From assembly GCA_015654675.1 (NCBI GenBank), contig JAATGM010000006.1:1-64000 (forward strand): DNA of 64,000 nucleotides, in the 5' to 3' direction. Numbering within the stretch: position 1 is the stretch's first letter; the number at the start of each line of letters is the position of its first letter. Shown here one piece after another: positions 1 to 64,000 of the stretch. Under the pieces are notes generated by a model. That model was given only the letters and a program-made list of their open reading frames with translations. It did not search any database and was not told the DNA's origin. Source of the DNA: Planctomycetota bacterium. GTDB taxonomy: Bacteria > Planctomycetota > Phycisphaerae > UBA1845 > UTPLA1. The position numbers were made by a program, and so were the translations under genes.

Positions 1-174
1 CAGACGGCGGCGCTGCTGGCTGACGCGGCGGCGCGCGAGGAACTGGGGCGTGCGGCGCGCGAGGTGGTGAAGCAGAACATCGGGGCGACGAAGAAGACGG
101 TGGACCTGGTGTGCGAGCAACTGGGGCTGCGGGCGGATCATCCGCCGGCGAGCATCGCGACGGCGCGTGTGTAG
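1..174 (+). CDS. C-terminal end of a glycosyltransferase, possibly Kdo transferase (WaaA-like), partial
   Basis: Only the last 57 residues are in the window and the gene runs off its left edge. The tail is an alanine-, arginine- and glutamate-rich helical stretch (LLADAAAREELGRAAREVV) followed by a short Asn-x-Gly-Ala-Thr segment and a final helix. This looks like the closing helices of GT-B glycosyltransferases, especially 3-deoxy-D-manno-octulosonic acid transferase, where such a stretch follows the sugar-nucleotide binding domain. The match rests on a short, compositionally biased tail, so the family call is tentative; that it is coding is well supported by its open frame and codon use. 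The stop is TAG at 172-174. Confidence 0.45.
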   Translation, partial: QTAALLADAAAREELGRAAREVVKQNIGATKKTVDLVCEQLGLRADHPPASIATARV

Positions 175-219
175 ATCAGTTCATTTGGCTGGGTACGCGC
201 CGCCGCGTCTTTCTTCCTA

Positions 220-1701
220 TCAAGGGCAACTCGACGAGCATGTTGGGGTCGTCGGCACCTGCACGGAGCAGCCGGATTGCGAGATTCGCAGTGATCCGCT
301 GTTGGTGCCGCAGATGCAGATATCGAGGGCGGCATTCGTTGCGTGACAACCGTTGACGGAGGTGGTCCCGCTCCAGGTTGCTCCGCCGCTGAAGTGATTG
401 ACGCGCACCTGCCCGTCGAAAGTGACGGCGCCAGGGAGCGGCGTCGAAAGAGGACTGGCTGACCCGAAGTACAGGGTGCCCGAGGCCGTGTCGGTCGATA
501 CCCCGTTGGGGTTGATGTCGATAAGGCCGCCGGAAGCCAGTCCGGCCGTCATGCGAATGAGCGAGAGGGCCTGCGTGATATGCTTGACGCGAACGATGGA
601 TGAGCAGAGCCCGTCGATGAGAATTCGGCCGGTGCTCATCAGTCGTCCGTCGATGATGATACTGCCGGTCACATCCTCGAAGCATTTCACGTCTCCTGAA
701 ACGTCACCTTGCACTTCAATGGTGCCGCTGAGGGTCCCTTCGATGGTCAAGCTTCCGGTTAAGGCGCCCCCGACGGTCACGGACCCGGCAAGATCGCCCC
801 GATCGCCGCCCACCGCTGAGTTCACGACATGTCCGGCAAGGTTGCCTCCTATCGAGATGGCCGCGGTTGAACCCAGCGTGCAGTATCGGAGGTATATTTG
901 TCCGGCCGAAGCGATATCTCCAGCAATGAGAATCTGGCCGTCCACATTTCCAAATTCGGATTCCAGGGTTCCCGAGTCAATGGACGCGAGTTCGAGTACG
1001 CCTGAGAAGGGCACTTCGCCCGTCTTGACAACGTTGAGATGGGCCGCACCTGTCATTGCTCCGCCATTGATCACATGTCCGGCACCACCCGCGAACTGGA
1101 AAAGTCCGGCGATGCTGTGATTGTTCAAGTCAATGACAGAGCCGGATGAAAGGTGCCCGCAGGAGACGGTGGTACCGGCCGGGACTCCGGTTCGAAGGAT
1201 GAGCTGGCCATCGAATGTTCCGGTGAGGTCTTCATCGATAGCAATGATGGAGGATGTAACATCGGCGATATCGACAACGGAGGTGCTGCCGAGTGTTGCA
1301 AGAGTCATGCCGCCATCGAGGCGGGTGGTGACGGTTACGTCGCCGGCAAGCGTCCCGCTGACGATCAATTGCTTGAGCACAGGCACGGTGATCGTGCTTG
1401 AGGAAGAAACGTCGCCGCCGATGACGATCGATGCTTCGCCGCCCGTGCCGGCGTTGCGCAGCACCGTGATGTTTCCGGTCAGGTTGCCGGAGATGGCCGA
1501 GTCGGCGGCGATTGATGAGTAATGGCTGCCGGTTGGCTGGAGCGTAATCGCGCCGACGTTGGCGGCGCCGGGTCCGCTGCCTTTGGCGATTTTGACGGCA
1601 AAGTTGTCTGACACCGGCGTGGTGATCGAGGCCATGTTGGCTGGATTGCCGTTACTAACCAATTCCGCCGAGACAATCCAAGCGAGGTCGCCAGTGCGCA
1701 A
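220..1701 (-). CDS. Body of a secreted beta-solenoid-like repeat protein, cut from its signal peptide by an in-frame TGA
   Basis: Function is not recognised. The 493 residues are full of short repeats of the form Gly-x-Leu/Val-x-Gly-x-Val/Ile (GGNLAGHVV, GGALTGSLTIEGTLSG), a pattern expected of a right-handed beta-solenoid and similar in look to bactofilins. A Cys-rich tail (CICGTNSG, then CSSSCP) closes it. The only start in this piece is a TTG at 1701 with no Shine-Dalgarno and no export signal. Reading upstream in the same frame meets TGA at 1732-1734, then 57 more codons that begin with a normal ATG, ribosome site and signal peptide. I therefore read 220-1905 as one exported protein gene with a nonsense codon (or a sequencing error, often TGG read as TGA). 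It is transcribed divergently from the dockerin gene at 1931. Confidence 0.65.
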   Translation of the reverse strand: MRTGDLAWIVSAELVSNGNPANMASITTPVSDNFAVKIAKGSGPGAANVGAITLQPTGSHYSSIAADSAISGNLTGNITVLRNAGTGGEASIVIGGDVSSSSTITVPVLKQLIVSGTLAGDVTVTTRLDGGMTLATLGSTSVVDIADVTSSIIAIDEDLTGTFDGQLILRTGVPAGTTVSCGHLSSGSVIDLNNHSIAGLFQFAGGAGHVINGGAMTGAAHLNVVKTGEVPFSGVLELASIDSGTLESEFGNVDGQILIAGDIASAGQIYLRYCTLGSTAAISIGGNLAGHVVNSAVGGDRGDLAGSVTVGGALTGSLTIEGTLSGTIEVQGDVSGDVKCFEDVTGSIIIDGRLMSTGRILIDGLCSSIVRVKHITQALSLIRMTAGLASGGLIDINPNGVSTDTASGTLYFGSASPLSTPLPGAVTFDGQVRVNHFSGGATWSGTTSVNGCHATNAALDICICGTNSGSLRISQSGCSVQVPTTPTCSSSCP

Positions 1702-1731
1702 CTCGATCGAAGGACTCGATGGATTGCTGAA

Positions 1732-1905
1732 TCACGTAACAAAATCAACGCCATCAACGGGATTGGGTGACCGGCTCCATTCGACGCAGATCTTTACTTG
1801 AGAGCCAGTCGTGCATGCTGACCCTCCCGCAAGAGCCTGGAGCGCAGCGATATGCATCGCAAGCAGTGTCGCGGAAAGGTTGATCAAAATGATTCGCTTT
1901 TTCAT
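1732..1905 (-). pseudogene. Signal-peptide N-terminus of the interrupted solenoid gene
   Basis: This 57-codon piece starts at ATG 1905-1903, preceded by a good AGGAG ribosome site 5-9 bases upstream. It encodes a classical signal peptide: Lys-Lys-Arg, a hydrophobic core (IILINLSATLLAMHIAAL) and an Ala-x-Ala-like end near residue 25. About 30 mature residues follow, ending Asp-Phe-Val-Thr before TGA. The next codons in the same frame continue without another stop into the 493-residue body, so this is the missing start of that protein. On its own it would make only a short secreted peptide. Whether the TGA is real, recent or a base-call error cannot be decided here. Confidence 0.6.
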
Positions 1906-1930
1906 TGTCTTCTCCTGATAGAATAGTTAC

Positions 1931-2788
1931 ATGATCTCTCACGGCCCGAATAGCTCCGTCCGTCTCAGACGAGGCTTCTTGCGGTTGATGCTGGTGGTGG
2001 TTTTTTCCGTGTCCGCTAGAAATGCGCTTGCCGCGATTTTCGTCTACGAAGCCCAGTCGATGCCTGATGTTTCCGGTTGGCAGACAGTTCAAAATTACTG
2101 CAACCCTTTGCTCAGCATACAGAATGGTTGGTTTTGCGAAATCATGGACGTCTGTCCTGGTGTGCCTCCGCCTGGCGGACAGCAGGCAACCTACCGACGG
2201 GACATCGCTGAAATGGCGGAGGCCGAAGCTTTTTTTGTTGAGTGGCGGGTGCAAACCACTGCTGATAAATCTGAATTGAATTGGGGTGGCGGTGCTGCGC
2301 TCTCGGCTGCCAGCCACGGCGATGTTAATTATGCGTTTAAGATCGCGGCTGATCGTGCGGAGCTTAACCGCGATAATCTGTTGCCGTTGGCAATAGCGGA
2401 TATCGATGCTGGTGTGCCGCATACTTACCGCCTTGAACTCGTCGGAGCGGTATCCTACGTGTGGTACATTGATGGTCAAGTAGTAGATTCTGGTAGTCCC
2501 GAGGGGAATTACCCGTCTGCCGAACCGTTCATAGTTTGGCGGGCAAACGTCGCCTTCTTGCCCAGCACTACGCAGTGGGATTACATCCGGTACGGCACGA
2601 TCCCGGCTGATGGCAGCGGCGATTTTGATTCCAGCGGCGCGGTCGACGCGAACGACGTCTACTTCTTCCTCGACTGCCTGCTCGGGCCGGACTCGACCGG
2701 GCCGGGCTGCCGCTGGGCTGACATGAACCACGACGGCGCAACGAACGCCGCCGACATCCAGCAGTTTGTCGCCGCACTCGCTCATTGA
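1931..2788 (+). CDS. Secreted protein with LamG-like domain and C-terminal dockerin-like repeats
   Basis: The 285-residue product begins with an arginine-rich n-region and a hydrophobic core ending around ARNALA, so it should be exported. The middle (about residues 40-225) resembles a concanavalin-like LamG fold, with alternating strands and a closing WDYIRYG segment typical of that family. From about residue 232 to the end there are two EF-hand-like calcium loops (DFDSSGAVDAND and DMNHDGATNAAD), the dockerin type I pattern that planctomycetes often use as a terminal module. No clear ribosome site precedes the ATG. It lies only 25 bases from the divergent solenoid gene, so the two share one promoter region. 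Substrate or partner is unknown. Confidence 0.75.
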   Translation: MISHGPNSSVRLRRGFLRLMLVVVFSVSARNALAAIFVYEAQSMPDVSGWQTVQNYCNPLLSIQNGWFCEIMDVCPGVPPPGGQQATYRRDIAEMAEAEAFFVEWRVQTTADKSELNWGGGAALSAASHGDVNYAFKIAADRAELNRDNLLPLAIADIDAGVPHTYRLELVGAVSYVWYIDGQVVDSGSPEGNYPSAEPFIVWRANVAFLPSTTQWDYIRYGTIPADGSGDFDSSGAVDANDVYFFLDCLLGPDSTGPGCRWADMNHDGATNAADIQQFVAALAH

Positions 2789-2953
2789 AATCGCGTTCGT
2801 TCGGAACGTACGCATCGTTTCTTCGGGGCGACGAACCGCTTTACGCTTGGTGGATATACTTCTTACTGAATGCGGTGACCCCAGGCTCGCGTTCGCCACG
2901 GCGAATCTCCGACCCGGGGCTCTGAGAGGGGCGACCTACGCGCGGGGAGGCGG

Positions 2954-5110
2954 ATGCCCTACGATGCGGGCATGAAATCCATGTTGGCGGAGTTGCGGGA
3001 GTGTTTTTCGGCGGCGCTGGAGACGGCGTTTGGCGAGCGGGGGCGCGGGATTGATCCGCTGGTGAAGCCGTCCTCCGATACGAAGTTCGGGGACTATCAG
3101 TGCAACGTGGCGATGTCGCTGGGGAAGTCGCTGGCGATGAAGCCGCGCGAGGTGGCCGAGCGGCTGGTGGAGGGGGTTTCGCAGGTATTGTCGCGCGGGC
3201 AGCCGTGGTTTTTCGTGCAGATCGACGGGCCGGGGTTCGTGAATATCCGGCTGCGGCGCGAGTATCTGGAGGAACTGCTTTCGAGCATTCCGGCGGAGCA
3301 GGCGGATGATCGGCTGGGCGTGATGCCGGCGACCGCGGCTCAGCGGCAGACGGTGGTGGTGGATTATTCGTCGCCGAACGTGGCGAAGGAGCTGCACGTC
3401 GGGCATCTGCGGAGCACGATCATCGGCGACACGATTTGTCGCGTGCTGGGATTCTGCGGGCATGACGTGATTCGGCAGAACCATCTGGGGGATTGGGGCA
3501 CGCAGTTTGGGATGGTGATCCTGGGGATCTGGCACATTTTCGCCGGGCGGAAGCGCGGCGAGCCGGCGGGGTGGCTGGAGCAGGGTACGACGGAGTTGGC
3601 GGCGGCGCAGCAGACCAGTGACAAGGCGGTGTTGGACTGGCTGGCGCGGACTTATGCGCAGCAGGAAAAGGATCTGGCGGCGGACCTTGAGGGGCGCGAG
3701 TTCGAGAAGTTTCTGCGGGAGTACGTGCCGACACTCGACGAGCTGCTGCCGGCATACCGGTTTGTGAATGCGGTTGAGACGGCGGCGGAGAAGACCGGCT
3801 TTGATCGGACCGCCGAGGGGAAGCGGATTCCGCTTTCGGCGGTGTCGAACTATGTCGTGAAGATGTTGCAGGAGGGGGGCGAGCAGAACCGGCAGGAGCG
3901 CGAGGCGTGGCGGCTGTCGATTCGGGCGAGTCTGGATGCGTGTAACGCGCTCTATCGACGGCTGGGCGTTTTGCTGGTCGATGAGGATGTGCGCGGGGAG
4001 AGTTTCTATCACGAGATGCTGGCGGGCGTGGTGGAGGAATTGAAGGGGCGGCTGGCGACGCCGACGGGGGCGGGAGACGCGCGGGCGGTTTGCCGGCTGG
4101 ACAAGGGGGCAGTGTGCGTATTCCTTGAGAAGCCGGATGGTGCGCCGATGTTCAAGGGGGCGCAGGGTGATCCGCTGCCGATGATCGCGCAGAAGTCGGA
4201 CGGGGCTTATCTTTATTCGACGACCGATCTGGCGGCGGCGCTGTTTCGGATTTCGCATCCGCAGCGGAATAGGGTGGAGGTGACGAGCCGGGCGCTGGCC
4301 GATGCGCTGGCCGCGAAGGGCGGCGGGCTTGGCGCGGATCGGATTTTGTATGTTGTGGGGGAGCAGCGACTGCACCTGCAGATGGTGTTTGCGACGATCG
4401 ATGCGCTGGGGTGGAAACGGCGGGCGGGGCGGCCGGACGTCGATCTGGAGCACGTTGCGTTTGGGTGGGTGCTGGGCGACGACCACAAGCCGCTCAAGAC
4501 GCGCACGGGCGAGAACGTGAAGCTGCGCGAGCTGCTGGATGAATCGGAGCGGCGGGCGCGGGCGCTGATCGACGAGAACGATGCGAAGCGGGCGGAGCTG
4601 GGGCTGGAGGCGCTGAGCGAGGAGGAGAAACGCGACATTGCGCTGGCGGTGGGCATCGGATCGGTGAAGTACGCGGACCTTTCGCAGAACCGGACGACCA
4701 ACTACGTCTTCAACTGGGAAAAGATGCTGGCGATGCAGGGGAACACGGCGCCGTATCTGATGTATGCGTATGCGCGGATTCGGAGCATTCATCGGAAGGC
4801 GGCTTCGGGGGCGGCAACGGCGGGGGCAGTGCTGGCGCTGACGGAGCCGGTGGAGATCGCGCTGGGGAAGCACATCCTGCAGCTGGGCGAGACGCTTGAG
4901 ATTGTGGCGCATACGCTGGCGCCGAATCTTTTGTGTGAATATCTCTACGGGCTGGCGGCCGCGTTCATGCGATTCTACGAGACTTGTCCGGTGTTGCAGG
5001 CCGGCGATGAGAAGACGCGGGCATCGCGCGTGCGGCTATGCGATCTTGCGGCGCGGACGCTGCGTGTCGGCCTGGGGCTTCTGGGCATCCGGGCGATGGA
5101 GCGGATGTAG
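2954..5110 (+). CDS. argS: Arginyl-tRNA synthetase
   Basis: Class I aminoacyl-tRNA synthetase that charges tRNA-Arg with arginine in the cytosol. The N-terminal additional domain (residues 1-110) is followed by the signature DYSSPNVAKELHVGH, in which HVGH (148-151) is the HIGH motif. The KMSKS position is occupied by KTRTG (about 515-519), the form common in ArgRS. The C-terminal anticodon-binding DALR domain shows the expected NYVFNWEKML and YLMYAYARI segments. At 718 residues it is longer than the usual 550-600, mostly from an insertion between the two catalytic motifs. The chosen ATG follows a GGGGAGG ribosome site; a second in-frame ATG at 2972 is possible. It ends 6 bases before the convergent QueC-like gene. 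Confidence 0.95.
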   Translation: MPYDAGMKSMLAELRECFSAALETAFGERGRGIDPLVKPSSDTKFGDYQCNVAMSLGKSLAMKPREVAERLVEGVSQVLSRGQPWFFVQIDGPGFVNIRLRREYLEELLSSIPAEQADDRLGVMPATAAQRQTVVVDYSSPNVAKELHVGHLRSTIIGDTICRVLGFCGHDVIRQNHLGDWGTQFGMVILGIWHIFAGRKRGEPAGWLEQGTTELAAAQQTSDKAVLDWLARTYAQQEKDLAADLEGREFEKFLREYVPTLDELLPAYRFVNAVETAAEKTGFDRTAEGKRIPLSAVSNYVVKMLQEGGEQNRQEREAWRLSIRASLDACNALYRRLGVLLVDEDVRGESFYHEMLAGVVEELKGRLATPTGAGDARAVCRLDKGAVCVFLEKPDGAPMFKGAQGDPLPMIAQKSDGAYLYSTTDLAAALFRISHPQRNRVEVTSRALADALAAKGGGLGADRILYVVGEQRLHLQMVFATIDALGWKRRAGRPDVDLEHVAFGWVLGDDHKPLKTRTGENVKLRELLDESERRARALIDENDAKRAELGLEALSEEEKRDIALAVGIGSVKYADLSQNRTTNYVFNWEKMLAMQGNTAPYLMYAYARIRSIHRKAASGAATAGAVLALTEPVEIALGKHILQLGETLEIVAHTLAPNLLCEYLYGLAAAFMRFYETCPVLQAGDEKTRASRVRLCDLAARTLRVGLGLLGIRAMERM

Positions 5111-5116
5111 GCGCGC

Positions 5117-5866
5117 TTATGCCGAGACCGGTTGAGGTGCTGCGGCTTGCGGCGCGTTGAGTGAATTGGGGCTGACGGGGCGAGTCAAAATCGGGTCCGG
5201 GGTGGTGGCGTCGAGGAAGCCGCGGGCGCGCGAGCGGCAGCCGGTGCAATTCTGACAGGGCGTGTCGCCCGAAGTCCAGCATGACCACGAAAGCTTGAGC
5301 GGGATTTCCATGCGGCGGGCCAGCATGACGATATCGCCGCGGGTCATGTCGATGAGCGGCGTTTCGAGTGTGATGGGAATTGGCGAAGTCAGGGCGAGGG
5401 CGCACTCCATGAGCTGGGCGAACTCGCGGGCCTGGGCGGGGTCGGGCTGGGATTCTTCGCCGGGTCGGGCTGAGATTTCGCTGAGGCCGAGCCAGACGCG
5501 GGTCGCGCCGGCTGCGGCCGCGGCGGTTGCGGCTGCGCCGACCAGCGTGGCCAGCAGGCCGGGGATCGGCGTGTCGGCACCGATGCGCGTGGTGGCTGAT
5601 GGAGTGGCGGCGTTTTCGGAGGTGGTTGAGGTCGAGGCGGTTGCGGTGAACTGGGCGCGGAGCGCGGCGATGTGGGGGAGGTCGAGGACGAGGGCGTCGT
5701 TAATTTTGTAGTGAGCGGCGAGCCGGGCGGCGAGGTCGGCCTCGCGCTTGGCGGGCGGGCGTTCGTAGCGTGCATGGAGCAGCGCGACGGGACCGGCTTC
5801 GCGGGCGAGTGCGACGAGGACGGCTGAATTGAGGCCGCCGGAACACAGGACGAGTGATTTGTTCAT
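5117..5866 (-). CDS. QueC-like 7-cyano-7-deazaguanine synthase with altered PP-loop
   Basis: Member of the PP-loop ATP pyrophosphatase superfamily nearest to QueC, which converts 7-carboxy-7-deazaguanine to preQ0 for queuosine synthesis. Seen in the sequence: the N-terminal P-loop CSGGLNS (residues 8-14), a middle segment PIPGLLATLVGAAAT where QueC binds nucleotide, and a Cys-rich zinc site with Cys196, Cys204, Cys207 and Cys210, the CxxCxxC arrangement of QueC. The P-loop has Asn13 where the family has Asp (SGGxDS), and the segment around residues 70-100 is threonine/serine rich and poorly conserved. It may be a divergent enzyme or a paralogue with another role. No queD, queE or queF gene is next to it. 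Confidence 0.7.
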   Translation of the reverse strand: MNKSLVLCSGGLNSAVLVALAREAGPVALLHARYERPPAKREADLAARLAAHYKINDALVLDLPHIAALRAQFTATASTSTTSENAATPSATTRIGADTPIPGLLATLVGAAATAAAAAGATRVWLGLSEISARPGEESQPDPAQAREFAQLMECALALTSPIPITLETPLIDMTRGDIVMLARRMEIPLKLSWSCWTSGDTPCQNCTGCRSRARGFLDATTPDPILTRPVSPNSLNAPQAAAPQPVSA

Positions 5867-6071
5867 GGGTTCACCTTGTTCGGCTTATCGGTTTGTGGGC
5901 GGGGGCGGTGGAGGAGACGACCTGCATGAATGTGGAATTGGGCCCATAACTCGTGGAATTGAGGGTTTTCGCATTCAATCGGGGTGCCGGTTGGGTTAAA
6001 GTAGTGTGCGGCGCACAGAGCGCGCGATGCTTGGCGGAATGAGCATCCGGTAAGTCTTTCAGGGGAATGCT

Positions 6072-6908
6072 ATGAAGCGATTTGCGCTTTTGAGTTTGAG
6101 CTTGATCCTGTTGCATGCAGTGATGCGGGAAGTTAGCGCCAGCGAGATTGCAGGCGGCATACCTACGCTTGTTCGCACTTTGGAATCCGACGAACGCGGA
6201 GTAGGCACACCCTCGCCCAATGCGATCTATTCAAATATTGGATCGAGCCAGTTTACGGGGTTTATCGCGGCGCAGGGAGTGACCGTCTCCGGCAACACGA
6301 ATTGCTATGCCGATGACCTGACGTTTTCCGACGCACTTCATCCGCTCCAGCCGGGAGCAAGCATTACGGGGATGAGCTGGTCGGCGTTCAACGGAAACAC
6401 GGCGGCGACTTCGGCGCGAATGAAAGTGCGCATCTGGATGCCGGATGGACCGGGCGGCGGGCCGGGGACGTACGTCACGGGCGTTGCTTTTCCGGTGATG
6501 TCCATTCCGACGGGCGTTTCGATTTATTCCGCGACGATCGCACCCGGGCTTTTTCTTGTTCCGACGGGGTTGAAGTGGTGGGTCGGCCTGCAGTTTGACA
6601 ATACGGGCGCGGGCGGCACGACCAATGCGCAGCTTGCCAATCTGGGGCAGGGGCTTTTCGGTAGTGCTGGAACCGGACTGCCGGAGGTCGGGTTCAGCGA
6701 TCCGCAGATTTACTTCAAGGGCGTGGGCGGGAACGCTTCAGGCGTGAACAATCCGACTGGGAGTCTGACGACATTTGGATTTCCGAACGGACCGACGGCC
6801 AATTTCGGGTGGGAGTTTGTTCCGGAACCGGCGAGCATCGGGCTGGTGGTTGCGGGCCTGATCGGCGCTGCGCTGCGGCGCTCAATGGGGAGGCGGCGGC
6901 GCGCGTAA
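6072..6908 (+). CDS. PEP-CTERM sorting domain protein
   Basis: A 278-residue exported protein of unknown function. It has an N-terminal signal peptide (MKRFALLSLSLILLHAV, cleavage near VSA) and a C-terminal PEP-CTERM signal: VPEPAS, a hydrophobic helix (IGLVVAGLIGAAL) and an arginine tail. Such tags are recognised by an exosortase (EpsH family), usually encoded elsewhere, and the proteins are typically linked to extracellular polysaccharide. The body is strand-rich with WVGLQFDNTG-like segments reminiscent of choice-of-anchor jelly-roll domains but I cannot name it. The ribosome site is weak (GGGGAATGCT ahead of ATG). Confidence 0.8.
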   Translation: MKRFALLSLSLILLHAVMREVSASEIAGGIPTLVRTLESDERGVGTPSPNAIYSNIGSSQFTGFIAAQGVTVSGNTNCYADDLTFSDALHPLQPGASITGMSWSAFNGNTAATSARMKVRIWMPDGPGGGPGTYVTGVAFPVMSIPTGVSIYSATIAPGLFLVPTGLKWWVGLQFDNTGAGGTTNAQLANLGQGLFGSAGTGLPEVGFSDPQIYFKGVGGNASGVNNPTGSLTTFGFPNGPTANFGWEFVPEPASIGLVVAGLIGAALRRSMGRRRRA

Positions 6909-6940
6909 TTGAGTCGCGCGCGGAGCGCAAATCGCTTTGC

Positions 6941-7036
6941 GATCAGTGCAGCGCTGCTGCGACGGTGGGGAGATTTTCAGGCCGCCTGCGAGGCGGGCGT
7001 GCAGAAAAGGTCGGCTATGACGGGGGTTGGGGCGGC
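6941..7036 (-). pseudogene. Remnant of a STAS anti-sigma factor antagonist gene (3' end only)
   Basis: This segment aligns base for base with 12358-12455, the last 30 or so codons of the STAS gene at 12360-12695, in the same orientation. By eye there are about 12 mismatches and two single-base gaps over 97 positions. Read on the minus strand it starts AAPTPVIADLF, matching AAPTPVIADIF of the intact protein, then loses frame at the first single-base deletion and again near the LKI segment. Nothing of the upstream two thirds of the gene is present. It is therefore a non-functional copy, left either by an old tandem duplication or by an insertion event. Confidence 0.7.
6941..7036 (+). repeat. 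Direct repeat copy 1 flanking the giant surface protein gene
   Basis: Copy 1 of a roughly 96-base direct repeat; copy 2 is at 12358-12455. Both begin GATCAGT and end with GGGGTTGGGGCGGC. Weak similarity may extend about 15 bases further left (GCGAAAT/GCGCAAAT). The repeats bracket the 5 kb gene at 7320-12332. Confidence 0.65.
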
Positions 7037-7319
7037 AGTCTGCTCGATGAACGGTACAGGGGGATCACCTAGCAACTGCTGTGGCGCCAATCCTAGAAAA
7101 TCGGGGCGGTCCTAACTCTGTGCGCGTTAATGCGCATTGACCGCGCCTGGTTTAGCCCAGTACGCTACATGAACTGTCGTGAGTCACATTCATGCAGCAG
7201 TCTTCGCACCATTTCGCGAATTGCAACCGTAAGATCAGATTGCCCAAGAAGCACTTACACAGATCCGAAGTTCGTTAATCAGATATCCGCGGCTCGACTG
7301 ATTGCGGAGGGAGCTCAGC

Positions 7320-10300
7320 ATGTGCACTTCGATTCGAAGCCCGAATCGGCTGATCGGCGGGATTGCGCTCGGCCTAATCTGCCTTGGCGGGCCGCAAGCT
7401 TCGTTTGGGCAGGCGATTCGGTATGTAAATACCGCGGCGCCGGCCGGGGGAAATGGGCTGACTTGGGCGACGGCGTTCCAGTATCTGCAGGATGGCCTCG
7501 CGGCCGCGGCGAGTTCGGGCGGAGCGGTCACGCAGGTTTGGGTGGCGGCGGGGACTTACCGGCCGGATCAGGGCGCGGGGCAAACGCCGGGGGATCGTGC
7601 AGCAGCGTTCGGGCTATTGAATAGCGTGAGCGTATATGGCGGATTCGCGGGGAACGAAACTCTGCTCACTCAGCGGAACTTCACGCTTCATCCAACCATT
7701 CTTTCCGGCGATCTGGCCGGCAATGACGGCACGTTTTTCGAGAACTCGGAAGAGAATAGCTATCACGTCGTGCGGGCGGCGAGTGTCAATGCGGCTGTAC
7801 TGGATGGCTTTCAGATCCGGGGCGGGCGAGCGTCTGCGTCGCCGGCAGCCGGTGGGATCGACCGGGGCGGCGGGTTTTATCTGGTTTCATCGAGCGTCAC
7901 GATCGCGAACTGCAACATCTATCTGAACAAGACGTCTGATGGTGAGGCGCCGCCCTCGAATCTCCGGGACGGAGGCCCGGGCGGCGCGATCTTCGCGCAG
8001 AATTGCACGCTGGTCATGTCGAATTGCAGTCTGAGCAATAATTTCAGCGGGTCTGGGCGGAATTCAAACCAGATTCCGTCCATTGCGGGAAACGCGGGCA
8101 AAGGGGGTTGTGTTTACCTGCAGGCCTGCACCAGCACGTTTACTGCGTGCCAGTTCCTCGGAAATGGAACCGGATCCGGCGGAAGAGGATCCACCGGCAA
8201 CGTACCGGGAATCGGAGGAGATGGCGGAGCGATCTATTTCTCCAACGGCAGCGTTGTGTTCACGCGATGCGATTTCGCCAACAATTTCGCCGGCTTCGGT
8301 ACTCACGCTGATCCCGGGATTGGTTCAGCCGCGGGTAACGGTGGAGCGATTTACAATTCCGGTGCGCCGATCACGATCAGTCAATGCCGCTTCGTCAACA
8401 ACCAGGTTCAGCAGAGTGGAGGTGGTGACTCCAACGGACCCGGCGCCAATGGGAGCGCTGGGGGCGCGCTGGTAATTGTCAGCGGCAGCGCTTCGACGCT
8501 CGTCAATTCCACGTTCGTTGGAAATGTCGCCGGCGCAGGCGGTAACGGCTTCCGTGGCAGTATGGGCGGGTCCGGCGGAGCAGTGTATTTCTCGGTGAAC
8601 GTAGCACCGACGATTGCTAATTGCACGTTCGAGAGCAACCGGGCCGGACCGGGCGGAGGAGGACTGGGTGGTTCGCGCGGCGGTAATGGCGGCGATGGCG
8701 GCGCGGTTTACTACAGCGGCGCGACTCCCACGATTTCGAACTGCATCTTTTATCGAAATCATGCCGGACTGGCCGGGGCTGGATTTCCAGCGGGATTGGC
8801 CGGGCGGGGCGACGCGGTTTATGGAGCCTCCGGCGCGGCCGTGACGGTCTCGCACAGTGATATCGAGGGTGGTCAGTCGAGCGTGGTTGCCGCGGGCGGG
8901 CTTAACTGGCTGCCGGGGAATATCAACGCAGACCCGCAGTATCGGGACATTGACGGGGCGGACAACGTCACCGGCACCCTTGACGACGACCTGCGGCTGA
9001 CAGTGCATTCACCTTGCGTGGATGCCGGAGACAACGCACGCGTTCCGGTGGGTGTGACGGTTGATCTCGCTGGAAATCCGCGATTCACAGATTCGCTTCC
9101 TGTAACGGACTGCCAGTATGCACCGGGGACTTGCGGGACGGCGCCAATCGTGGACATGGGGGCGTATGAGCTCACGTGTCTTGAGGACAGCGACGGGGAC
9201 GGGGTGTGTGACGCGAATGACAACTGCCCGGCGTTGGCTTCGGCGAATCAGCAGGACTCTGACGGCGATGGATTTGGCGACGTTTGCGACAACTGCCCGT
9301 CGGTTCAGAACCCGAGCCAGGCGAATCTGGACGGCGACGTTTTCGGCGACGCATGTGACAACTGCCCATCGTTTCCATCGTCGAACGGGGCGGACGGCGA
9401 CGGCGATGGCGTGGGCGACGCGTGCGACAATTGCCCGTTCGTTCAGAATGCCGATCAGGCCAACAGTGATGGGGACGCGTTCGGGAACGCGTGCGATAAT
9501 TGTCCGAATCTAGCGTCGCCAAATCTGAAAGACAGCGACGGCGACGGCGTGGGGGATGCGTGCGACAACTGCATCTCGATTCCCAATCCGGATCAGGCGA
9601 ACAGTGACGGGGATGCATACGGCGATGCGTGCGACAACTGCCCGCACTTCGCGTCTTCCAATTTGCAGGATAGCGACGGGGACGGTGTGGGAGACGTTTG
9701 CGACAATTGCCCAATTCCGAATCCGGACCAGGCCAACGCCGACGGCGATCCATTCGGCGACGCCTGCGATAACTGTCCATTGGCGTACTATCCGACGCAG
9801 GTGGACTCCGATGGCGACGGTGTCGGCGACGCCTGTGACAACTGCATCAGCGTCGCCAATCCGAGTCAGGCCGATTGCGATCACAATGGAATAGGGGACG
9901 CCTGCGAGCCGCAAACGGCGGACACCGATGGAGATGGGATCAACGATTCGTGCGACAACTGTCCAATGACGCCGAATCCGACGCAGACGGATAGCGACGG
10001 CGACTCGATTGGCGATGCATGTGACAATTGTCCGCAAATCTTCAATCTGAATCAGGCGGACTGCGATGGGAATGGCGTCGGGGACGTCTGCGACGTTAAC
10101 GGGGCCGACTGTAATGGCAACGGTGTCGTGGATATGTGTGAGCTGGCGACGGTCAGCTTTGCACCGCCACAGACGTACGCGGTCGGCGACCATCCGACGG
10201 CTGCGACGGCTTTTGATATCGAGCAAGACGGCGATGTTGATGTGCTGGTGGCGAATTACGCCGGCAATAGTGTTTCGGTATTGCTCAATGACGTTGACGG

Positions 10301-12332
10301 GAGCGTGTTTTACGACGGGACTGGGCTGACATCCGCGGCCGGGCCATTCTCGATCGCATCGGCTGATTTCAATTCGGACGGGCTGGGTGACGCGATTGTC
10401 GCGTGCACCGATGCCAATTCGATCAATTTGTTTCTCAATAACGGCATGGGCGGACTGAATCCGGGTGGAAACTATTCTGTGGCCGGTGGGCCTATTTCGG
10501 TCATTGCAGCCGATCTGGATGGTGACGGCCGGGCTGACATTGCCACAGCGGACTTTTCGCTCGATCGCGTGAGCGTCTTGTGGAACAAAGGCGGGAGTGG
10601 CGCCGGCTGGCTTGGATTGATGCCGGCGGTGAGCTTTACGGCAGGCGATAGTCCGCAATCGGTGGTGGCGGCTGACCTGGATGGTGACGGCCGACTCGAC
10701 CTTGTGACCGCGAATGCAAACTCCAACTCAGTGACGGTGATGCGCAATTTGGGCGGCCGGTTGTTCGGCGCGCCGCAGTCATTCGCAGTGGGCTCAGTGC
10801 CGGTGTCGGTGGTCGCGGCGGATTTGAATGGGGACGGCCGCGTGGATCTTGCGGCGGCGAATCTTGGGTCTGCAAATGTATCGGTGCTGATCAATCTGGG
10901 CGGCGGATCGTTTGCGGCGGCGGTGAATTATTCGGCGGGATTGCAACCGTCGGCGGTGGTCGCGGCTGATCTGTCGGGCGACGGTCGACCGGAGCTGGTG
11001 GTGTGCAACAGCGGGTCGGCGAGTTTGTCGGTGTTTGTGAATCGAGCGTCGGCGGGATTCGGGGCAGCCCAGACGGTCGCGGTGCCGGCCGGGGCGTTGA
11101 CGCCGGTGGTCGCGGACTTCAATTTCGATGGCGCGCTCGACCTCGCGGTTCCCAATCGGAATGCGGATACGGCGACGGTGCTCATCAATACCAGTCCCGC
11201 GCCCATGGCCGCGGACTGCAACGGCGACGGAGTTCCGGACGCGTGCAATCTGGCGAGCGGTACGAGCGCGGACGGTGACTCGAACGGACAGCCGGACGAG
11301 TGCCAGCTGGTCGCGAATCTTTCGATGACGACCCTGTGTGGTTCAAGCTCTTTGACGGGCGTCGGATTGCTGTCGTTTTCGAATGAGGGGCCGGCGGGCG
11401 ATGCGGGCTGCACCGGCGAGATTGAGTCGCGAATGTTCGCGGGACGGACCGGCGTGGGCGACGCTCCGCTCTGGCAGGTGGGATCTGATTGCGGGCAATC
11501 ACTCTTCGGCGGCGTGCTCGGCAGTCCGGAATCGGTGCTGGTTGATGTTGGCAATGCGTGGGGGCCGCCCTACGGCACGCCGAATGTGCTGCTGATCGGC
11601 GGGCGGATTGGATCGCAGGATCAGTTGTATGTCACCGACGGGTTGGATAGTTCGGTCTGCGAGCAGTTAACCGGCTCGGTAGGCCGGATCGGTCAAATGG
11701 CGCTTGCGCCAGACGGCCGACTGTTCCTCGGAAGCGTTGAGGGGGCTTGCGTTCAGGTTGCGCAAGGTGGCGTGATCTCGCCCTTGTATTGTGCGGTCGG
11801 CGCTTCGCTGCGCGCGGTGGCGCTCGATTCGGCCGGGAATATTTTCGTGACTGGCGCAGCGGACGGCATGCTTCGCAAATTGTCTCCCGCCGGCGCACTT
11901 ATGAATGGAAGCGTCGCGACGGGGTTGCATGGCGCGATCAGTCAGGCGTTTGCGCCGGCGGGGCCTTATCGGGGGCATCTGTACGTCGCGTGCGGTGCGC
12001 CGGGGAACCGCGTGGTTGAAGTGGACGTCGCGACCGGCGTCTGTCATGACGTGCTTCATAACGTGCCTGTATACGGCATCGCGTTCGATCCAAATGGGGT
12101 GATGTACGTGTCGGTGCCGTCGGCGAACCGCGTATTGCGAATCCTGCCTACCGTTCGCGGGGACGTCAGCGGCGACGGGATTGTAAGCCCGGCGGATGTG
12201 GCGGGGTTCGCGGCCGCGATTGTTTCAAGTTCGAACGCGCCGAAGCCGCTAATCGTCGCGGATATGAATGGCGATGGATGCGTTAATGGATTGGATGTGT
12301 CGGCATTTGCGGCGGCGGTGGTGGGGCCGTAA
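7320..12332 (+). CDS. Giant multi-domain surface protein: beta-helix, thrombospondin type 3 repeats, FG-GAP repeats, propeller, dockerin
   Basis: A 1670-residue exported protein. The ATG at 7320 follows a GGAGGGAG site; six upstream in-frame codons are less likely. Domains in order: signal peptide ending near ASFGQA; a right-handed parallel beta-helix of the planctomycete type ([19 protein letters not shown] start, repeated GGAIY/SNCTF coils, to about residue 620); 12 calcium-binding thrombospondin type 3 repeats with 12 DNC motifs (623-940); FG-GAP/VCBS repeats (AADLDGDGR-type, about 945-1300); a region like a six-bladed propeller (1330-1610); and a dockerin-like pair of EF-hand loops ([13 protein letters not shown] and [12 protein letters not shown]). 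Calcium-stabilised, probably surface or matrix located, adhesive or structural. Its flanks carry direct repeats (6941-7036 and 12358-12455). Confidence 0.85.
9186..10142 (+). repeat. Tandem thrombospondin type 3 repeats with a two-unit super-repeat
   Basis: Inside the giant protein gene. Two 23-residue unit types alternate: an A unit of the form [20 protein letters not shown] and a B unit of the form [22 protein letters not shown]. About four AB pairs follow each other with a period of 46 residues (138 bases) before the last, more divergent units. The nucleotide sequence follows the same period, suggesting growth by duplication of pairs. Confidence 0.75.
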
Positions 12333-12357
12333 CGCGGGATGCGAAATATTTTCTTGC

Positions 12358-12455
12358 GATCAGTTCAGGGCTGCTGCGACGGTGGGGAGAATTTTCAGCA
12401 CGCCGTTGAGTCGGGCGTGGCGGAAGATGTCGGCAATGACGGGGGTTGGGGCGGC
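12358..12455 (+). repeat. Direct repeat copy 2, the 3' end of the intact STAS gene
   Basis: Copy 2 of the repeat described at 6941-7036. Here it is functional coding sequence: the last third of the STAS gene, read on the minus strand. That the functional gene end is one of the two repeats resembles the outcome of an insertion that restores a gene's 3' end, though simple duplication explains it as well. Confidence 0.65.
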
Positions 12456-12695
12456 GATTCGCAGAGCGCATTTTTGAGCACGCAGTTTCACATCCAGCTT
12501 CAGCAGTGAGCCGATTCCCGCACTGGAGACGGCCGAGACTTCGCTCATATCGATGACCAGTACAGGCGGTTTGGATGAGGCCGCCTCGAAGGCCTGCTTC
12601 TCAAACTCGGCGACTTCGGAATAGGTAATCTGGCCGGTGACTTTGAGGACCGCGGCGGTTCCCTCGTTGGCGATGCTGCAGGCGATATCGCTCAT
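12360..12695 (-). CDS. STAS domain protein (anti-sigma factor antagonist-like)
   Basis: 111 residues, the size of a lone STAS domain such as SpoIIAA/RsbV, which bind and release anti-sigma kinases or act in bacterial signalling switches. The fold landmarks are present: TGQITYSEVAEFEKQ (first helix), VLVIDMSEVSAVSSAGIGSL containing the serine of the phospho-acceptor loop, and the C-terminal PTPVIADIFRHARL helix. The ATG at 12695 has a GAGGAG ribosome site at proper distance and lies 4 bases after the stop of the transglutaminase gene, so it is the last gene of that operon. No anti-sigma kinase (RsbW-like) is adjacent. Its 3' end exists as a degraded copy at 6941. Confidence 0.85.
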   Translation of the reverse strand: MSDIACSIANEGTAAVLKVTGQITYSEVAEFEKQAFEAASSKPPVLVIDMSEVSAVSSAGIGSLLKLDVKLRAQKCALRIAAPTPVIADIFRHARLNGVLKILPTVAAALN

Positions 12696-12699
12696 GCGT

Positions 12700-13560
12700 T
12701 CAATCTCCTCGGGCGCGTTCGACGTCGACGTGGACGTCCATGGTCTGGTTGGCGGCGCCTTTGAATACGCCGCGGTTGGGCGGGACATCCTTATAGTCGC
12801 GGCCGACGGCGACGCGGATGTGACGGTCGCCTGCAACGGTGTTGTTGGATGGGTCGAAGCCGATCCAGCCGGTATGCGGGACGAAGGCCTCGGCCCATGC
12901 GTGGGTGGCGCCGTGGCCGGTTGGTTCGGCGTCGTCGGTGCGGTGGTAGAGATAGCCGCTGACGTATCGAGCGGGGATTCTCAGGCCGCGGGCTAGGGCG
13001 ATGAAGGCGTGGGCGAAGTCCTGGCAGACGCCGCTTTGTTTTTCGAGGCATTCGTCGATGGGAGAGTCGACGCGGGTGCTGCCGCGGTCGTAGCGAACGT
13101 GGGCGTGGAGGGCTTCACGGGCATTGTTAAGGACGGTGAGCGGGTCGGCATCGCGGCGGAGTCCGGCGCTTTCGGCGAAGGCGCTGAGACGTTCGGATGG
13201 GATCGCGTAGTGACTGGGATGGAGCCAATCCCAGAACTCGGCCCGATCGGCGAGGGCGTCCAACTGCTCCCATGCGGCGGGGTCTGGGGCGGTTGGCGCG
13301 GGGGCGGCGGCGTGAGTTTCGACGAGGGCGGCCGCGGTGACCTCCAGTCGATCGTGGATCCCGGGAATGTCAAAATGTTGCACGACGTTGCCGAGGTGGT
13401 CGGTGTAGGAACGGGTGTGGGCGGCAGGGAGCGTCGAGAGATCGAACTCGAGGCAGCGCTGGCCCGCGTCGGAACGCGGACGCATCCGCAACTCCATCAT
13501 GCTTTCGCGGATGGGTTGATCGTATTGGAAAGCGGTGACATGGCGGATTCGATAGAGCAT
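12700..13560 (-). CDS. Transglutaminase-like cysteine peptidase family protein
   Basis: Bacterial transglutaminase-like protein (SCP1.201/Tgase type) of 286 residues. It has the bacterial Tgase N-terminal beta domain (MLYRIRHVTAFQYD) and the catalytic triad: Cys179 in SGVCQDFAHAF, His220 in GATHAWAEAF and Asp236 in GWIGFDPSNN. Such proteins cleave or transfer amide bonds. The start at 13560 matches the usual family beginning and has an AGAGGA site about a dozen bases upstream; an ATG at 13590 adds 10 residues without a ribosome site. It sits between alpha-E and STAS genes in a four-gene minus-strand unit. In other genomes the trio ATP-grasp/alpha-E/transglutaminase is recurrent and proposed to form and trim peptide-like amide products; the true substrate is unknown. 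Confidence 0.9.
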   Translation of the reverse strand: MLYRIRHVTAFQYDQPIRESMMELRMRPRSDAGQRCLEFDLSTLPAAHTRSYTDHLGNVVQHFDIPGIHDRLEVTAAALVETHAAAPAPTAPDPAAWEQLDALADRAEFWDWLHPSHYAIPSERLSAFAESAGLRRDADPLTVLNNAREALHAHVRYDRGSTRVDSPIDECLEKQSGVCQDFAHAFIALARGLRIPARYVSGYLYHRTDDAEPTGHGATHAWAEAFVPHTGWIGFDPSNNTVAGDRHIRVAVGRDYKDVPPNRGVFKGAANQTMDVHVDVERARGD

Positions 13561-13610
13561 GACTGGCTGTAATCCTCTGTCTTCCAGCATTTACCAAAAG
13601 TTCGCAGGCG

Positions 13611-14594
13611 TCATTGGGCACCGGCCAGTTCGCCCTGGAGCACGGCGCCCACGGTGTAGCCGATGTATTGGTTGTAGACGGCGTCGTGCACGGCGGCGAG
13701 CGTGGTGACGACCTTGTTCAAGCATTTGTCGAGATCGTTGGCGAGGACTTCGTCGATGGTGTCGTAGGCGAGGTCGGCGTTGAGCCGGCCGGCGAGGCGG
13801 TGGCCCTGGGCGGTTCGCGACGTGCCGGTCCAGCCGGCGATGCCGGTAATGGCCTTGTCGACCTGTCGCGCACAAAAATGGACCGCGTGGGGAAACTCGA
13901 CGTTGAGCAGGAGGAAATCGAGGATGCGGCGCGGCTGCAATTCGACGGTGTGGACGCGGCAATAGGACTCGTAGGCAGTGGCCATTCGCAACAGGCCGGC
14001 CCATGAGACGAAATCGGAAGGCGTTGCCTCAACAAGCGCATCGGCGCCCTTGATGCCGAAGTGCGAATCGAGCAGCCAGGCCAGTGCGATGGCGCGTTCG
14101 AGATAACGGCCGAGGCGAATGAACTGCCAACCCTCGCCGTGATTCATGGCCGAGTCGGAGAGTCCGGCGACGAGCTGCGCGCCGCGCTGCACGCTGTGGA
14201 AAAAGGCGTGAGGTCCGGACTGCCAGAGGCGATCGATGCTCATTTCGCGGACGGCGAGGTAGAGGTTGTTGATCTCCTCCCACATTTCCGAGGGGATTTG
14301 CTCGCGGATCTGGCGGGCGTTTTCGCGGGCCTGGCCGACGCATGCGACGATGGAGCCGGCGTTGTGCGGATCGAAGGCGAGCGCGCGGGTGACGGCGCCG
14401 GCGTCGGCGGCGACTTCGGCGGGCATTTCAAAGCGGAGACTGTTGAGCAGGCAGAACCAGCCGACGGTGGCGGTGTGTGGCGCTACGTCTAGAGCGATGT
14501 GGAGCTGGACGTCGAGCAGGCGGGCGGTGTGCTCGGCGCGCTCGAGATAGCGGCTCATCCAGTAAAGCGAATCGGCTACGCGTGAGAGCATCAT
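13611..14594 (-). CDS. Alpha-E domain protein (DUF403)
   Basis: 327 residues, all-helical, with the hallmark start LSRVADSLYWMSRYLERAEH of the alpha-E superfamily. The family has no settled biochemical function. It is nearly always encoded beside circularly permuted ATP-grasp and transglutaminase genes, as here, and has been suggested to act with the ligase in peptide synthesis. Two Met codons stand at the start; the first is given. The gene lies 40 bases after the ATP-grasp gene and 50 bases before the transglutaminase gene. No unusual composition. Confidence 0.9.
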   Translation of the reverse strand: MMLSRVADSLYWMSRYLERAEHTARLLDVQLHIALDVAPHTATVGWFCLLNSLRFEMPAEVAADAGAVTRALAFDPHNAGSIVACVGQARENARQIREQIPSEMWEEINNLYLAVREMSIDRLWQSGPHAFFHSVQRGAQLVAGLSDSAMNHGEGWQFIRLGRYLERAIALAWLLDSHFGIKGADALVEATPSDFVSWAGLLRMATAYESYCRVHTVELQPRRILDFLLLNVEFPHAVHFCARQVDKAITGIAGWTGTSRTAQGHRLAGRLNADLAYDTIDEVLANDLDKCLNKVVTTLAAVHDAVYNQYIGYTVGAVLQGELAGAQ

Positions 14595-14633
14595 GGTCGC
14601 ACATTGGGTCGGCCCGGTCGGGGCCGGTCAGGG

Positions 14634-16100
14634 TCAACTGTCGGGTGAGTCATTCAGAACCCACGTATCCTTGCTGCCGCCGCCCTGGGATGAATTAACG
14701 ACCAGCGAACCTTTGCGAAGGGCCACGCGGGTGAGGCCGCCGGGAATGATCCGGGCGTGCGCGCCAAAGAGGATGTAGACACGCAGGTCGATGTGGCGCG
14801 GTTCGATGTTGCCTTCGAGGAAGCAGGGCGCGACGGAGAGCGACAGCGTCGGCTGGGCGATGTAGTTGCGCGGGTGGGCGTTGATCTTTTCGCGGAATTC
14901 GTCGCGCTGCGTCTGCGTTGAATGCGGGCCGATCAGCATTCCGTAGCCGCCGGACTCGCCGACGGCCTTGACGACGAGCTTGTCCAGATTCTTGAGGGCG
15001 TGATCGCGCTCGGCCGGGCGCGTCATGAGGTAGGTCTCGACGTTGTCGACGATCGGGTCTTCCTTCAGGTAGTAGCGAATGATTTCGGGGACGTAGGCGT
15101 AGACGGCTTTGTCGTCGGCGACGCCGGTGCCGGGGGCGTTGGCCAGGGTGACATTGCCGGCGCGGTAGGCGTTCATGAGGCCGGGGACGCCGAGCATGGA
15201 GTCTTCGCGGAAGGCCATGGGATCGATGAAGTCGTCGTCGATGCGGCGATAGATGACATGAACGCGGCGGAGGCCGGCGGTGGTTCGTTCGTAGACGATG
15301 TTGTCGTGGACGACGAGGTCGCGGCCTTCGACGAGTTGGATGCCCATCTGGCGCGCGAGGAATGCGTGCTCGAAGTAGGCGGAGTTATAGATGCCGGGGG
15401 ACAGCAGGACGATGCGGGCGGCGGCCTGTGAGACCGGCGCGACCTCCCGCAGACATGCGAGCAGCTCCTGGCCGTAGTGGTCGATGGGGCGGACGTCGTA
15501 GTCGCGGAAGATGTTGGGGAAGACGCGCTTCATCACCTGGCGATTCGAGAGCATGTAGGAGACGCCGCTGGGGACGCGGAGATTGTCTTCCAGGACGGCG
15601 AAGCGGCCGTCGGGGGTGCGGACGAGATCGGTGCCGACCACGGTGAGGTAGTTGCCGCGCGGCGGGTCGATGCCGCGCATTTCGCGGCGGTAGTGTTTGC
15701 AACTGTAGACAAGGTCAGCGGGGACGATTCCGTCGGCGATGATTTTTGCGTCGTGGTAGAGGTCGTGGAGGAACAAATTGAGGGCGGTGATGCGCTGGGT
15801 CATGCCGCGCGCGAGGACGTCCCACTCGGCGGCGGTGACGATGCGCGGCAGGACGTCGTAGGGAAAGATGCGTTCGGTGCCGGTTTTCTCGCCATAGACG
15901 GTGAAGGTGATGCCCTGCTGGAGGAAGGAGAGGTCGGCGGCCTGCTGGCGGCGCTGGATTTCCTCGGTGCCCAACTCTTTAAGACGATCCTGCAGTATGC
16001 GATAGTGCGAGCGCGGTGCGCCGGCCGATTCGTACATCTCGTTGTACGGAGTGTCGAGGACGTGTCCGCCGGCGGCGGATTCGAGAGATTGTGGGACCAT
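14634..16100 (-). CDS. Circularly permuted ATP-grasp family protein (DUF404/DUF407)
   Basis: 488 residues, close to the family norm. Conserved blocks seen in order: [37 protein letters not shown], the [20 protein letters not shown] segment in two parts, [31 protein letters not shown] and [14 protein letters not shown], with the late glycine/serine loop [13 protein letters not shown]. These define the circularly permuted ATP-grasp group, predicted to activate a carboxylate through acyl-phosphate and join it to an amine. It is the first gene of the minus-strand unit with alpha-E, transglutaminase and STAS genes. The ATG at 16100 is the most upstream; the homologous part starts by residue 20. 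Confidence 0.9.
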
Positions 16101-16222
16101 GCCTGGGCTCGCGGTGGCCGATCTTCAAATTGCTTCGGGGCGGATGAAGCAGCGGGGCAGTATAGCGGATCGACTTGCGAAGTTGGATGCGCGTTGCGGT
16201 TGTCGTCGGGGCGCTGGCGCGG

Positions 16223-16771
16223 TCAGGACTTTGAGATGGTGCGATCAGGCGGCGGAGATTGAACGACGCGGCGGGCGTCGAGGATGGTTCCGCATTCGGG
16301 GCAGCGCGGGCGCGTCAGAGCGTAGAGTGGGTAGCCGCATTCGCAGTAGCGGGCGGGGTCGGGGCGATCGACCCTGCGCCAATTTGAGGCGACGGCGACG
16401 GTCCCCGTTCCGACGATTGCATAGCCGAGCCACGCGATGACGAGGATGGGGTGGATGGACTTGGCGAGGAAAGGGAGTGTCCACGTCAGGGGGTTGGGGT
16501 TGGCGATGCAGAGGCGGGCGAGGATGAGGGCGGCGGTCATGAGGATGGCGCCGAGCCAGGCCGTCCAGAAGCGCGGGTAGGCGAAGGCCACCGCGACGGC
16601 GACGAGCGGCATGAAGAGATTGATGCAGGCGAATGCGCCGAGGCCGGGGCGGATGCCGATGCGCGCGGCGGTGGTTTGCAGTGTGGGGAGCAATGCGCCG
16701 AGGATCGCGCCGGCGAAGGTGTAGGCGGCGAGGGCCAAGGGCCAGCGGTCGGGGTCGATGAGGCGCGGCAT
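16223..16771 (-). CDS. Membrane protein with C-terminal zinc ribbon
   Basis: 182 residues of unknown function. Four hydrophobic helices cover residues 10-140 (first LALAAYTFAGAILGALLP). The tail is a zinc ribbon, CECGYPLYALTRPRCPECG, a module found repeatedly in small planctomycete membrane proteins. The start has only a weak ribosome site. The downstream neighbour on the same strand (16822) is a separate membrane protein. A similar ribbon occurs in the gene at 34189, so these belong to a lineage-specific group. Confidence 0.6.
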   Translation of the reverse strand: MPRLIDPDRWPLALAAYTFAGAILGALLPTLQTTAARIGIRPGLGAFACINLFMPLVAVAVAFAYPRFWTAWLGAILMTAALILARLCIANPNPLTWTLPFLAKSIHPILVIAWLGYAIVGTGTVAVASNWRRVDRPDPARYCECGYPLYALTRPRCPECGTILDARRVVQSPPPDRTISKS

Positions 16772-16821
16772 GGTGCTTCAGTTGCTACGTCGGCAATGGG
16801 TGGTTGGTTCAGTTCGTGAAT

Positions 16822-17427
16822 TCATGCCTTGGGTGATTCGGAAATACTGACCAATTGGTTCGGGTCGCACCGGATAAGGGCTTGTTCGAGCAGTGGACGG
16901 ATCGCGGCCTGCGTTGTCTCGCTGCGCTTAACACAGTGCTTGAACGGCAGCAGTCCGATACGCAGCGATGCGATCCTCGCGGATTGTCGATTTGTGCCGA
17001 TGCGGATGAGAAATGGGATGGAGGGTCGATTAGGATGGCGCGGGCAATTGCTCCAGATCACTTCCATGTCCCATCGTGGCGTCCGGTCAGGACGCGAGCG
17101 GTATTGAACCACTTCGACGGCGTGTGGTTCGAGCAGCGGGACGACGTTATTTTCGATGAGCGGCGCCCAGCCCCTGCGGCGTGAGTAGACCAGGACTACC
17201 TTGCCGGCGAGGCGTTGACGAGCGCGGCGGATGTGCGGGGCGCGGCGGGCGAAGTCCCAGAGCACGAGCAACGCCACCGCCAGGGCAGCCGATGCGAAGA
17301 CGTACCCGACCATAGTTCTGGCCCGGTTGGAGAACCACAGCAATGCCGCTACGGCCAGAAGAATTGCCACGGGCTTCATCCAATTGAAGTCCGCGCGGCG
17401 GGGCGGGGCTGGGGATTCAGATTTCAT
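16822..17427 (-). CDS. Hypothetical protein with two N-terminal membrane helices
   Basis: Not recognised. From the ATG at 17427 (GGGAG site about 10 bases upstream) the 201-residue product has a short proline-rich leader, two hydrophobic helices (PVAILLAVAALLWF and VGYVFASAALAVALLVLWD) and a soluble, arginine-rich, probably cytoplasmic domain with strands such as KVVLVYSRRRGW and MEVIWSN. An ATG at 17481 would add 18 residues without a ribosome site. The codon use is less extreme than its neighbours. Nothing links it to a pathway. Confidence 0.55.
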   Translation of the reverse strand: MKSESPAPPRRADFNWMKPVAILLAVAALLWFSNRARTMVGYVFASAALAVALLVLWDFARRAPHIRRARQRLAGKVVLVYSRRRGWAPLIENNVVPLLEPHAVEVVQYRSRPDRTPRWDMEVIWSNCPRHPNRPSIPFLIRIGTNRQSARIASLRIGLLPFKHCVKRSETTQAAIRPLLEQALIRCDPNQLVSISESPKA

Positions 17428-17517
17428 CTGCGCATCGCTCCCTGACACTGAGCCGTAGGCAATGCCGGTAGCGGTGATCATACGCCGTCTTGGATGCGTT
17501 CGGTGGGAGGGCGGCGG

Positions 17518-17574
17518 GAGTAGGAGTAAGAGCAGGATTAAGATTACGAGTAAGAGTATGAGTACAAGTATGAG
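17518..17574. repeat. Degenerate GAGTAA-type hexamer tandem repeat
   Basis: About nine and a half tandem hexamers of the form GAGTAR (variants GAGTAG, GAGTAA, GAGCAG, GATTAA, GATTAC, GAGTAT, GAGTAC, AAGTAT) lie between the end of the pseudopilin gene and the start of the hypothetical gene at 16822-17427. The tract is A/G and T rich in an otherwise G+C-rich region. No function is evident. Confidence 0.75.
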
Positions 17575-17601
17575 ATTGGGCGGGCGTTTGGCGAGCGAGA
17601 C

Positions 17602-18597
17602 CTAATTTCCGGCGATGTATTCGGTGGTCCAGTCGGAGAGGGAGTCGGGGTTGTTGTCGGCATAGGGGAGGTTGTCAAACCGCCAGTCGTTGTTGCGGCC
17701 GCAGTACATGACGGAGCGGTAGGGGAGGTTGGCGACGTCGAAGACGGCGGCGACGTCGACGGCTGAGCCGTGCGACATGAGAGTGACTTTGCGGGCGCTG
17801 CCATCGGCTGCGGCCACGTTGAACTCGCCGAGCTTGCCGTGCCAGCCGGGGATATCGAGCGGGACGCCGCCGAATGCGCCGCCGGCGTCGACCGCTTCCT
17901 GCGTTGAAAGCATGGCCTGGGCAAAGCGGGCTTCGTAGAAGAGCAGGAGTTGCGTCGGTTGCTGCATGCGGCTCGACGGAAGCAGGAACGCGCCGGGCCG
18001 CTTTGCGACCGGACCGCCGTCGGCGGTTGCGCCGCGGAACGAGATGAAATCGCCCTGATAGCTTGTGCCGACGGCGGCGTACATGGACTCGAAGACGGGG
18101 CGGGCTGCATTGGGGTCGTCGGCGGTTTCGCCGGCGATCTCGGGGACGTAGTTGGTCGGGCCGACGCGGGCGGCGCCGATGTCGGCCGGGCACTGATATT
18201 CGGGGAACGTGGAGGCGGTCGAGAGCGACGCGCCCGCGGCGGCGATGTTAAACGGGCGGGTGGCGACGCCGAGGTTAAGGGGCGAGGCCGACCAGCCGGA
18301 GGAGTAGGCGCCGCAGCGACCGTCGGAACCGCCGAAGTCCCACGCGCCGAGGCCGAGCCACGCGGCGCGGCCGGATTCGGATTGGGCATGCAGGATGCCG
18401 CTGGGATCGGCGAGGCCGTTGGCCTGGGCATAGCGTCCGAGCGATTTGAGGTTGTAGATGCACTTCACGCGCAGGCCTTCGGAGCGGGCGGCGCTGATGG
18501 AGGGGATGAGCAGAGCAACGACGAGAGCGAGAATCGAGAGGATGACGAGTAACTCGATGAGAGTGAAGGCGCGTCGCGTGGGATTGCGGGGCATCAT
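17602..18597 (-). CDS. Type II secretion pseudopilin-like protein (planctomycete DUF1559 type)
   Basis: 331 residues beginning with a class III prepilin leader: a short basic stretch, then [20 protein letters not shown] with the conserved Phe-Thr-Leu-Ile-Glu after the cleavage point. The rest is a beta-rich globular domain, and the motif HGKLGEFNVAAADGSARKV near the end is the His...Asn-Val...Asp-Gly-Ser signature common in the expanded pseudopilin families of planctomycetes. The ATG at 18597 is preceded by GGGGAG at good distance. It is expected to be cleaved by a prepilin peptidase and held in the inner membrane or a periplasmic pilus. Related protein in the window: 63035-63787. Confidence 0.85.
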   Translation of the reverse strand: MMPRNPTRRAFTLIELLVILSILALVVALLIPSISAARSEGLRVKCIYNLKSLGRYAQANGLADPSGILHAQSESGRAAWLGLGAWDFGGSDGRCGAYSSGWSASPLNLGVATRPFNIAAAGASLSTASTFPEYQCPADIGAARVGPTNYVPEIAGETADDPNAARPVFESMYAAVGTSYQGDFISFRGATADGGPVAKRPGAFLLPSSRMQQPTQLLLFYEARFAQAMLSTQEAVDAGGAFGGVPLDIPGWHGKLGEFNVAAADGSARKVTLMSHGSAVDVAAVFDVANLPYRSVMYCGRNNDWRFDNLPYADNNPDSLSDWTTEYIAGN

Positions 18598-18848
18598 GGC
18601 GGGCTCCCCGATGCGGACAGTTGATTCTATGCGAAAGGCGTGATGGCGGAAAGGCGAGGGTTCGGCGGACCTTTCGAGCGATTCTGCGCGCAGGCCCGGT
18701 AATGGCGGCGCACGCGTGAAAATGCGGGTTGAATCGCCCGGATTGGTTGCCCGGATGGCGGCGTTTTGTACGTTCATCCATACGGGGGCGAGCTGCGCCG
18801 AGTGGTTTGGCGTTCGGCTCGCGGTCTCTCCTGGATGGAGGAAGTTGG

Positions 18849-19760
18849 ATGCGTATGCAACGAATGTCGGCCGTGAGTTTTGGCTTAACGCTGGCGGCTG
18901 CGTCGGCGGCGTGGGGTCAGTTTCCGGGGAACGCATCTGACTACAACGCGATGTTTTTCGGCGATCTCAAGACCGTGGGCGGCAACACTGACGGGCGTCT
19001 GGCCGTGGGCGGGAACGCCGCGCTGCAGTGGTACAGCGTCGGCGGGACGCTATCGAATTCGCATGGGACGCGAAATGACCTGATCGTCGGGAACAATTTG
19101 AACGCGATCGGCGGTTGGCAGGTTCCGAACGGGAACGCGGTTTACGGCGGGACGCTCATCGCCGGGCCGACCACGCCGAATGGTTCGGTCTATAAGTCGA
19201 CGCCGCTCGATTTCGCCGTGGCCGAAAATGACGCCATCGCGAAGGCGGTGATGTACGGCCAGTTGCCCGCGACGGGGACCGCGACGTACGACGGTTATTC
19301 GACGCTGGCGATCAATGCGACAAAGCACGGATTGAACGTGATCAATATTGACGGGGCGCTGTGGTCGAAACCGCAGATCAGCAATCGCGTGGTGAACGGG
19401 CCGGCCGACGCGACCGTGATTATCAACATCACGGGCACGACGAACTCGATGAGCAACGGCATGTCGCTGACGGGCGGCGTGACGAAGCAGACGGTGCTGT
19501 GGAACTTTCCCGAGACGACGTCTTTGAAGCAGTCGAATATGGCGCTGCTGGGGAGTTTGCTGGCGCCGAAGGCGTACTTCGAGCTGGTCGGTGGTGGGAT
19601 CGACGGCGTGGTGGTGGCCGATAGCGGCTACACCTACAACGGCGGCAGCTTCCACAACACTGGATTCACGGGTTCGCTGCCGGTTCCCGAGCCGGCGACG
19701 CTGATGTTGCTCGCGACGGTCGCGGCCGTGCCGGCCATTCGCCGGCGGATGCGGGGCTAG
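18849..19760 (+). CDS. Choice-of-anchor A family protein with PEP-CTERM tag
   Basis: 303 residues from the ATG at 18849, which has a GGAGG site 8 bases upstream. The signal peptide (SFGLTLAAASAAWGQ) is followed by the choice-of-anchor A signature: DYNAMFFGDLKTVGGNTDGR, then LAVGGNAAL and a long beta-solenoid-like domain with IVGNNLNAIG, ending in ILWNFPE-like strand WNFPETTSLKQSN and a solenoid cap. The C-terminus is a PEP-CTERM signal (PVPEPATLMLLATVAAVP, then RRRMRG). The function of this domain is unknown; it is found with several alternative anchors. The stop overlaps the convergent gene by 4 bases. Confidence 0.85.
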   Translation: MRMQRMSAVSFGLTLAAASAAWGQFPGNASDYNAMFFGDLKTVGGNTDGRLAVGGNAALQWYSVGGTLSNSHGTRNDLIVGNNLNAIGGWQVPNGNAVYGGTLIAGPTTPNGSVYKSTPLDFAVAENDAIAKAVMYGQLPATGTATYDGYSTLAINATKHGLNVINIDGALWSKPQISNRVVNGPADATVIINITGTTNSMSNGMSLTGGVTKQTVLWNFPETTSLKQSNMALLGSLLAPKAYFELVGGGIDGVVVADSGYTYNGGSFHNTGFTGSLPVPEPATLMLLATVAAVPAIRRRMRG

Positions 19761-20221
19761 TCTTTGCGGGTGTAGTGGCCTTGCATGAAGGGGTGCCAGG
19801 TCTGGCCATCCTGCGAGACGTCCATTTTGAAGACGTACTTGTTCGGGGTTGAGAGGTCGAAGGTGGCGCGGCTCTGGCCCATGGGGATGTTGGCGATGAG
19901 GGTGAGGACATCGCCGTGGAACTGGCCGCGGTAGTCGCTGGGCGGGAAGCCGAACGAGTCGAACCAGTGCATGACGTAATCATTCTGCATGGCGTCGAAG
20001 CGGAAGACGCCGTGGCCGCGGAATGAGACCTTTCCATCGCGCTCCTGTTCGTAATCCTGGATGACGGCGAAGCCATCGAGGGCGGCGCGATTGTGGGCGC
20101 GGCCGGTGGCGGGGCCGCCTTGCGGATCGATGGGCGAGGGGGCAATGGATTCGTTTCCAGTCCAATGGCCGACGAGGCGTTCGAGTTTTTTGTTGGCTTC
20201 GGTGGGGCGTGGCATTTGCAT
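19757..20221 (-). CDS. DUF1579 family protein
   Basis: 154 residues, soluble, no signal peptide. It has the DUF1579 features LERLVGHWTGNESI at the start, then AALDGFAVIQDYEQ, HGVFRFDAMQNDYVMHWFDS and a closing strand with MDVSQDGQTWHPFMQGHY. The fold is lipocalin-like and function is unknown in the family. The gene converges on the choice-of-anchor A gene with a 4-base overlap. A second secreted protein with a distantly similar domain is at 42639. Confidence 0.8.
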   Translation of the reverse strand: MQMPRPTEANKKLERLVGHWTGNESIAPSPIDPQGGPATGRAHNRAALDGFAVIQDYEQERDGKVSFRGHGVFRFDAMQNDYVMHWFDSFGFPPSDYRGQFHGDVLTLIANIPMGQSRATFDLSTPNKYVFKMDVSQDGQTWHPFMQGHYTRKD

Positions 20222-20360
20222 GGTGTGAACTCCTTGCCGCTCTCGCGGCCGTGACGATTGGAAGAAGTGTAACAGGACCGCATTCTCAAGATAGGGGCGG
20301 TCTAAGCTCTGGATTGCTGCGCGATCATTGCTCTGCCCCCCACGTTATTCGCAAGCTTGG

Positions 20361-21149
20361 TCATCTCGTCGCCGTTCTGGCGTTCGACGGGTCGCGAATT
20401 GGAGGCCCCGAAAGTGCAAATGCTAAATCGCGAAACGTCGTGAGGTTGCCGAAATCAATGCCTCTTGGAGGAACGTTTCGAGCGACATAGGAAATCGCAA
20501 TGAAAGATCCGATGACGAGCATTCCCCCGAGAATAGTTAGAAGGGGATAATCACGAAGTCCCACCGCCATCAGCAGGACGCCACAGATGAAGTTCCACGA
20601 CGAAATTCGTTCAAGCATCGAGTAGTGTACTTTCATTCTTGGCAGGCGGCCGGGTGCCATTTTTGTCATTCCGCCGAGGAAGACTTCAAAGCGGCGCCGC
20701 GCGATGTCGCTCAAGGGAGTGGACGGAGCGATGGATTCTGGAGCTTCGCCGGCGTCAACCAGCAACCTGCGGATCGCCAGGAATGCGGCGGCTGGCCTGC
20801 ATTCGCGGCCGAGAATTGTGACCGACTGGGGCTTAGGGACGCTGGCGTTTGCCGCAATCAGCTCGCAGACACCTTGAAGTGTTCGCGTTCGGGCCGGTTC
20901 CAATACCTGCTTCCATTCATCAGGCGTCAGGTCGACCTTCCACGCTTCGTTCATCCCGTCACCGAGCCGACGCCATGCAACGAGCTCGCATTCATCGCGC
21001 CACTCAGCGACGGTTGTGTGCATATGAAGCCGAGGACCCTTTAGTGTCAGGATTCCCCAAATGGGGTCGTGCCGGTGCCAGTCGCGGAGAACTTCCAGGA
21101 CGTGCTCTGGCGTTGGGCGAACGAACTCCACTGTGTTCTCGTCACTCAT
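20361..21149 (-). CDS. Hypothetical protein with two C-terminal membrane helices
   Basis: 262 residues, not recognised. The N-terminal 180 residues look soluble (VEFVRPTPEHVLEVLRDWH, ILTLKGPRLHMHTTV), and two hydrophobic helices lie near residues 195-235 (WNFICGVLLMAVGL and TILGGMLVIGSFIAISYV). The ATG at 21149 has a GAGGTG ribosome site and overlaps the stop of the proline dehydrogenase gene by 4 bases (ATGA), so the two are translationally coupled. Codon use is more mixed than in its neighbours. Nothing in it resembles the P5C dehydrogenase that would be expected beside proline dehydrogenase. Confidence 0.6.
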   Translation of the reverse strand: MSDENTVEFVRPTPEHVLEVLRDWHRHDPIWGILTLKGPRLHMHTTVAEWRDECELVAWRRLGDGMNEAWKVDLTPDEWKQVLEPARTRTLQGVCELIAANASVPKPQSVTILGRECRPAAAFLAIRRLLVDAGEAPESIAPSTPLSDIARRRFEVFLGGMTKMAPGRLPRMKVHYSMLERISSWNFICGVLLMAVGLRDYPLLTILGGMLVIGSFIAISYVARNVPPRGIDFGNLTTFRDLAFALSGPPIRDPSNARTATR

Positions 21150-22537
21150 TCGGCACCTCGAATCGCAATGCTCTGTTCTGGTCGAAGCAGCAGTTGGTCT
21201 TCGTCCGCGTTTTCGAGGAAGGATTGGCGGAGGAAGCTTTCGTTGGCTGTGTTTTCGAGGAGGCGGCGGACCAAATAGGCGACGCCGGGGACCCAGGCGC
21301 CCATTGGGCTGTAGACGCGGAGGCGCTGCTGCATTTTGACGAGGGCGGTCTTGAGCGGGTCGCCCATGCCGAAGAGGGCCTGCAACTCGATGGTGCGCGG
21401 CGGCAGGCCGCGGCTGTCGGCAGCCGCGATGGCGTGGGCGATGCTGCGGACGTTGTGCGATCCGAAGGCCGGGCGGAGTTGGTCGCAGTTCTCGATGAGG
21501 ACGCGCGAGAGGGCTTCGTAGTTGGCGTCGGACTGCCACTTCTGCGACCACACCGGGCTTGGCCGGCCGTGCTTCGCGGCGAGATTGGTTTCGTAATCCC
21601 AGTAGGCGCCCTTCACGAGGCGGATGGCGAGCGGCACGCCGCGGCGGCGCGAAAAAGCGAGCAGGTCGTCGAGATCGCGGCGACTTTCGCGGAGATAGGC
21701 TTGGATAACGATGCCGGCGTCGGCCCAGTCGCGGAGGTCGGGTTCGGAGAGGAGGCGCTTGAAGATATCGAACGTGGCGGCGCGGAGCGAGTCGTGTTCG
21801 AGGTCGATATTGATGGCGACGCCATGTTTTCGGGCGGCGCGGCAGATGACGGCGAGGCGGCGGTAGACTTCGCCGAGGTCGAGCTCGGCGATGTCGTGCG
21901 AGAAGTCGGGCGAAAGGGCGGACAGCTTCACGCTCACATTCACGGTGGGGAGGATGCCGAATGGGGCGACATCGGTCTGATCATTCTGCGGCCAGTCTTT
22001 GGCGGCTTGCGCGAGGGCCGAGATCATCTCGAGGTGGATCAGCTCGCCGTGCTCGGCTTCCTCGGTGGTACGGACGGTTTCGCCGAGGATGTCGAGGGTG
22101 AAACACATGTTGCGGCGGCGCATGCGGGTGACGGCGGCGACTGCTTCCGGGGGCGTGCTGCCGACGATGAAGCTGTGGGCCATGCGTTCGGCGGCGAAGC
22201 GGGCGGCGCGGGCGACGAGGCGGGCGTGGAGGGAGTGGTCGTCAACAAAATCGACGGCGAGGGCGAGCGGGAACGGCAGGTCGTCGCCGTTGGCTGTCAC
22301 ATTTTCGCGGAGAACGCGGGCGACGTCGGCTGAGGCGCGTTGTTTGGGCAACAGACTGATGAAGCGGAAGAGGCCTTCGCGGAGGTGCTGGTGCTGGTTG
22401 GCCCAAGCCATGCCGCGATCCTGCCACCAGCCGAGTTCAAACGGGGCGGGACGGGCTGTGCGGGCGCGGGCGAGGATTTCGCGGCCGATGCGGTGGATGT
22501 CGGGTTCGAGGATTGCGGTGGTCTGAGCGGATGACAT
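21146..22537 (-). CDS. Proline dehydrogenase
   Basis: FAD-dependent oxidation of proline to delta-1-pyrroline-5-carboxylate. The PutA-type barrel motifs are present: VNVSVKLSALSPDF, INIDLEHDSL, IVIQAYLRESRRDL, the active-site strand IRLVKGAYWDYE, ALFGSHN-like FGSHNVRSIAHA and the C-terminal RVYSPMGAWVPGVAYLVRRLLENTANESFL, which matches the end of the barrel in bifunctional PutA. The protein stops about 25 residues after this point, so the aldehyde dehydrogenase half found in many PutA enzymes is absent. The ATG at 22537 gives 463 residues; no upstream candidate (22618, 22657) has a ribosome site either. It is coupled by a 4-base overlap to the hypothetical gene at 20361. Confidence 0.85.
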   Translation of the reverse strand: MSSAQTTAILEPDIHRIGREILARARTARPAPFELGWWQDRGMAWANQHQHLREGLFRFISLLPKQRASADVARVLRENVTANGDDLPFPLALAVDFVDDHSLHARLVARAARFAAERMAHSFIVGSTPPEAVAAVTRMRRRNMCFTLDILGETVRTTEEAEHGELIHLEMISALAQAAKDWPQNDQTDVAPFGILPTVNVSVKLSALSPDFSHDIAELDLGEVYRRLAVICRAARKHGVAINIDLEHDSLRAATFDIFKRLLSEPDLRDWADAGIVIQAYLRESRRDLDDLLAFSRRRGVPLAIRLVKGAYWDYETNLAAKHGRPSPVWSQKWQSDANYEALSRVLIENCDQLRPAFGSHNVRSIAHAIAAADSRGLPPRTIELQALFGMGDPLKTALVKMQQRLRVYSPMGAWVPGVAYLVRRLLENTANESFLRQSFLENADEDQLLLRPEQSIAIRGAE

Positions 22538-22709
22538 CGGAATGGGCAGCCCAAGCGCCGCGGCGGGCGGCGACGCTTGTAAGAATAGATTTTTAGGCGG
22601 CGAGTTGCAACGGCGCATCTGTCGGATTCTCGACAGGGTCGTGAACGCGGCATACATTTCGGGCTGCTAATTTGCGATAATTCAGGGTCCAGTTTTTTCG
22701 GAGGAAGCG

Positions 22710-23999
22710 ATGCGTGCCGGCACACTCTTCATTATTGCTTTTTCTGGGATGTTTGTGTCAGGAGACGCCGAAAGTGCGTTCGAGAAAATCACGCTCAGGC
22801 GCGGGCTTCGGCGAGCGGAAGAACAGAAAAAACTGGTGTTGCTGGATTTCTCACCGGATCTGGGAGATTCGGAATTCGAGGGGGCACGGCCATACAACTT
22901 TCCCGAGGTCCGCGCGTGGATGAAGAAGCACGTGATTGCGATCCATGCTGACCTGGATTGGGACCCGTTGCTGTTGTTGCGATATCGAGGCGACTACCAG
23001 ACGCAGTGCATCCTTCTCGATCCAGACGGTACAGAGCACGGGCGCCTGCCGTTCACAAATCAAGCCAAGGAGTTTCTTGAGCGAGCCGAGGCGGTCCGGA
23101 CGGGGAAGGGCCAGTGGGAATCGGTGCGCGCCGAGCTCGAAAAGAAGGGCGGAAATGATCCGGCGTTGCGCATGAAGCTAGCGCGACTTTACGAGCAGAA
23201 GCAGGAGAACAAAGCGGCGTTCGCAGAATACATCTGGTGCCTCGACCATGGACTGGAGCACGATCCGAGCTTTGCAAAAGCGCGCGAGACGGAGTTGCTG
23301 GAGCAGATCGCCGCATTGGCGAGTGTTCATCGTCCGGCGGTCAAAGCACTCCAAAAGAGGCAGAAGGCGGCTGAGGCTGTCCTGCTGAATTCGGACGCGG
23401 CGAGCGGGGCTACCAGCCGACCATCCGCGGCTGATCGTGCGAGATTGGCTTCGGACTATGCTGCATTCAACGAAGTGCTGGGCCAGCCGGCTCGGACGGT
23501 GACACTTTATCTCAGAATGCTGGAAGGCGACGAGACCGATCGCGAAGCGGCCGGCGGGATGATCCTCTACGTGGTCGGCCCGCTCTACGAATCGAAGAAA
23601 CTGAAGGAACTGGCGGCGTCGAAGGTGGACTTTTCGGCGCTGCTGGAAATCCATCGCCGCCGGATGGAAGCGCTGTTGCAGCAGAATGCGTCCATGCGCG
23701 TAACGCGCGGGGATCGGCGCGAGGAGGAGATTGAGCGAAAGGCGGGTTTTATCCGCGACTTCGGGGCGAAATACTACGAGGCGCTTCTGGCCACCGGCCG
23801 GTCAGCCGAAGCGGAGACGGTTTCAAAGGCGCTGATCGAGTATTCGCCGATTGCGCGGACATATGCGGTGCTGATCATCGCTGCCGGGCGGGCGGGGCAC
23901 TCCGAAATTGCTGAGACACTGGCCTCCCAGGCCATGCGGAAACTACCGAGTGGACAGCAATTTGCGATCAAGGACGCTTTGGAACAGATAAAGCGTTGA
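22710..23999 (+). CDS. Secreted thioredoxin-like protein lacking CXXC, with TPR-like C-terminal region
   Basis: 429 residues. The ATG follows GGAGGAAGCG. A short signal-like segment (TLFIIAFSGMFVSGDAES) precedes a thioredoxin-fold domain: KLVLLDFSPDL, the helix FPEVRAWMKKHVIAIHADLD and the strand-turn QTQCILLDPDGTEHGRL. The redox CXXC between the first strand and helix is missing (PDLGDSEFEG instead), so it should not be an oxidoreductase. From about residue 135 on it is helical with repeat spacing like tetratricopeptide repeats. Role unknown; perhaps a protein-binding periplasmic factor. It stands alone. Confidence 0.6.
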   Translation: MRAGTLFIIAFSGMFVSGDAESAFEKITLRRGLRRAEEQKKLVLLDFSPDLGDSEFEGARPYNFPEVRAWMKKHVIAIHADLDWDPLLLLRYRGDYQTQCILLDPDGTEHGRLPFTNQAKEFLERAEAVRTGKGQWESVRAELEKKGGNDPALRMKLARLYEQKQENKAAFAEYIWCLDHGLEHDPSFAKARETELLEQIAALASVHRPAVKALQKRQKAAEAVLLNSDAASGATSRPSAADRARLASDYAAFNEVLGQPARTVTLYLRMLEGDETDREAAGGMILYVVGPLYESKKLKELAASKVDFSALLEIHRRRMEALLQQNASMRVTRGDRREEEIERKAGFIRDFGAKYYEALLATGRSAEAETVSKALIEYSPIARTYAVLIIAAGRAGHSEIAETLASQAMRKLPSGQQFAIKDALEQIKR

Positions 24000-24185
24000 T
24001 TAAGGCGGCTGAATGGGGTGCGGGCGGGGTTGCAATCGGCGCAGTTTGAGTGATATCGTAGACCAACGACCCATTGGTGAGTGGGGCGGGCCGGATTGCG
24101 CATCGTGTGGTGGGTTATCGCGACCTGGTCGATCCGACCGCGTACATCGGGGCTGATGGGTGGATTTGGTGGAGGCCAATACGTG

Positions 24186-26054
24186 ATGAAGCGATTTGTG
24201 TTTTGCGCGGTGGTTACCGTCGCAGTTGGTGCGGGTTCGCCGGTATGGGCGGCGGATGTCATTCTGAATGAGTACAACGCCTGCGGTGATTCGAACTTCC
24301 TGCAGGGTACGGGAAGCGATTCATATTGGGGGCGGATTGAGGGAAACGGCGGCGACTGGTTCGAGATGGCGGTCATCACGGACCACCTCGACATGCGCGG
24401 CTGGCAGCTGGTCATCAGTGATGGGACGGGCTCGCCTCCCCAGACGCTGACGCTGACGAATAACGCCGTCTGGTCGAACCTGCGGAGTGGGACGATCATC
24501 ACGGTGTCGGAAGATCTCGGCAACAATGTGAGCGACTACATCCCGGCGCTGGGGAAGTGGTGGCTGAACGTCAAGGCGTCGGATGATTCGGACGGGACGT
24601 ATATCACCGCGGCGAACTTTCGGGTGAACAACACGAACTGGCAGCTCACGATCAAGGACAGCGTGGGAACGGTGAAGTTCGGGCCGTCGGGCGAAGGCGT
24701 CATGCCGACCGGCGGTGTCGGGAATGACGAAGTCTGCAAGTTGCAGGCGAACCCGAGCGCCGCGATCACGCCGCTGTCGGCCTATAGCGACGGTTCGACC
24801 AGCACGTTTGGCTCGCCCAATTCATGGAGCGGCGGTGCGAGTAACCAGGACTTTTCGGCGCTGCGCAGCATCGTGCCGTACACGCAGCTGACGAGCGTGC
24901 GGATCAATGAAGTGCTTACGCACTCCGATCCGGACGATGACTGGATCGAGCTTTACAACACGACCGGCTCGCCGGTGGACGTCGGTAACTGGTACGTTTC
25001 GGACAAGCTGAACGACTTGACGCGGTATCAGATACCGGCGGGGACGATCATTCCGGCGAATGGATATCTCGTGTTGCACCAGGCCGACCTCGGCTTCGGG
25101 CTCGATTCGGCGAACGGCGACGACGTGGTTTTGTCGGCGGCTGACGGGCTGGGCACGATGACGGGTGGGCGGGATTACATTTCGTTCGGGGCGTCGCAGA
25201 ACGGCGTGACGTTTGGCCGGTATCCGAATGGGACTGGGCCGATTTACTCGATGAACGCGACGCAGGGAGCCGAAAACAGCTACCCGATCGTTGGGCCGAT
25301 CGTGATCAACGAGCTGATGTATCACCCGCCGGACGGGCCGGGCGGGGTCGACGATGTGGACCATGAGTTTGTCGAGCTGGCCAACGTCACGGGCAGCCCG
25401 GCGACGTTGTATACGCATTTTCCGGTGCAAAATGAGACGCACGGCTGGAAGCTGACCGGCGCGGTGAACTTCACGTTTGCGATCGGGACGACCATTCCGG
25501 CGAACGGGTTCATCGTCGTCGTGAGTTTCGATCCGGTGCTGGATCCGGTGAAGCTGGCGAGTTTCCTGACGACTTACGACCTCAGCCCGACTGCGCAGAT
25601 CGTCGGGCCGTACACGGGCAAGCTCAGCAATTCGGGCGACACGGTTCGGCTGCTGAAACCCGACACGCCGCAGCCGCCGCCGGAGTCTTTCACGCCGTAT
25701 GTGCTGGCGGAGGAAGTTGCATATCTTGATCACGCACCGTGGCCGACCGCGCCGGATGGCGTCGGTCCGACGCTGTCACGGATTGGCTCTACACTGATCG
25801 GAAACGACGCGTTGAACTGGCGGGCCAGCGCGAACTTCGGCGGGACGCCGGGTTGCCCGAACGGGTTTGATGTGAACGTGGCGGGCGACATCGACGGCAG
25901 CCAGACGGTGGACAGCGGCGACGTGAGCGCGTTCGTGTCGATTCTGCTGGGGCTCTCAGACAACTACTGCCAGACTTCCCGGGCGGACTTCAACAATGAT
26001 GGCGTCGTGAATGGCAATGACGTGCCGGGCATGACCGACGCGCTGATTCCGTAG
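24186..26054 (+). CDS. Secreted protein with two lamin-tail domains and dockerin-like C-terminus
   Basis: 622 residues from ATG 24186 (GGTGGAGG site upstream). A signal peptide (FVFCAVVTVAVGAGS, cleavage near VWA) leads into ADVILNEYNACG, itself like the start of a lamin-tail domain. Two clear lamin-tail domains follow: VRINEVLTHSDPDDDWIELY with NGYLVLHQADLGFG (about residues 238-340), and IVINELMYHPPDGPG with HEFVELANVTG and NGFIVVV (about 374-470). The last 55 residues carry the dockerin-like loops GDIDGSQTVDSGD and DFNNDGVVNGND. Bacterial lamin-tail domains occur on exported, often membrane- or surface-bound proteins; the ligand here is unknown. Confidence 0.85.
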   Translation: MKRFVFCAVVTVAVGAGSPVWAADVILNEYNACGDSNFLQGTGSDSYWGRIEGNGGDWFEMAVITDHLDMRGWQLVISDGTGSPPQTLTLTNNAVWSNLRSGTIITVSEDLGNNVSDYIPALGKWWLNVKASDDSDGTYITAANFRVNNTNWQLTIKDSVGTVKFGPSGEGVMPTGGVGNDEVCKLQANPSAAITPLSAYSDGSTSTFGSPNSWSGGASNQDFSALRSIVPYTQLTSVRINEVLTHSDPDDDWIELYNTTGSPVDVGNWYVSDKLNDLTRYQIPAGTIIPANGYLVLHQADLGFGLDSANGDDVVLSAADGLGTMTGGRDYISFGASQNGVTFGRYPNGTGPIYSMNATQGAENSYPIVGPIVINELMYHPPDGPGGVDDVDHEFVELANVTGSPATLYTHFPVQNETHGWKLTGAVNFTFAIGTTIPANGFIVVVSFDPVLDPVKLASFLTTYDLSPTAQIVGPYTGKLSNSGDTVRLLKPDTPQPPPESFTPYVLAEEVAYLDHAPWPTAPDGVGPTLSRIGSTLIGNDALNWRASANFGGTPGCPNGFDVNVAGDIDGSQTVDSGDVSAFVSILLGLSDNYCQTSRADFNNDGVVNGNDVPGMTDALIP

Positions 26055-26088
26055 CCGCAATTCAGTAAATACCCCGAGTAAAAAACGA

Positions 26089-26123
26089 CCGCACCCGATC
26101 GCTGCGAAGACGATCGGGTGCGG
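26089..26123 (-). terminator. Hairpin terminator, best read on the minus strand
   Basis: A perfect 13-base inverted repeat (CCGCACCCGATCG, mirrored after a 9-base loop). On the minus strand the stem is followed by TCGTTTTTTACT, the form of an intrinsic terminator. On the plus strand no T-run follows, though it could still mark the end of the lamin-tail transcript 35 bases after the stop codon, using the A-run for bidirectional action. Confidence 0.6.
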
Positions 26124-26303
26124 ATCATCGGACGACTCTCCCGTCGTCGTGTCGGTCTGCCAGTGTGCCGACGGGGCGACGCGTCCGCTTATTTCGGTCG
26201 GCCGCCTCCACCAGAGAAGACGGTGCGGGGCCGGTGGGCGGCTACTTGAAATTTAGTTTGGACCGTCGAGCGGAGGCGAGTGTCGTGTGCGCGTAAAAAG
26301 CAA

Positions 26304-26327
26304 CGCGGCCGCTCTTTGGCGGCCGCG
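26304..26327 (-). terminator. Second hairpin, terminator-like on the minus strand
   Basis: A perfect 9-base stem CGCGGCCGC/GCGGCCGCG with a 6-base loop. On the minus strand it is followed by TTGCTTTTTACG. It repeats the orientation of the hairpin at 26089, with no annotated minus-strand gene to the right that would need it. Confidence 0.5.
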
Positions 26328-26350
26328 AGGCTTTCGAGAAGGAGGAGGGA

Positions 26351-26425
26351 ATGAAGCCGTTTAGATTACGCCGGGCAGCGTCGGTTTGTTCGTCCGATTC
26401 GCATGTCCTGTCTCTGCTTATATAG
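26351..26425 (+). CDS. Possible 24-residue leader peptide or small protein
   Basis: An ATG preceded at once by the strong ribosome-site sequence GGAGGAGGGA opens a frame of 24 codons (MKPFRLRRAASV..., ending TAG). The product is basic at the start and has no recognisable homology. It follows the hairpin at 26304 and precedes the sigma factor gene by 138 bases, so a leader-peptide role is conceivable. The excellent ribosome site is the only support; purine-rich chance matches are common in this genome. Confidence 0.25.
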   Translation: MKPFRLRRAASVCSSDSHVLSLLI

Positions 26426-26563
26426 ACGTCAAAGCCGGGTGCGACGGTCACTTTTTTCGCGATTTTCTGGGGCCGGCGATTCCAAGCTATTTGATGGACA
26501 GGGTTTGGGAAGATAGACTTTTCTAACCCATTCCGCCCTGAAATCAGCGAGGATCGTTTGTTA

Positions 26564-27136
26564 ATGCCGGATGACGACGAATTTATGCAGCGGCTCAAGT
26601 CGGGGGACGCGGGCGTCGTCGACGAAATCGGGAAGAAGTACGGCCCGGAGTTGCAGATTTTCTGCCATCGGATGGTGTACGACGCCCAGCTGGCCGAGGA
26701 CATCGTGCAGGAAGTCATGATGCGGTGCTGCAAGGCGGAAGCGGCGGCCATGCCGACGGGCAGCTTGCGGGGCTGGCTCTATCGGGTGGCGCGAAACCGG
26801 TGCATCGACGAGCTGCGGAAAATGCATCCGCAGGCGCGACTCACAGCGGCGCAAACCGTGCGGACGGACGCGCGCGGCGTTCTGGCGATCGATCGGGCAA
26901 CGACGCCGGCGGGGCGGGCGGTAAAGCAGGATCGGGCGCGGAAAGTGCAGATCGTGATTGACGGGATGGATGACGATCTGCGGGCCGTGGTCATCATGCA
27001 TTTTTTCCAGGGGCTGGCGAACGCGGAGATCGCCGACGCGCTGGAGCTGAGCTTGTCGGGGGCGAAGGCGCGGCTGTCGCGCGCGACGCGACTGCTGCGC
27101 GAGCGGCTCAAGTCGCTTGACGATTCCGGGATATGA
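26564..27136 (+). CDS. ECF-family RNA polymerase sigma factor
   Basis: 190 residues with the two DNA-binding parts of group IV sigma factors. Region 2 spans about residues 20-85: FCHRMVYDAQLAEDIVQEVMMR and SLRGWLYRVARNRCIDELRK. Region 4 (about 125-180) has DDLRAVVIMHFFQGLANAEIADAL and LSLSGAKARLSRATRLLRERL, a helix-turn-helix that reads the -35 element. The ATG at 26564 has GAGGA about 11 bases ahead. Its stop overlaps the start of the zinc-finger kinase gene (ATGA at 27133), so sigma factor and regulator are made together, as usual for ECF systems. Confidence 0.92.
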   Translation: MPDDDEFMQRLKSGDAGVVDEIGKKYGPELQIFCHRMVYDAQLAEDIVQEVMMRCCKAEAAAMPTGSLRGWLYRVARNRCIDELRKMHPQARLTAAQTVRTDARGVLAIDRATTPAGRAVKQDRARKVQIVIDGMDDDLRAVVIMHFFQGLANAEIADALELSLSGAKARLSRATRLLRERLKSLDDSGI

Positions 27137-29790
27137 AGTGCTCGGCGGTCGATGAGCTGCTGCTCGAATATGTCGAGGAGACGCTCGATGGCGCCACGCG
27201 CGCGGACGTGCAGTCGCATCTGAACGGGTGCGCGGCGTGCCGCGAGCGGCTGCGCGACACGCAGGATCTGATCGGCGACCTGTCGGACGCGAAGTCGGCG
27301 TCGTTGGCGAGCGGAAACTATTCAACGTTCGGCGGATCGGGCACGCGGCCGCCGGCAGCGTCGGTCTGGCCGCCCGGGACGCGGCTGGGGGATTTCGAGA
27401 TCATTGGGGAACTCGGCCGGGGCGGGATGGGGACCGTCTATCGGGCGCGGCAGCTTTCGCTCAACCGGGTGGTGGCGCTCAAGGTGCTTTCGGCGGCGAT
27501 GGCGCAGTCGCAGAATCTGGTGTCGCGATTTGTGACCGAGGCGCACGCGGCGGCGAAGCTGCATCACACCAATATCGTGGCGGTCTACGCGCAGGGGGAG
27601 TTTGACGGGCACCTGTTCTACGCAATGGAGTTGATCGAGGGGGAAAGTCTGGACAAGGCCATCCACGGCAAGACGAGCGAGTGGTCGGCGGGGCGGAGCG
27701 GGCGGGATTTTCGGCGGATGGCGCGGCTGATCTCGGAAGTGGCGGATGCGCTGGAGCACGCGCACGGGCAGAGCGTAATTCATCGCGACATCAAACCGCA
27801 GAACCTGATGCTGGGGAGCGATGGGCGACTGCATGTGACGGATTTCGGCCTGGCGCGACTGTTCGACGAGCCGGGCGTGACGATGAGCGGCGAGATGCTG
27901 GGGACGCCGGCGTACATGTCGCCGGAGCAGGTGGGGGCGGATCGGCGAAAGCTGGACCAGCGAACGGACATTTTTTCGCTCGGTGTGACGTTTTATGAAA
28001 TGCTCGCCGGGCGGCGGCCGTTCGAGGGGGCGACGCGCGAGCAGGTTGTGGCGCGAATCTGCACGACGGAGCCAGTGCCGCCGCGAAAGCTGTCGGGCGG
28101 TGTGCCGGTGGATCTTGAGACGATCTGCCTGCGGGCGATGGAGAAGGAGCCGGGGCGGCGGTTTCAGACGGCTGGTGAAATGGCGGCCGATCTGCGGCGC
28201 TATGCGGACAATGTGCCGATCCGGGCGCGGCGGGCGGGGCCGATCGAGAAAACCTGGAAGTGGGTGCGACGGAACCCCGCGAAGACGGCGGTGGCGGCGG
28301 CCGTGATCCTGTTGGGTGCCGGAACGACTGCGTGGACGATTCAGCATGCGCGGCAGCAGCGGGCGGCAGCCGATCGGATGGTACGTGATGCTTGGGAGTC
28401 GCTGGCTTATGTGGACTATCGCGAGCCGGATGAGGCGCGACAGCTATTGAAGCAAGCCGAGCCGCTCGGCCCGGAGCGGGGCAGATTTCTGGCGGCGCGG
28501 GCGCTATCTGTTGTGCTGGAGGACAAGGCGCAGGCCGCGACACTGGCGAAGCAGGCGGTCGAGATTCGCCCCGAGGATCAGGAGATTCTGTATTTGCTCG
28601 CGTGGGCGTTGTTCAGACTGGACGACTTTGCCGGCCAGCAAGCGGCATTAAAACGGGCCAACTCCATCGGCGAGCCGGCCAGCGCGGCCGCCAGCTTTCT
28701 GCGGGGGATGGCGACGATCCGGCAAGAGCCGGACGCGGCGTTCAAGGATCTGCAGGCGGCACGCTATAAACGGACACCGAACGCGCCGGCGCTGGTGCAG
28801 ATCGGGCGGGCGGACAATCAGTTTATGTATCACAGCCGCTCGCACGAGCGCTGGACCGATCATGAAGATGTCTTGCGCGGCGCCTGCCAGATTCAGGATA
28901 CGCGGGCGTATCCGTGCTATCTGCTGTCGTACGCCTATCGATTGTCGGGGGAGATTTTGACCGCGAACGGCGACGTGCCGAAGGCGCGCGATCGATTCAG
29001 GGCGGCCTTGGAATGGGCGACGAAGGCGAAGGAGCGGCAACCTGCGATCTACCTGGGATATGTGGCGGAAGCATCAAACTGGGAGAGCCAGGGAGATTTT
29101 GCCAAGGCGCTGCACGCCTGGGATGAGGGGCGTCCGCACGTGAAGCCCAATGAGCTGAGTGATTATCTCGAATATCACTGGCGATTGTTGTATTGGACCG
29201 GGAAGAACGAAGCGGCGCTGGACGACCTCCGAGCACTCGCCAAAATTACGCCCGAGAGCGCGCCGCGATGGGCCTGGTTTACCTATTTGTTCCCGGCGCT
29301 CATTCTGGCGGAGCGAAATCTCGACCTGGCTAATGCGCAGGTTTCTCGCTTGATCGAGGCGGCGCCGAGCGATCCGCTGTCGGTGGCGGGCGCGGCGGCG
29401 ATGCTTCGCATCCTGGGGCGATCGGAAGAGGCGAACAAGCTTCTTTCGCGGAGTGCGGGGCATCTTCAATTCGGGCGATATACGGTTCCGCTGCTCTCTG
29501 ACTTGCAGATCAGAAAGGTGCTTGAGTTTTGCCAGGGCACGATATCGTTTGATGAGTTGATGAAGTTGGCTCCGACTGGCGGCGATCGCGCCTGGCTGAC
29601 GGCGATCGGTGCTTTTTATGATGGCTGCCGGGAATTGGGGCTGGGGCATCGGGCGGCGGCGTTGGATCGCTTTCGAGCGGCCGATCGTTGTTACGACGAT
29701 GAGGGGTTTTGCTACCTGGCGCGGGTGTTTGTTCGAAAAATGGAGGCCGATCCGCACTGGCCGGGTTGGTTGCCGGCAAATCAGCACTAG
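27133..29790 (+). CDS. Receptor-like Ser/Thr protein kinase with anti-sigma zinc finger and TPR sensor tail
   Basis: 885 residues. The first 40 carry an anti-sigma zinc-binding fold: Cys3, His29, Cys33 and Cys36 in HLNGCAAC. A complete kinase domain follows: glycine loop LGRGGMGTVY (94-103), Lys117, catalytic HRDIKPQNL (217-225), DFG (237-239) and the TPAYMSPEQ activation end. One membrane helix (about 385-405, VAAAVILLGAGTTAWTI) separates it from a long helical region with tetratricopeptide-like repeats, presumably outside. It is co-translated with the ECF sigma factor upstream. The likely role is to hold or release that sigma factor in response to an external signal by phosphorylation; this is inference from domain order and linkage. 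Confidence 0.9.
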   Translation: MKCSAVDELLLEYVEETLDGATRADVQSHLNGCAACRERLRDTQDLIGDLSDAKSASLASGNYSTFGGSGTRPPAASVWPPGTRLGDFEIIGELGRGGMGTVYRARQLSLNRVVALKVLSAAMAQSQNLVSRFVTEAHAAAKLHHTNIVAVYAQGEFDGHLFYAMELIEGESLDKAIHGKTSEWSAGRSGRDFRRMARLISEVADALEHAHGQSVIHRDIKPQNLMLGSDGRLHVTDFGLARLFDEPGVTMSGEMLGTPAYMSPEQVGADRRKLDQRTDIFSLGVTFYEMLAGRRPFEGATREQVVARICTTEPVPPRKLSGGVPVDLETICLRAMEKEPGRRFQTAGEMAADLRRYADNVPIRARRAGPIEKTWKWVRRNPAKTAVAAAVILLGAGTTAWTIQHARQQRAAADRMVRDAWESLAYVDYREPDEARQLLKQAEPLGPERGRFLAARALSVVLEDKAQAATLAKQAVEIRPEDQEILYLLAWALFRLDDFAGQQAALKRANSIGEPASAAASFLRGMATIRQEPDAAFKDLQAARYKRTPNAPALVQIGRADNQFMYHSRSHERWTDHEDVLRGACQIQDTRAYPCYLLSYAYRLSGEILTANGDVPKARDRFRAALEWATKAKERQPAIYLGYVAEASNWESQGDFAKALHAWDEGRPHVKPNELSDYLEYHWRLLYWTGKNEAALDDLRALAKITPESAPRWAWFTYLFPALILAERNLDLANAQVSRLIEAAPSDPLSVAGAAAMLRILGRSEEANKLLSRSAGHLQFGRYTVPLLSDLQIRKVLEFCQGTISFDELMKLAPTGGDRAWLTAIGAFYDGCRELGLGHRAAALDRFRAADRCYDDEGFCYLARVFVRKMEADPHWPGWLPANQH

Positions 29791-29893
29791 CCGGCGGACG
29801 GGGTTGGGGTCATCGGGGCGTTTTTGATATCATGGCATAATGAAGGGAACCGCGCAGGAGCCGTGGGTGGCGGTGCGGTTGAAGGAAGCAACT

Positions 29894-31027
29894 ATGAATT
29901 CGCGACGTCGAATTGTTTTGGGAATTGGGTCGTTCGCCCTGGTCGTCGGTGTCTCGGCCGCATTGGCTGATGGGCCGCATGCACATAATCCGCTCACGAT
30001 TCCGTTTTTCTCGATTGATCGGACATCGCCGTCGATCGGCGGTGCGAACAATCTCCACGCCGATGACATTCTGAAAGTTCCGGGACCGATTCAGGTGGTG
30101 AACAACGTGAACCTCGGACTCGGCCGCCCGGGTGACGAACTGGACGAGCTTTCGGGATCGCGCGACCCGGCGGTGAGTATTCCGAGTTTTTCGCTGCTCT
30201 TCTCGGTCGACCGGCTTTCGGTCGGGGCGGTGCCGCCCGATCCGGGTGTGGTTTCGATGGGGTATCCGTACAACGTGCAGCAGCAGGCCGTTCGGAACCA
30301 GGCGGCCGGCGATCTTTATATGTCGACGGCGCTGTTCAGTCTTTCGGGTCCGCTGCCGTCGCCGCGGGCGATTTTCAATCACACGATGGTCATCAATCAG
30401 GGAGACGCGGGCGGCGTGGATTTCCAGCTCGATCCGCCGAACTCGCCGGACGATTTTATTTCCGGGGCGATCGACGACCTGGACGGCGTCGGTTATTCGC
30501 CGGGGCTGCGCGGGACGCTCAATCAGGCGTTTTTCAGTTTGTCGTCGGATAGCCCTTCGTTGAAGGAGCTTTCGCCGGTGTTGCCGAGCGGGGCGAATAT
30601 CTACTTTGACCAGAACACGGGTGCGGCCGGCGGCGAGCAGCTTTTTGTGAGCGCGGCGAAGCTCGGGCTGCAGGCGGCCGACGACGTGGATGCGTTTGTG
30701 GTGTTCGACAACGGCAATGGCATATTTGAAGACGGGATTGATACTGTGCTGTTTTCGTTGCGGCGGAACTCGCCGACGCTGGCGCTGCTGGGGTTGAGCT
30801 CGGCGGATGTGCTGAAATCGAACGGGGCGTTCAGCTTTTCGCTGCTGGCGAGCGCGGCGCAATTGGGGCTGCTGGGGACGGATGAACTGGATGCGCTGGA
30901 ATTGCTACCGTGTGCGGACATCAATGTCTGCATCAATGAGCGGGCGATCTTCCCTGAGCCGGCCACGGCAATGCTGATTATCGCGGGCGTCGCGGCGATG
31001 CGACGGCGCAACCCGCGGCGGCGTTGA
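29894..31027 (+). CDS. PEP-CTERM protein with repeated FS-(I/L)-x-x-x-SPS motif
   Basis: 377 residues from ATG 29894 (GAAGGAAG site). The signal peptide is IVLGIGSFALVVGVSAALA. The body repeats a unit built on FFSIDRTSPSIGG with GADDIL/SADVL and LGLxxxDELDAL elements; matches occur near IPFFSIDRTSPS, LFSVDRLSVG, FFSLSSDSPSL and LFSLRRNSPTL, spaced some 50-80 residues apart. The repeat suggests a beta-propeller or tandem small beta domains. The end is a PEP-CTERM tag (FPEPATAMLIIAGVAAM plus an arginine tail). Function unknown; an exosortase must be elsewhere. Confidence 0.78.
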   Translation: MNSRRRIVLGIGSFALVVGVSAALADGPHAHNPLTIPFFSIDRTSPSIGGANNLHADDILKVPGPIQVVNNVNLGLGRPGDELDELSGSRDPAVSIPSFSLLFSVDRLSVGAVPPDPGVVSMGYPYNVQQQAVRNQAAGDLYMSTALFSLSGPLPSPRAIFNHTMVINQGDAGGVDFQLDPPNSPDDFISGAIDDLDGVGYSPGLRGTLNQAFFSLSSDSPSLKELSPVLPSGANIYFDQNTGAAGGEQLFVSAAKLGLQAADDVDAFVVFDNGNGIFEDGIDTVLFSLRRNSPTLALLGLSSADVLKSNGAFSFSLLASAAQLGLLGTDELDALELLPCADINVCINERAIFPEPATAMLIIAGVAAMRRRNPRRR

Positions 31028-31092
31028 CTCGCGGCCGCGTTCGGTGCGGACACTCTGAATCGATCTACAATCCAGAGGCAGTGGAGATTCGT

Positions 31093-31674
31093 GTGAGCGA
31101 GCCCGGTGATGTTGCGCCTCGCGAAACGACGATTGTGCTCGGCTACGGACCGGCTCGGAAATCCTTGGGGTGGCGTCGGTGGACCATTCGGTTTGTCGCG
31201 GCGGCAGTTGTGGCGGGCATGCTCTTATTCGCGGCGAGCTTTGAGCGTGGATCGACTGTACTGGTCTGCAACCAGTGTGCAGCGATTCGTCAGTTTCGAT
31301 TCGTTTCTTGCTTTGGTTCGAGATTCCGATCCCATGACATTCAGGCGCAAGGGGCGGTGTCGAAGTTTATTCAGAGGTTTGAGAAGAATGCCTGCTTGCA
31401 TCAATGGACGCTCTGTACCGAGAGCACAACGTTTTCATGCGCGCTGGGACGGGGTGGGAGAATTTTGCGTTGGAGCGACGTGCCCGGGCAATGCCCGGGT
31501 TTGGAACACGCGTTGAATCGGCGCCAGCAATCGAATCCTGCGTTCGCGGCTGCGTTGATCCACGCGGTTCGAAATCCGGATGAAGAGAAGTCGATTGAGT
31601 TGCTGAGCGAACTTTGGGATGAGGCGATTCCCGGCGAAACGACAGCCATGACGGCACCGGCCGCGGGACAATAG
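31093..31674 (+). CDS. Hypothetical protein with one membrane helix and several cysteines
   Basis: Not recognised. From a GTG at 31093 (GGAG nearby) it has 193 residues: about 35 cytoplasmic residues, a membrane helix (FVAAAVVAGMLLFAASF) and an outside domain with Cys pairs (VCNQCAAIRQ, SCFGSR, NACLHQW, LCTEST, SCALG, QCPG) that could bind metal or form disulfides. An ATG at 31024 overlaps the stop of the previous gene and would add 23 residues. Codon use is more mixed than neighbours, which together with isolation suggests a lineage-specific gene. Confidence 0.5.
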   Translation: MSEPGDVAPRETTIVLGYGPARKSLGWRRWTIRFVAAAVVAGMLLFAASFERGSTVLVCNQCAAIRQFRFVSCFGSRFRSHDIQAQGAVSKFIQRFEKNACLHQWTLCTESTTFSCALGRGGRILRWSDVPGQCPGLEHALNRRQQSNPAFAAALIHAVRNPDEEKSIELLSELWDEAIPGETTAMTAPAAGQ

Positions 31675-31781
31675 TTTTTCGGTTGATGATTAGGCGGCGT
31701 TGACTGGGCGGGGCTCCCTCCTGACACTTCAATTCTCAACGTGATTCCGAAGGCGGTGTCGATCTGCGCGGAGGTGCGGCG

Positions 31782-32975
31782 GTGGTGGCGACTTTTGTTG
31801 CATTTGCGGCGGCGTGGGCGCTGGGCGCACCGGCCACACAGCCCGGCGGCGGGGATGAGGTGAGCATTGATTTCGTGGTTCGCGTGCCGGAGGGGACGAA
31901 GGCCGACAGGAAGGTTTGGGTGGCGGGTAATGCCAAGGAATTGGGGGAGTGGAATGCGAATGGCTTGGAATTGAAGAAGGGGGAGGATGGGCGGTATCGC
32001 GGATCGCTGCGCGTACGGCGCGGGACGGGGCTGGAGTTTAAGCTGACGCGCGGGACCTGGGAGACGGTGGAGAAATCGGCGGGAGGCGCGGAGATCGAGA
32101 ACCGGACGCTGGCGGCGAAAGAGGATGCGACGGTCGAACTGGAGGTGGCGGCGTGGTCGGTCGCGACGAAGTCGGGAGCGAGTAGTTCGCGAACGGGGGA
32201 CATCCGGCTGCATGAAAAGTTTCACTCGAAGGGGCTCGGCAATGATCGGGCGCTGATCGTGTATGTGCCGCCCGGGTATGAGAAAGCAGCGGGAACGCGC
32301 TATCCGGTTCTGTACATGCACGACGGGCAGAATCTGTTCGACACGAGCACGTCGTTCATGGGGCTGGAGTGGGGGGCGGACGAGGCGGCGCAGCGGCTGA
32401 TCCTGGCGGGGCGGATGGAGCCGGTCATCATCGTGGGGATCTACAACACGCCGGACCGCATGAATGAATACACGCCGTGGAAGGACTCGGTGCGGGGCTC
32501 GGGCGGGAAGGGGGAGGAGTATGAGCGGTTCGTGATCGAGGAGGTGAAGCCGTTCGTTGATGGCGCGTATCGAACGCAGCCGGATCGCAAGCATACGGCG
32601 GTGGCCGGGTCTTCGCTGGGCGGGTTGATCTCGCTGGACATGTGTCTGCGGCACGCGGACGTTTTCTCGATGGGGGGCGTGATGTCGCCGGCGCTGCAGT
32701 GGGCGGATCGGCGGGTGATTCGCGACGCGAAGGCGGGGTGCAAGGCATTGAAGGAGTGCCGCATCTGGCTGGACATGGGGTCGCGCGAGGGGGCGTCGAT
32801 CTGGGAGTTTAATGCGGGGATCTCGTGGACACGCGAGCTGGTGACAGTGTTTGACGGGTGCGGGTTGGCGCCGGGGCGGGATTATTACTACTTCGAGGAT
32901 GTTGGCGCGCTGCACAATGAGGGGGCCTGGGCGCGGCGGATTGACAAGATGTTGCTGTATTTCTTTGCGAAGTAA
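31782..32975 (+). CDS. Secreted esterase (esterase D / FrsA-like) with N-terminal starch-binding-like domain
   Basis: 397 residues; GTG start after GGAGGTG. After a short signal segment comes a beta domain (about 25-125) with VWVAGNAKELGEWN, the look of a CBM20/CBM48-type carbohydrate-binding module. The rest is a PF00756-type putative esterase: RYPVLYMHDGQNLFD, the nucleophile elbow GSSLGG (Ser), and the late LHNEGAWARRID holding the catalytic His. Such enzymes hydrolyse acyl esters on sugars or related substrates. Export plus a carbohydrate module suggests polysaccharide deacylation; the substrate is inferred only. Confidence 0.85.
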   Translation: MVATFVAFAAAWALGAPATQPGGGDEVSIDFVVRVPEGTKADRKVWVAGNAKELGEWNANGLELKKGEDGRYRGSLRVRRGTGLEFKLTRGTWETVEKSAGGAEIENRTLAAKEDATVELEVAAWSVATKSGASSSRTGDIRLHEKFHSKGLGNDRALIVYVPPGYEKAAGTRYPVLYMHDGQNLFDTSTSFMGLEWGADEAAQRLILAGRMEPVIIVGIYNTPDRMNEYTPWKDSVRGSGGKGEEYERFVIEEVKPFVDGAYRTQPDRKHTAVAGSSLGGLISLDMCLRHADVFSMGGVMSPALQWADRRVIRDAKAGCKALKECRIWLDMGSREGASIWEFNAGISWTRELVTVFDGCGLAPGRDYYYFEDVGALHNEGAWARRIDKMLLYFFAK

Positions 32976-33003
32976 TCTGTTCGCTTCGCTCTATAATGAA
33001 GCG

Positions 33004-33237
33004 ATGTTTGATGAAGCCCGTGAGTTTGGCGTCGTCTGGGACGGAAGCGTCTTGAAGCCGCTTGAACGCCTGGACCTGCCCGCGCAAACGCGCCTGGTCG
33101 TTTCGGTTCGGCGCATCGACGTGACGCCGGAGCGCGCGGCGGAGGGACGCCGGCAGATGCACGAGATTCGGCGATCCGCTTCGGTGCGGCTCGGCGGATG
33201 GCGCCCTTCGCGCGACGAGCTGCATGAACGCGGTTGA
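33004..33237 (+). CDS. DUF104-like antitoxin family protein
   Basis: 77 residues. The core FGVVWDGSVLKPLERLDL followed by PAQTRLVVSVR matches the short beta domain of DUF104/AF2212-type antitoxins, where a 'G-x-L-x-P-L-x-x-L-x-L-P' pattern precedes a strand. In that family the next gene is usually a PIN-domain ribonuclease toxin. Here a frame opening at 33224 starts like such a toxin but ends after 24 codons, so the antitoxin appears orphaned. An alternative is a stand-alone DNA-binding-like regulator. Charged C-terminal half as in toxin-binding regions. Confidence 0.6.
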   Translation: MFDEAREFGVVWDGSVLKPLERLDLPAQTRLVVSVRRIDVTPERAAEGRRQMHEIRRSASVRLGGWRPSRDELHERG

Positions 33238-33298
33238 TGACGCACTCACTCAACGAACGACTCGATTTCCAAATATCAGCTTCGGTATTGTGATCTGA
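33224..33298 (+). pseudogene. Possible vestige of a PIN-domain toxin start
   Basis: ATG 33224 lies inside the end of the antitoxin gene, the overlap expected for a toxin partner, and begins Met-Asn-Ala-Val-Asp-Asp, close to the usual MNAVDTN of PIN toxins. It then diverges and stops at TGA 33296-33298, whose A is the first base of the aldo/keto reductase ATG. No further PIN motif is present. Evidence is only six residues and position, so this may be coincidence. Confidence 0.25.
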
Positions 33299-34179
33299 TG
33301 GAATTGCGGCGGTTTGGGAAGACGGGGTTGCGGGTTTCGGCGCTGGGGTTTGGGGCGATGCAGCTTGGGGAGCCGAGCGTCTCGGAGGCGGCGGCTGGTC
33401 GGATGTTGAATGCCGTGCTGGACTCGGGGGTGAACCTGATCGACACGGCGCGGGGGTACAAGCTTTCGGAGGAGCGGATCGGGCGGCACATCGCGCATCG
33501 GCGGGATGAGTACGTGCTATCGAGCAAGGGCGGGTATGGGGTGGAGGGATGCAAGGATTGGACGGCGCGGTGCATTACGCGCGGCGTGGATCGGGCGCTG
33601 CGGCTGATGCGGACGGATCGGATTGACATCATGCATCTGCATTCGTGTCCGATCGAGACCCTGCAGCGCGGGGAGGTCGTTGAGGCGCTGCTGCGCGAGG
33701 TGGAGCGCGGGCGGGTGCGGGTGGCGGCTTATTCGGGGGAGAACGATGCGCGTGCGTATGCGATTGCTTCGCGGCGGTTTGGGAGCATTCAGACCTCCGT
33801 GAATGTTTGCGATCAGCGCTCGATTGGGGAGGCGCTGCCGGCGGCGCGGCGGCTGGGGCTGGGCGTGATCGCGAAGCGGCCGCTGGCGAACGCGTTCTGG
33901 CGGTATACGACGCGGCCGCGCGGGGAGTATTGCGAGACCTATTGGGAGCGCGGCCGGATCATGGCGTTAACGCCGGGGCGGCAGGCGTGGGATGAACTGG
34001 CACTGCGGTTTTCGGCGTTTACGCCGGGAGTGCATTCGGTGATTACCGGGTCGGCCGACTGGAAGCACTTTCGGCGGAACCTGTCGATCGTTGAGAAGGG
34101 GCCACTGGAGGCGGGCGCGTATCGGGCGGTTCGGGCGGCCTTTGATGCGAACGAGCGGGACTGGATGGGGCAGGTTTAG
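33298..34179 (+). CDS. Aldo/keto reductase
   Basis: NAD(P)H-dependent oxidoreductase of the aldo/keto reductase superfamily, 293 residues. Seen: the start RRFGKTGLRVSALGFGAMQLG, the catalytic Asp and Tyr in IDTARGY, Lys in LSSKGGYG, His in IMHLHSC, and the cofactor-end HSVITGSADWKH. This matches the family of bacterial reductases with a short C-terminus. The substrate is unknown. The start overlaps the stop of a tiny frame (33224-33298), so it may be translationally linked to the antitoxin transcript. Confidence 0.9.
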   Translation: MELRRFGKTGLRVSALGFGAMQLGEPSVSEAAAGRMLNAVLDSGVNLIDTARGYKLSEERIGRHIAHRRDEYVLSSKGGYGVEGCKDWTARCITRGVDRALRLMRTDRIDIMHLHSCPIETLQRGEVVEALLREVERGRVRVAAYSGENDARAYAIASRRFGSIQTSVNVCDQRSIGEALPAARRLGLGVIAKRPLANAFWRYTTRPRGEYCETYWERGRIMALTPGRQAWDELALRFSAFTPGVHSVITGSADWKHFRRNLSIVEKGPLEAGAYRAVRAAFDANERDWMGQV

Positions 34180-34188
34180 GGATCGACT

Positions 34189-34614
34189 TTGACACCGTCC
34201 CGCTGTCCCGTGTGTGAACGCGGTCTGACCTGGCGAGAGTATCGAACCGCCGAGCGGTTTCAGGCGATCAAGTGCGCCGATTGCGGTTCGATCCTTAGAA
34301 TCGCCGCAGGCATACCATGGGTCGTCAGCGGCCTCGCCAGTGTTGTGGTTGTGGCGCCCCTAGTCATCGCTCTGGCTCAAAAGCGACATTGGTTACTGGC
34401 ATGCATACTTGCAGTAGTAGTCGGTCGAGCGGTTGATCGCTTTTTTCGATTCGTTCCGATCGGCCGCATGGTCGCCGTGGTTTTTGGCGACGGTCGATGC
34501 AAGCAATGCGGCTATGACTTGACCGGCCTGGTGAGTGACCGGTGTTCGGAGTGCGGGGCCTTGCATGGTTTAGTGGAGACGCCCGGCCGACCGACACCCG
34601 AAACCGGAAATTGA
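34189..34614 (+). CDS. Small membrane protein with zinc ribbons at both ends
   Basis: 141 residues. TTG at 34189 is the only possible start because the stop codon of the aldo/keto reductase is four codons upstream in the same frame; AGGGA precedes it. The product has an N-terminal zinc ribbon (CPVC...CADCG), two membrane helices (WVVSGLASVVVVAPLVIAL and LLACILAVVVG) and a C-terminal ribbon (CKQCGYDLTGLVSDRCSECG). The second ribbon is the same type as in the gene at 16223. Function unknown. Confidence 0.6.
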   Translation: MTPSRCPVCERGLTWREYRTAERFQAIKCADCGSILRIAAGIPWVVSGLASVVVVAPLVIALAQKRHWLLACILAVVVGRAVDRFFRFVPIGRMVAVVFGDGRCKQCGYDLTGLVSDRCSECGALHGLVETPGRPTPETGN

Positions 34615-34692
34615 GACTCGATCGGGGCGCCTGGGGCGATTGCAAATTGCCGGGAATTGGCGCTTTGAGAGCTTCGGGCAGCGCGCCGCCGC

Positions 34693-35205
34693 TCACCCCC
34701 ACTGGCCGTCGTGGCGTTGCCACACGCTGGGACGGCCTCTCATTGTCATGATGACGTGGACGCCAAGCAATTCGATGATGATGAGCCCCAGAGCGCCCTG
34801 CAGCGCGATCGCCGGAAGTTCGGCCGGCAGAGGCAGTCGTGATTTCATGATCAGCAGGTAGGTCGACATGCCGCCAATCCAGAGCGCGGCGCCGCCGATT
34901 GCCCACACTGCGCAGCGCGCTGCTAGGCGCACGAACCAACGTGAGATGTTTTCCGGTTCCGGCTCCGTGACGATCCGGGGCAACACACCGTGCAAGTAGA
35001 GCAGCTCTACGTAGTGTCCACCGAAGGTGATCCAGAGCGCAGCCGCTACGCGGGCCAGCCATCCCTTCCAGTCACCGGCGTGTGCCGGCATGCCACGGAG
35101 CAGCAGGGTCGCGACCGATCCGATGATGACCGCCATCGGAACAGTTCGGAGGAGCGTTGCTCTAAGTGATTCGGTGGCGGCGGGTGTCAGCGCGAGTCTG
35201 GCCAT
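34693..35205 (-). CDS. Hypothetical four-helix membrane protein
   Basis: 170 residues with about four hydrophobic segments (VPMAVIIGSVATLLL, VAAALWITFGGHYVELL, CAVWAIGGAALWIGGM, LQGALGLIIIELLGVHVI). No family is recognised and no conserved catalytic motif stands out. It is transcribed away from the molybdenum hydroxylase operon, sharing the 328-base region to its right. Its convergent neighbour at 34189 ends 78 bases away. Confidence 0.55.
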   Translation of the reverse strand: MARLALTPAATESLRATLLRTVPMAVIIGSVATLLLRGMPAHAGDWKGWLARVAAALWITFGGHYVELLYLHGVLPRIVTEPEPENISRWFVRLAARCAVWAIGGAALWIGGMSTYLLIMKSRLPLPAELPAIALQGALGLIIIELLGVHVIMTMRGRPSVWQRHDGQWG

Positions 35206-35533
35206 GAAAAGTTCGAAGGTCCGGGTACACCGGTTCGAGTCATCGGCCTACGGGCCCGTACGATCGAGTCGGGGTGGCAGCATACCATTTCGAATTCTTC
35301 ATGAAAGGCGTTAGGCGTGCACAACGCGAGCGATGATCGTCCCGTCGCCCGCTGACTGGTCGGCGACGGCCCGACTGGCCAATGTTGTGCGATTTTGCTT
35401 TCGCACAAGGATTGGTTTGACCTGCAGCTGCGCCAAGAAATGGGGCGCGGGTGGGGCTCGATTCGCGTTCCTCTGTAACGCGGGGATTGGCTACAATCCG
35501 CACGATCAGGTTCTTATCTCGAACGGAGTTTCT
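35206..35533. other. Divergent intergenic region before the molybdenum hydroxylase operon
   Basis: 328 bases between the membrane protein gene (minus) and the Tat-signal iron-sulfur subunit (plus). The left third shows nothing clear. Bases 35319-35408 form a set of nested and competing hairpins (separate entry). An upstream in-frame extension of the iron-sulfur subunit back to 35333 is open but lacks any protein-like character, so I treat it as leader. Confidence 0.55.
35319..35408 (+). promoter_or_regulatory. Candidate structured RNA leader with mutually exclusive stems
   Basis: Three inverted repeats are interlocked. GCACAAC (35319-35325) pairs with GTTGTGC (35384-35390), enclosing an inner perfect stem CCGTCGCC (35342-35349) with GGCGACGG (35362-35369). 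The same right arm can pair instead downstream: TTGTGCGA (35385-35392) with TCGCACAA (35401-35408) around an 8-base loop. The two pairings cannot coexist. This is the layout of an attenuator or riboswitch, and it lies 126 bases before the start of the molybdenum hydroxylase operon. No U-run follows, so any effect would be on translation or through Rho. Ligand and function are unproven. Confidence 0.4.
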
Positions 35534-36154
35534 ATGCGAGACGATCCGCCATCGAGTCCGAGTCGGCGTGAGTTTCTTCAGACGACGGCGGGGACGGCGG
35601 CGGCTGCTGCCATTGCCGGGAGCGTGGGTGGACCGGTGGTTGCGACAGCCGGGGCGGGGGTGACTACCGCGGACGGGCCGCGGATTGAAGGGGCCGTTCC
35701 GATCACGCTTCGTATCAACGGGAAGGATCGCAAGCTGCGGGTTGATCCGCGGACTACTTTGCTGGATTGCATTCGCGAGACGGTGGACCTGACCGGGACG
35801 AAGAAGGGCTGCGATCATGGGCAGTGCGGCGCCTGCACCGTGCATGTGAATGGCCGGCGAGTGAATTCGTGTCTTAGTTTTGCGGTGATGCACGAGGGCG
35901 AGGAGATCACGACGATCGAGGGGATCGGCGGGCCGGACTCGCTGCATCCGATGCAGGCGGCGTTTGTCGCGTGCGACGGGTATCAGTGCGGGTACTGCAC
36001 GTCAGGGCAGATCATGTCGGCGGTGGCGCTGCTCAAGGAGCCGTGCGGGGCGGACGACGCGGCGGTGAAGGAATTGATGAGCGGGAATATTTGCCGGTGC
36101 GGGGCTTATTTGAACATCGTGTCTGCGATTCAGCAGGTTCGCAGGAAGGCATAG
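35534..36154 (+). CDS. paoA: Molybdenum hydroxylase 2Fe-2S subunit with Tat signal (PaoA/YagT type)
   Basis: 206 residues. The ATG at 35534 (GGAG site) gives a Tat export signal, SRREFLQ (10-16) plus a hydrophobic alanine-rich stretch. The first iron-sulfur site is the plant-type ferredoxin set Cys93, Cys98, Cys101 and Cys113 (CDHGQCGAC); the second is Cys152, Cys155, Cys187 and Cys189 (CGYC, CRC). This is the electron-transfer subunit of a periplasmic aldehyde oxidoreductase, in which the folded trimer is carried out by the Tat system on this subunit. The FAD subunit starts 21 bases downstream. Closest known arrangement: E. coli PaoABC. Confidence 0.9.
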   Translation: MRDDPPSSPSRREFLQTTAGTAAAAAIAGSVGGPVVATAGAGVTTADGPRIEGAVPITLRINGKDRKLRVDPRTTLLDCIRETVDLTGTKKGCDHGQCGACTVHVNGRRVNSCLSFAVMHEGEEITTIEGIGGPDSLHPMQAAFVACDGYQCGYCTSGQIMSAVALLKEPCGADDAAVKELMSGNICRCGAYLNIVSAIQQVRRKA

Positions 36155-36175
36155 CGGGCGGCCGGAGCGATCTTC

Positions 36176-37177
36176 ATGCATACGTTTGAGTTTGGACGGC
36201 CGGCGGATGCGGCGGCGGCGATTGCGACGGCGGCGCGGGCGAAGACGGCGCAGCAGGGGGCGGACGTGCGCTTCGTGGCCGGCGGGACGACGCTGGTGGA
36301 CTTGATGAAGCTGAATGTCGAGACGCCGGGGCGGCTAATCGACATCAATCGGCTGCCGCTGGACAAGATTGAGGCGACGGCTGACGGGGGATTGAAGATC
36401 GGGGCGACGGTTCGCAATTCAGATCTGGCGAACAACGCGGTGGTGCAACGGGATTATTCAGTGTTGTCGCAGGCGATTCTGGCGGGGGCTTCGGCGCAGC
36501 TGCGCAACATGGCGACGACGGCGGGAAATCTTTTGCAGCGGACGCGGTGCATGTATTTCCGCGACACGGCGATGGCCTGCAACAAGCGCGAACCGGGGAG
36601 TGGCTGTCCGGCGATCACGGGTGCCAACCGGATGCTGGCCGTGCTGGGGACGAGCGAGCAGTGCATCGCGACGAATCCGTCGGACATGTGCGTGGCGATG
36701 GCGGCGCTGGAAGCGACGATTCACGTGCAGGGGGCGAAGGGGTCGCGGGCGATTGCGTTCGGCGAGTTTCATCTGTTGCCGGGGAGCACGCCGGAGCGCG
36801 AGACGGTGCTGGAGCCCGGCGATTTGATTACGCATGTGACGCTGCCGGCGCCGCTGGCGGGAAGCAAGCAGGTGTATCTGAAGCTGCGTGATCGAGCTTC
36901 GTATGAGTTTGCGCTGGCTTCGGCGGCGGTGGTGCTGACGATGAAGGGGGAAACGGTGACTGGTGCGCGCGTGGCGCTGGGCGGGGTTGGGACGAAGCCG
37001 TGGCGATCGCACGAGGCAGAGACGGCGCTGGTCGGGCAGGCGGCGGACGCGGCGACTTTTCGCAAGGCGGCCGAGGCGGCGCTGCGCGACGCGAAGCCGC
37101 AGAGCGAGAATGGTTTCAAGATTGAGCTGGCGAAGCGCTGTTTGGCGTATGCGTTGAAGACGGCGGCGACGGCCTGA
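36176..37177 (+). CDS. paoB: Molybdenum hydroxylase FAD-binding subunit (PaoB/YagS type)
   Basis: 333 residues of the CO-dehydrogenase flavoprotein family. The FAD pyrophosphate loop VRFVAGGTTLVDLMK is present, as is the block SAQLRNMATTAGNLLQR. Between them and the C-domain lie Cys125, Cys135, Cys144 and Cys163 (RCMYFR, ACNKRE, GSGCP, QCIATN), the four cysteines that hold an extra 4Fe-4S cluster in PaoB and distinguish it from plain xanthine dehydrogenase flavoproteins. It passes electrons from the molybdenum subunit. No separate signal peptide, as expected if exported with the Tat-tagged partner. Confidence 0.9.
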   Translation: MHTFEFGRPADAAAAIATAARAKTAQQGADVRFVAGGTTLVDLMKLNVETPGRLIDINRLPLDKIEATADGGLKIGATVRNSDLANNAVVQRDYSVLSQAILAGASAQLRNMATTAGNLLQRTRCMYFRDTAMACNKREPGSGCPAITGANRMLAVLGTSEQCIATNPSDMCVAMAALEATIHVQGAKGSRAIAFGEFHLLPGSTPERETVLEPGDLITHVTLPAPLAGSKQVYLKLRDRASYEFALASAAVVLTMKGETVTGARVALGGVGTKPWRSHEAETALVGQAADAATFRKAAEAALRDAKPQSENGFKIELAKRCLAYALKTAATA

Positions 37178-37250
37178 TTTCGCGGGGCGAGCATGCGCGG
37201 CGGTGTCGGACCTGGCCGCGGCTGGCGGATGAGTGACGAGGAGAATTGCG

Positions 37251-37994
37251 ATGAAGATCGTGGTGTTCGGCGGCAGCGGGCTCATCGGGACGAAGGTTGT
37301 GAACAAGCTTCGCGAGCGCGGGCATGAAGTGGTGGCTGCGTCGCTCACGTCGGGTGTCAATCTGCTGACCGGCGCGGGAGTGGCTGAGGCGCTCAAGGGG
37401 GCTGAGGTCGTGGTGGATGTGACCAACTCGCCTTCGTTCGAGGACAAGGCGGTCATGTCGTTTTTCGAGACGGCGGCGCGGAACATGCTTCCGGCCGAAG
37501 CGGCGGCGGGGGTGAAGCATCATGTGGCGCTGTCGGTGGTCGGCACCGATCGGCTGCTGGCGAGCGGCTACTTTCGGGCGAAGATGGCGCAGGAAAACCT
37601 GATCAAGGCGTCGAAGGTTCCTTTTACGATTGTGCGGGCGACGCAATTCTTCGAGTTCGTGGGCGCGATTGCCCAGTCGGGCGCGGACGGGCAAACCGTG
37701 CGGTTGCCACCGGCGATGATGCAGCCGATTGTGTCTGATGACGTTGCGGCGGCGCTGGCCGACGTCGCGGTGGCGAAGCCGCTGAACGGCACGGTCGAGA
37801 TCGCGGGGCCGGAACCGATTCGGATGGACGAGCTGGTGCGACGATTCCTCGGGGCGAGCCGAGATGCGCGAACGGTGACCACTGACGCGAAGGCAACATA
37901 CTACGGCACGGCGGTGAACGATCAGAGTCTGACCCCCGGTGCTCATCCGCGGCTCGGCCCGACGCGGTTCGACGACTGGCTGCGGGCGCGCTAG
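37251..37994 (+). CDS. NAD(P)-binding, NmrA-like atypical SDR protein
   Basis: 247 residues starting KIVVFGGSGLIGTKVVNKL, a Rossmann nucleotide-binding motif of the atypical short-chain dehydrogenase (NmrA/HSCARG) group; there is no classical Tyr-x-x-x-Lys pair. Segments VEVVDVTNSPSF-like VVVDVTNSPSFEDK and PFTIVRATQFFEFV are typical of this group. The ATG at 37251 follows GAGGAG. It lies between the FAD and molybdenum subunits in the same orientation, 17 bases before the latter, so it is part of the operon. It might reduce or oxidise a related substrate or act as a redox sensor; neither is shown. Confidence 0.85.
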   Translation: MKIVVFGGSGLIGTKVVNKLRERGHEVVAASLTSGVNLLTGAGVAEALKGAEVVVDVTNSPSFEDKAVMSFFETAARNMLPAEAAAGVKHHVALSVVGTDRLLASGYFRAKMAQENLIKASKVPFTIVRATQFFEFVGAIAQSGADGQTVRLPPAMMQPIVSDDVAAALADVAVAKPLNGTVEIAGPEPIRMDELVRRFLGASRDARTVTTDAKATYYGTAVNDQSLTPGAHPRLGPTRFDDWLRAR

Positions 37995-38011
37995 ACGCCG
38001 AAGGAGTGAAC

Positions 38012-40267
38012 ATGGCGACGACAGTCGAGGCACCTGGCACTTCTCCCATCGGGCGCAGCACGCCGCGGGTGGATGGTCCGCTCAAGGTGAGCGGGGCGGC
38101 GAAGTATGCGTCGGATTTTCATTTTCCCGGGATGCTGTATGCGGTTCCGGTGGGGGCCACGATTGCCAACGGCCGGGTCGTGAAGATCGATGCGGCCGCG
38201 GCCGAGAAAATGCCCGGTGTGCGGAAGATTTTTCATCGCGAGAACATTGGGAAGATCTCGCGATCGGTGCTGGGACCCGGGTTCGAAGGCATCTGCGACG
38301 AGCGTCGCCCGCCGTTCGAGGATGATGTCGTTCGCTACTACGGCCAGTACATCGCGCTGGCGGTGGCGGACACGTTCGAGAGCGCCAAAGCCGCGGCCGA
38401 CGCGGTTCGTGTCAGCTACGACAAGGAAAAACCGAACGTCAGCACCGACCTCAAGGCGGACGACGAGCCCCAGGTGGTTGTCACCACATTCGGGCCGGCC
38501 AACCGGGTGCGAAGCGAACGTGGTGACGCCGCGGGCGCTTTCGCAAGCGCGCCGGTCAAGCTGGACCAGACGTATGTTACGCCGGCCGAGACGCACAATC
38601 CCATCGAGCTGCACGCGACGACCGCGATCTGGGATGGATCGACATTGACCCTGTACGAGTCATCGCAGGGGGTATTCAACCTGCAGGGCGTCCTCGCGCA
38701 GATGTTCGGGCTGCCAAAAGAGAACGTCCGCGTCATTACGAAGTTTCTTGGCTCGGGTTTTGGGGGCAAGTTGTGGCCGTGGACGCATTGTCCGCTCGCC
38801 GCCGCAGCAGCGCGGCAACTGGGTAAGCCGGTCAAGCTGGTGGTCAGCCGCAAGATGATGTTCCAGACGGTCGGTCATCGGCCGCGCACACAGCAGCGCG
38901 TGCGTCTGGGAGCAGCCGCCGATGGGAAGTTGATTTCGCTGCAGCAAGACTATGTCAACGACAAGGCAATCCTCGATCACTATCACGAAGACTGCGGGGA
39001 AGCTACGGCGTTTCAGTACAGCGTTCCCAACCTGCGGGTGGCATTCGGCCGGGCCAAGCGCAACATCGGCTCGCCGACCGCCATGCGCGGCCCCGGCGCA
39101 GTACCCGGGCTCTACGCGACGGAGTCGGCTTTGAACGAACTGGCCGATCAGCTCAAGATCGATCCCGTCCAGATTCGTGTCCTGAATGAACCGAAGATCG
39201 ACGAGTCATTGGGCATTCCGTTTTCATCGCGGCATTTGCTGGAGTGCTTCAGCGTCGGCGCGGAGAAGTTCGGCTGGTCCAAGCGCACCGCCGAAGTCGG
39301 CTCGATGAAGCGCGATGGCTTGACGCTGGGCTGGGGCATGGCCGGCTGCACGTGGGTGGCCGCACGCTTTCCGGCTGCGGCGAGCGTCCAGCTCCGCGAC
39401 GACGGCACAGCGCGCGTCGCGTGCGGGACGCAGGACATCGGCACCGGTACGTACACGGTTCTCGCACAGCTCACTGCGCAGCGAGCCGGCGTACCGCTCG
39501 ACAAGATCGAGGTGGTGCTCGGCGATACTTCGCTCCCGGCAGGGCCTATCTCGGGTGGTTCGATGGTGACCGGGTCGGTGATTCCGGCGGTCTTTGCGGC
39601 GGCTGACAATGCGATCGCGTCGCTGTTGAACATCGCAGTGACAACGCCGGGATCGGCGTTTGAGAAGCGCAAGCCCGACGAATTGGCGTTCGAAGGCGGG
39701 CGAGTCTTTGCGAAGGTTGACGGCGTCGCCAAAGGCGTGCCATTCGCTGATTTGCTCGGGCGCGCCAACCTGCGGCTCGTCACGGGCGGCGGCGAGGGCG
39801 CAGCGACGTTTGGTAATCCAAAGCCGAAGTTCTCGACGCAGTCGTTCGGCTGTCACTTTGTGGAAGTCACGTGGCAGGCGGAGATTGCTCGGTTGCGCGT
39901 AAGCCGGGTTGTGACGGTGATTGATGCGGGGCGGATTCTCAATCCGCTGGCCGGCCGGAACCAAGTCGAGGGCGCGGTCGTGATGGGAATCGGCATGGCG
40001 CTGTTTGAGCACACGACCTACGACCCGCAGAATGGCGCGCCGATCAACAGCAATCTGGCCGACTACGTGATGGCGGTCAACGCCGACGTGCCGCCGATTG
40101 AAGTGCATTTTCTCGATTATCCGGACAAGGAGATCAACGAGCTTGGGGCTCGCGGTATCGGGGAGATCGGTCTGGCCGGAATTGCGGCGGCGATTACGGC
40201 GGCGGTTCACCATGCCACGGGTGTGCGCGTGCGGGAGCTGCCGGTGAAGATTGAGGATTTGATTTAG
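38012..40267 (+). CDS. paoC: Molybdenum hydroxylase large, molybdopterin-binding subunit (PaoC/YagR type)
   Basis: 751 residues; ATG 38012 with AGGAG six bases upstream. It belongs to the xanthine oxidase large-subunit family: the N-terminal hammerhead domain (RVDGPLKVSGAAKYASDF), molybdopterin motifs GSGFGGKLWPW and SPTAMRGPGAVPGLYA, the GTQDIGTGTYTVL strand and the C-terminal LGARGIGEIGLAG, whose Glu is the catalytic base. It binds the molybdenum cytosine dinucleotide cofactor in PaoABC and oxidises aldehydes. No PaoD/XdhC maturation gene follows. Unlike its upstream neighbours the coding strand here is C-rich (27 C and 18 G counted in the row starting 39061), hinting at a different origin. 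Confidence 0.92.
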   Translation: MATTVEAPGTSPIGRSTPRVDGPLKVSGAAKYASDFHFPGMLYAVPVGATIANGRVVKIDAAAAEKMPGVRKIFHRENIGKISRSVLGPGFEGICDERRPPFEDDVVRYYGQYIALAVADTFESAKAAADAVRVSYDKEKPNVSTDLKADDEPQVVVTTFGPANRVRSERGDAAGAFASAPVKLDQTYVTPAETHNPIELHATTAIWDGSTLTLYESSQGVFNLQGVLAQMFGLPKENVRVITKFLGSGFGGKLWPWTHCPLAAAAARQLGKPVKLVVSRKMMFQTVGHRPRTQQRVRLGAAADGKLISLQQDYVNDKAILDHYHEDCGEATAFQYSVPNLRVAFGRAKRNIGSPTAMRGPGAVPGLYATESALNELADQLKIDPVQIRVLNEPKIDESLGIPFSSRHLLECFSVGAEKFGWSKRTAEVGSMKRDGLTLGWGMAGCTWVAARFPAAASVQLRDDGTARVACGTQDIGTGTYTVLAQLTAQRAGVPLDKIEVVLGDTSLPAGPISGGSMVTGSVIPAVFAAADNAIASLLNIAVTTPGSAFEKRKPDELAFEGGRVFAKVDGVAKGVPFADLLGRANLRLVTGGGEGAATFGNPKPKFSTQSFGCHFVEVTWQAEIARLRVSRVVTVIDAGRILNPLAGRNQVEGAVVMGIGMALFEHTTYDPQNGAPINSNLADYVMAVNADVPPIEVHFLDYPDKEINELGARGIGEIGLAGIAAAITAAVHHATGVRVRELPVKIEDLI

Positions 40268-40363
40268 AAGAGGTTGGGCTCGTTGGCTGGGTCATCCGTC
40301 GCGGTTTTATTCAGTTGAGCTTCACTTGCGTTCTCGCCACTCAAGCCCGCGTTGGACGCGATT

Positions 40364-41524
40364 TCATTGCTTTCCGTACATCGCGCGGTGGCGGCGTTTG
40401 ATGTTGCCGGCGCCCAACTTGCCTTCCTTGTTCATGCGAACGAGAAAATCGCGAAAGCTCTTATCCGTCGAAGGGTAGTTCTCTTCCTTCATCAACTGAT
40501 AGAGGGCGACGGCGAAGACGTGCATGCCGTCGTCGCTGAGCTTCCAGCGCTTCTGCGGCTTTTCGGCAACTCCCAGGCGCTCGTTGATGAGTTGATCGAG
40601 GGCCTGGACGCAGTCCTCCTCGACGAATCCTTCCAGCGTGTTGTAGCCAAAGGATTTGTTGTGGTGTTCAACCTTATTCATCAGGAACTTATCGCCGCGA
40701 AGCGTTTCGAAAACGGCGGCAAATTCCCTGTCGCCGTCGAGCTGGTAGGGTGGATGCATCATTTCGTGAACGGAGTTGCGGACGACGATCTCGAAGGGCC
40801 ATGCGACGTCCGTCAGGAAGCGCGTGCCGACGATCTTGATTCCGTGCGGCTGGGAGTAGTTCAGCATGTAGACGGTGATCGTGTTGGATTCCAGCGGCTT
40901 GCCGAGGTGCTGCTCGATCAGCGGCACGACGTCGAACTTGCTGACGAGAGCCAGCATTTTCGCGGCCTTCGCGGTGGCGGCCGGTCGGGCGTTCTCGCGC
41001 CAATAATCCTCGAAGCCGATCTGCTTGTACCAGTTCAGAATGACGCGCAGATCGTTTTGGACGGACTCGAATCGTTTCCAGCCGTCTTCACTCCAATAGG
41101 GTGTCCGGGAGAGTTTCTCACGCAGTTTTTCGGGATGGTTGACGGTTGCGAGCAGCTCGTCAATCGATTCGTCGTTCGTTGCGGAGAAATAGAGGCACAG
41201 ATTGGCGGAGATGATGCCGCCGCCGTCGTCTTTGATGACTTTCTTGAGATGAGCTAGGGCTGCCTTCGCCTCGGGTGTCAGCTTCGGGGCGAACTTGCCG
41301 TAGAGTCCGCTGTAATACCAGACATAGTATGAATCGCCGGTTAATGAGTTGAGCAGGCAGAGGGCGTCGTACTTAAGAGACGGCTCAATTCGCCACTGAG
41401 TCGAATGTTTGCCCGAATCGCCTGGTTGCGACGATGCGGCCGCATCGTCGGCGCGGGTTGTTTGCGAGAGCACGAGGCATGTCAGCGCCGCCAGCCGCCA
41501 CAGCGTTCGAAGTTTCGGATTCAT
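40364..41524 (-). CDS. Secreted protein with HExxH zinc peptidase motif
   Basis: 386 residues with a signal peptide (LAALTCLVLSQTTRA). The centre holds VHEMMHPPY, an HExxH zinc-binding motif at 253-257, followed about 45 residues later by LEGFVEED, which could supply the third ligand Glu as in gluzincins. The family is not one I can name. The start codon overlaps the stop of the GntR regulator gene by 4 bases, so it is coupled to it and probably controlled by it. It could be a peptidase or a domain that keeps only the metal site. Confidence 0.65.
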   Translation of the reverse strand: MNPKLRTLWRLAALTCLVLSQTTRADDAAASSQPGDSGKHSTQWRIEPSLKYDALCLLNSLTGDSYYVWYYSGLYGKFAPKLTPEAKAALAHLKKVIKDDGGGIISANLCLYFSATNDESIDELLATVNHPEKLREKLSRTPYWSEDGWKRFESVQNDLRVILNWYKQIGFEDYWRENARPAATAKAAKMLALVSKFDVVPLIEQHLGKPLESNTITVYMLNYSQPHGIKIVGTRFLTDVAWPFEIVVRNSVHEMMHPPYQLDGDREFAAVFETLRGDKFLMNKVEHHNKSFGYNTLEGFVEEDCVQALDQLINERLGVAEKPQKRWKLSDDGMHVFAVALYQLMKEENYPSTDKSFRDFLVRMNKEGKLGAGNIKRRHRAMYGKQ

Positions 41525-42477
41525 GCGGATTTTTCCCCGAGGATGCGTTCAGGCCACTGTAATTCGTCGGCGAGCCGCTCTAATTGCACGGGATCAAAGA
41601 CATAACGGATTTCCACGACGCGCGGGTCGGCGCGTTGTTCGGCGGACAAGTTGCCCCATATTCGTGGGGCAACGAGACGGAGTCGCGCGTCACGGCGGGG
41701 CAGCAGCGACGCGGTGGTTTTCAACAGGTGCGGTACCAGTCGAAATTTCTCGGGCCGAAACAAGTTTGAAAGATCAGTCAGAATCATCGCGAGCATGGTC
41801 GGCTCGCGCTCGCAGACAAGAATTTCGCGAGCGCTCTCGCCGCGCCGCCGGGCGGCGACGCGCGTTGGAAGGGCGTCGTCCGGTCGAATCGCGATGAATT
41901 CGATTTTGTGAAAGCGTTGCGGAAATCGATGACGGAGGTCGTTGTAGTGGAAATAGGTTGCGATGATTTCGCTATCGGGCAGATCGCCTTGCCGCGCGAG
42001 GCACCAGGGATCGGCGGCGATTTCCCACCGGCGTTCCAATTGAGCGGCGAGATCGATGCACTGTGTTTCGCTGCACTCCACGACGGCGACGCGGCGGACG
42101 CCGACGCTCGGAGGTTTAACGGTCAGCAGGCGGGCCAGCTGGAACGCCGACAGGCCGTGGTTGGTTTGAGCGTCATTCAGGACTTTTGCGACGAAACGCC
42201 TCAGGCGAGCCGGATCGGCAGATCGCTGGTCTCCACTCGCCCGTGCGTCGATGATGGCGCCGGCCGGACGGCGGATTCGCACGAGACCGAGTTCGGCCAG
42301 CGATGAATATGCCTGACGTACGGTGTGGAGATTGACGCCCCATCGTGCGGCGGCGAGGCGAAGTGGCGGCAGTGCGTCTCCCGGCTTGATCTGGCCGGTT
42401 GAAAGTCGATACCGGATTGCCTCGGCGATCTGGTGATAGAGGGGCACCGGGCTCGCGGGATCCAGTCGCAGGTTCAT
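41521..42477 (-). CDS. GntR-family transcriptional regulator
   Basis: 318 residues. The N-terminal winged helix is canonical: PLYHQIAEAIRYRLSTGQI, then LPPLRLAAARWGVNLHTVRQAY and LGLVRIRRPAGAII. The remaining 240 residues do not look like the usual FCD, UTRA or aminotransferase effector domains, though VAVVECSETQCIDLAAQLE suggests a Rossmann-like, periplasmic-binding or response-type fold as in the YtrA/other small subfamilies. It overlaps the downstream HExxH gene by 4 bases. AT-rich tandem GTTCTATA sequences lie just upstream of its start, a likely autoregulatory operator. Confidence 0.85.
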   Translation of the reverse strand: MNLRLDPASPVPLYHQIAEAIRYRLSTGQIKPGDALPPLRLAAARWGVNLHTVRQAYSSLAELGLVRIRRPAGAIIDARASGDQRSADPARLRRFVAKVLNDAQTNHGLSAFQLARLLTVKPPSVGVRRVAVVECSETQCIDLAAQLERRWEIAADPWCLARQGDLPDSEIIATYFHYNDLRHRFPQRFHKIEFIAIRPDDALPTRVAARRRGESAREILVCEREPTMLAMILTDLSNLFRPEKFRLVPHLLKTTASLLPRRDARLRLVAPRIWGNLSAEQRADPRVVEIRYVFDPVQLERLADELQWPERILGEKSA

Positions 42478-42485
42478 GGCCGTGT

Positions 42486-42507
42486 GTTATAGAACTATAG
42501 AACATAG
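42486..42507 (-). promoter_or_regulatory. Candidate GntR operator / promoter: tandem GTTCTATA
   Basis: On the minus strand the bases just before the GntR gene read GTTCTATAGTTCTATAAC: two direct copies of GTTCTATA, which also create the dyad TATAG-TT-CTATA (42488-42499). It is a sharp AT-rich island in G+C-rich DNA, about 10 bases from the start codon, with no ribosome site between. It may be an operator overlapping a -10 region. Confidence 0.4.
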
Positions 42508-42638
42508 GTCAACGCGCCCGCGGAGCGGCTTGGCGGCGGGAAAATCAGCCGGCTCGCTTGACCAAATTGATCACGCTCGGGCTTGGGGTTCTTGCGTGGC
42601 AGGCGACTATTCGCCGCAGTGCGCTGTCTTCGCCGGGA

Positions 42639-43274
42639 TCAACGGCCGCTGGGGAGGCGGGCTGGGGCGCAGAGCGGGGAGTTGTAGATGGCTGGTTGGG
42701 TGGCGGCCACGCCCGGGGGTAGCCGGCGGTGTTCGATTTTTTCCATCCAGTTTTCCTTCCCGTTTTCGTACCAGGTCCACTGGGCGTCGAAGTGGTTGGG
42801 GTCGGTCAGGTTGATGACGACTTTGTCCATATGACCCTGATCGCGGGACTTGAGGTTGGTGGCGTCCTGGAATTCGAAGGTGATGGTGGAGAGGTCGTCG
42901 GCGATTTTGGTGGCTTTGAGGCGCGGCTGGTTTTTCGCGACGCAGTAGTGCGTGAGCATGAGGTTTTCGCCGTCGAGGTGGAACATGGTGGCCATCCACT
43001 CTTCGGGGTGGGCGCCGTAGGAAAGTTCCATGACGACGGAGCCGCCGGAGATGACGGCGTAGGTTACTTTTTCGGTCCAGCCCTTGGTGGATTTGCCCTC
43101 CCAGTCGCCGGCCAGCGTCTTCAGCTTTTCGAAGGCGGCTTGCGGTTTGGAGATTTGTTTTGCTGGAGCGGCGGCTTTGTTCTGCGCGGCCGGTGGGTTG
43201 TCGGCGGCGGCGAGCGGGAGAAGCAGGGCCGCGGCGGCGATGAGAAAGAACGCGCGAAGTAGTGTGTGGGTCAT
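42639..43274 (-). CDS. Secreted lipocalin-like protein, DUF1579-related
   Basis: 211 residues. The ATG at 43274 follows AGGAG. A signal peptide (LLRAFFLIAAAALLLPLAAA) and an Ala/Pro linker precede a beta-barrel-like domain: FEKLKTLAGDWEGKSTKGW, VISGGSVVMELSYG, NLMLTHYCVAKNQPRLKA, DAQWTWYENGKENW. The LAGDWEG start and strand order resemble DUF1579/lipocalin-type domains. This is a widespread planctomycete exported family without known role. It stands alone between the GntR gene and rarA. Confidence 0.7.
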   Translation of the reverse strand: MTHTLLRAFFLIAAAALLLPLAAADNPPAAQNKAAAPAKQISKPQAAFEKLKTLAGDWEGKSTKGWTEKVTYAVISGGSVVMELSYGAHPEEWMATMFHLDGENLMLTHYCVAKNQPRLKATKIADDLSTITFEFQDATNLKSRDQGHMDKVVINLTDPNHFDAQWTWYENGKENWMEKIEHRRLPPGVAATQPAIYNSPLCAPARLPSGR

Positions 43275-43429
43275 GGTGGGGCTCCTTTGATCAATATAAC
43301 GTCGCTTCGCGTGGGAGTGTTCCGGGATTGCAGTCGATACAGACGTCATAGATTGAGTAAGGCGTGCGCGGGAACTGCCGCGCGCTCAAATCTGACGTTC
43401 TCGATTCGCACTTAGCACCGTACCCGGGC

Positions 43430-44767
43430 TTACGCCTCGGGCTCGGATTCCGTCGCTCGGAGTTTTTTGAACTTTGCGAGGTATTCGGCCATTTGTTTTT
43501 CGTGGCCGCGGTCGGTGGGGGTGTAATAGGTTTTGTCTACGCCGAGGTAGTCCTGATTCGCTATGCCGCCTTTGTGGTCGTGGGGGTATTGGTAGCCCTG
43601 GCCGGCGCCCAGTTTTTTTGCGCCCTGGTAGTGCGTGTCGCGCAGGTGGCGCGGGATTGGGATCGTGCGGCCTTCTTTGACGTCGGCGGCGGCTGCACCG
43701 ATGGCGAGCGTCGCGGCATTGGATTTCGGGGCGCAGGCGAGGTAGATGGCGGCCTGGGCAAGCGGGAGCTGGCATTCGGGCATGCCCACCAGCAGGGTGA
43801 TCTGGGCGGCGGCGTTGGCGAGAACGAGGGCCATCGGGTCAGCGTTGCCGATGTCTTCGGCGGCGCAGATGGCGATGCGGCGGGCCAGGAAGCGCGGGTC
43901 TTCGCCGGCCTCGAGCATGCGGGCCAGCCAGTAGATGGCGGCGTCGGGGTCGCTGCCGCGCATGGATTTGATAAGGGCCGAGGCGGCGTCGTAATGCTCG
44001 TCGCCGGTTCCGTCGTAGACGATGGCCTTGCGCTGAATGGATTCCTGAGCGACGGTGAGGTCGACGGTGACCGGTGGGCCGGGCTTGGGGGATTGGGAGA
44101 GGACGGCGATTTCGAGGGCGGTGAGGGCGCGGCGCGCGTCGCCGTCGCTGGTGGTGGCTAGGAAGTTGAGGGCCTCGTCTGTGATCGTGGCGCGGTGTGC
44201 GCCGAGGCCGCGTTCGGTGTCGGCGAGGGCGCGGCGCATGACGGACTTGATGTCGTCTTCGTTGAGTGGTTCGAATTGGAAGATCTGACTGCGCGAGACG
44301 AGCGGGGAGTTCACGGAGAAGAATGGGTTTTCGGTGGTGGCACCGATGAGGATGAGTACGCCGGATTCGACGTCGCCGAGCAGGACGTCTTGCTGAGCGC
44401 GATTGAAGCGGTGGATTTCGTCCAAGAAGAGTACGGTTCGCTGGCCCGAATCTTCGATGCGGCGGCGGGCGCGCTCGATCACTTCGCGAACGTCTTTCAC
44501 GCCCGCGGCGGCGGCGTTGAGCTGTTCGAAGGCGGCTTTTGTTTCGCGGCTGATGATGTGGGCCAGGGTGGTTTTGCCGGTTCCGGGGGGGCCGTAGAGG
44601 ATGGCGCTGGAGAGGCGGTCGGCGGCGAGCAGGCGGCGGAGGAGCTTTCCCTGGCCGAGAAAGTGGGATTGGCCGACGAATTCGTCGAAGGTTTGGGGCC
44701 GGAGCCGGACGGCGAGGGGCTCGACTTTGGCGAGGGCGGCACGGTGTTGATTTTGGAAGAGGTCCAT
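43430..44767 (-). CDS. rarA: Replication-associated recombination protein A
   Basis: AAA+ ATPase of the RarA/MgsA/WRNIP1 family, 445 residues, which acts at stalled replication forks. Seen in order: [20 protein letters not shown], Walker [13 protein letters not shown] (58-69), Walker [19 protein letters not shown], sensor 1 [14 protein letters not shown] and the C-terminal tetramer region with [17 protein letters not shown]-like [17 protein letters not shown] and [14 protein letters not shown]. All catalytic residues are present. It is a single gene; the divergent HAF-repeat gene begins 145 bases away. Confidence 0.95.
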
Positions 44768-44832
44768 GTGCCTATAATTAAGGGATCGCCTTTCGGGCTT
44801 CCGGGGTCGTCGCCGTGACGGTGTTTCCGGGC

Positions 44833-44862
44833 TTGCGACGAATCCTGCGAATGTGGTAGTCT
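44833..44862 (+). promoter_or_regulatory. Possible sigma-70-like promoter for the HAF-repeat gene
   Basis: TTGCGA (44833-44838) and TAGTCT (44857-44862) are spaced by 18 bases and lie about 50 bases before the GTG start at 44913. Both boxes match the housekeeping consensus only partly. A perfect TATAAT at 44773 lacks a -35 box at the right distance. Confidence 0.25.
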
Positions 44863-44912
44863 AAGGGGCTGGAGAGATGGGGGCGAGAGGATCGCCGAAA
44901 AGGAAAGGAACA

Positions 44913-46055
44913 GTGTCAACGCGACGCATCCTAATGCTTCTGGCGGTGGGGATTGCGGTTTGTCGCGGGGATGCTGCGTTCGCAGGTCGGGCGACTTTTC
45001 AGGGCCTCGGAGATCTTCCGGGCGGCGCGATCGGGAGCGGCGCTAAAGGCGTTTCTATCGATGGTCAATCTGTAATCGGCTGGAGCTCGGTCGACGGGGG
45101 CTCGCAGGCGTTCATCTGGACGGCGCGCGATGGCATGCGGTCGCTCGGGACGCTGGATGAATCGAACGGATTCAATTTCAGTATTGGTTATGGCGTGTCG
45201 CGAACCGGGCGCGTGGTCGGACAGACGAGTTCGCCGGATGGTTCGCTTGGATTTGTGTGGACCCAGTCGCAGGGGATGTTGAGCATCGGCGATCTGCCGG
45301 GCGGTCGATTCGGGAGCGCGGCGACGGGCATCTCGGACGACGGCAGCACGATTGTCGGAGCTGGAACGACGAGCGATGTGACGCCGCTGAATGAGGCGTT
45401 CCGCTGGACACCGAATGGCGGCATGGTCGGTCTTGGAATGTTGCCGGGCGGAACGCAGAGCTCGGCGTCGGATGTGTCGAAGGATGGTTCGGTCGTCGTG
45501 GGCGTGAGCAATTCCGACGACGGGACATTTGCATTTCGCTGGACCACGTTGACGGGAATGGTTTCGCTCGGCGATCTGCCGGGTGGATCGACATTCAGCT
45601 CGGCTGCGTCGGTCTCGGCGGACGGCCTGTGGGTGGTGGGTGAGAGCCGATCGGCGGCGGGCCCGCAGGGCGAAGCGTTTCTGTGGAGCGCCGCGAGCGG
45701 GATGATCGGCCTGGGCGATCTGTGGGGCGGCGGGTTCAAGAGCAAGGCATTTGACGTATCGAGCAACGGATCCATCGTGGTCGGACAGGCGACGACGCCC
45801 GCCGGCGACGAGGCGTTTGTGTGGGATGCCGTGCACGGCATGCGGACATTGAAGAGCATCCTGGAAGCGTCGGGGGCCGATCTTTCGGGCTGGCGACTGA
45901 CTTCCGCGACGGCGATTTCGGCGGATGGTTTGACGGTGGTGGGCGAGGGCATCGGTCCAAAGGGGACCGAGGCGTGGATCGCGCATATTCCGGAACCGGC
46001 GACCGGGTTGCTGGTGCTGGCGGCGATGGCGGCGGTTCGGCGACGCGGTCGCTAA
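44913..46055 (+). CDS. HAF-repeat protein with PEP-CTERM tag
   Basis: 380 residues from GTG 44913 (AGGAAAGGAA upstream); an ATG at 44877 would add 12 residues before the signal peptide (ILMLLAVGIAVCRGDAAFA). The body is made of about six HAF-type repeats, each about 45-50 residues: LGDLPGGxxxSxAxxVSxDGxxVVG followed by EAFxWTxxxGM. The repeat is predicted to fold as a beta-propeller-like structure on exported proteins. The C-terminus is a PEP-CTERM tag (IPEPATGLLVLAAMAAV plus RRRGR). Confidence 0.85.
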   Translation: MSTRRILMLLAVGIAVCRGDAAFAGRATFQGLGDLPGGAIGSGAKGVSIDGQSVIGWSSVDGGSQAFIWTARDGMRSLGTLDESNGFNFSIGYGVSRTGRVVGQTSSPDGSLGFVWTQSQGMLSIGDLPGGRFGSAATGISDDGSTIVGAGTTSDVTPLNEAFRWTPNGGMVGLGMLPGGTQSSASDVSKDGSVVVGVSNSDDGTFAFRWTTLTGMVSLGDLPGGSTFSSAASVSADGLWVVGESRSAAGPQGEAFLWSAASGMIGLGDLWGGGFKSKAFDVSSNGSIVVGQATTPAGDEAFVWDAVHGMRTLKSILEASGADLSGWRLTSATAISADGLTVVGEGIGPKGTEAWIAHIPEPATGLLVLAAMAAVRRRGR

Positions 46056-46070
46056 GAGCGCTCCGGGCTT

Positions 46071-47060
46071 TCAGCCGCGGAGTATTTTCACTTCTTGCGT
46101 TAGCAGCGGGATGAATTGAAACAGGTCGGCGATCACGCCGATGTCTGCCAGTTTTAGCATGGGCGCTTCGGCGTCGGTGTTGATGGCGACGATGCGGCGG
46201 CTGCCGCGCATTCCGGCGAGGTGCTGGATTGCGCCGCTTATTCCGCAGGCGACGTAGAGGTTGGGTGTGACGGTCTTGCCGGTGAGGCCGACCTGGCGGC
46301 TGTGGGGCTGGTAGCCGGCGTCGCAGGCGGCGCGGCTGGCGCCGACGGCCCCGCCCATGGCGTGGGCGAGGTCGTAGATGATTTTGAAGTTGTCGGCGGA
46401 TTTCAGACTGCGGCCGCCGGAGACGACGATGCTGGCTTCGGTGACGTCTTTTTCTTCGCCGCCCGTGCGGACGATTTCTTTGGTGGTCTGGCGATCGTCG
46501 GCGGCGTCGTGCGGGACGGTGACGGCGATGCGCTCGGCTTTCTTGCTCGCATCCGGCGCGGGGGCGAGAAAGGCATTGGGGCGGATTGAGGCGATCTGGC
46601 GGCGATCGGCGGCGAAGTGGACTTTGTTGAAGGCCTTGCCGTTGTAGATGGGGCGACGGACGAGCAGGGCGCCTTTGTCGTCGAGGTCGATTTCGATGCA
46701 GTCGGTGGCGAGCCCGGCGTGGAGGCGGACGGCGACGCGCGGGGCGAGGTCGCGGCCCATCACGGTGGCGGGAAGCAGGACGACCTGCGGGTCGGCCTTT
46801 TCGATGAGGGCGGTCAGGGCGCGGGTGTAGGTGAGCGGGTTGTATTTGGCGAAGCGGGCGTCGTCGGCGATGAGGATGGCCGATGCGCCGGCTTGTTCGA
46901 GCGGGGCTGCCACGGCAGCGGGGTTCTGGCCGATGAGGGCGGCGACTATTTTTCCGCCGGACTTTTTGGCCAATGCTGCGGCGGCGGCGAGGCACTGGAG
47001 GGCGGTGGGCTGCAGGTGTCCGTCGCGTTGTTCAGCGAAGACGAGGATGTCTTTGGTCAT
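46071..47060 (-). CDS. etfA: Electron transfer flavoprotein alpha subunit
   Basis: 329 residues. ETF alpha binds FAD and with ETF beta carries electrons from acyl-CoA and other dehydrogenases to the quinone pool. Domain I (ILVFAEQRDGHLQP) and the highly conserved FAD domain are present: VGASRAACDAGYQPHSRQVG, GKTVTPNLYVACGISGAIQH and INTDAEAPMLKLADIGVI. A usual etfB partner should lie next to it, but the upstream neighbour is a nucleoside transporter gene and the downstream one is on the other strand. It is the last gene of a long minus-strand run. Confidence 0.92.
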   Translation of the reverse strand: MTKDILVFAEQRDGHLQPTALQCLAAAAALAKKSGGKIVAALIGQNPAAVAAPLEQAGASAILIADDARFAKYNPLTYTRALTALIEKADPQVVLLPATVMGRDLAPRVAVRLHAGLATDCIEIDLDDKGALLVRRPIYNGKAFNKVHFAADRRQIASIRPNAFLAPAPDASKKAERIAVTVPHDAADDRQTTKEIVRTGGEEKDVTEASIVVSGGRSLKSADNFKIIYDLAHAMGGAVGASRAACDAGYQPHSRQVGLTGKTVTPNLYVACGISGAIQHLAGMRGSRRIVAINTDAEAPMLKLADIGVIADLFQFIPLLTQEVKILRG

Positions 47061-47145
47061 GGCGTTCTTTCCGTGCGTGTTTGCGATTCATCAATTGGGG
47101 CACAGAGCGTATCAGACGATTGTGGGTCGTGCCAGCGCGGCGGGG

Positions 47146-48426
47146 TTAGGTGAGTATTCCGGCCATGCAGGCGGTTAGCCAGCAGGCGATGGCGCCGGCG
47201 AGCATGGCTCGCAGGCCTAATCGCGCGAGGTCGTGGCGGCGGTCGGGGGCCATTCCGCCGATGCCGGCGATTTGGATGGCGATGGAGCTGAAGTTGGCGA
47301 ATCCGCAGAGGGCGTAGATGGCGAGGTTGCTGGAGCGCGGGGTCAGCGTCTGATTCTTGATGTAGCCGGCGAGCGAGGAGTAGGCGATGAACTCGTTCGC
47401 GGCCATGGCCTGTCCGAGCAGGCTGGCGAAGGGGCGGACTTCGTTGCCGCGGAGGCCGATGAGCCACGCGATAGGGGAGAAGAGAAGTCCGAGGATCGAG
47501 TCGAGGTTCAGCTTCTGAATTCCGATCTTGGCGCAGGCGTTTGCGACCGGTGCGAAGCCGCCGGCCCAGCCGAGGGCGCTGTCGAGCAGTTTGATAAGGG
47601 CGATGAAGGCAATGAGCATGGCGGCGACGTTGATAGCGAGGCGGACGCCTTCGGCTGCGCCGTTGGCGGCGGCGTCGATGACATTGCGGCTGGTGTGTTC
47701 AACCTTGAGGCGGACGGTACCGGCGGTCTGGGGCGTTTCAATTTCAGGGAGGACGATCTTGGCGACCACGAGGCCAGCGGGGGCCGACATGAGCGAGGCG
47801 GTGAGCAGGTGGCGGATCATGGGGCGCATTTGTTCGGGGTTGTCGAAGCCGAGCATCTGGCCGTAGACGGCCATGAGACTGCCGGCAATGGTGGCGAAAC
47901 CGCAGACCATGACGGCGTTGAGCTCGGAGTTTGTCATGGTGGGGATGTAGGGGCGGACGAGGAGCGGGGCTTCGGTCTGGCCGAGGAAGACGTTGGCGGC
48001 GGCGGAGAGACTTTCGGCGCCGCTGGTTCGCATGAGGCGCTGGAAGATCCAGGCCATGGCGGCGACGATTTTCTGCAGGACGCCGAAGTGGTATCCGACG
48101 GCGGAGAGGGATGAGAAGACGATGATGGTGGGCAGGGCACGGGCGGCAAAGACGAAGCCCCACTGGTCGTCGCGCTTTTCGACGATATTGCCGAAGATGA
48201 AGCGGGCGCCGTCGTTGGAGGCGGCGATGACGACGGTGACGAGGTCGCCGATCTTGTTGAAGATGGCGACGCCGAAATCGGACTTGAGGACGAGCAGGCC
48301 GAGGGCGAACTGCAGGGCGGAACCGACGAGAACGGTGCGGAGCGGGAAGCGGCGGCGATCGGTGGAAAGCAGCCAGGCGAGGGCGATGAGTGCGACGTAT
48401 CCGAGCAGCGCGCGGGCCTGGGTCAT
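47146..48426 (-). CDS. nupC: NupC-family concentrative nucleoside transporter
   Basis: 426 residues with about ten membrane helices. CNT-family markers are present: ALPTIIVFSSLSAVGYHFG, VFLGQTEAPLLVRPYI, the ICGFATIAGS-like VCGFATIAGSLMAVYG, GNEVRPFASLLGQAMAANEF and the final YALCGFANFSSIAIQIAGIG. It brings nucleosides into the cell with sodium or protons. It starts 3 bases after the stop of the thymidine kinase gene, a sensible pairing of nucleoside uptake with phosphorylation. Confidence 0.92.
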   Translation of the reverse strand: MTQARALLGYVALIALAWLLSTDRRRFPLRTVLVGSALQFALGLLVLKSDFGVAIFNKIGDLVTVVIAASNDGARFIFGNIVEKRDDQWGFVFAARALPTIIVFSSLSAVGYHFGVLQKIVAAMAWIFQRLMRTSGAESLSAAANVFLGQTEAPLLVRPYIPTMTNSELNAVMVCGFATIAGSLMAVYGQMLGFDNPEQMRPMIRHLLTASLMSAPAGLVVAKIVLPEIETPQTAGTVRLKVEHTSRNVIDAAANGAAEGVRLAINVAAMLIAFIALIKLLDSALGWAGGFAPVANACAKIGIQKLNLDSILGLLFSPIAWLIGLRGNEVRPFASLLGQAMAANEFIAYSSLAGYIKNQTLTPRSSNLAIYALCGFANFSSIAIQIAGIGGMAPDRRHDLARLGLRAMLAGAIACWLTACMAGILT

Positions 48427-48429
48427 GCG

Positions 48430-49062
48430 TCAGGCCTCTTCCGGGGGGTGGCCGGGCAGGGGGACGAAACAGTTTTCGCAGCGGGGTTCGTAGCTTTCTG
48501 CGCCGCCGACCATGAGGTTGGAGGTGACGGGGACCATTCGCTGGGAGAAGCGGGCGGGTTTGCCGCAGAGGCGGCAGGGGGCGGTGCATTGGATGATTTC
48601 GTCGGCGAGGGCGGCGAGCTGCGGGAGCGGGGTGAAGGGTTTGCCCCAGGCGTTGTTGTCGATGCCGACGACGATGACGCGCTTGCCGGCGGCGCGGAGG
48701 CGGCGGGCGGTTTCGACGAGCGGCAGGCCGAAGAAGTGGGCTTCGTCGATGCCGACGACTTCGGCATCGGCGGCTTCAAGTTCGATGGCTGCGGCGTCGT
48801 GGGCGCGGCCGGCGTTGAAGCGGTCCTGGGTGTGGGTGATGAGGTGAGTGGCGTCGTAGCGGTCGTCGATCTTGTGTTTGAAGGCGGCCACGCGGCGGCC
48901 GTCGCGGGCAGCGGCGCGGAGGCGGGCGATGAGTCGCTCGGTCTTGCCGGAGAACATGCAGCCCTGGATGAGCTCGAGGCGGCCTGGGGTTGATGGGGCG
49001 ATGGAAATGGACGATGCCTCCGCGACGGGGATGGATTCTGTCTTGCGGATTGCGGAATGCAA
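48430..49062 (-). CDS. tdk: Thymidine kinase
   Basis: Type II (TK1-like) thymidine kinase that phosphorylates thymidine with ATP. The P-loop QGCMFSGKTERL is at residues 33-44, the Walker B-like VVGIDEAHFFG follows, and the zinc site has Cys pairs CRLCGKPARF and PRCENC flanking the lasso loop with SYEPRC. The only in-frame start with enough room is TTG at 49062, without a good ribosome site, giving a 30-residue leader that the family does not need; the real start may be another non-ATG codon nearby. It is followed at once by nupC. Confidence 0.93.
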   Translation of the reverse strand: MHSAIRKTESIPVAEASSISIAPSTPGRLELIQGCMFSGKTERLIARLRAAARDGRRVAAFKHKIDDRYDATHLITHTQDRFNAGRAHDAAAIELEAADAEVVGIDEAHFFGLPLVETARRLRAAGKRVIVVGIDNNAWGKPFTPLPQLAALADEIIQCTAPCRLCGKPARFSQRMVPVTSNLMVGGAESYEPRCENCFVPLPGHPPEEA

Positions 49063-49086
49063 GGGCGCGGGGCGGATTCGCCTGGG

Positions 49087-49422
49087 CTAGCGCGATAGCG
49101 AGCGAGCGCGAGGTCGCGCCGGTTTGCGGGATCGAGCGCGGCGGGGGTTGGTTTGTGAATTGGCGGATCGGCCCTTCACCCGCGCCGAAATGTCACGATG
49201 GAGCGTTTCGGGGCAGAGGTCGATACCGCCGGGCCATGCGACGGTTCCGCTGACGGGATCGACGAAGCACTTTTCGAATGCACCGGTCTTGTTCCACGCG
49301 CGGAAGACGCCCTTTCCGGCAAGGCCGGCGAGGTCTACTGTGCCGCGCGTGCCGTCGGCAAATGCGACGTCGATAACGAATCGGCAATGGGCCTTGACGC
49401 TTGTAACCTGGAAGTTCGCCAT
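49087..49422 (-). CDS. DUF2442 domain protein
   Basis: 111 residues. It has the DUF2442 layout: a strand start VTSVKAHCRFVIDVAFADG, GTVDLAGLAGKGVFRAW, then FVDPVSGTVAWPGGIDLCPE. The basic tail (RRARSRKPARPRARS) could bind nucleic acid. In many genomes this domain is encoded beside DUF4160, as here, with a 4-base gap, and the pair is suspected of toxin-antitoxin type behaviour. No activity is established. Confidence 0.85.
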   Translation of the reverse strand: MANFQVTSVKAHCRFVIDVAFADGTRGTVDLAGLAGKGVFRAWNKTGAFEKCFVDPVSGTVAWPGGIDLCPETLHRDISARVKGRSANSQTNPRRARSRKPARPRARSLSR

Positions 49423-49426
49423 GTTT

Positions 49427-49687
49427 CTATTGTAGCGGCTTAACTCGATCGAGCGGTTTGCTTGCGCGGGCCTGGTTCCAGACTCGCAGCAAATCCTTTT
49501 GACGAAGTTCAGCCCATTCCATAACCATTGCCAAAGCGCGAGGAGGGAGCATACCGTTCATCACCGAAGGCGGGTCGATCGCCACCTCCACTTCGGCGCC
49601 GGCGTAGATGGCGTGGAAATGCGGAGGCGGATGATCGCGGTAGTACATGTAGATGACGATTCCGTAAAAGGCACTGATCTGTGGCAT
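49427..49687 (-). CDS. DUF4160 domain protein
   Basis: 86 residues, the usual size. The family signature is clear: MPQISAFYGIVIYMYYRDHPP and PHFHAIYAGAEVEVAIDP, with the two His residues in HPPPHFHA that are invariant in DUF4160, and a C-terminal helix ALAMVMEWAELRQKDLL. It starts 1 base after the stop of the DUF1015 gene and is followed by DUF2442. The pair is common as a mobile-looking two-gene cassette; biochemical role unknown. Confidence 0.87.
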   Translation of the reverse strand: MPQISAFYGIVIYMYYRDHPPPHFHAIYAGAEVEVAIDPPSVMNGMLPPRALAMVMEWAELRQKDLLRVWNQARASKPLDRVKPLQ

Positions 49688-49688
49688 T

Positions 49689-50993
49689 TTAATCCAGCGG
49701 ATTCAGTACGAGGCCGGTGGCGAGCTTGGGGTAGAAGTAGGTGGTCTTCTGGGGCATTAGCTCGCCGGCGGTGCAGACTTCGCGCAGCTCGGTCATGGTG
49801 CAGGGTTGCATGAGGAAGGCGAGGCCGCGGTGTTGTTTGGCTTCGGCTACCGTGTCTTCGAGCTTGCGGATGTAGTGGATGGTCGGGGGTTTTCCGTTGA
49901 GCAGCTTGGGAATAATGACTTCGTCGAGAATGTAGCGGTGGAGGATGGTGTATGAGAGCTTGCGCCAGGCCGGGGCGCGGCTGGGTTCCAGTTGCTTCAG
50001 GAAGTCGGGGTCTTTCGGGGTGAGGATGGAGCTGCGGCCGGTGGGGCCGTCAAAGAGGCCGATTGCTTGCGGGCTGGTTCGGGGGAGCAGGGCCTGCGTG
50101 GCGTTAGCGGCGAAGAGCGCGCCTTCCCCGGGTTTTGATGAGTGGAGGTGCGTGAAGTTGAACGTGTCGGCCAGAGCGGCTTCTAGTTTTGCCGCGAGGT
50201 CGGGGACGTCGAGCAGGACGCGGTCGGTGGGCTGGATGATCGCGCCGGGGTCTTCCATCGAGGCGAAGACGCACAGGACGAAGTTGACGGGGTCGTCAGG
50301 GGCGAGCGATTTCGCGGCGGCGACCTCCTTGCGATAGTTGAGAGCCGTGCCGTAACGGTGGTGGCCGTCGGCGATGAAGATGGACTTGTCCTTCATCATC
50401 GTGCGGACTTTTTCGATGGCCGCTTGGTCGCTGACGATCCAGAGGCGGCTTTCGACGTTGTCGAGCGAGGCGCGGACGTCCGGGTCGCGCGTGGCGGCGG
50501 CATCGAGGATGGCGGCGATGGTGTTGGCCGGGTCGGTGTAGAGGCCGAAGATCGGCGAGACATTGCAGCGCGTGGCGCGAGTGAGCTTGAGGCGGTCTTC
50601 TTTCGGGCCGCCGAAGGTCTGCTCGTGCGGGAAGACGTGGCCTTGGCCGAACTCTTCGAGGCGGAGGCGGGCGAAGAACATCTTGCGGATAAAGTCGCGG
50701 TGTTCGACGCGGAAGTGCTGGTGGTAGACGTAGATGGCCGGCTTGTCGTCCTGCTTAAGCGTCCCGTCTTTCAGCCAGTTGGTGAGCGTGGTTGCGGCGG
50801 CGGCGTAGGCGGAGTCGGGGCCGGCCTCTTTGGGCGGCGTGTGAGGCAGGTCGATGGCGACGATGTTGCGGTCGCTTTTCTTCAGGAGCGCGGCTTTATC
50901 GGGCGCGTCGAGGATGTCGTACGGCGGCGCGACGAGATTGGACTGGTCTTTTTGCGGGTACCGAATTGCGCGGAATGCATGGATATCAGCCAT
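49689..50993 (-). CDS. DUF1015 family protein
   Basis: 434 residues from the ATG at 50993. The DUF1015 hallmarks are present: FRAIRYPQKDQSNLVAPPYD at the start, YVYHQHF, GHVFPHEQTFGGPKEDRL, the central FIADGHHRYGTALNYR with its His-His pair, and a C-terminal FLMQPCTMTELREVC with MPQKTTYFYPKL. The family is widespread and sometimes lies next to serine biosynthesis genes, but no enzymatic role is agreed. Here it follows two glycosyltransferase genes and leads directly into the DUF4160/DUF2442 pair. Confidence 0.9.
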   Translation of the reverse strand: MADIHAFRAIRYPQKDQSNLVAPPYDILDAPDKAALLKKSDRNIVAIDLPHTPPKEAGPDSAYAAAATTLTNWLKDGTLKQDDKPAIYVYHQHFRVEHRDFIRKMFFARLRLEEFGQGHVFPHEQTFGGPKEDRLKLTRATRCNVSPIFGLYTDPANTIAAILDAAATRDPDVRASLDNVESRLWIVSDQAAIEKVRTMMKDKSIFIADGHHRYGTALNYRKEVAAAKSLAPDDPVNFVLCVFASMEDPGAIIQPTDRVLLDVPDLAAKLEAALADTFNFTHLHSSKPGEGALFAANATQALLPRTSPQAIGLFDGPTGRSSILTPKDPDFLKQLEPSRAPAWRKLSYTILHRYILDEVIIPKLLNGKPPTIHYIRKLEDTVAEAKQHRGLAFLMQPCTMTELREVCTAGELMPQKTTYFYPKLATGLVLNPLD

Positions 50994-51031
50994 ATGCGGC
51001 ATCATCGGCCTGGCGACGGGCGATGTCCAGA

Positions 51032-51814
51032 TCAGCGGGCGGCGGGCCGTTGGGGCAGTCCACCGTGCTTGCGGATGAAGCGGATGAAGCTGGCGGCGTG
51101 GTGCCAGGCGTGACGGTTGAAGGGCAGGGCGCTGCCGCGCTGGTACGCGTGGATGCATTCGATTTGCGGGTGGTAGACGATGCGGCGGCCGGCCTGCCAG
51201 GTGCGGAGGCAGAGGTCGACATCTTCGAAATAGAGGAAGAAGCGCGGGTCGAAGATCTGGTTTTGAGATACATCGGCGCGGCGTAGAAATATCGCGCCGC
51301 CGATGCCCCAGTCGACCTCGCTCGGCGCGACATGGTCGCTGCCTTCGTAGAGATAGTCGCGGAAGAAGCTGGGCTTGAATGGGATGAGACGGAGCGGGGA
51401 GCGGGCGTAGAGGGCGACCGGCCAGGTGTAGAAGCGGCGGACGGAGGGCTGAATGCGCCCGTCGGGGTAGCGGAGGCGTGGGAGGAGGAGGCCGACGTCG
51501 GGATGGGCGGAGAGGTATTCGCGGGCCAGCGTGGGGGCGTTGGGGCAGAGCTGGATGTCGGGATTTGCAATGAAGACGATTTCGCCTTGCGACGCGGCGA
51601 AGGCGGCGTTGACGCCGGCGGCGAAGCCGAGATTGGGTTGTTCGACGACTCGGATCGGCAGGTCGGTGGCGCGCGGTAGTTGCGCGGATTCGTCGGCGGC
51701 GTGGTTCGCGATGACCAGTTCCACGGATTCGTTGCCGCGATGGGCGCGAATCGAGGCCACCAGTTCGGCCAGGTCGGCGGTGTTGTGGAAGTTGACGGTC
51801 AGGATGCTCAACAT
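51032..51814 (-). CDS. Family 2 glycosyltransferase
   Basis: 260 residues, GT-A fold. The nucleotide-binding start LSILTVNFHNTADLAELV, PNLGFAAGVNAAF, and the DxD-like IANPDIQL are present, then WGIGGAIFLRRADV and the acceptor-site FFLYFEDVDLCLRTWQAG typical of rhamnosyltransferase-like GT2 enzymes. Probably adds a sugar to a surface polysaccharide or glycoprotein on the cytoplasmic side. Its start overlaps the stop of the next upstream glycosyltransferase gene by 7 bases. Confidence 0.92.
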   Translation of the reverse strand: MLSILTVNFHNTADLAELVASIRAHRGNESVELVIANHAADESAQLPRATDLPIRVVEQPNLGFAAGVNAAFAASQGEIVFIANPDIQLCPNAPTLAREYLSAHPDVGLLLPRLRYPDGRIQPSVRRFYTWPVALYARSPLRLIPFKPSFFRDYLYEGSDHVAPSEVDWGIGGAIFLRRADVSQNQIFDPRFFLYFEDVDLCLRTWQAGRRIVYHPQIECIHAYQRGSALPFNRHAWHHAASFIRFIRKHGGLPQRPAAR

Positions 51815-52812
51815 CGGCCGCGAACCTCGTTCCAGAGCTTAATGAGTCGCGGGCGGACGAGCAGGTTCCACCAGTCGGCGCGGAGGATGGATTCGATCTG
51901 TTCGTCGGGGACGCGGGTCAGCGCTTTGTCAGCGGCGCGGATGGCGCGGATGCGGTCGCGCGAGCGCCAGGCGGCCAGCTTGCCGGAGAGGAAGGCACGC
52001 GTGCGGCGGTGCAGGATCTCGGCGCCGAACTGAAGCGTCAGAAACGCGAGGTGATCGAGAATGTGCTTCCACCGCAGGCGGTCGGGCATGTGGGCCCACC
52101 AGACGATCTCGGCGTTGCGGGCAGAGTTGAAGTGCATGGCCCAGCTTTCGGGCTTGTAGGAGGCGTTGAGGTGGTGATAGCAGATGGAGTCGGGGGCGAG
52201 GACGCAGCGGTAGCCGGCGAGGTGGAGACGGAAGCCGAGTTCGACGTCTTCGTAGTAACTGACGAAGGACTCATTGAGCGGGCCGACAAAGTCGAGGGCA
52301 GATTTGCGAAAGAAGGCCGATGCGCCGCAGCAGGAGAAGCAGTCTAGGAGGACTTTCGCAGCGGCTTCGCGCGGCCGGCCGTGAAGGCGTTTCAGCGCGC
52401 CGCCAGCGGTGGTGTAGAGGTCCCCGGCCGAGTCAATGAGATGGGGCGGCTCGGCGAGCAGGACGAGCGATTGGACGGCGGCGATGGCGGGGTCGTCAAA
52501 CGGTTTGAGGGCGGCTTCGAACCAGCGGCGGTCGAGGTGGGTGTCGTTGTTGAGCAGGCAGACAAAGGGCGTTTGCGCAGTTCGCAGCCCGGCATTACAG
52601 GTTCCAGCGAACCCGAGATTCTGCTCGTTCAGGATCAGGCGGACATCGGATCTCGATTGGAGCCAATTGCGGCTTTCGTCGGTCGAGCAATCGTCTACGA
52701 CGCAGATTTCGAAATCGCGGCGCGATTGGTCGGCCAGCGAGTCGAGCAGGCGCGGGAGGAAGGCGAGGCCGTTAAAATTCGGGATGATGATGGTTGCGGC
52801 GGCGTCGCCCAT
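51808..52812 (-). CDS. Family 2 glycosyltransferase
   Basis: 334 residues from ATG 52812; a TTG at 52848 is possible but neither has a good ribosome site. Motifs: ATIIIPNFNGLAFLPRLLDSL, ICVVDDCSTDES, LNEQNLGFAGTCNAGL, the metal site LLNNDTHLD, SCCGASAFFRKSALD and FVSYYEDVELGFRLHLAGY. The C-terminal 90 residues have an amphipathic, basic character (RLRWKHILDHLAFLTLQF) likely to touch the membrane. It is translationally coupled to the next glycosyltransferase, so the two probably act in sequence on one glycan. Confidence 0.92.
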   Translation of the reverse strand: MGDAAATIIIPNFNGLAFLPRLLDSLADQSRRDFEICVVDDCSTDESRNWLQSRSDVRLILNEQNLGFAGTCNAGLRTAQTPFVCLLNNDTHLDRRWFEAALKPFDDPAIAAVQSLVLLAEPPHLIDSAGDLYTTAGGALKRLHGRPREAAAKVLLDCFSCCGASAFFRKSALDFVGPLNESFVSYYEDVELGFRLHLAGYRCVLAPDSICYHHLNASYKPESWAMHFNSARNAEIVWWAHMPDRLRWKHILDHLAFLTLQFGAEILHRRTRAFLSGKLAAWRSRDRIRAIRAADKALTRVPDEQIESILRADWWNLLVRPRLIKLWNEVRGRC

Positions 52813-52881
52813 GCAGCCAAGAGAAACGCCCGGGCGTTGAAAAGTCAAAACGCGGGCGTTCTCGTGGCTGTGGGCGGCGAT

Positions 52882-54303
52882 TTACTTGATGGGCATCGAG
52901 GTCGGCGATTTCCGTTCGGGGGTGAGCCAGCCGTCAACGGCGGCGTCGGGCCAGTTTTTGCTGAGGCACTTCAAGTTGTTGGAGTCCTTCCACAGGACGA
53001 TCTCGCTGCGAGCAGGCGTGCCCATGGGGGAGCCGGGCGGGACAACAAAACAGGCCTCGCCGTCGCCGCGCCAGACCGGGATCGATCGAAGATTGCCGTC
53101 CGGGTCCTGTGCGGTGATGAGTTCCTGCGAGTCGGCGGTGTAGAGGTCGAACAACACCACGCGTCCGGCTGGGGCGGGAAGAAGTACGCGCCGGCCATCG
53201 GCACTGATCTCGAACATGGGCGATTCTTTCATGAGTTCAAGCGTGAAGTCGAGGGGAATGACGCGGAGGGCGCTGGCGCTCATGCGCGGGTCGAGGACGA
53301 AGAGCCGCCATTGCTGCGGCATGTCGCGGCTGGTGGCCGGGAGTTTGACCTCGTAGGAGGAGAAGATGATACGGCCGTCCTTCAGCCACCGGACGGCGCA
53401 GAGCTGGTTGAAAAGGACGCCGGCGCGGTCTTCCTGATGGGCGGGGGCGGTGAGCGGCTTGTTGGCGGAGTCAACGACGTCGATGGTGGCGACGGCGCCG
53501 AGACTGATGGTGGCGTGGTCGGCGCCGGGCTCGACCGAGGAGTAGATGTAGCCGAGCGAGTGGCTGTCGGGGCTCCATGTGTATTCGATGGCGGTGTTCT
53601 TCGCGACGCGCATTGGCGGGGCGGTGCCCGCTACCTGCGCGACGTAGAGATCGAAAGTGGGATTGTCCTTCCCGGAGCGCTGCGACAGGAACGAGACGAA
53701 GCGGCTGTCGGGCGAGACGGCCGGAGAGCGCGGCTCGTCGAGTGAGACGATGACTTCGCGACCGGGTGTGACCGCGTCGGCGTTCGCATCGAAGATCTGG
53801 GCGCGCCAGATATCAGGTTGGAGTTTTTCGATGTCGGCCCAGGTCGCCCCGACGTGCTTGGCGACTCCATCGCCGAGGTTGTCGCGGAGGTAGATCATGG
53901 CGGCCGTTTGCATGCCGGAAGTCACGGTGGGGGGGAAGGTCGGCTCGAACTTGTCCCACGGGCCGTTGTAGGCCATGACCTGCTCGCGAAGGCCGGCCGC
54001 GGACTTGGCGATCGCTTCGCGCTCGGCGGGGGTGAGGACCTTTTCAAGGTCCTTCCATCCGGTGGCCTTGGTGGTGTGGATGCAGAAGATGCGTTTGCTA
54101 TCGGCAAACCAGGCGACGCGTCGGGCCCCGGCGAGTAGGGGCTTGCCGAGCGTGCCGTCGGGCGCGGCAAAATGGAGGCCGTCGGTCGCGATGACGGCGG
54201 CGCGCGTTCCGTCCGGGGACCAGACGATGCGCTTTTCAGGAATGCAGCCGGCGAGTGCGGCGAGTGCGGCGACAGCGATGATTTTTCGGATCGAACGATT
54301 CAT
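52882..54303 (-). CDS. Lipoprotein with TolB/WD40-like propeller repeats
   Basis: 473 residues. A lipoprotein signal with lipobox Leu-Ala-Gly-Cys (AALAALAGCIPEKR, Cys at about 20) is followed by repeats that read like TolB-type blades: IVWSPDGTRAAVIATDG, EPRSPAVSPDSRFVSFLSQ, YTWSPDSHSLGYIY, FEISADGRRVLLPAP. It should be anchored in the membrane with the propeller outside the cytoplasm. The ATG follows GGAGG and overlaps the stop of the anti-sigma-like gene by 4 bases; as third gene of a sigma/anti-sigma operon it could sense or report the signal. Confidence 0.75.
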   Translation of the reverse strand: MNRSIRKIIAVAALAALAGCIPEKRIVWSPDGTRAAVIATDGLHFAAPDGTLGKPLLAGARRVAWFADSKRIFCIHTTKATGWKDLEKVLTPAEREAIAKSAAGLREQVMAYNGPWDKFEPTFPPTVTSGMQTAAMIYLRDNLGDGVAKHVGATWADIEKLQPDIWRAQIFDANADAVTPGREVIVSLDEPRSPAVSPDSRFVSFLSQRSGKDNPTFDLYVAQVAGTAPPMRVAKNTAIEYTWSPDSHSLGYIYSSVEPGADHATISLGAVATIDVVDSANKPLTAPAHQEDRAGVLFNQLCAVRWLKDGRIIFSSYEVKLPATSRDMPQQWRLFVLDPRMSASALRVIPLDFTLELMKESPMFEISADGRRVLLPAPAGRVVLFDLYTADSQELITAQDPDGNLRSIPVWRGDGEACFVVPPGSPMGTPARSEIVLWKDSNNLKCLSKNWPDAAVDGWLTPERKSPTSMPIK

Positions 54304-54794
54304 GACGAACCTCCGGGCTGCGGCCAGCGCAGCGGTGAAGACCAACGTACAGAGGAAGCTGCAAGCGGGCGAGCCGATGGCGGCGGGACCGATGCGGCGG
54401 GATAGGCCCAGATTCCGCCGCTGGCGGCCGCCTCGGCCATGACGAGGGTAATGGGTTCGGGGCGATTCGGGGGTGCGGCCAGCTTTTGGCCGAGCACGAA
54501 GGCGATAGCGATCAGGGCCGCGACGGCCAGCGGTCGCAGGGTTGCGAGCCAGCGGCGGCGGGAACGCGCGGCTTCGATGCGCTTTGCGGGGAAAAGCGGG
54601 ACGCGCAGGTCGGCGGACTTCGCGGCGGGCGGCAATGCGGCGCGGATCAGGTCGACGGTGGTGCTGTAGCGCAGGCCACGGATGGCGTCGGCGGGATGCT
54701 CGCCGAGGTACGCGTCGAGCAATTGGGCCACATCGGCGGGCAATGCGCCGGCGGCGCGATCGAGCAGGAGTGCGTCGAGCGTTTTCGGATTCAT
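54300..54794 (-). CDS. Probable membrane-bound anti-sigma factor
   Basis: 164 residues. The first 45 resemble the helical sigma-binding part of anti-sigma factors (LDALLLDRAAGALPADVAQLL), though no zinc HxxxCxxC is present. A single membrane helix follows (LRPLAVAALIAIAFVLG), then a short Pro/Ala/Ser-rich outside tail. It overlaps the ECF sigma gene upstream and the lipoprotein gene downstream by 4 bases each. The call depends mostly on this position and topology. Confidence 0.65.
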   Translation of the reverse strand: MNPKTLDALLLDRAAGALPADVAQLLDAYLGEHPADAIRGLRYSTTVDLIRAALPPAAKSADLRVPLFPAKRIEAARSRRRWLATLRPLAVAALIAIAFVLGQKLAAPPNRPEPITLVMAEAAASGGIWAYPAASVPPPSARPLAASSVRWSSPLRWPQPGGSS

Positions 54795-55303
54795 GGCGAC
54801 GGCTCCGATGATTGGGACTCAGATTGTGGAACGAGTTCGTCGGACAGGGTCTTGATGGCGGCGTGCAGCCGTGATCTGACGGTGCCAACCGGGATGCCGA
54901 GGACGTCGGCGATCTCGGCATAGCTGAGGTCATCGCGGATACGGAGTTCGAGCGTCTCGCGGAAGGGCGAGGCGAGCTTTTCGAGCGCGGCGCGGAGTTG
55001 TTCGAGGCGCGGATCGGCGGCCGATGAGCGCGCGTCGGCGACGTCTCCGAGCAGCGGGGCGGCGCGGCGAATCTGGAGTCGGCGCCGGAATGCGGCGGCC
55101 ACATTGCGGGCGACGCCGAAAAGCCAGGCGCGCGGTGAAGCGGCTTCTTCGATGCGTTCGTCGAAGCGAGCGGCTTCGATAAAGGTGTCGTGCAGGAGGT
55201 CCTCGGCGTCGGCGGACGTGGGGGCGTTGCGGGCCAGGTAGCGAAGCAACTCGGGTGCGTGTTCGTGGTAGAGGGCTTCGAGATGGGCGGCCGGTTGGCT
55301 CAT
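54791..55303 (-). CDS. ECF-family RNA polymerase sigma factor
   Basis: 170 residues. Region 2: LYHEHAPELLRYLARNAPTS, AEDLLHDTFIEAAR and SPRAWLFGVARNVAAAFRRR; region 4: LASPFRETLELRIRDDLSYAEIADVLGI and VGTVRSRLHAAIKTL. This is a complete ECF sigma factor. It leads a three-gene operon (sigma, anti-sigma, lipoprotein) with 4-base overlaps at both junctions. Sequence details differ from the ECF factor at 26564, so the two belong to different groups. Confidence 0.92.
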   Translation of the reverse strand: MSQPAAHLEALYHEHAPELLRYLARNAPTSADAEDLLHDTFIEAARFDERIEEAASPRAWLFGVARNVAAAFRRRLQIRRAAPLLGDVADARSSAADPRLEQLRAALEKLASPFRETLELRIRDDLSYAEIADVLGIPVGTVRSRLHAAIKTLSDELVPQSESQSSEPSP

Positions 55304-55408
55304 AGCTGATCCGTGCGATCGAGGACCGTGCCGGGGCGTCCGGCGGGGTCATGCTATGAGTTGCGCGGGGGGTGCAAAAGGTTCGCGCGGGTCGGAATTT
55401 TCGCGAAA

Positions 55409-57973
55409 TCAGCCGCCCTGGTTCTGGAGGGCGGTGATTTTCTTCTCGACGGCAGGTCGCAGGGATTTGGGGAGTTTGGGCAAAGCGCTCTGATAGCGTC
55501 GAATGGCGTCTTCAATCTTGCCGCCGGCGGCGTCTTCGTCGGCTCGTTGGACCAGCTTGACGGCCATTTGGGCCGGTTCGAGGGCCTTCAGCCGTTTTTC
55601 GCCTTCCCCGGAGGGGTCGCGCCACTTGGCGGCCCGGAACTTGGTGGCGGCGGCCTCGACGTTGCCCTGATCCAGCTCGTCCTGGCCTTCGTCGATGAGC
55701 TGCATTCCGATGGCCCGGCGGAGCTTCTTGTCGAGATCGCTGTTTGTCTCGATCGCGATAGCGATTCGGTATTGTTTGACGGCTTCCTCGAATTCGGACC
55801 GCTTCAAGGCCGCGTCGGCGGCTTTGATGGCCGCGGCGCGTTCCTTGCGCTGCAGGATTGTGTTGCTCAGTTCGTCGTTTTCGGGGGTCATGCGGATGAT
55901 GCGGGCCGAGCGGACGGCGTCGAGCGCATCGTCGTAGTCCTCCCGGGTGAGGGCGTCGCGGGCGTCGGCCATGAACTTGTCGAAACGAGTTTTGCGTGCC
56001 GGATCGAGTTCGGGCTGATTGGCGGACGATTTTTCAGACTGGTCGTCCCGCGGCTTCTCGGAGTGCGGGGCGGGTTTTTCAGGATTGTCAGGCAGTGGGA
56101 TGGCGGGGGCGTCGACGTTGGAATCTTCCCCGAACTGCTTCTTCAACCGGCCGGCGGACTGCGACTTGATGAGCTCGCGGCGCATGTCGCCAATGAGAGA
56201 TTCATCGATCCCATATTCAACGGCGGCGCGGAGCTGTTCCTCGGCGCGGTTCAGGTCGCCGTTTTGCATGGCGAGTCGCGCTTCAGCGAGGGCCTGCCAG
56301 CGGACGGCTTCATCGCGAACTTCGAGACCATGTATCCCCTGAAGGGTCGCGGCGGTGGCCTCACGGAGCAGCGATGCGGCACGAACGTAATCGCTGGAGG
56401 CATAGGCAGCCTTGGCCTCCTTGACGAGGCGCGCAACGGATGCAGCCGGGCTCATAAAGAGCAGTGGCGTGAAGCGCCAGGTCGCGTACCCGCCGCCGGC
56501 GATCATCGTCAGTACGACCAGCGAAGTAACGGCGCGGCGCCTGAAGCGGCGACGGCGTGGACGAGGCGCCTCGGGTTCAGATTGTTCGGGCTTCATGACC
56601 CATGTCGGCGGAATGATGTGTCTGCGCGGCTCAGCGGGCTGGTGCGCGACCGACCAGGGCGGCGCGGCGGTCGCACTGGGCATGGTGATTTCGACGTTGC
56701 CAACCGGGACCGAGACGGTTTGCGTTTGCGAGCGGCCGGTCTGCGGGGCCACACGGGGCGCCCAGGGTTGGGGCTGCTGCTGTTGCGCCGGCTGATAGTG
56801 CGGCTGCTGAAACGCGGCGGGCTGGTAGGCGGCCGGCGGATAAGCGGGCTGGGGCTGGTAGGCCGACGGCTGAAAAATCGAATGACTCGGACCGCCCCAC
56901 GGCGCCGCGGCCGGAATCGGCTCGGGTTCCGGCTCGGGCAGCGCGGCGGGCGGCATGACCGTGGCTGAGTAAGGGTGATGGCTCGCGGGCGACGGCAGCG
57001 CCGTGCGCGGGGCGCGCGAGAAGTGCCGCACAAGGAGAGTCAGGACATCGTCGATGGAGTTGAAGCGGTCGTCGGGGCTGCGCTCCATCATTCGCGCGAT
57101 GATCGCGGAGAGGACGGGCGGGACCTGCGGATTGATTTCGTGAGCATCAGGCCAGACGGTGTCTTCGGCGGCGTGCCAGGCGAGCCAGCGCATCGGATCG
57201 TCGCCCTTGCCGACGCGCTCTTCGATGAGTTTTCGGAAGGCCTTGCGGCCGACGAGCATTTCGTAGGCGATGACGCCGGCGGAGTAGATGTCGCAGCGAT
57301 CGTCGTACGGCTCGTTGAGGTAGATTTCAGGCGCGGTGTAGGCGGGGCTCGAAATCGTGAAGTCGGGATCGGCGCCGACGGTCGTGGCGAGACCGAAGTC
57401 GGTGATTCGCGGACGGCAGCGCGCGTCGGTGATGATGTGGCGCGGGGCAAGATCGCGATGAATAAAGCCGGATGAATGTACGGCGCGCAGGCCGAGGCAG
57501 ACGCGGGCGATCAGCTCGAGCGTCGCCTGGAGCGAAAGTTGCCGCTTGGCGATGAGCGTTTCAAGCGACCAGCCGGCGACGTATTCGGTGACGAGGAAGA
57601 GGCCGCGCTGGTGCTCGATGAGTTCGTGGATGGCGACGACGTAGCGGGCGTCCTGTCCGATCTGGGCGAGGGTGTAGGCCTCCTTGCGGAAGCGACCGCA
57701 GGCGCTGGGGTCGTCGGCAAGTTGCGGGGCGAGTTGCTTGATGACCACCTGTCGATCAAGAAGCTGGTCGCGGGCTTTGTAGAGAATCGCGAATTGGTTG
57801 GATGCGATGCGTTCGAGAATGCGGTATTTGCCGAGCCCGGTTCCGGACGGGAGCGGTTCGGCGTCGCTGATGGGCGGCGTTTCAGCGCGGAGATGGTCTC
57901 CGGCGCTGGACGGAATGTCTCCGGCTTCGGTCTTTCGACGCTTTGGATCGCCGGGGTCGTTGTGTTCGGGCAT
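55409..57973 (-). CDS. Probable pseudokinase (Ser/Thr kinase fold) with membrane helix and TPR tail
   Basis: 854 residues from ATG 57973; the frame is open 63 codons further but that part looks non-coding. The kinase fold is clear: Lys79 (VVIK), HRDLAPRH at 172-179, DFG at 192-194, YTAPE and YDDRCDIYSAGVIAYEMLV. Key residues are changed. The glycine loop reads ERIASNQFAILY, with all three glycines replaced, and the catalytic loop has Ala for Lys and His179 for the metal-binding Asn. Then come a Gln/Pro/Tyr-rich linker, one membrane helix (SLVVLTMIAGGGYATW) and a long helical TPR-like region. Activity is doubtful; it may act as a scaffold. It starts the region after the ECF operon. Confidence 0.8.
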   Translation of the reverse strand: MPEHNDPGDPKRRKTEAGDIPSSAGDHLRAETPPISDAEPLPSGTGLGKYRILERIASNQFAILYKARDQLLDRQVVIKQLAPQLADDPSACGRFRKEAYTLAQIGQDARYVVAIHELIEHQRGLFLVTEYVAGWSLETLIAKRQLSLQATLELIARVCLGLRAVHSSGFIHRDLAPRHIITDARCRPRITDFGLATTVGADPDFTISSPAYTAPEIYLNEPYDDRCDIYSAGVIAYEMLVGRKAFRKLIEERVGKGDDPMRWLAWHAAEDTVWPDAHEINPQVPPVLSAIIARMMERSPDDRFNSIDDVLTLLVRHFSRAPRTALPSPASHHPYSATVMPPAALPEPEPEPIPAAAPWGGPSHSIFQPSAYQPQPAYPPAAYQPAAFQQPHYQPAQQQQPQPWAPRVAPQTGRSQTQTVSVPVGNVEITMPSATAAPPWSVAHQPAEPRRHIIPPTWVMKPEQSEPEAPRPRRRRFRRRAVTSLVVLTMIAGGGYATWRFTPLLFMSPAASVARLVKEAKAAYASSDYVRAASLLREATAATLQGIHGLEVRDEAVRWQALAEARLAMQNGDLNRAEEQLRAAVEYGIDESLIGDMRRELIKSQSAGRLKKQFGEDSNVDAPAIPLPDNPEKPAPHSEKPRDDQSEKSSANQPELDPARKTRFDKFMADARDALTREDYDDALDAVRSARIIRMTPENDELSNTILQRKERAAAIKAADAALKRSEFEEAVKQYRIAIAIETNSDLDKKLRRAIGMQLIDEGQDELDQGNVEAAATKFRAAKWRDPSGEGEKRLKALEPAQMAVKLVQRADEDAAGGKIEDAIRRYQSALPKLPKSLRPAVEKKITALQNQGG

Positions 57974-58285
57974 CGCTGGGTCGCCGCGAGGAGGCCACTG
58001 GAGGCTGTAAGCCGGGAATTTCCCCCGTCCCTGACGCCGGTCGATCGCGCATCGTCCGATATCGGGGGCGAGTCGACAGGCCTCAAGCAATACTAGGCCT
58101 GCACTTGAGTGTCCGTCTATCAATGTTGATATCGAGCTATTGGGAGGGGTTCGTTCATCCAACGTTTCGGGGAAAATAGCGGGTTTCAGCGGGTGTGGGC
58201 GGCCCCATTCTGAGGCCCGGGCTGGTTAGGACCGGTAATTGCGCGGGTGTCCGCGCGGCGCGGGACGGTGGTAGGATGTCGCGGC
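57974..58285. other. Intergenic region between the pseudokinase and the FAH-family gene
   Basis: 312 bases separating divergent genes. The kinase frame stays open leftward to 58162, but the extra 63 codons look random (many Ser/Pro/Arg, no domain). I see no terminator, tRNA or small gene here; both promoters must lie in it. Confidence 0.5.
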
Positions 58286-59092
58286 ATGCGGATCGCACGA
58301 TTCATTGATAGCCACGGGCATACTCTGACGGGCAAGTTGATCGACGCCGAGACGGCGGTGCCGATTCGTGGGGAATTGTTCGGGGCGCACGAGTTTCGGG
58401 GCGATCCGGTGCGCGTCGCGCGGCTCATTGCGCCGGTCGATCCGCCCAACATCGTCGCCATCGGGTTGAACTATCGAAAGCACGCGGAAGAGCAGGGGCT
58501 GACCAAGCTGCCCGAGGAGCCGCTGATTTTTCTCAAAGCGACGACGGCGTTGTGCGCGCCAGGCGACGCAATTGTGTTGCCGGCCAGCGCGCCGACGGAG
58601 GTGGATTACGAGGCCGAGCTGGCGGTGGTGATCGGGGGGCGGGCGCGGAATGTGTCCGAGCAGGATGCGCTGGGCGTGGTGCTGGGGTTCACGTGCGCGA
58701 ACGACGTGTCGGCCCGCGATTGCCAGAAGGTGCGCGATAAGCAGTGGGCGCGCGGCAAGAGCTTCGACACTTTTTGTCCGCTCGGGCCGACGATCGTCAC
58801 GCCGGATGAGGTGGATGGGCAGGCGGCAGCGATCCGGGCAACGCTGAATGGGCGCGTGATGCAGGACTCGAACACGAGCGACATGATCTTTTCGATTCGG
58901 CAGATCATCAGCTTTGTATCGCATCAGTTCACGCTGCTGCCGGGCACGGTGATTTTGACCGGCACGCCGGAGGGCGTGGGATTTGCTCGCAAGCCAGCGG
59001 TGTACCTGAAGGCGGGGGACACGATCGCCATTGAGATTGACGGCGTTGGACGGCTGGAGAATACGGTCCGGGCCGAATCGTCGTCGAAATGA
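58286..59092 (+). CDS. Fumarylacetoacetate hydrolase family protein
   Basis: 268 residues; ATG 58286 with AGGA upstream. It has the FAH-domain blocks VAIGLNYRKHAEEQG, PLIFLKATTALCAPG, the metal-binding TEVDYEAELAVVIG (two Glu) and GFTCANDVSARD (Asp), FDTFCPLGPTIVTPDEV, and TGTPEGVGFARKP. Members hydrolyse or decarboxylate 2-oxo acids (for example acylpyruvases or 2-hydroxyhepta-2,4-diene-1,7-dioate isomerase); the exact substrate cannot be told. The next gene overlaps it by 4 bases. Confidence 0.9.
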   Translation: MRIARFIDSHGHTLTGKLIDAETAVPIRGELFGAHEFRGDPVRVARLIAPVDPPNIVAIGLNYRKHAEEQGLTKLPEEPLIFLKATTALCAPGDAIVLPASAPTEVDYEAELAVVIGGRARNVSEQDALGVVLGFTCANDVSARDCQKVRDKQWARGKSFDTFCPLGPTIVTPDEVDGQAAAIRATLNGRVMQDSNTSDMIFSIRQIISFVSHQFTLLPGTVILTGTPEGVGFARKPAVYLKAGDTIAIEIDGVGRLENTVRAESSSK

Positions 59093-59622
59093 AATCAGTT
59101 GAGCCGCGGATGCCGGTGGACCGAACCCGCGCGGCGACGCGCGCGGCGTGGTTGTTGACGCTCGGCGGGCTGCTGGCGGTGGCGGGCGCGGCGGCGGGGC
59201 GGGGGATTCGCTGGAAGGCGATGTGGAGCGCGGATCCGGTGACGCTTGCGGCGATGAGCTTTCTTCTTTTTGTATTGCTTGTTGTCGCGCTGCTGTTGCT
59301 GGCGCGGGGAGGGCGATGGCTGGCGCTGGCGCTGTGGCCGCGCGCGACGGATGTTTCGATTTCCGCGGACGGGATCGCGCTCGCACTCGGGCCGTTCGGT
59401 ACGCAGGCGTTGGACTGGTCGCGGATGCGAATGGAATGGCCGGAGCGTGAAGAAGAGATTCCTGCGATGGATGATGATCCGGTCCTGCCTCGGCTGCATC
59501 ATCCGGCGTTTTCGGGCGAGATTTGCGAACGCGTGATGCAATTCTGCGGTGTTACACCCGTTGAGCTATTCGGCGTGCTGTCGCCGCATGTGGATCGGAT
59601 TCGGGCGCAAGTCCTTGAGTGA
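59089..59622 (+). CDS. Hypothetical membrane protein
   Basis: 177 residues with two hydrophobic helices near the start (AAWLLTLGGLLAVAGAAAG and LAAMSFLLFVLLVVALLLLA) and a soluble, acidic C-terminal half (MRMEWPEREEEIPAMDDDP). No family is recognised. It is coupled to the FAH-family gene by an ATGA overlap, so it is expressed with it, but nothing suggests a catalytic tie. Confidence 0.6.
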   Translation: MKSVEPRMPVDRTRAATRAAWLLTLGGLLAVAGAAAGRGIRWKAMWSADPVTLAAMSFLLFVLLVVALLLLARGGRWLALALWPRATDVSISADGIALALGPFGTQALDWSRMRMEWPEREEEIPAMDDDPVLPRLHHPAFSGEICERVMQFCGVTPVELFGVLSPHVDRIRAQVLE

Positions 59623-59687
59623 GTGGTTGCGTTGTTGAGGGCTCGGCCCTATAAGAAAGTGTCGCGTATTTGGCGCGGGAGTCGGAC

Positions 59688-60209
59688 TTGAAGCGTTTTC
59701 CTCAAATTGAGCGGCATAAATCCCTGCTGATGCGGGCCTTCTGGCTCGTCATGCTGGGAGGCCACGCGAAGGCGACGCTGGCCGCGTGGGTCGCGCTGCT
59801 CTGGGGATCGGCCTCGGATCCGGTGCGGGTTGTCGGGCTTTCTCTGGCAATCGCGTTTTTTGCACTCAAAGTTCTGGATGTGGCCTGGCTGCGGTTCCGC
59901 ACGGATCGCCGCAGTCTGGTGGCGTTGTCGCTGATCGTCGCTCTGTTACACGCGGAGTCGATGGGCTTCAGCTCGACGGGCGAGTTTGCCCCGCAACTGC
60001 TGGCGACGGTTTCGGCGGCGATGCTGCTCGAACCGGTTCAGCGGCGCTGGGGCCGGCTGCGCGAGGCGCTCTTCGCCGAGTCGATGGGTTCGCCGGCCGT
60101 CCATGGGCCGATTCTTTCGCAGGTCGATCTGCTTTCGCTGTTCGCGGCACGCACGCCGCAATGGGTTCTCATACGCTCGGCATCCCCGCCGCGCGCCCCT
60201 CCCTTCTAG
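59688..60209 (+). CDS. Hypothetical membrane protein
   Basis: 173 residues. TTG at 59688 has a GGGAG site six bases upstream; another TTG at 59670 has none. Three or four helices are likely (AFWLVMLGGHAKATLAAWVALLW, VVGLSLAIAFFALKVLDVAWL, LVALSLIVALLHAESMG). The last 20 residues are Pro/Arg rich. Not recognised; the only neighbour signal is a 65-base gap from the previous membrane protein gene. Confidence 0.55.
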   Translation: MKRFPQIERHKSLLMRAFWLVMLGGHAKATLAAWVALLWGSASDPVRVVGLSLAIAFFALKVLDVAWLRFRTDRRSLVALSLIVALLHAESMGFSSTGEFAPQLLATVSAAMLLEPVQRRWGRLREALFAESMGSPAVHGPILSQVDLLSLFAARTPQWVLIRSASPPRAPPF

Positions 60210-60357
60210 TGCATCTCTGATTGCCGCCGGTTTGCGCGGCTTGATCTCAGCATAGGTCAAACCGTTCACCGGTCGAAACACGGTCGTTCCGCATTCGCGA
60301 ATTCGTTCGCAATGCGACGCCGGTAGTGGCTCTCAACAGAAGCATTGGAAGGAGAAT

Positions 60358-61761
60358 ATGACATTTTCGACTCGTAATAGATTTTTACTGCGCGTCGGCG
60401 CGGCGGCGGCTTTGTTGGCTGGTTCGGCCGCGTTTGGCGAGCAATATCGATTGCTGACCGGCGTGAATGCCGGGAAGTACCCCGACTTTTCGCGATCGGT
60501 TTCGCCCTTGCCCGGGTCCGGGTCCAGCGTGGCTGGGTCATTTAATGACGGGCAACGGCTGGGCGGCGTTGTGGTCGGGCCGGACGTTTCGTGGCAGGGG
60601 GCCGGGACGCCGTTGTATCCGCCGAATCACATCGGGGCGCTAAGCTTTTTCTTTCGACGCGGGAGCATCCCGCTCTTTGCGAATCATGTCGTGCCTTTCA
60701 TGGGCATCGACTTTCTCGGCGGGCCGTTGCTCGATCTCGATGGAGATTTGAACAACGGTTCGCGGAGTCTCGTGCCGGTGACCGGCCACACGCCGGTTGC
60801 GATCCCGGGGACATCGAGCCACGTCGATCTCTTGTTCGATATTTCGGGCGGGAGCGTGACGCTCAGTGCGATCGATCTGACCGGGACGAACGAGGGCGGG
60901 CCGGGCGTGAACCCGGGCGCGAGCACGACCGTAAATGTGCTCGCGGACGGGGCGTTCAACGGGGCCGCGGCCGGGCCGGTGAATCCGACATTCGATACGC
61001 GAGTCGGAACGCTGACGCCATTCACGGGCACCGGCGGAACGCTGGTGGGTGTCTATCGCATCACAAATCTGCAGGCCGAGTTCTGGTACGACTCGATCGA
61101 CCCGGCCAGCAGTTCGCCAGATCAGCTTGGCACGTTTCAGCAGCTGCACCATTTTCGCGGATGGTTGGTGAAGCGGAATGCGAGCACGTCGCAGTTTCCG
61201 GTGCTGGCGGACAAGGGCCTCGGCTCGACGCTGTGGCCGGCGATCGACACGAGCGATACGTGTCCGCCGATCGATCCGTGTCCGACGTTCAATCGAGCGT
61301 TCGACATCGGGTTCGGCCAGACGGCGGAGATTCACGACGGAAACGCGACCGATCGCTACTCGCTGCCAGGGCCGGCTAACAACGGCTTGGCACTCGCGGC
61401 GTTCGGCGGCGATCTCGGGGCATACTTCGACAACGTGGTTGTGCCGCTGCTGGCGAGCGACGTGTCGAGTTTCGTCTACCTCGAATCAGCCGGATTCGGG
61501 ATCAACAACACGGGTGATCCGGTGTTCGGCAACACGAACGGCTACGACGCCGTGATCATGGCGGCTGCGTCCGCGCCGGCGCCGGTTTTGGGGGACGTCA
61601 ACGGTGACGGAGTTGTGAACGGAGCGGATGCGGCGGCATTGGCCGGCGCGATCCGCAATCCGGGCGCGTTGACTCCGGCAGAGTTTGGCCGGGCCGATGT
61701 CAACGGCGATCTGCAAGTGAATGGATTGGATATTCAGGTCTTTTTGAACATCTTGCTCTGA
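60358..61761 (+). CDS. Secreted beta-rich protein with dockerin-like C-terminus, paralogue A
   Basis: 467 residues; ATG after GGAAGGAG. Signal peptide GAAAALLAGSAAFG. The body matches the next protein throughout: LLTGVNAGKYP, the FLGGPLLDLDGDLNNGSRSL segment, TGTNEGGPGVNPG, and LALAAFGGDLGAYFDNVVV with VYLESAGFGINN. After that the two diverge: this one ends in the dockerin-like loops GDVNGDGVVNGAD and DVNGDLQVNGLD. An insert with six cysteine-poor residues and two Cys (TCPPIDPCPT) is absent from the paralogue. Function unknown. It is separated from paralogue B by 13 bases, so they form one operon. Confidence 0.8.
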   Translation: MTFSTRNRFLLRVGAAAALLAGSAAFGEQYRLLTGVNAGKYPDFSRSVSPLPGSGSSVAGSFNDGQRLGGVVVGPDVSWQGAGTPLYPPNHIGALSFFFRRGSIPLFANHVVPFMGIDFLGGPLLDLDGDLNNGSRSLVPVTGHTPVAIPGTSSHVDLLFDISGGSVTLSAIDLTGTNEGGPGVNPGASTTVNVLADGAFNGAAAGPVNPTFDTRVGTLTPFTGTGGTLVGVYRITNLQAEFWYDSIDPASSSPDQLGTFQQLHHFRGWLVKRNASTSQFPVLADKGLGSTLWPAIDTSDTCPPIDPCPTFNRAFDIGFGQTAEIHDGNATDRYSLPGPANNGLALAAFGGDLGAYFDNVVVPLLASDVSSFVYLESAGFGINNTGDPVFGNTNGYDAVIMAAASAPAPVLGDVNGDGVVNGADAAALAGAIRNPGALTPAEFGRADVNGDLQVNGLDIQVFLNILL

Positions 61762-61774
61762 ACGGAGAAGGAAT

Positions 61775-63031
61775 ATGAAGCGGAATACGATTTTTGTTTC
61801 GACGTTTGCGGTGATGGTCTTCGGTGGTTCGCTGGCGTTCGGCCAGCAGTTTCAATTGCTGACCGGCGTGGACGCGCGGCGCTCGCCGGGCACGACGCGG
61901 ACAGTGTTCGCATCGCCGGGCCCGACACTGGCGCCGGGATCATTCAGCGACGGTGATCGGCTGGCCGGCACGAGCGACACGGGCGGGACGGTGAACTGGG
62001 CGGGCAGCGGGACGCCGCAGTATCTGCCGAATCAGTTCGGCTCGCTGAGCTTCATGTATCGGCGCGGATCGCTTTCGGTGAATGCGGGCGGGCTGCGGGC
62101 GCTGCCGATCATGGCGATCGAATATCTGGGCGGGCCGCAACTGGATCTCGACGGCGATCTCGGCAACGGATCGCGCAGTCTGACGCCGGTAAGCGGGCAG
62201 ACACCGGTCGCGATTCCGGGATCGACGAGCTCCGTCGGATTGAGCATTAATCACGCCGGCGGCTCGATCGGGCTGACAAGCTTCGACGCAACGGGCACGA
62301 ACGAGGGCAGCCAGGGGCTGTCGCCGCTCAACGGTGTAACCGTAAACACGCTCGCGGGGACTTCGACCAACGGCGCGGCGGGCGCTGCGATCAATCCGTC
62401 GGTTGATACGCGGAGTGGATCGCTGACCGCGTTTGCGGGCAGCGGCGGGACGCTGACGGGCGTGAGCCAGATTCAGAACCTCGGTTACGAACTGTGGCAG
62501 GACGCGACCGATCCGGCTTCGAGCACGGCCAGCACGCTGGGGACGTGGCAGTATCTCGGTGGACTGCGCGGCTGGCTGATTGAGCGGGATGCGAACGGGA
62601 ACTTCCCGACGCTGGCCGGCCAGGGACTCGGGTCGACGCTGTGGTCCGCGGTGAGCGCAGTCCCGGGCGGGACCTTCAACACAACGCTGCCGGCCGCGCC
62701 GACGACGAGCATCAACGGCGGGACGGCGTTGGACGGCTTCGCCGCGGCCGGGAACGGCGGCCTGGCGCTGGCCGCGTTCGGCGGCGATCTCGGCGCGTAC
62801 CTCGACTCGGTGGTCGTGCCGCTGATCAATCCGAACTCGAACAGTTTTGTCTATCTCGAGAGCGCCGGCTTTGGGATCAGCAACAGTCCCGATCCGGTGT
62901 TCGGCGACTCGATCGGCTACGACGTGGTGCTGATCGCGCAGTCGCCGCCGGTTCCTGAGCCGGTCACGGGTTTGCTGCTGCTGTGCGCCGTCGCCCTGCG
63001 ACGGGCACGGCCGGCGGCCGGGAGTCGCTAA
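61775..63031 (+). CDS. Secreted beta-rich protein with PEP-CTERM tag, paralogue B
   Basis: 418 residues; ATG with GGAGAAGGA upstream. It is homologous to the gene at 60358 from the signal peptide (FGGSLAFGQQFQLLTGVDA) through YLGGPQLDLDGDLGNGSRSL, ATGTNEGSQGL and LALAAFGGDLGAYLDSVVV, to VYLESAGFGISNSPDP. In place of the dockerin module the C-terminus is a PEP-CTERM tag (PVPEPVTGLLLLCAVAL, then an arginine-containing tail). The body was thus duplicated and given a different anchor. The pseudopilin gene starts 3 bases after its stop. Confidence 0.82.
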   Translation: MKRNTIFVSTFAVMVFGGSLAFGQQFQLLTGVDARRSPGTTRTVFASPGPTLAPGSFSDGDRLAGTSDTGGTVNWAGSGTPQYLPNQFGSLSFMYRRGSLSVNAGGLRALPIMAIEYLGGPQLDLDGDLGNGSRSLTPVSGQTPVAIPGSTSSVGLSINHAGGSIGLTSFDATGTNEGSQGLSPLNGVTVNTLAGTSTNGAAGAAINPSVDTRSGSLTAFAGSGGTLTGVSQIQNLGYELWQDATDPASSTASTLGTWQYLGGLRGWLIERDANGNFPTLAGQGLGSTLWSAVSAVPGGTFNTTLPAAPTTSINGGTALDGFAAAGNGGLALAAFGGDLGAYLDSVVVPLINPNSNSFVYLESAGFGISNSPDPVFGDSIGYDVVLIAQSPPVPEPVTGLLLLCAVALRRARPAAGSR

Positions 63032-63034
63032 GCC

Positions 63035-63787
63035 ATGAGATCGCGAAAGGCGTTTACGCTGATCGAACTGCTCGTGTCGATCTCGATCATCGCTTTGTTG
63101 ATCGGGATCCTGCTGCCATCGCTGGCGAGCGGGCGCGAGCGGGCGCGACGCGTAGTGTGCCAGTCGAATCTGCGGCAGATCAACGCGGCGATGTGGAACT
63201 ATTCCGTCGCCGAGGACGGGCACACGCCGGTGATCATGACGCCGATGACGAACGGGACCAACGCGACGACGAATCCCGGTTTCGGACAGTTGACGGTGGC
63301 GGACTCGGCCATCGATCCGTTTGACGCGGATCGGTGGCCGGACGCCATGCCCGCGGTGCTGGCGGCGCATGGCATTGGCGGGGCGGAGAAGGCGTTTGTC
63401 TGCCCGTCGGCGATTGTCGGGTGGCCGAAGTCGGGCGGGAAATTTCGGTTTACGTACCGCGACGCTGGGATGAATCAGATCAACGGCATCCCGAGTGACG
63501 AGGGGACGTACATTCGCGAGACGTTTGGCATGCTGGATGGGCGCAAGCTGGACGTGACGCCGATTCACTTCACCGGGAACCCGGTGGCCGATTCACAGCT
63601 TTATGCGAAGGCGGCCAGCACTCAGGCGCGTGACCTGGTGTTGCGCCAGACCAACGGCGTGCTACTGGGGCCGCACGATGGCGGGATGAATGTCATCACG
63701 CGAAACTTTGATATTGAGTTTCGCAGCCAGGAAAAGGTGAACGAGGAGCTCGGGTCGATTACGGCTGCGGGAGGCGTGCGGTTTTGA
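63035..63787 (+). CDS. Type II secretion pseudopilin-like protein
   Basis: 250 residues with a class III prepilin start, [20 protein letters not shown], cleaved after the basic leader. The globular part has the pseudopilin-family [15 protein letters not shown] and [17 protein letters not shown], the position of the His...Asn-Val signature, without the Asp-Gly-Ser that ends it in the protein at 17602. It is in one operon with the two paralogous surface proteins, 3 bases apart, suggesting they are used together in export or surface assembly. Its 3' end overlaps a partial convergent gene. Confidence 0.85.
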
Positions 63788-64000
63788 CGTCGGTCGTCCC
63801 GTATTGGGAGAGGTCTACGGTTTCGACCGCACGGTTCGTTACCGTTGCGGGTCGAGTCGACCAGGCGGCTTCGACGGCGGCCAGGAACGAATCGGCTGGT
63901 TTGGCGGATAAAGCGGCGCCAATTGGGGCGGTGCCGACGGGCGCGGGGGCCGAATGATTCTGTCCGGCGATCGCGCGATCGACGGCGGCCAGGCGGGCCA
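63759..64000 (-). CDS. C-terminal part of a hypothetical protein, partial
   Basis: An open minus-strand frame enters from the right edge and ends at TAA (63761-63759), 29 bases inside the pseudopilin gene. The last 79 residues are Ala/Pro/Thr rich ([18 protein letters not shown] at the edge, [18 protein letters not shown] at the end) and use C-ending codons like other minus-strand genes here. One of the other two minus-strand frames stays open too, so support is modest. No family is recognisable. Confidence 0.4.

What the first reader, a model, noticed from the sequence alone, without database searches (positions are those of the whole stretch)
220..1905. Exported solenoid gene split by a single in-frame TGA
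ATG 1905 with AGGAG opens a signal peptide frame that meets TGA at 1732-1734 and then continues in the same frame for 504 codons without another stop. Everything else about the gene is intact, so this is a single-codon lesion, a sequencing error, or a programmed stop.
Basis: seen in the sequence. Interest (0 to 1): 0.55.

Follow-up and report, generated by a model that had tools for sequence, protein, structure and literature searches.

The report
Solenoid gene with premature stop
A gene for an exported, spring-shaped protein in an uncultured planctomycete is interrupted by one stop codon not seen at that place in the relatives examined, so it is most likely a freshly broken copy in a gene family that breaks often, rather than a specially decoded gene.

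Summary
In detail: ATG 1905(-) behind AGGAG, 57 codons with a signal peptide, TGA at 1734-1732, then 503 open codons to a TGA at 222-220. It is one gene: relatives read through the site, with a signal peptide. Recoding is unlikely. In 48 aligned homologous stretches the residue at that column is D28 T5 N4 S4 G2 E2 I2 M1, never Cys or Trp. This needed testing, because the genome does decode UGA as selenocysteine: tRNA-Sec, SelA, SelB and a TGA-bearing SelD are present. The hairpin after the TGA is of a kind found after 374 of 1706 TGA triplets in the window. Other copies are broken too, at other places, by TGA, TAG, TAA or frame changes: 15 of 57 copies. Best reading: a recent nonsense lesion in the only copy found in this genome, or else a consensus error of a draft genome; only reads can separate the two. 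Unexpected context: the gene belongs to a multi-copy family with no Pfam or NCBIfam match, usually head to head with a lectin-fold/dockerin protein gene (39 of 45 N-terminal matches).

The parts
1912..1916 (-). ribosome-binding site AGGAG, 6 nt before the ATG
   Evidence: read directly
1735..1905 (-). first 57 codons: signal peptide and start of the N-terminal domain
   Evidence: profile match to homologues E 3.9e-10; signal peptide judged by eye, helix 2-25 in the model
1732..1734 (-). in-frame TGA
   Evidence: aligned residues in 48 homologous stretches D28 T5 N4 S4 G2 E2 I2 M1
223..1731 (-). 503 codons in the same frame after the TGA: rest of the N-terminal beta domain and the beta-solenoid; natural stop TGA at 222-220
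   Evidence: read-through AlphaFold2 model, mean pLDDT 88.6, pTM 0.85
1492..1824 (-). N-terminal beta-rich domain (read-through residues 28-138, border judged by eye); the TGA falls at the end of the strand at residues 55-58
   Evidence: secondary structure of the model
223..1470 (-). beta-solenoid (read-through residues about 146-561, border judged by eye)
   Evidence: best chain 3p4g_A, Z 23.5, rmsd 2.6 over 271 residues
1931..2788 (+). uninterrupted partner gene P, head to head with 25 bases between the two start codons: exported protein with a concanavalin/glucanase-like beta-sandwich and a type I dockerin
   Evidence: PF00404 24.8 bits, cut-off 22.9; model pLDDT 84.6 and matches at Z up to 16.9; head to head with the solenoid gene in 39 of 45 N-terminal matches

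Best explanation
The gene encodes an exported protein with an N-terminal beta domain and a long beta-solenoid. A nonsense change put a TGA at codon 58. Translation then yields only a signal peptide and about 30 further residues, and the solenoid is not made or exported. The gene is therefore a recently broken copy (pseudogene). Shown: the stop, uninterrupted relatives, the variable aligned position, broken sister copies elsewhere, and no second match in this genome. Inferred: that the stop exists in the organism, that it is recent, and that the product is lost.
For: Relatives are full length and read through the site. None of 48 aligned homologous stretches has Cys or Trp there, and none of the other six in-frame stops counted in the family falls there. 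This stop is the only lesion seen, and the downstream frame keeps 30-39% identity to nine homologues, which fits a young lesion. Interruptions are common in the family: 17 in 15 of 57 copies over 23,942 aligned residues, with all three stop codons (3 TGA, 2 TAG, 2 TAA) and 10 frame changes. ArgS searched in the same 114 genomes shows no stop in any listed row (the tool cut its list).
Against: No reads and no second genome of the species were available: one search found no relative in genome contigs, and that tool may leave out the window's own genome. Uninterrupted copies are under selection (dN/dS 0.24, 0.51 and 0.34 in three same-genome pairs), so loss is not free; pairs that involve broken copies give similar values (0.25 to 0.57), so relaxed selection is not shown. 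That this gene breaks more than its partner P is not established: 15 of 57 against 3 of 46 copies (P 0.009), but P = 0.077 when length is allowed for, and order-wide 11 of 98 solenoid rows and 9 of 88 partner rows contain a stop.
Confidence: 0.72

Rival explanations
1. Consensus or assembly error: the organism has a sense codon there and the gene is intact.
For: Draft genome in 62 contigs, gene 219 bases from a contig end, where assemblies are weaker; the rest of the frame is clean. On contigs of 10 kb or more, family members lie within 1.5 kb of a contig end in 17 of 34 cases against 4.1 expected, so these loci assemble badly.
Against: Family lesions are many and at different places, also in a genome of only 7 contigs (G019), while ArgS shows none in listed rows.
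Confidence: 0.2
2. Selenocysteine: UGA is decoded by the genome's own Sec machinery.
For: Complete machinery: tRNA-Sec 67.4 bits over cut-off and named by ARAGORN, SelA, SelB, and a SelD with an in-frame TGA in the motif CAG*AGK. A 5-bp hairpin with loop GTCCT starts 11 nt after the TGA.
Against: No Cys in 48 homologous stretches, although almost all selenoproteins have Cys homologues (PMC12013277, passages seen). 374 of 1706 TGA triplets in the window are followed by such a hairpin of at least 5 bp, and folding energy is ordinary (43.7% of 1000 sampled sites as low or lower). The hairpin is much weaker than that of selD and is not kept in the 63-nt fold.
Confidence: 0.03
3. Programmed read-through, or restart of translation after the stop.
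For: The downstream frame is clean for 503 codons.
Against: The first ATG, GTG or TTG after the stop in this frame is TTG 1701, and the frame from there lacks a signal peptide. No other counted stop of the family lies at this place, and they include TAG and TAA.
Confidence: 0.04

Closest known systems
Ordinary bacterial pseudogenes by nonsense mutation, as counted in MAGs (PMC13288992, abstract start and passages seen: 125-527 pseudogenes per high-quality MAG, most in the largest such as Planctomycetes)
   Same: One inactivating change in an otherwise open accessory gene of a MAG.
   Different: That study concerns Ca. Brocadia and other lineages, not this order; reads are not available here.
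Selenocysteine-decoded genes such as selD of this same genome
   Same: In-frame TGA in a genome with tRNA-Sec, SelA, SelB and SelD.
   Different: No Cys homologue at the site and no distinctive hairpin.
Beta-solenoid surface proteins in the PDB, best match 3p4g (Ca2+-dependent beta-helical antifreeze protein)
   Same: Predicted beta-solenoid, Z 23.5 over 271 residues.
   Different: No sequence match in the PDB at E 0.01; Foldseek E only 0.018 for that chain; function cannot be carried over.
Cohesin/dockerin 'planctosome' hypothesised in freshwater Planctomycetes, Nemodlikiaceae (PMC6461901, passages seen)
   Same: Exported planctomycete proteins with a dockerin and no evidence for cellulose degradation.
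   Different: No cohesin was looked for here; partner P has a lectin/glucanase-like fold, not a peptidase.

Membership tests
Nonsense pseudogene | Premature stop that cuts a domain conserved in full-length relatives | tested here: met
Nonsense pseudogene | Stop not conserved among relatives | tested here: met
   48 homologous stretches have a residue at the column, none Cys or Trp (stretches are stop-free by construction); the six other in-frame stops counted lie elsewhere
Nonsense pseudogene | Stop present in the organism, not only in the assembly | not testable with these tools
   no reads; no second genome of the species found
Nonsense pseudogene | Relaxed selection or further decay | tested here: inconclusive
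   single lesion; dN/dS of pairs with broken copies 0.25-0.57, three uninterrupted pairs 0.24-0.51; no close relative of the window copy itself
Selenoprotein gene | Sec machinery in the genome | tested here: met
Selenoprotein gene | Cys or Sec at the aligned position in homologues | tested here: not met
   0 of 48 Cys; no other counted TGA at that place
Selenoprotein gene | SECIS hairpin after the UGA, beyond chance | tested here: inconclusive
   5-bp candidate present, but 374 of 1706 TGA triplets in the window have one; the hairpin rules in the script were recalled
UGA reassigned to Trp | Trp at the aligned position; UGA not a stop | tested here: not met
   0 of 48 Trp; this gene's own natural stop is TGA
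Beta-solenoid protein | Repeated beta-strand coils in a confident model | tested here: met
   prediction only
Type I dockerin protein (partner P) | PF00404 over its cut-off | tested here: met
   24.8 bits against 22.9

The most novel reading that the evidence does not exclude
The solenoid gene and its head-to-head lectin/dockerin partner form an undescribed surface module of one planctomycete order. Its copies are duplicated, shuffled, truncated and broken so often that they act as a fast-turnover surface repertoire, with broken and fragmentary copies as material for recombination. Seen: patchy presence and up to 16 profile matches in one genome, blocks of 80-94% identity inside copies that differ more elsewhere, C-terminal fragments, loci at contig ends. 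Not shown: recombination, expression, or any exchange in this genome, which has one match.
Probability: 0.12. Interest if true: 0.6.

Novelty: new member of a known kind. Interest (0 to 1): 0.27.

Why it matters
The stop itself is ordinary. It is useful as a worked negative: in a genome that truly carries the selenocysteine system, an in-frame TGA with a nearby hairpin looks like recoding until the aligned column is read across relatives. The context is more worthwhile: a two-gene exported module with no Pfam or NCBIfam match for its solenoid half, mostly head to head and often broken, which could be annotated and tested.

Tried and rejected
Selenocysteine: considered seriously once tRNA-Sec and SelA appeared; set aside on the aligned column and the hairpin control. 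Trp: rejected on the same column. Phase variation: a point stop gives no support, and no repeat tract is seen at the site. Frameshift rather than stop: rejected, the same frame continues and aligns on both sides, although the strand around the stop reads F-V-T-stop-F where relatives read F-x-V-x-F.

Family names: Pfam and NCBIfam gave nothing for the solenoid proteins given. No PDB sequence match for S or P at E 0.01. A phylum-wide draw found only the window's own copy in 392 genomes, but that look scored at most 3 candidates per genome in the rows shown, so it is weak evidence for restriction to the order. Other split genes in the window: three adjacent in-frame pairs checked with Pfam gave no case of two pieces matching one family; this was not a full survey. 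Paper searches (listings, plus passages) listed no paper on this family; that covers only those terms and that library. Promoter scan of 1700-2200: nothing found. Fold matches of the N-terminal beta domain alone were not tested.

Limits of the counts: the 57 S and 46 P copies come from 54 loci that I chose, nearly all from the match list; some short fragments in that list were not fetched. L028 and L029 may be pieces of one gene. Some frame changes fall in poorly aligned stretches. Loci that end early without a second matched piece (for example L030, L096, L025) are not counted as broken. In one search the stretches are stop-free by construction, so that call alone cannot show a stop. My first contig-end count (17 of 26) left out the two genomes of few contigs; one search puts back eight of their places (17 of 34) and the result stands, but places whose contig length I had not seen, and contigs under 10 kb, are still left out. 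The odds did not need changing.

Full report
WHAT IS THERE. On the - strand, AGGAG (1916-1912) precedes ATG 1905. The frame runs 57 codons with a signal peptide (judged by eye), meets TGA at 1734-1732, and continues 503 codons to a TGA at 222-220. The window is the first 64 kb of contig C18 of a 4.93 Mb draft genome in 62 contigs, 96% complete. A scan with the partner gene's alignment gave 46 loci from named MAGs, nearly all Phycisphaerae, Phycisphaerales or other Planctomycetota; one is labelled Proteobacteria.

IT IS ONE GENE. A pairwise search found matches in 11 of 61 genomes, counting its own. Several relatives are single full-length frames with a signal peptide that pass through the site without a stop. 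A profile built from the window's post-stop part and nine relatives recovers the window's pre-stop piece at E 3.9e-10, in register (model 6-57, then 60-556).

WHY RECODING IS UNLIKELY. The genome carries the selenocysteine system: tRNA-Sec (67.4 bits, over the cut-off; ARAGORN agrees), SelA, SelB and a SelD with an in-frame TGA in CAG*AGK. So the question was real. In 48 homologous stretches that cover the column the residue is D28 T5 N4 S4 G2 E2 I2 M1; no Cys, no Trp (two loci give two stretches each; stretches are stop-free by construction). None of the six other in-frame stops counted in the family falls at this place. The column lies in a strand of the type F-x-V-x-F. A 5-bp hairpin with loop GTCCT begins 11 nt after the TGA, but 374 of 1706 TGA triplets in the window are followed by a hairpin of that kind, and 43.7% of 1000 sampled sites fold as well or better. 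The selD hairpin of the same genome is far stronger. PMC12013277 states that almost all selenoproteins have Cys homologues (passages seen).

THE FAMILY BREAKS OFTEN. An order-wide search found the family in 24 of 114 genomes at E 1e-10, with up to 16 matches in one genome. In 54 loci that I held, a profile scan of stop-to-stop frames gave 57 copies with 17 interruptions in 15 copies over 23,942 aligned residues: 7 in-frame stops (3 TGA, 2 TAG, 2 TAA) and 10 frame changes. The partner gene P in the same loci had 3 interruptions in 46 copies over 11,261 residues. Copy by copy that differs (Fisher 0.009); per residue it does not reach significance (P = 0.077); and in the order-wide lists 11 of 98 solenoid rows and 9 of 88 partner rows contain a stop (Fisher 1.0). 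So both genes of the pair are often broken, and it is not shown that the solenoid gene is worse off. ArgS, searched in the same 114 genomes, had no stop in any listed row (list cut by the tool). Three pairs of uninterrupted copies within one genome give dN/dS 0.24, 0.51 and 0.34, so the intact gene is under selection; nine further pairs, most of them with a broken or truncated copy, give 0.25-0.57, which shows no relaxation.

THE CONTEXT. 25 bases separate the start codons of this gene and of the + strand gene 1931-2788. That gene, P, carries a type I dockerin (24.8 bits, cut-off 22.9). Its model (pLDDT 84.6) matches concanavalin/glucanase-like sandwiches, best by VIA-align 1mac_A, Z 16.9, rmsd 2.7 over 175 residues; Foldseek's first rows are carbohydrate-binding domains of clostridial neurotoxins at about 9% identity, the same common fold and no sign of kinship. 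P is head to head with the solenoid gene in 39 of 45 N-terminal solenoid matches; of the 6 others, two have under 200 bases of contig upstream. Presence of the two genes is linked: S in 24, P in 23, both in 17 of 114 genomes (Fisher 3e-10). The link is not strict: S was found without P in 7 genomes and P without S in 6, and of 25 further P loci only 5 showed an S match in the fetched flanks, many of which end at contig ends. This genome has one S and one P match.

STRUCTURE. The read-through model (TGA read as a residue) has mean pLDDT 88.6 and pTM 0.85: signal helix, beta domain to about residue 138, then a beta-solenoid. Best PDB match by VIA-align is 3p4g_A, Z 23.5, rmsd 2.6 over 271 residues; Foldseek gave nothing at E 0.001. 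The matches mostly cover the solenoid; the N-terminal domain was barely tested (note). This is a shared fold, not a function.

VERDICT. A nonsense-broken copy is the best reading (0.72), a consensus error next (0.20), recoding or programmed stop together about 0.07. What would settle it is reads over the site. Likely role of the intact protein: an exported surface or matrix solenoid working beside a lectin-like dockerin protein; this is inferred from fold, signal peptide and pairing only.

Noticed in passing
window 1931-2788 and loci listed: Head-to-head pair of an exported solenoid gene and an exported lectin-fold/dockerin gene, in 39 of 45 N-terminal solenoid matches, with no Pfam or NCBIfam match for the solenoid.
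   Followed up: partly
34 family places on contigs of 10 kb or more: 17 of 34 solenoid genes lie within 1.5 kb of a contig end; 4.1 expected, 0 of 20,000 random draws as high. These loci seem to break assemblies.
   Followed up: partly
G000:C1:189544-190467 (L111), G000:C11:90995-91088, G000:C48: The window's genome has tRNA-Sec, SelA, SelB and a Sec-type SelD carrying an in-frame TGA with a strong hairpin after it.
   Followed up: partly
L022, L017 C-terminal ends: Some family members end in a dockerin-like tail (repeats of the type GDMTNDGSVDILDINPF) in place of the usual Cys-Pro end; read by eye.
   Followed up: no
L026, L027, L077, L086, L095: More than one copy of partner P beside a solenoid gene.
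   Followed up: no
window 1-173, + strand: End of an open frame that runs in from the contig start and stops at TAG 171-173; read by eye, identity untested.
   Followed up: no
window 7302-12332, + strand: 1676-residue frame with thrombospondin-type-3-like repeats (NCBIfam matches below cut-off); FG-GAP-like repeats by eye.
   Followed up: no
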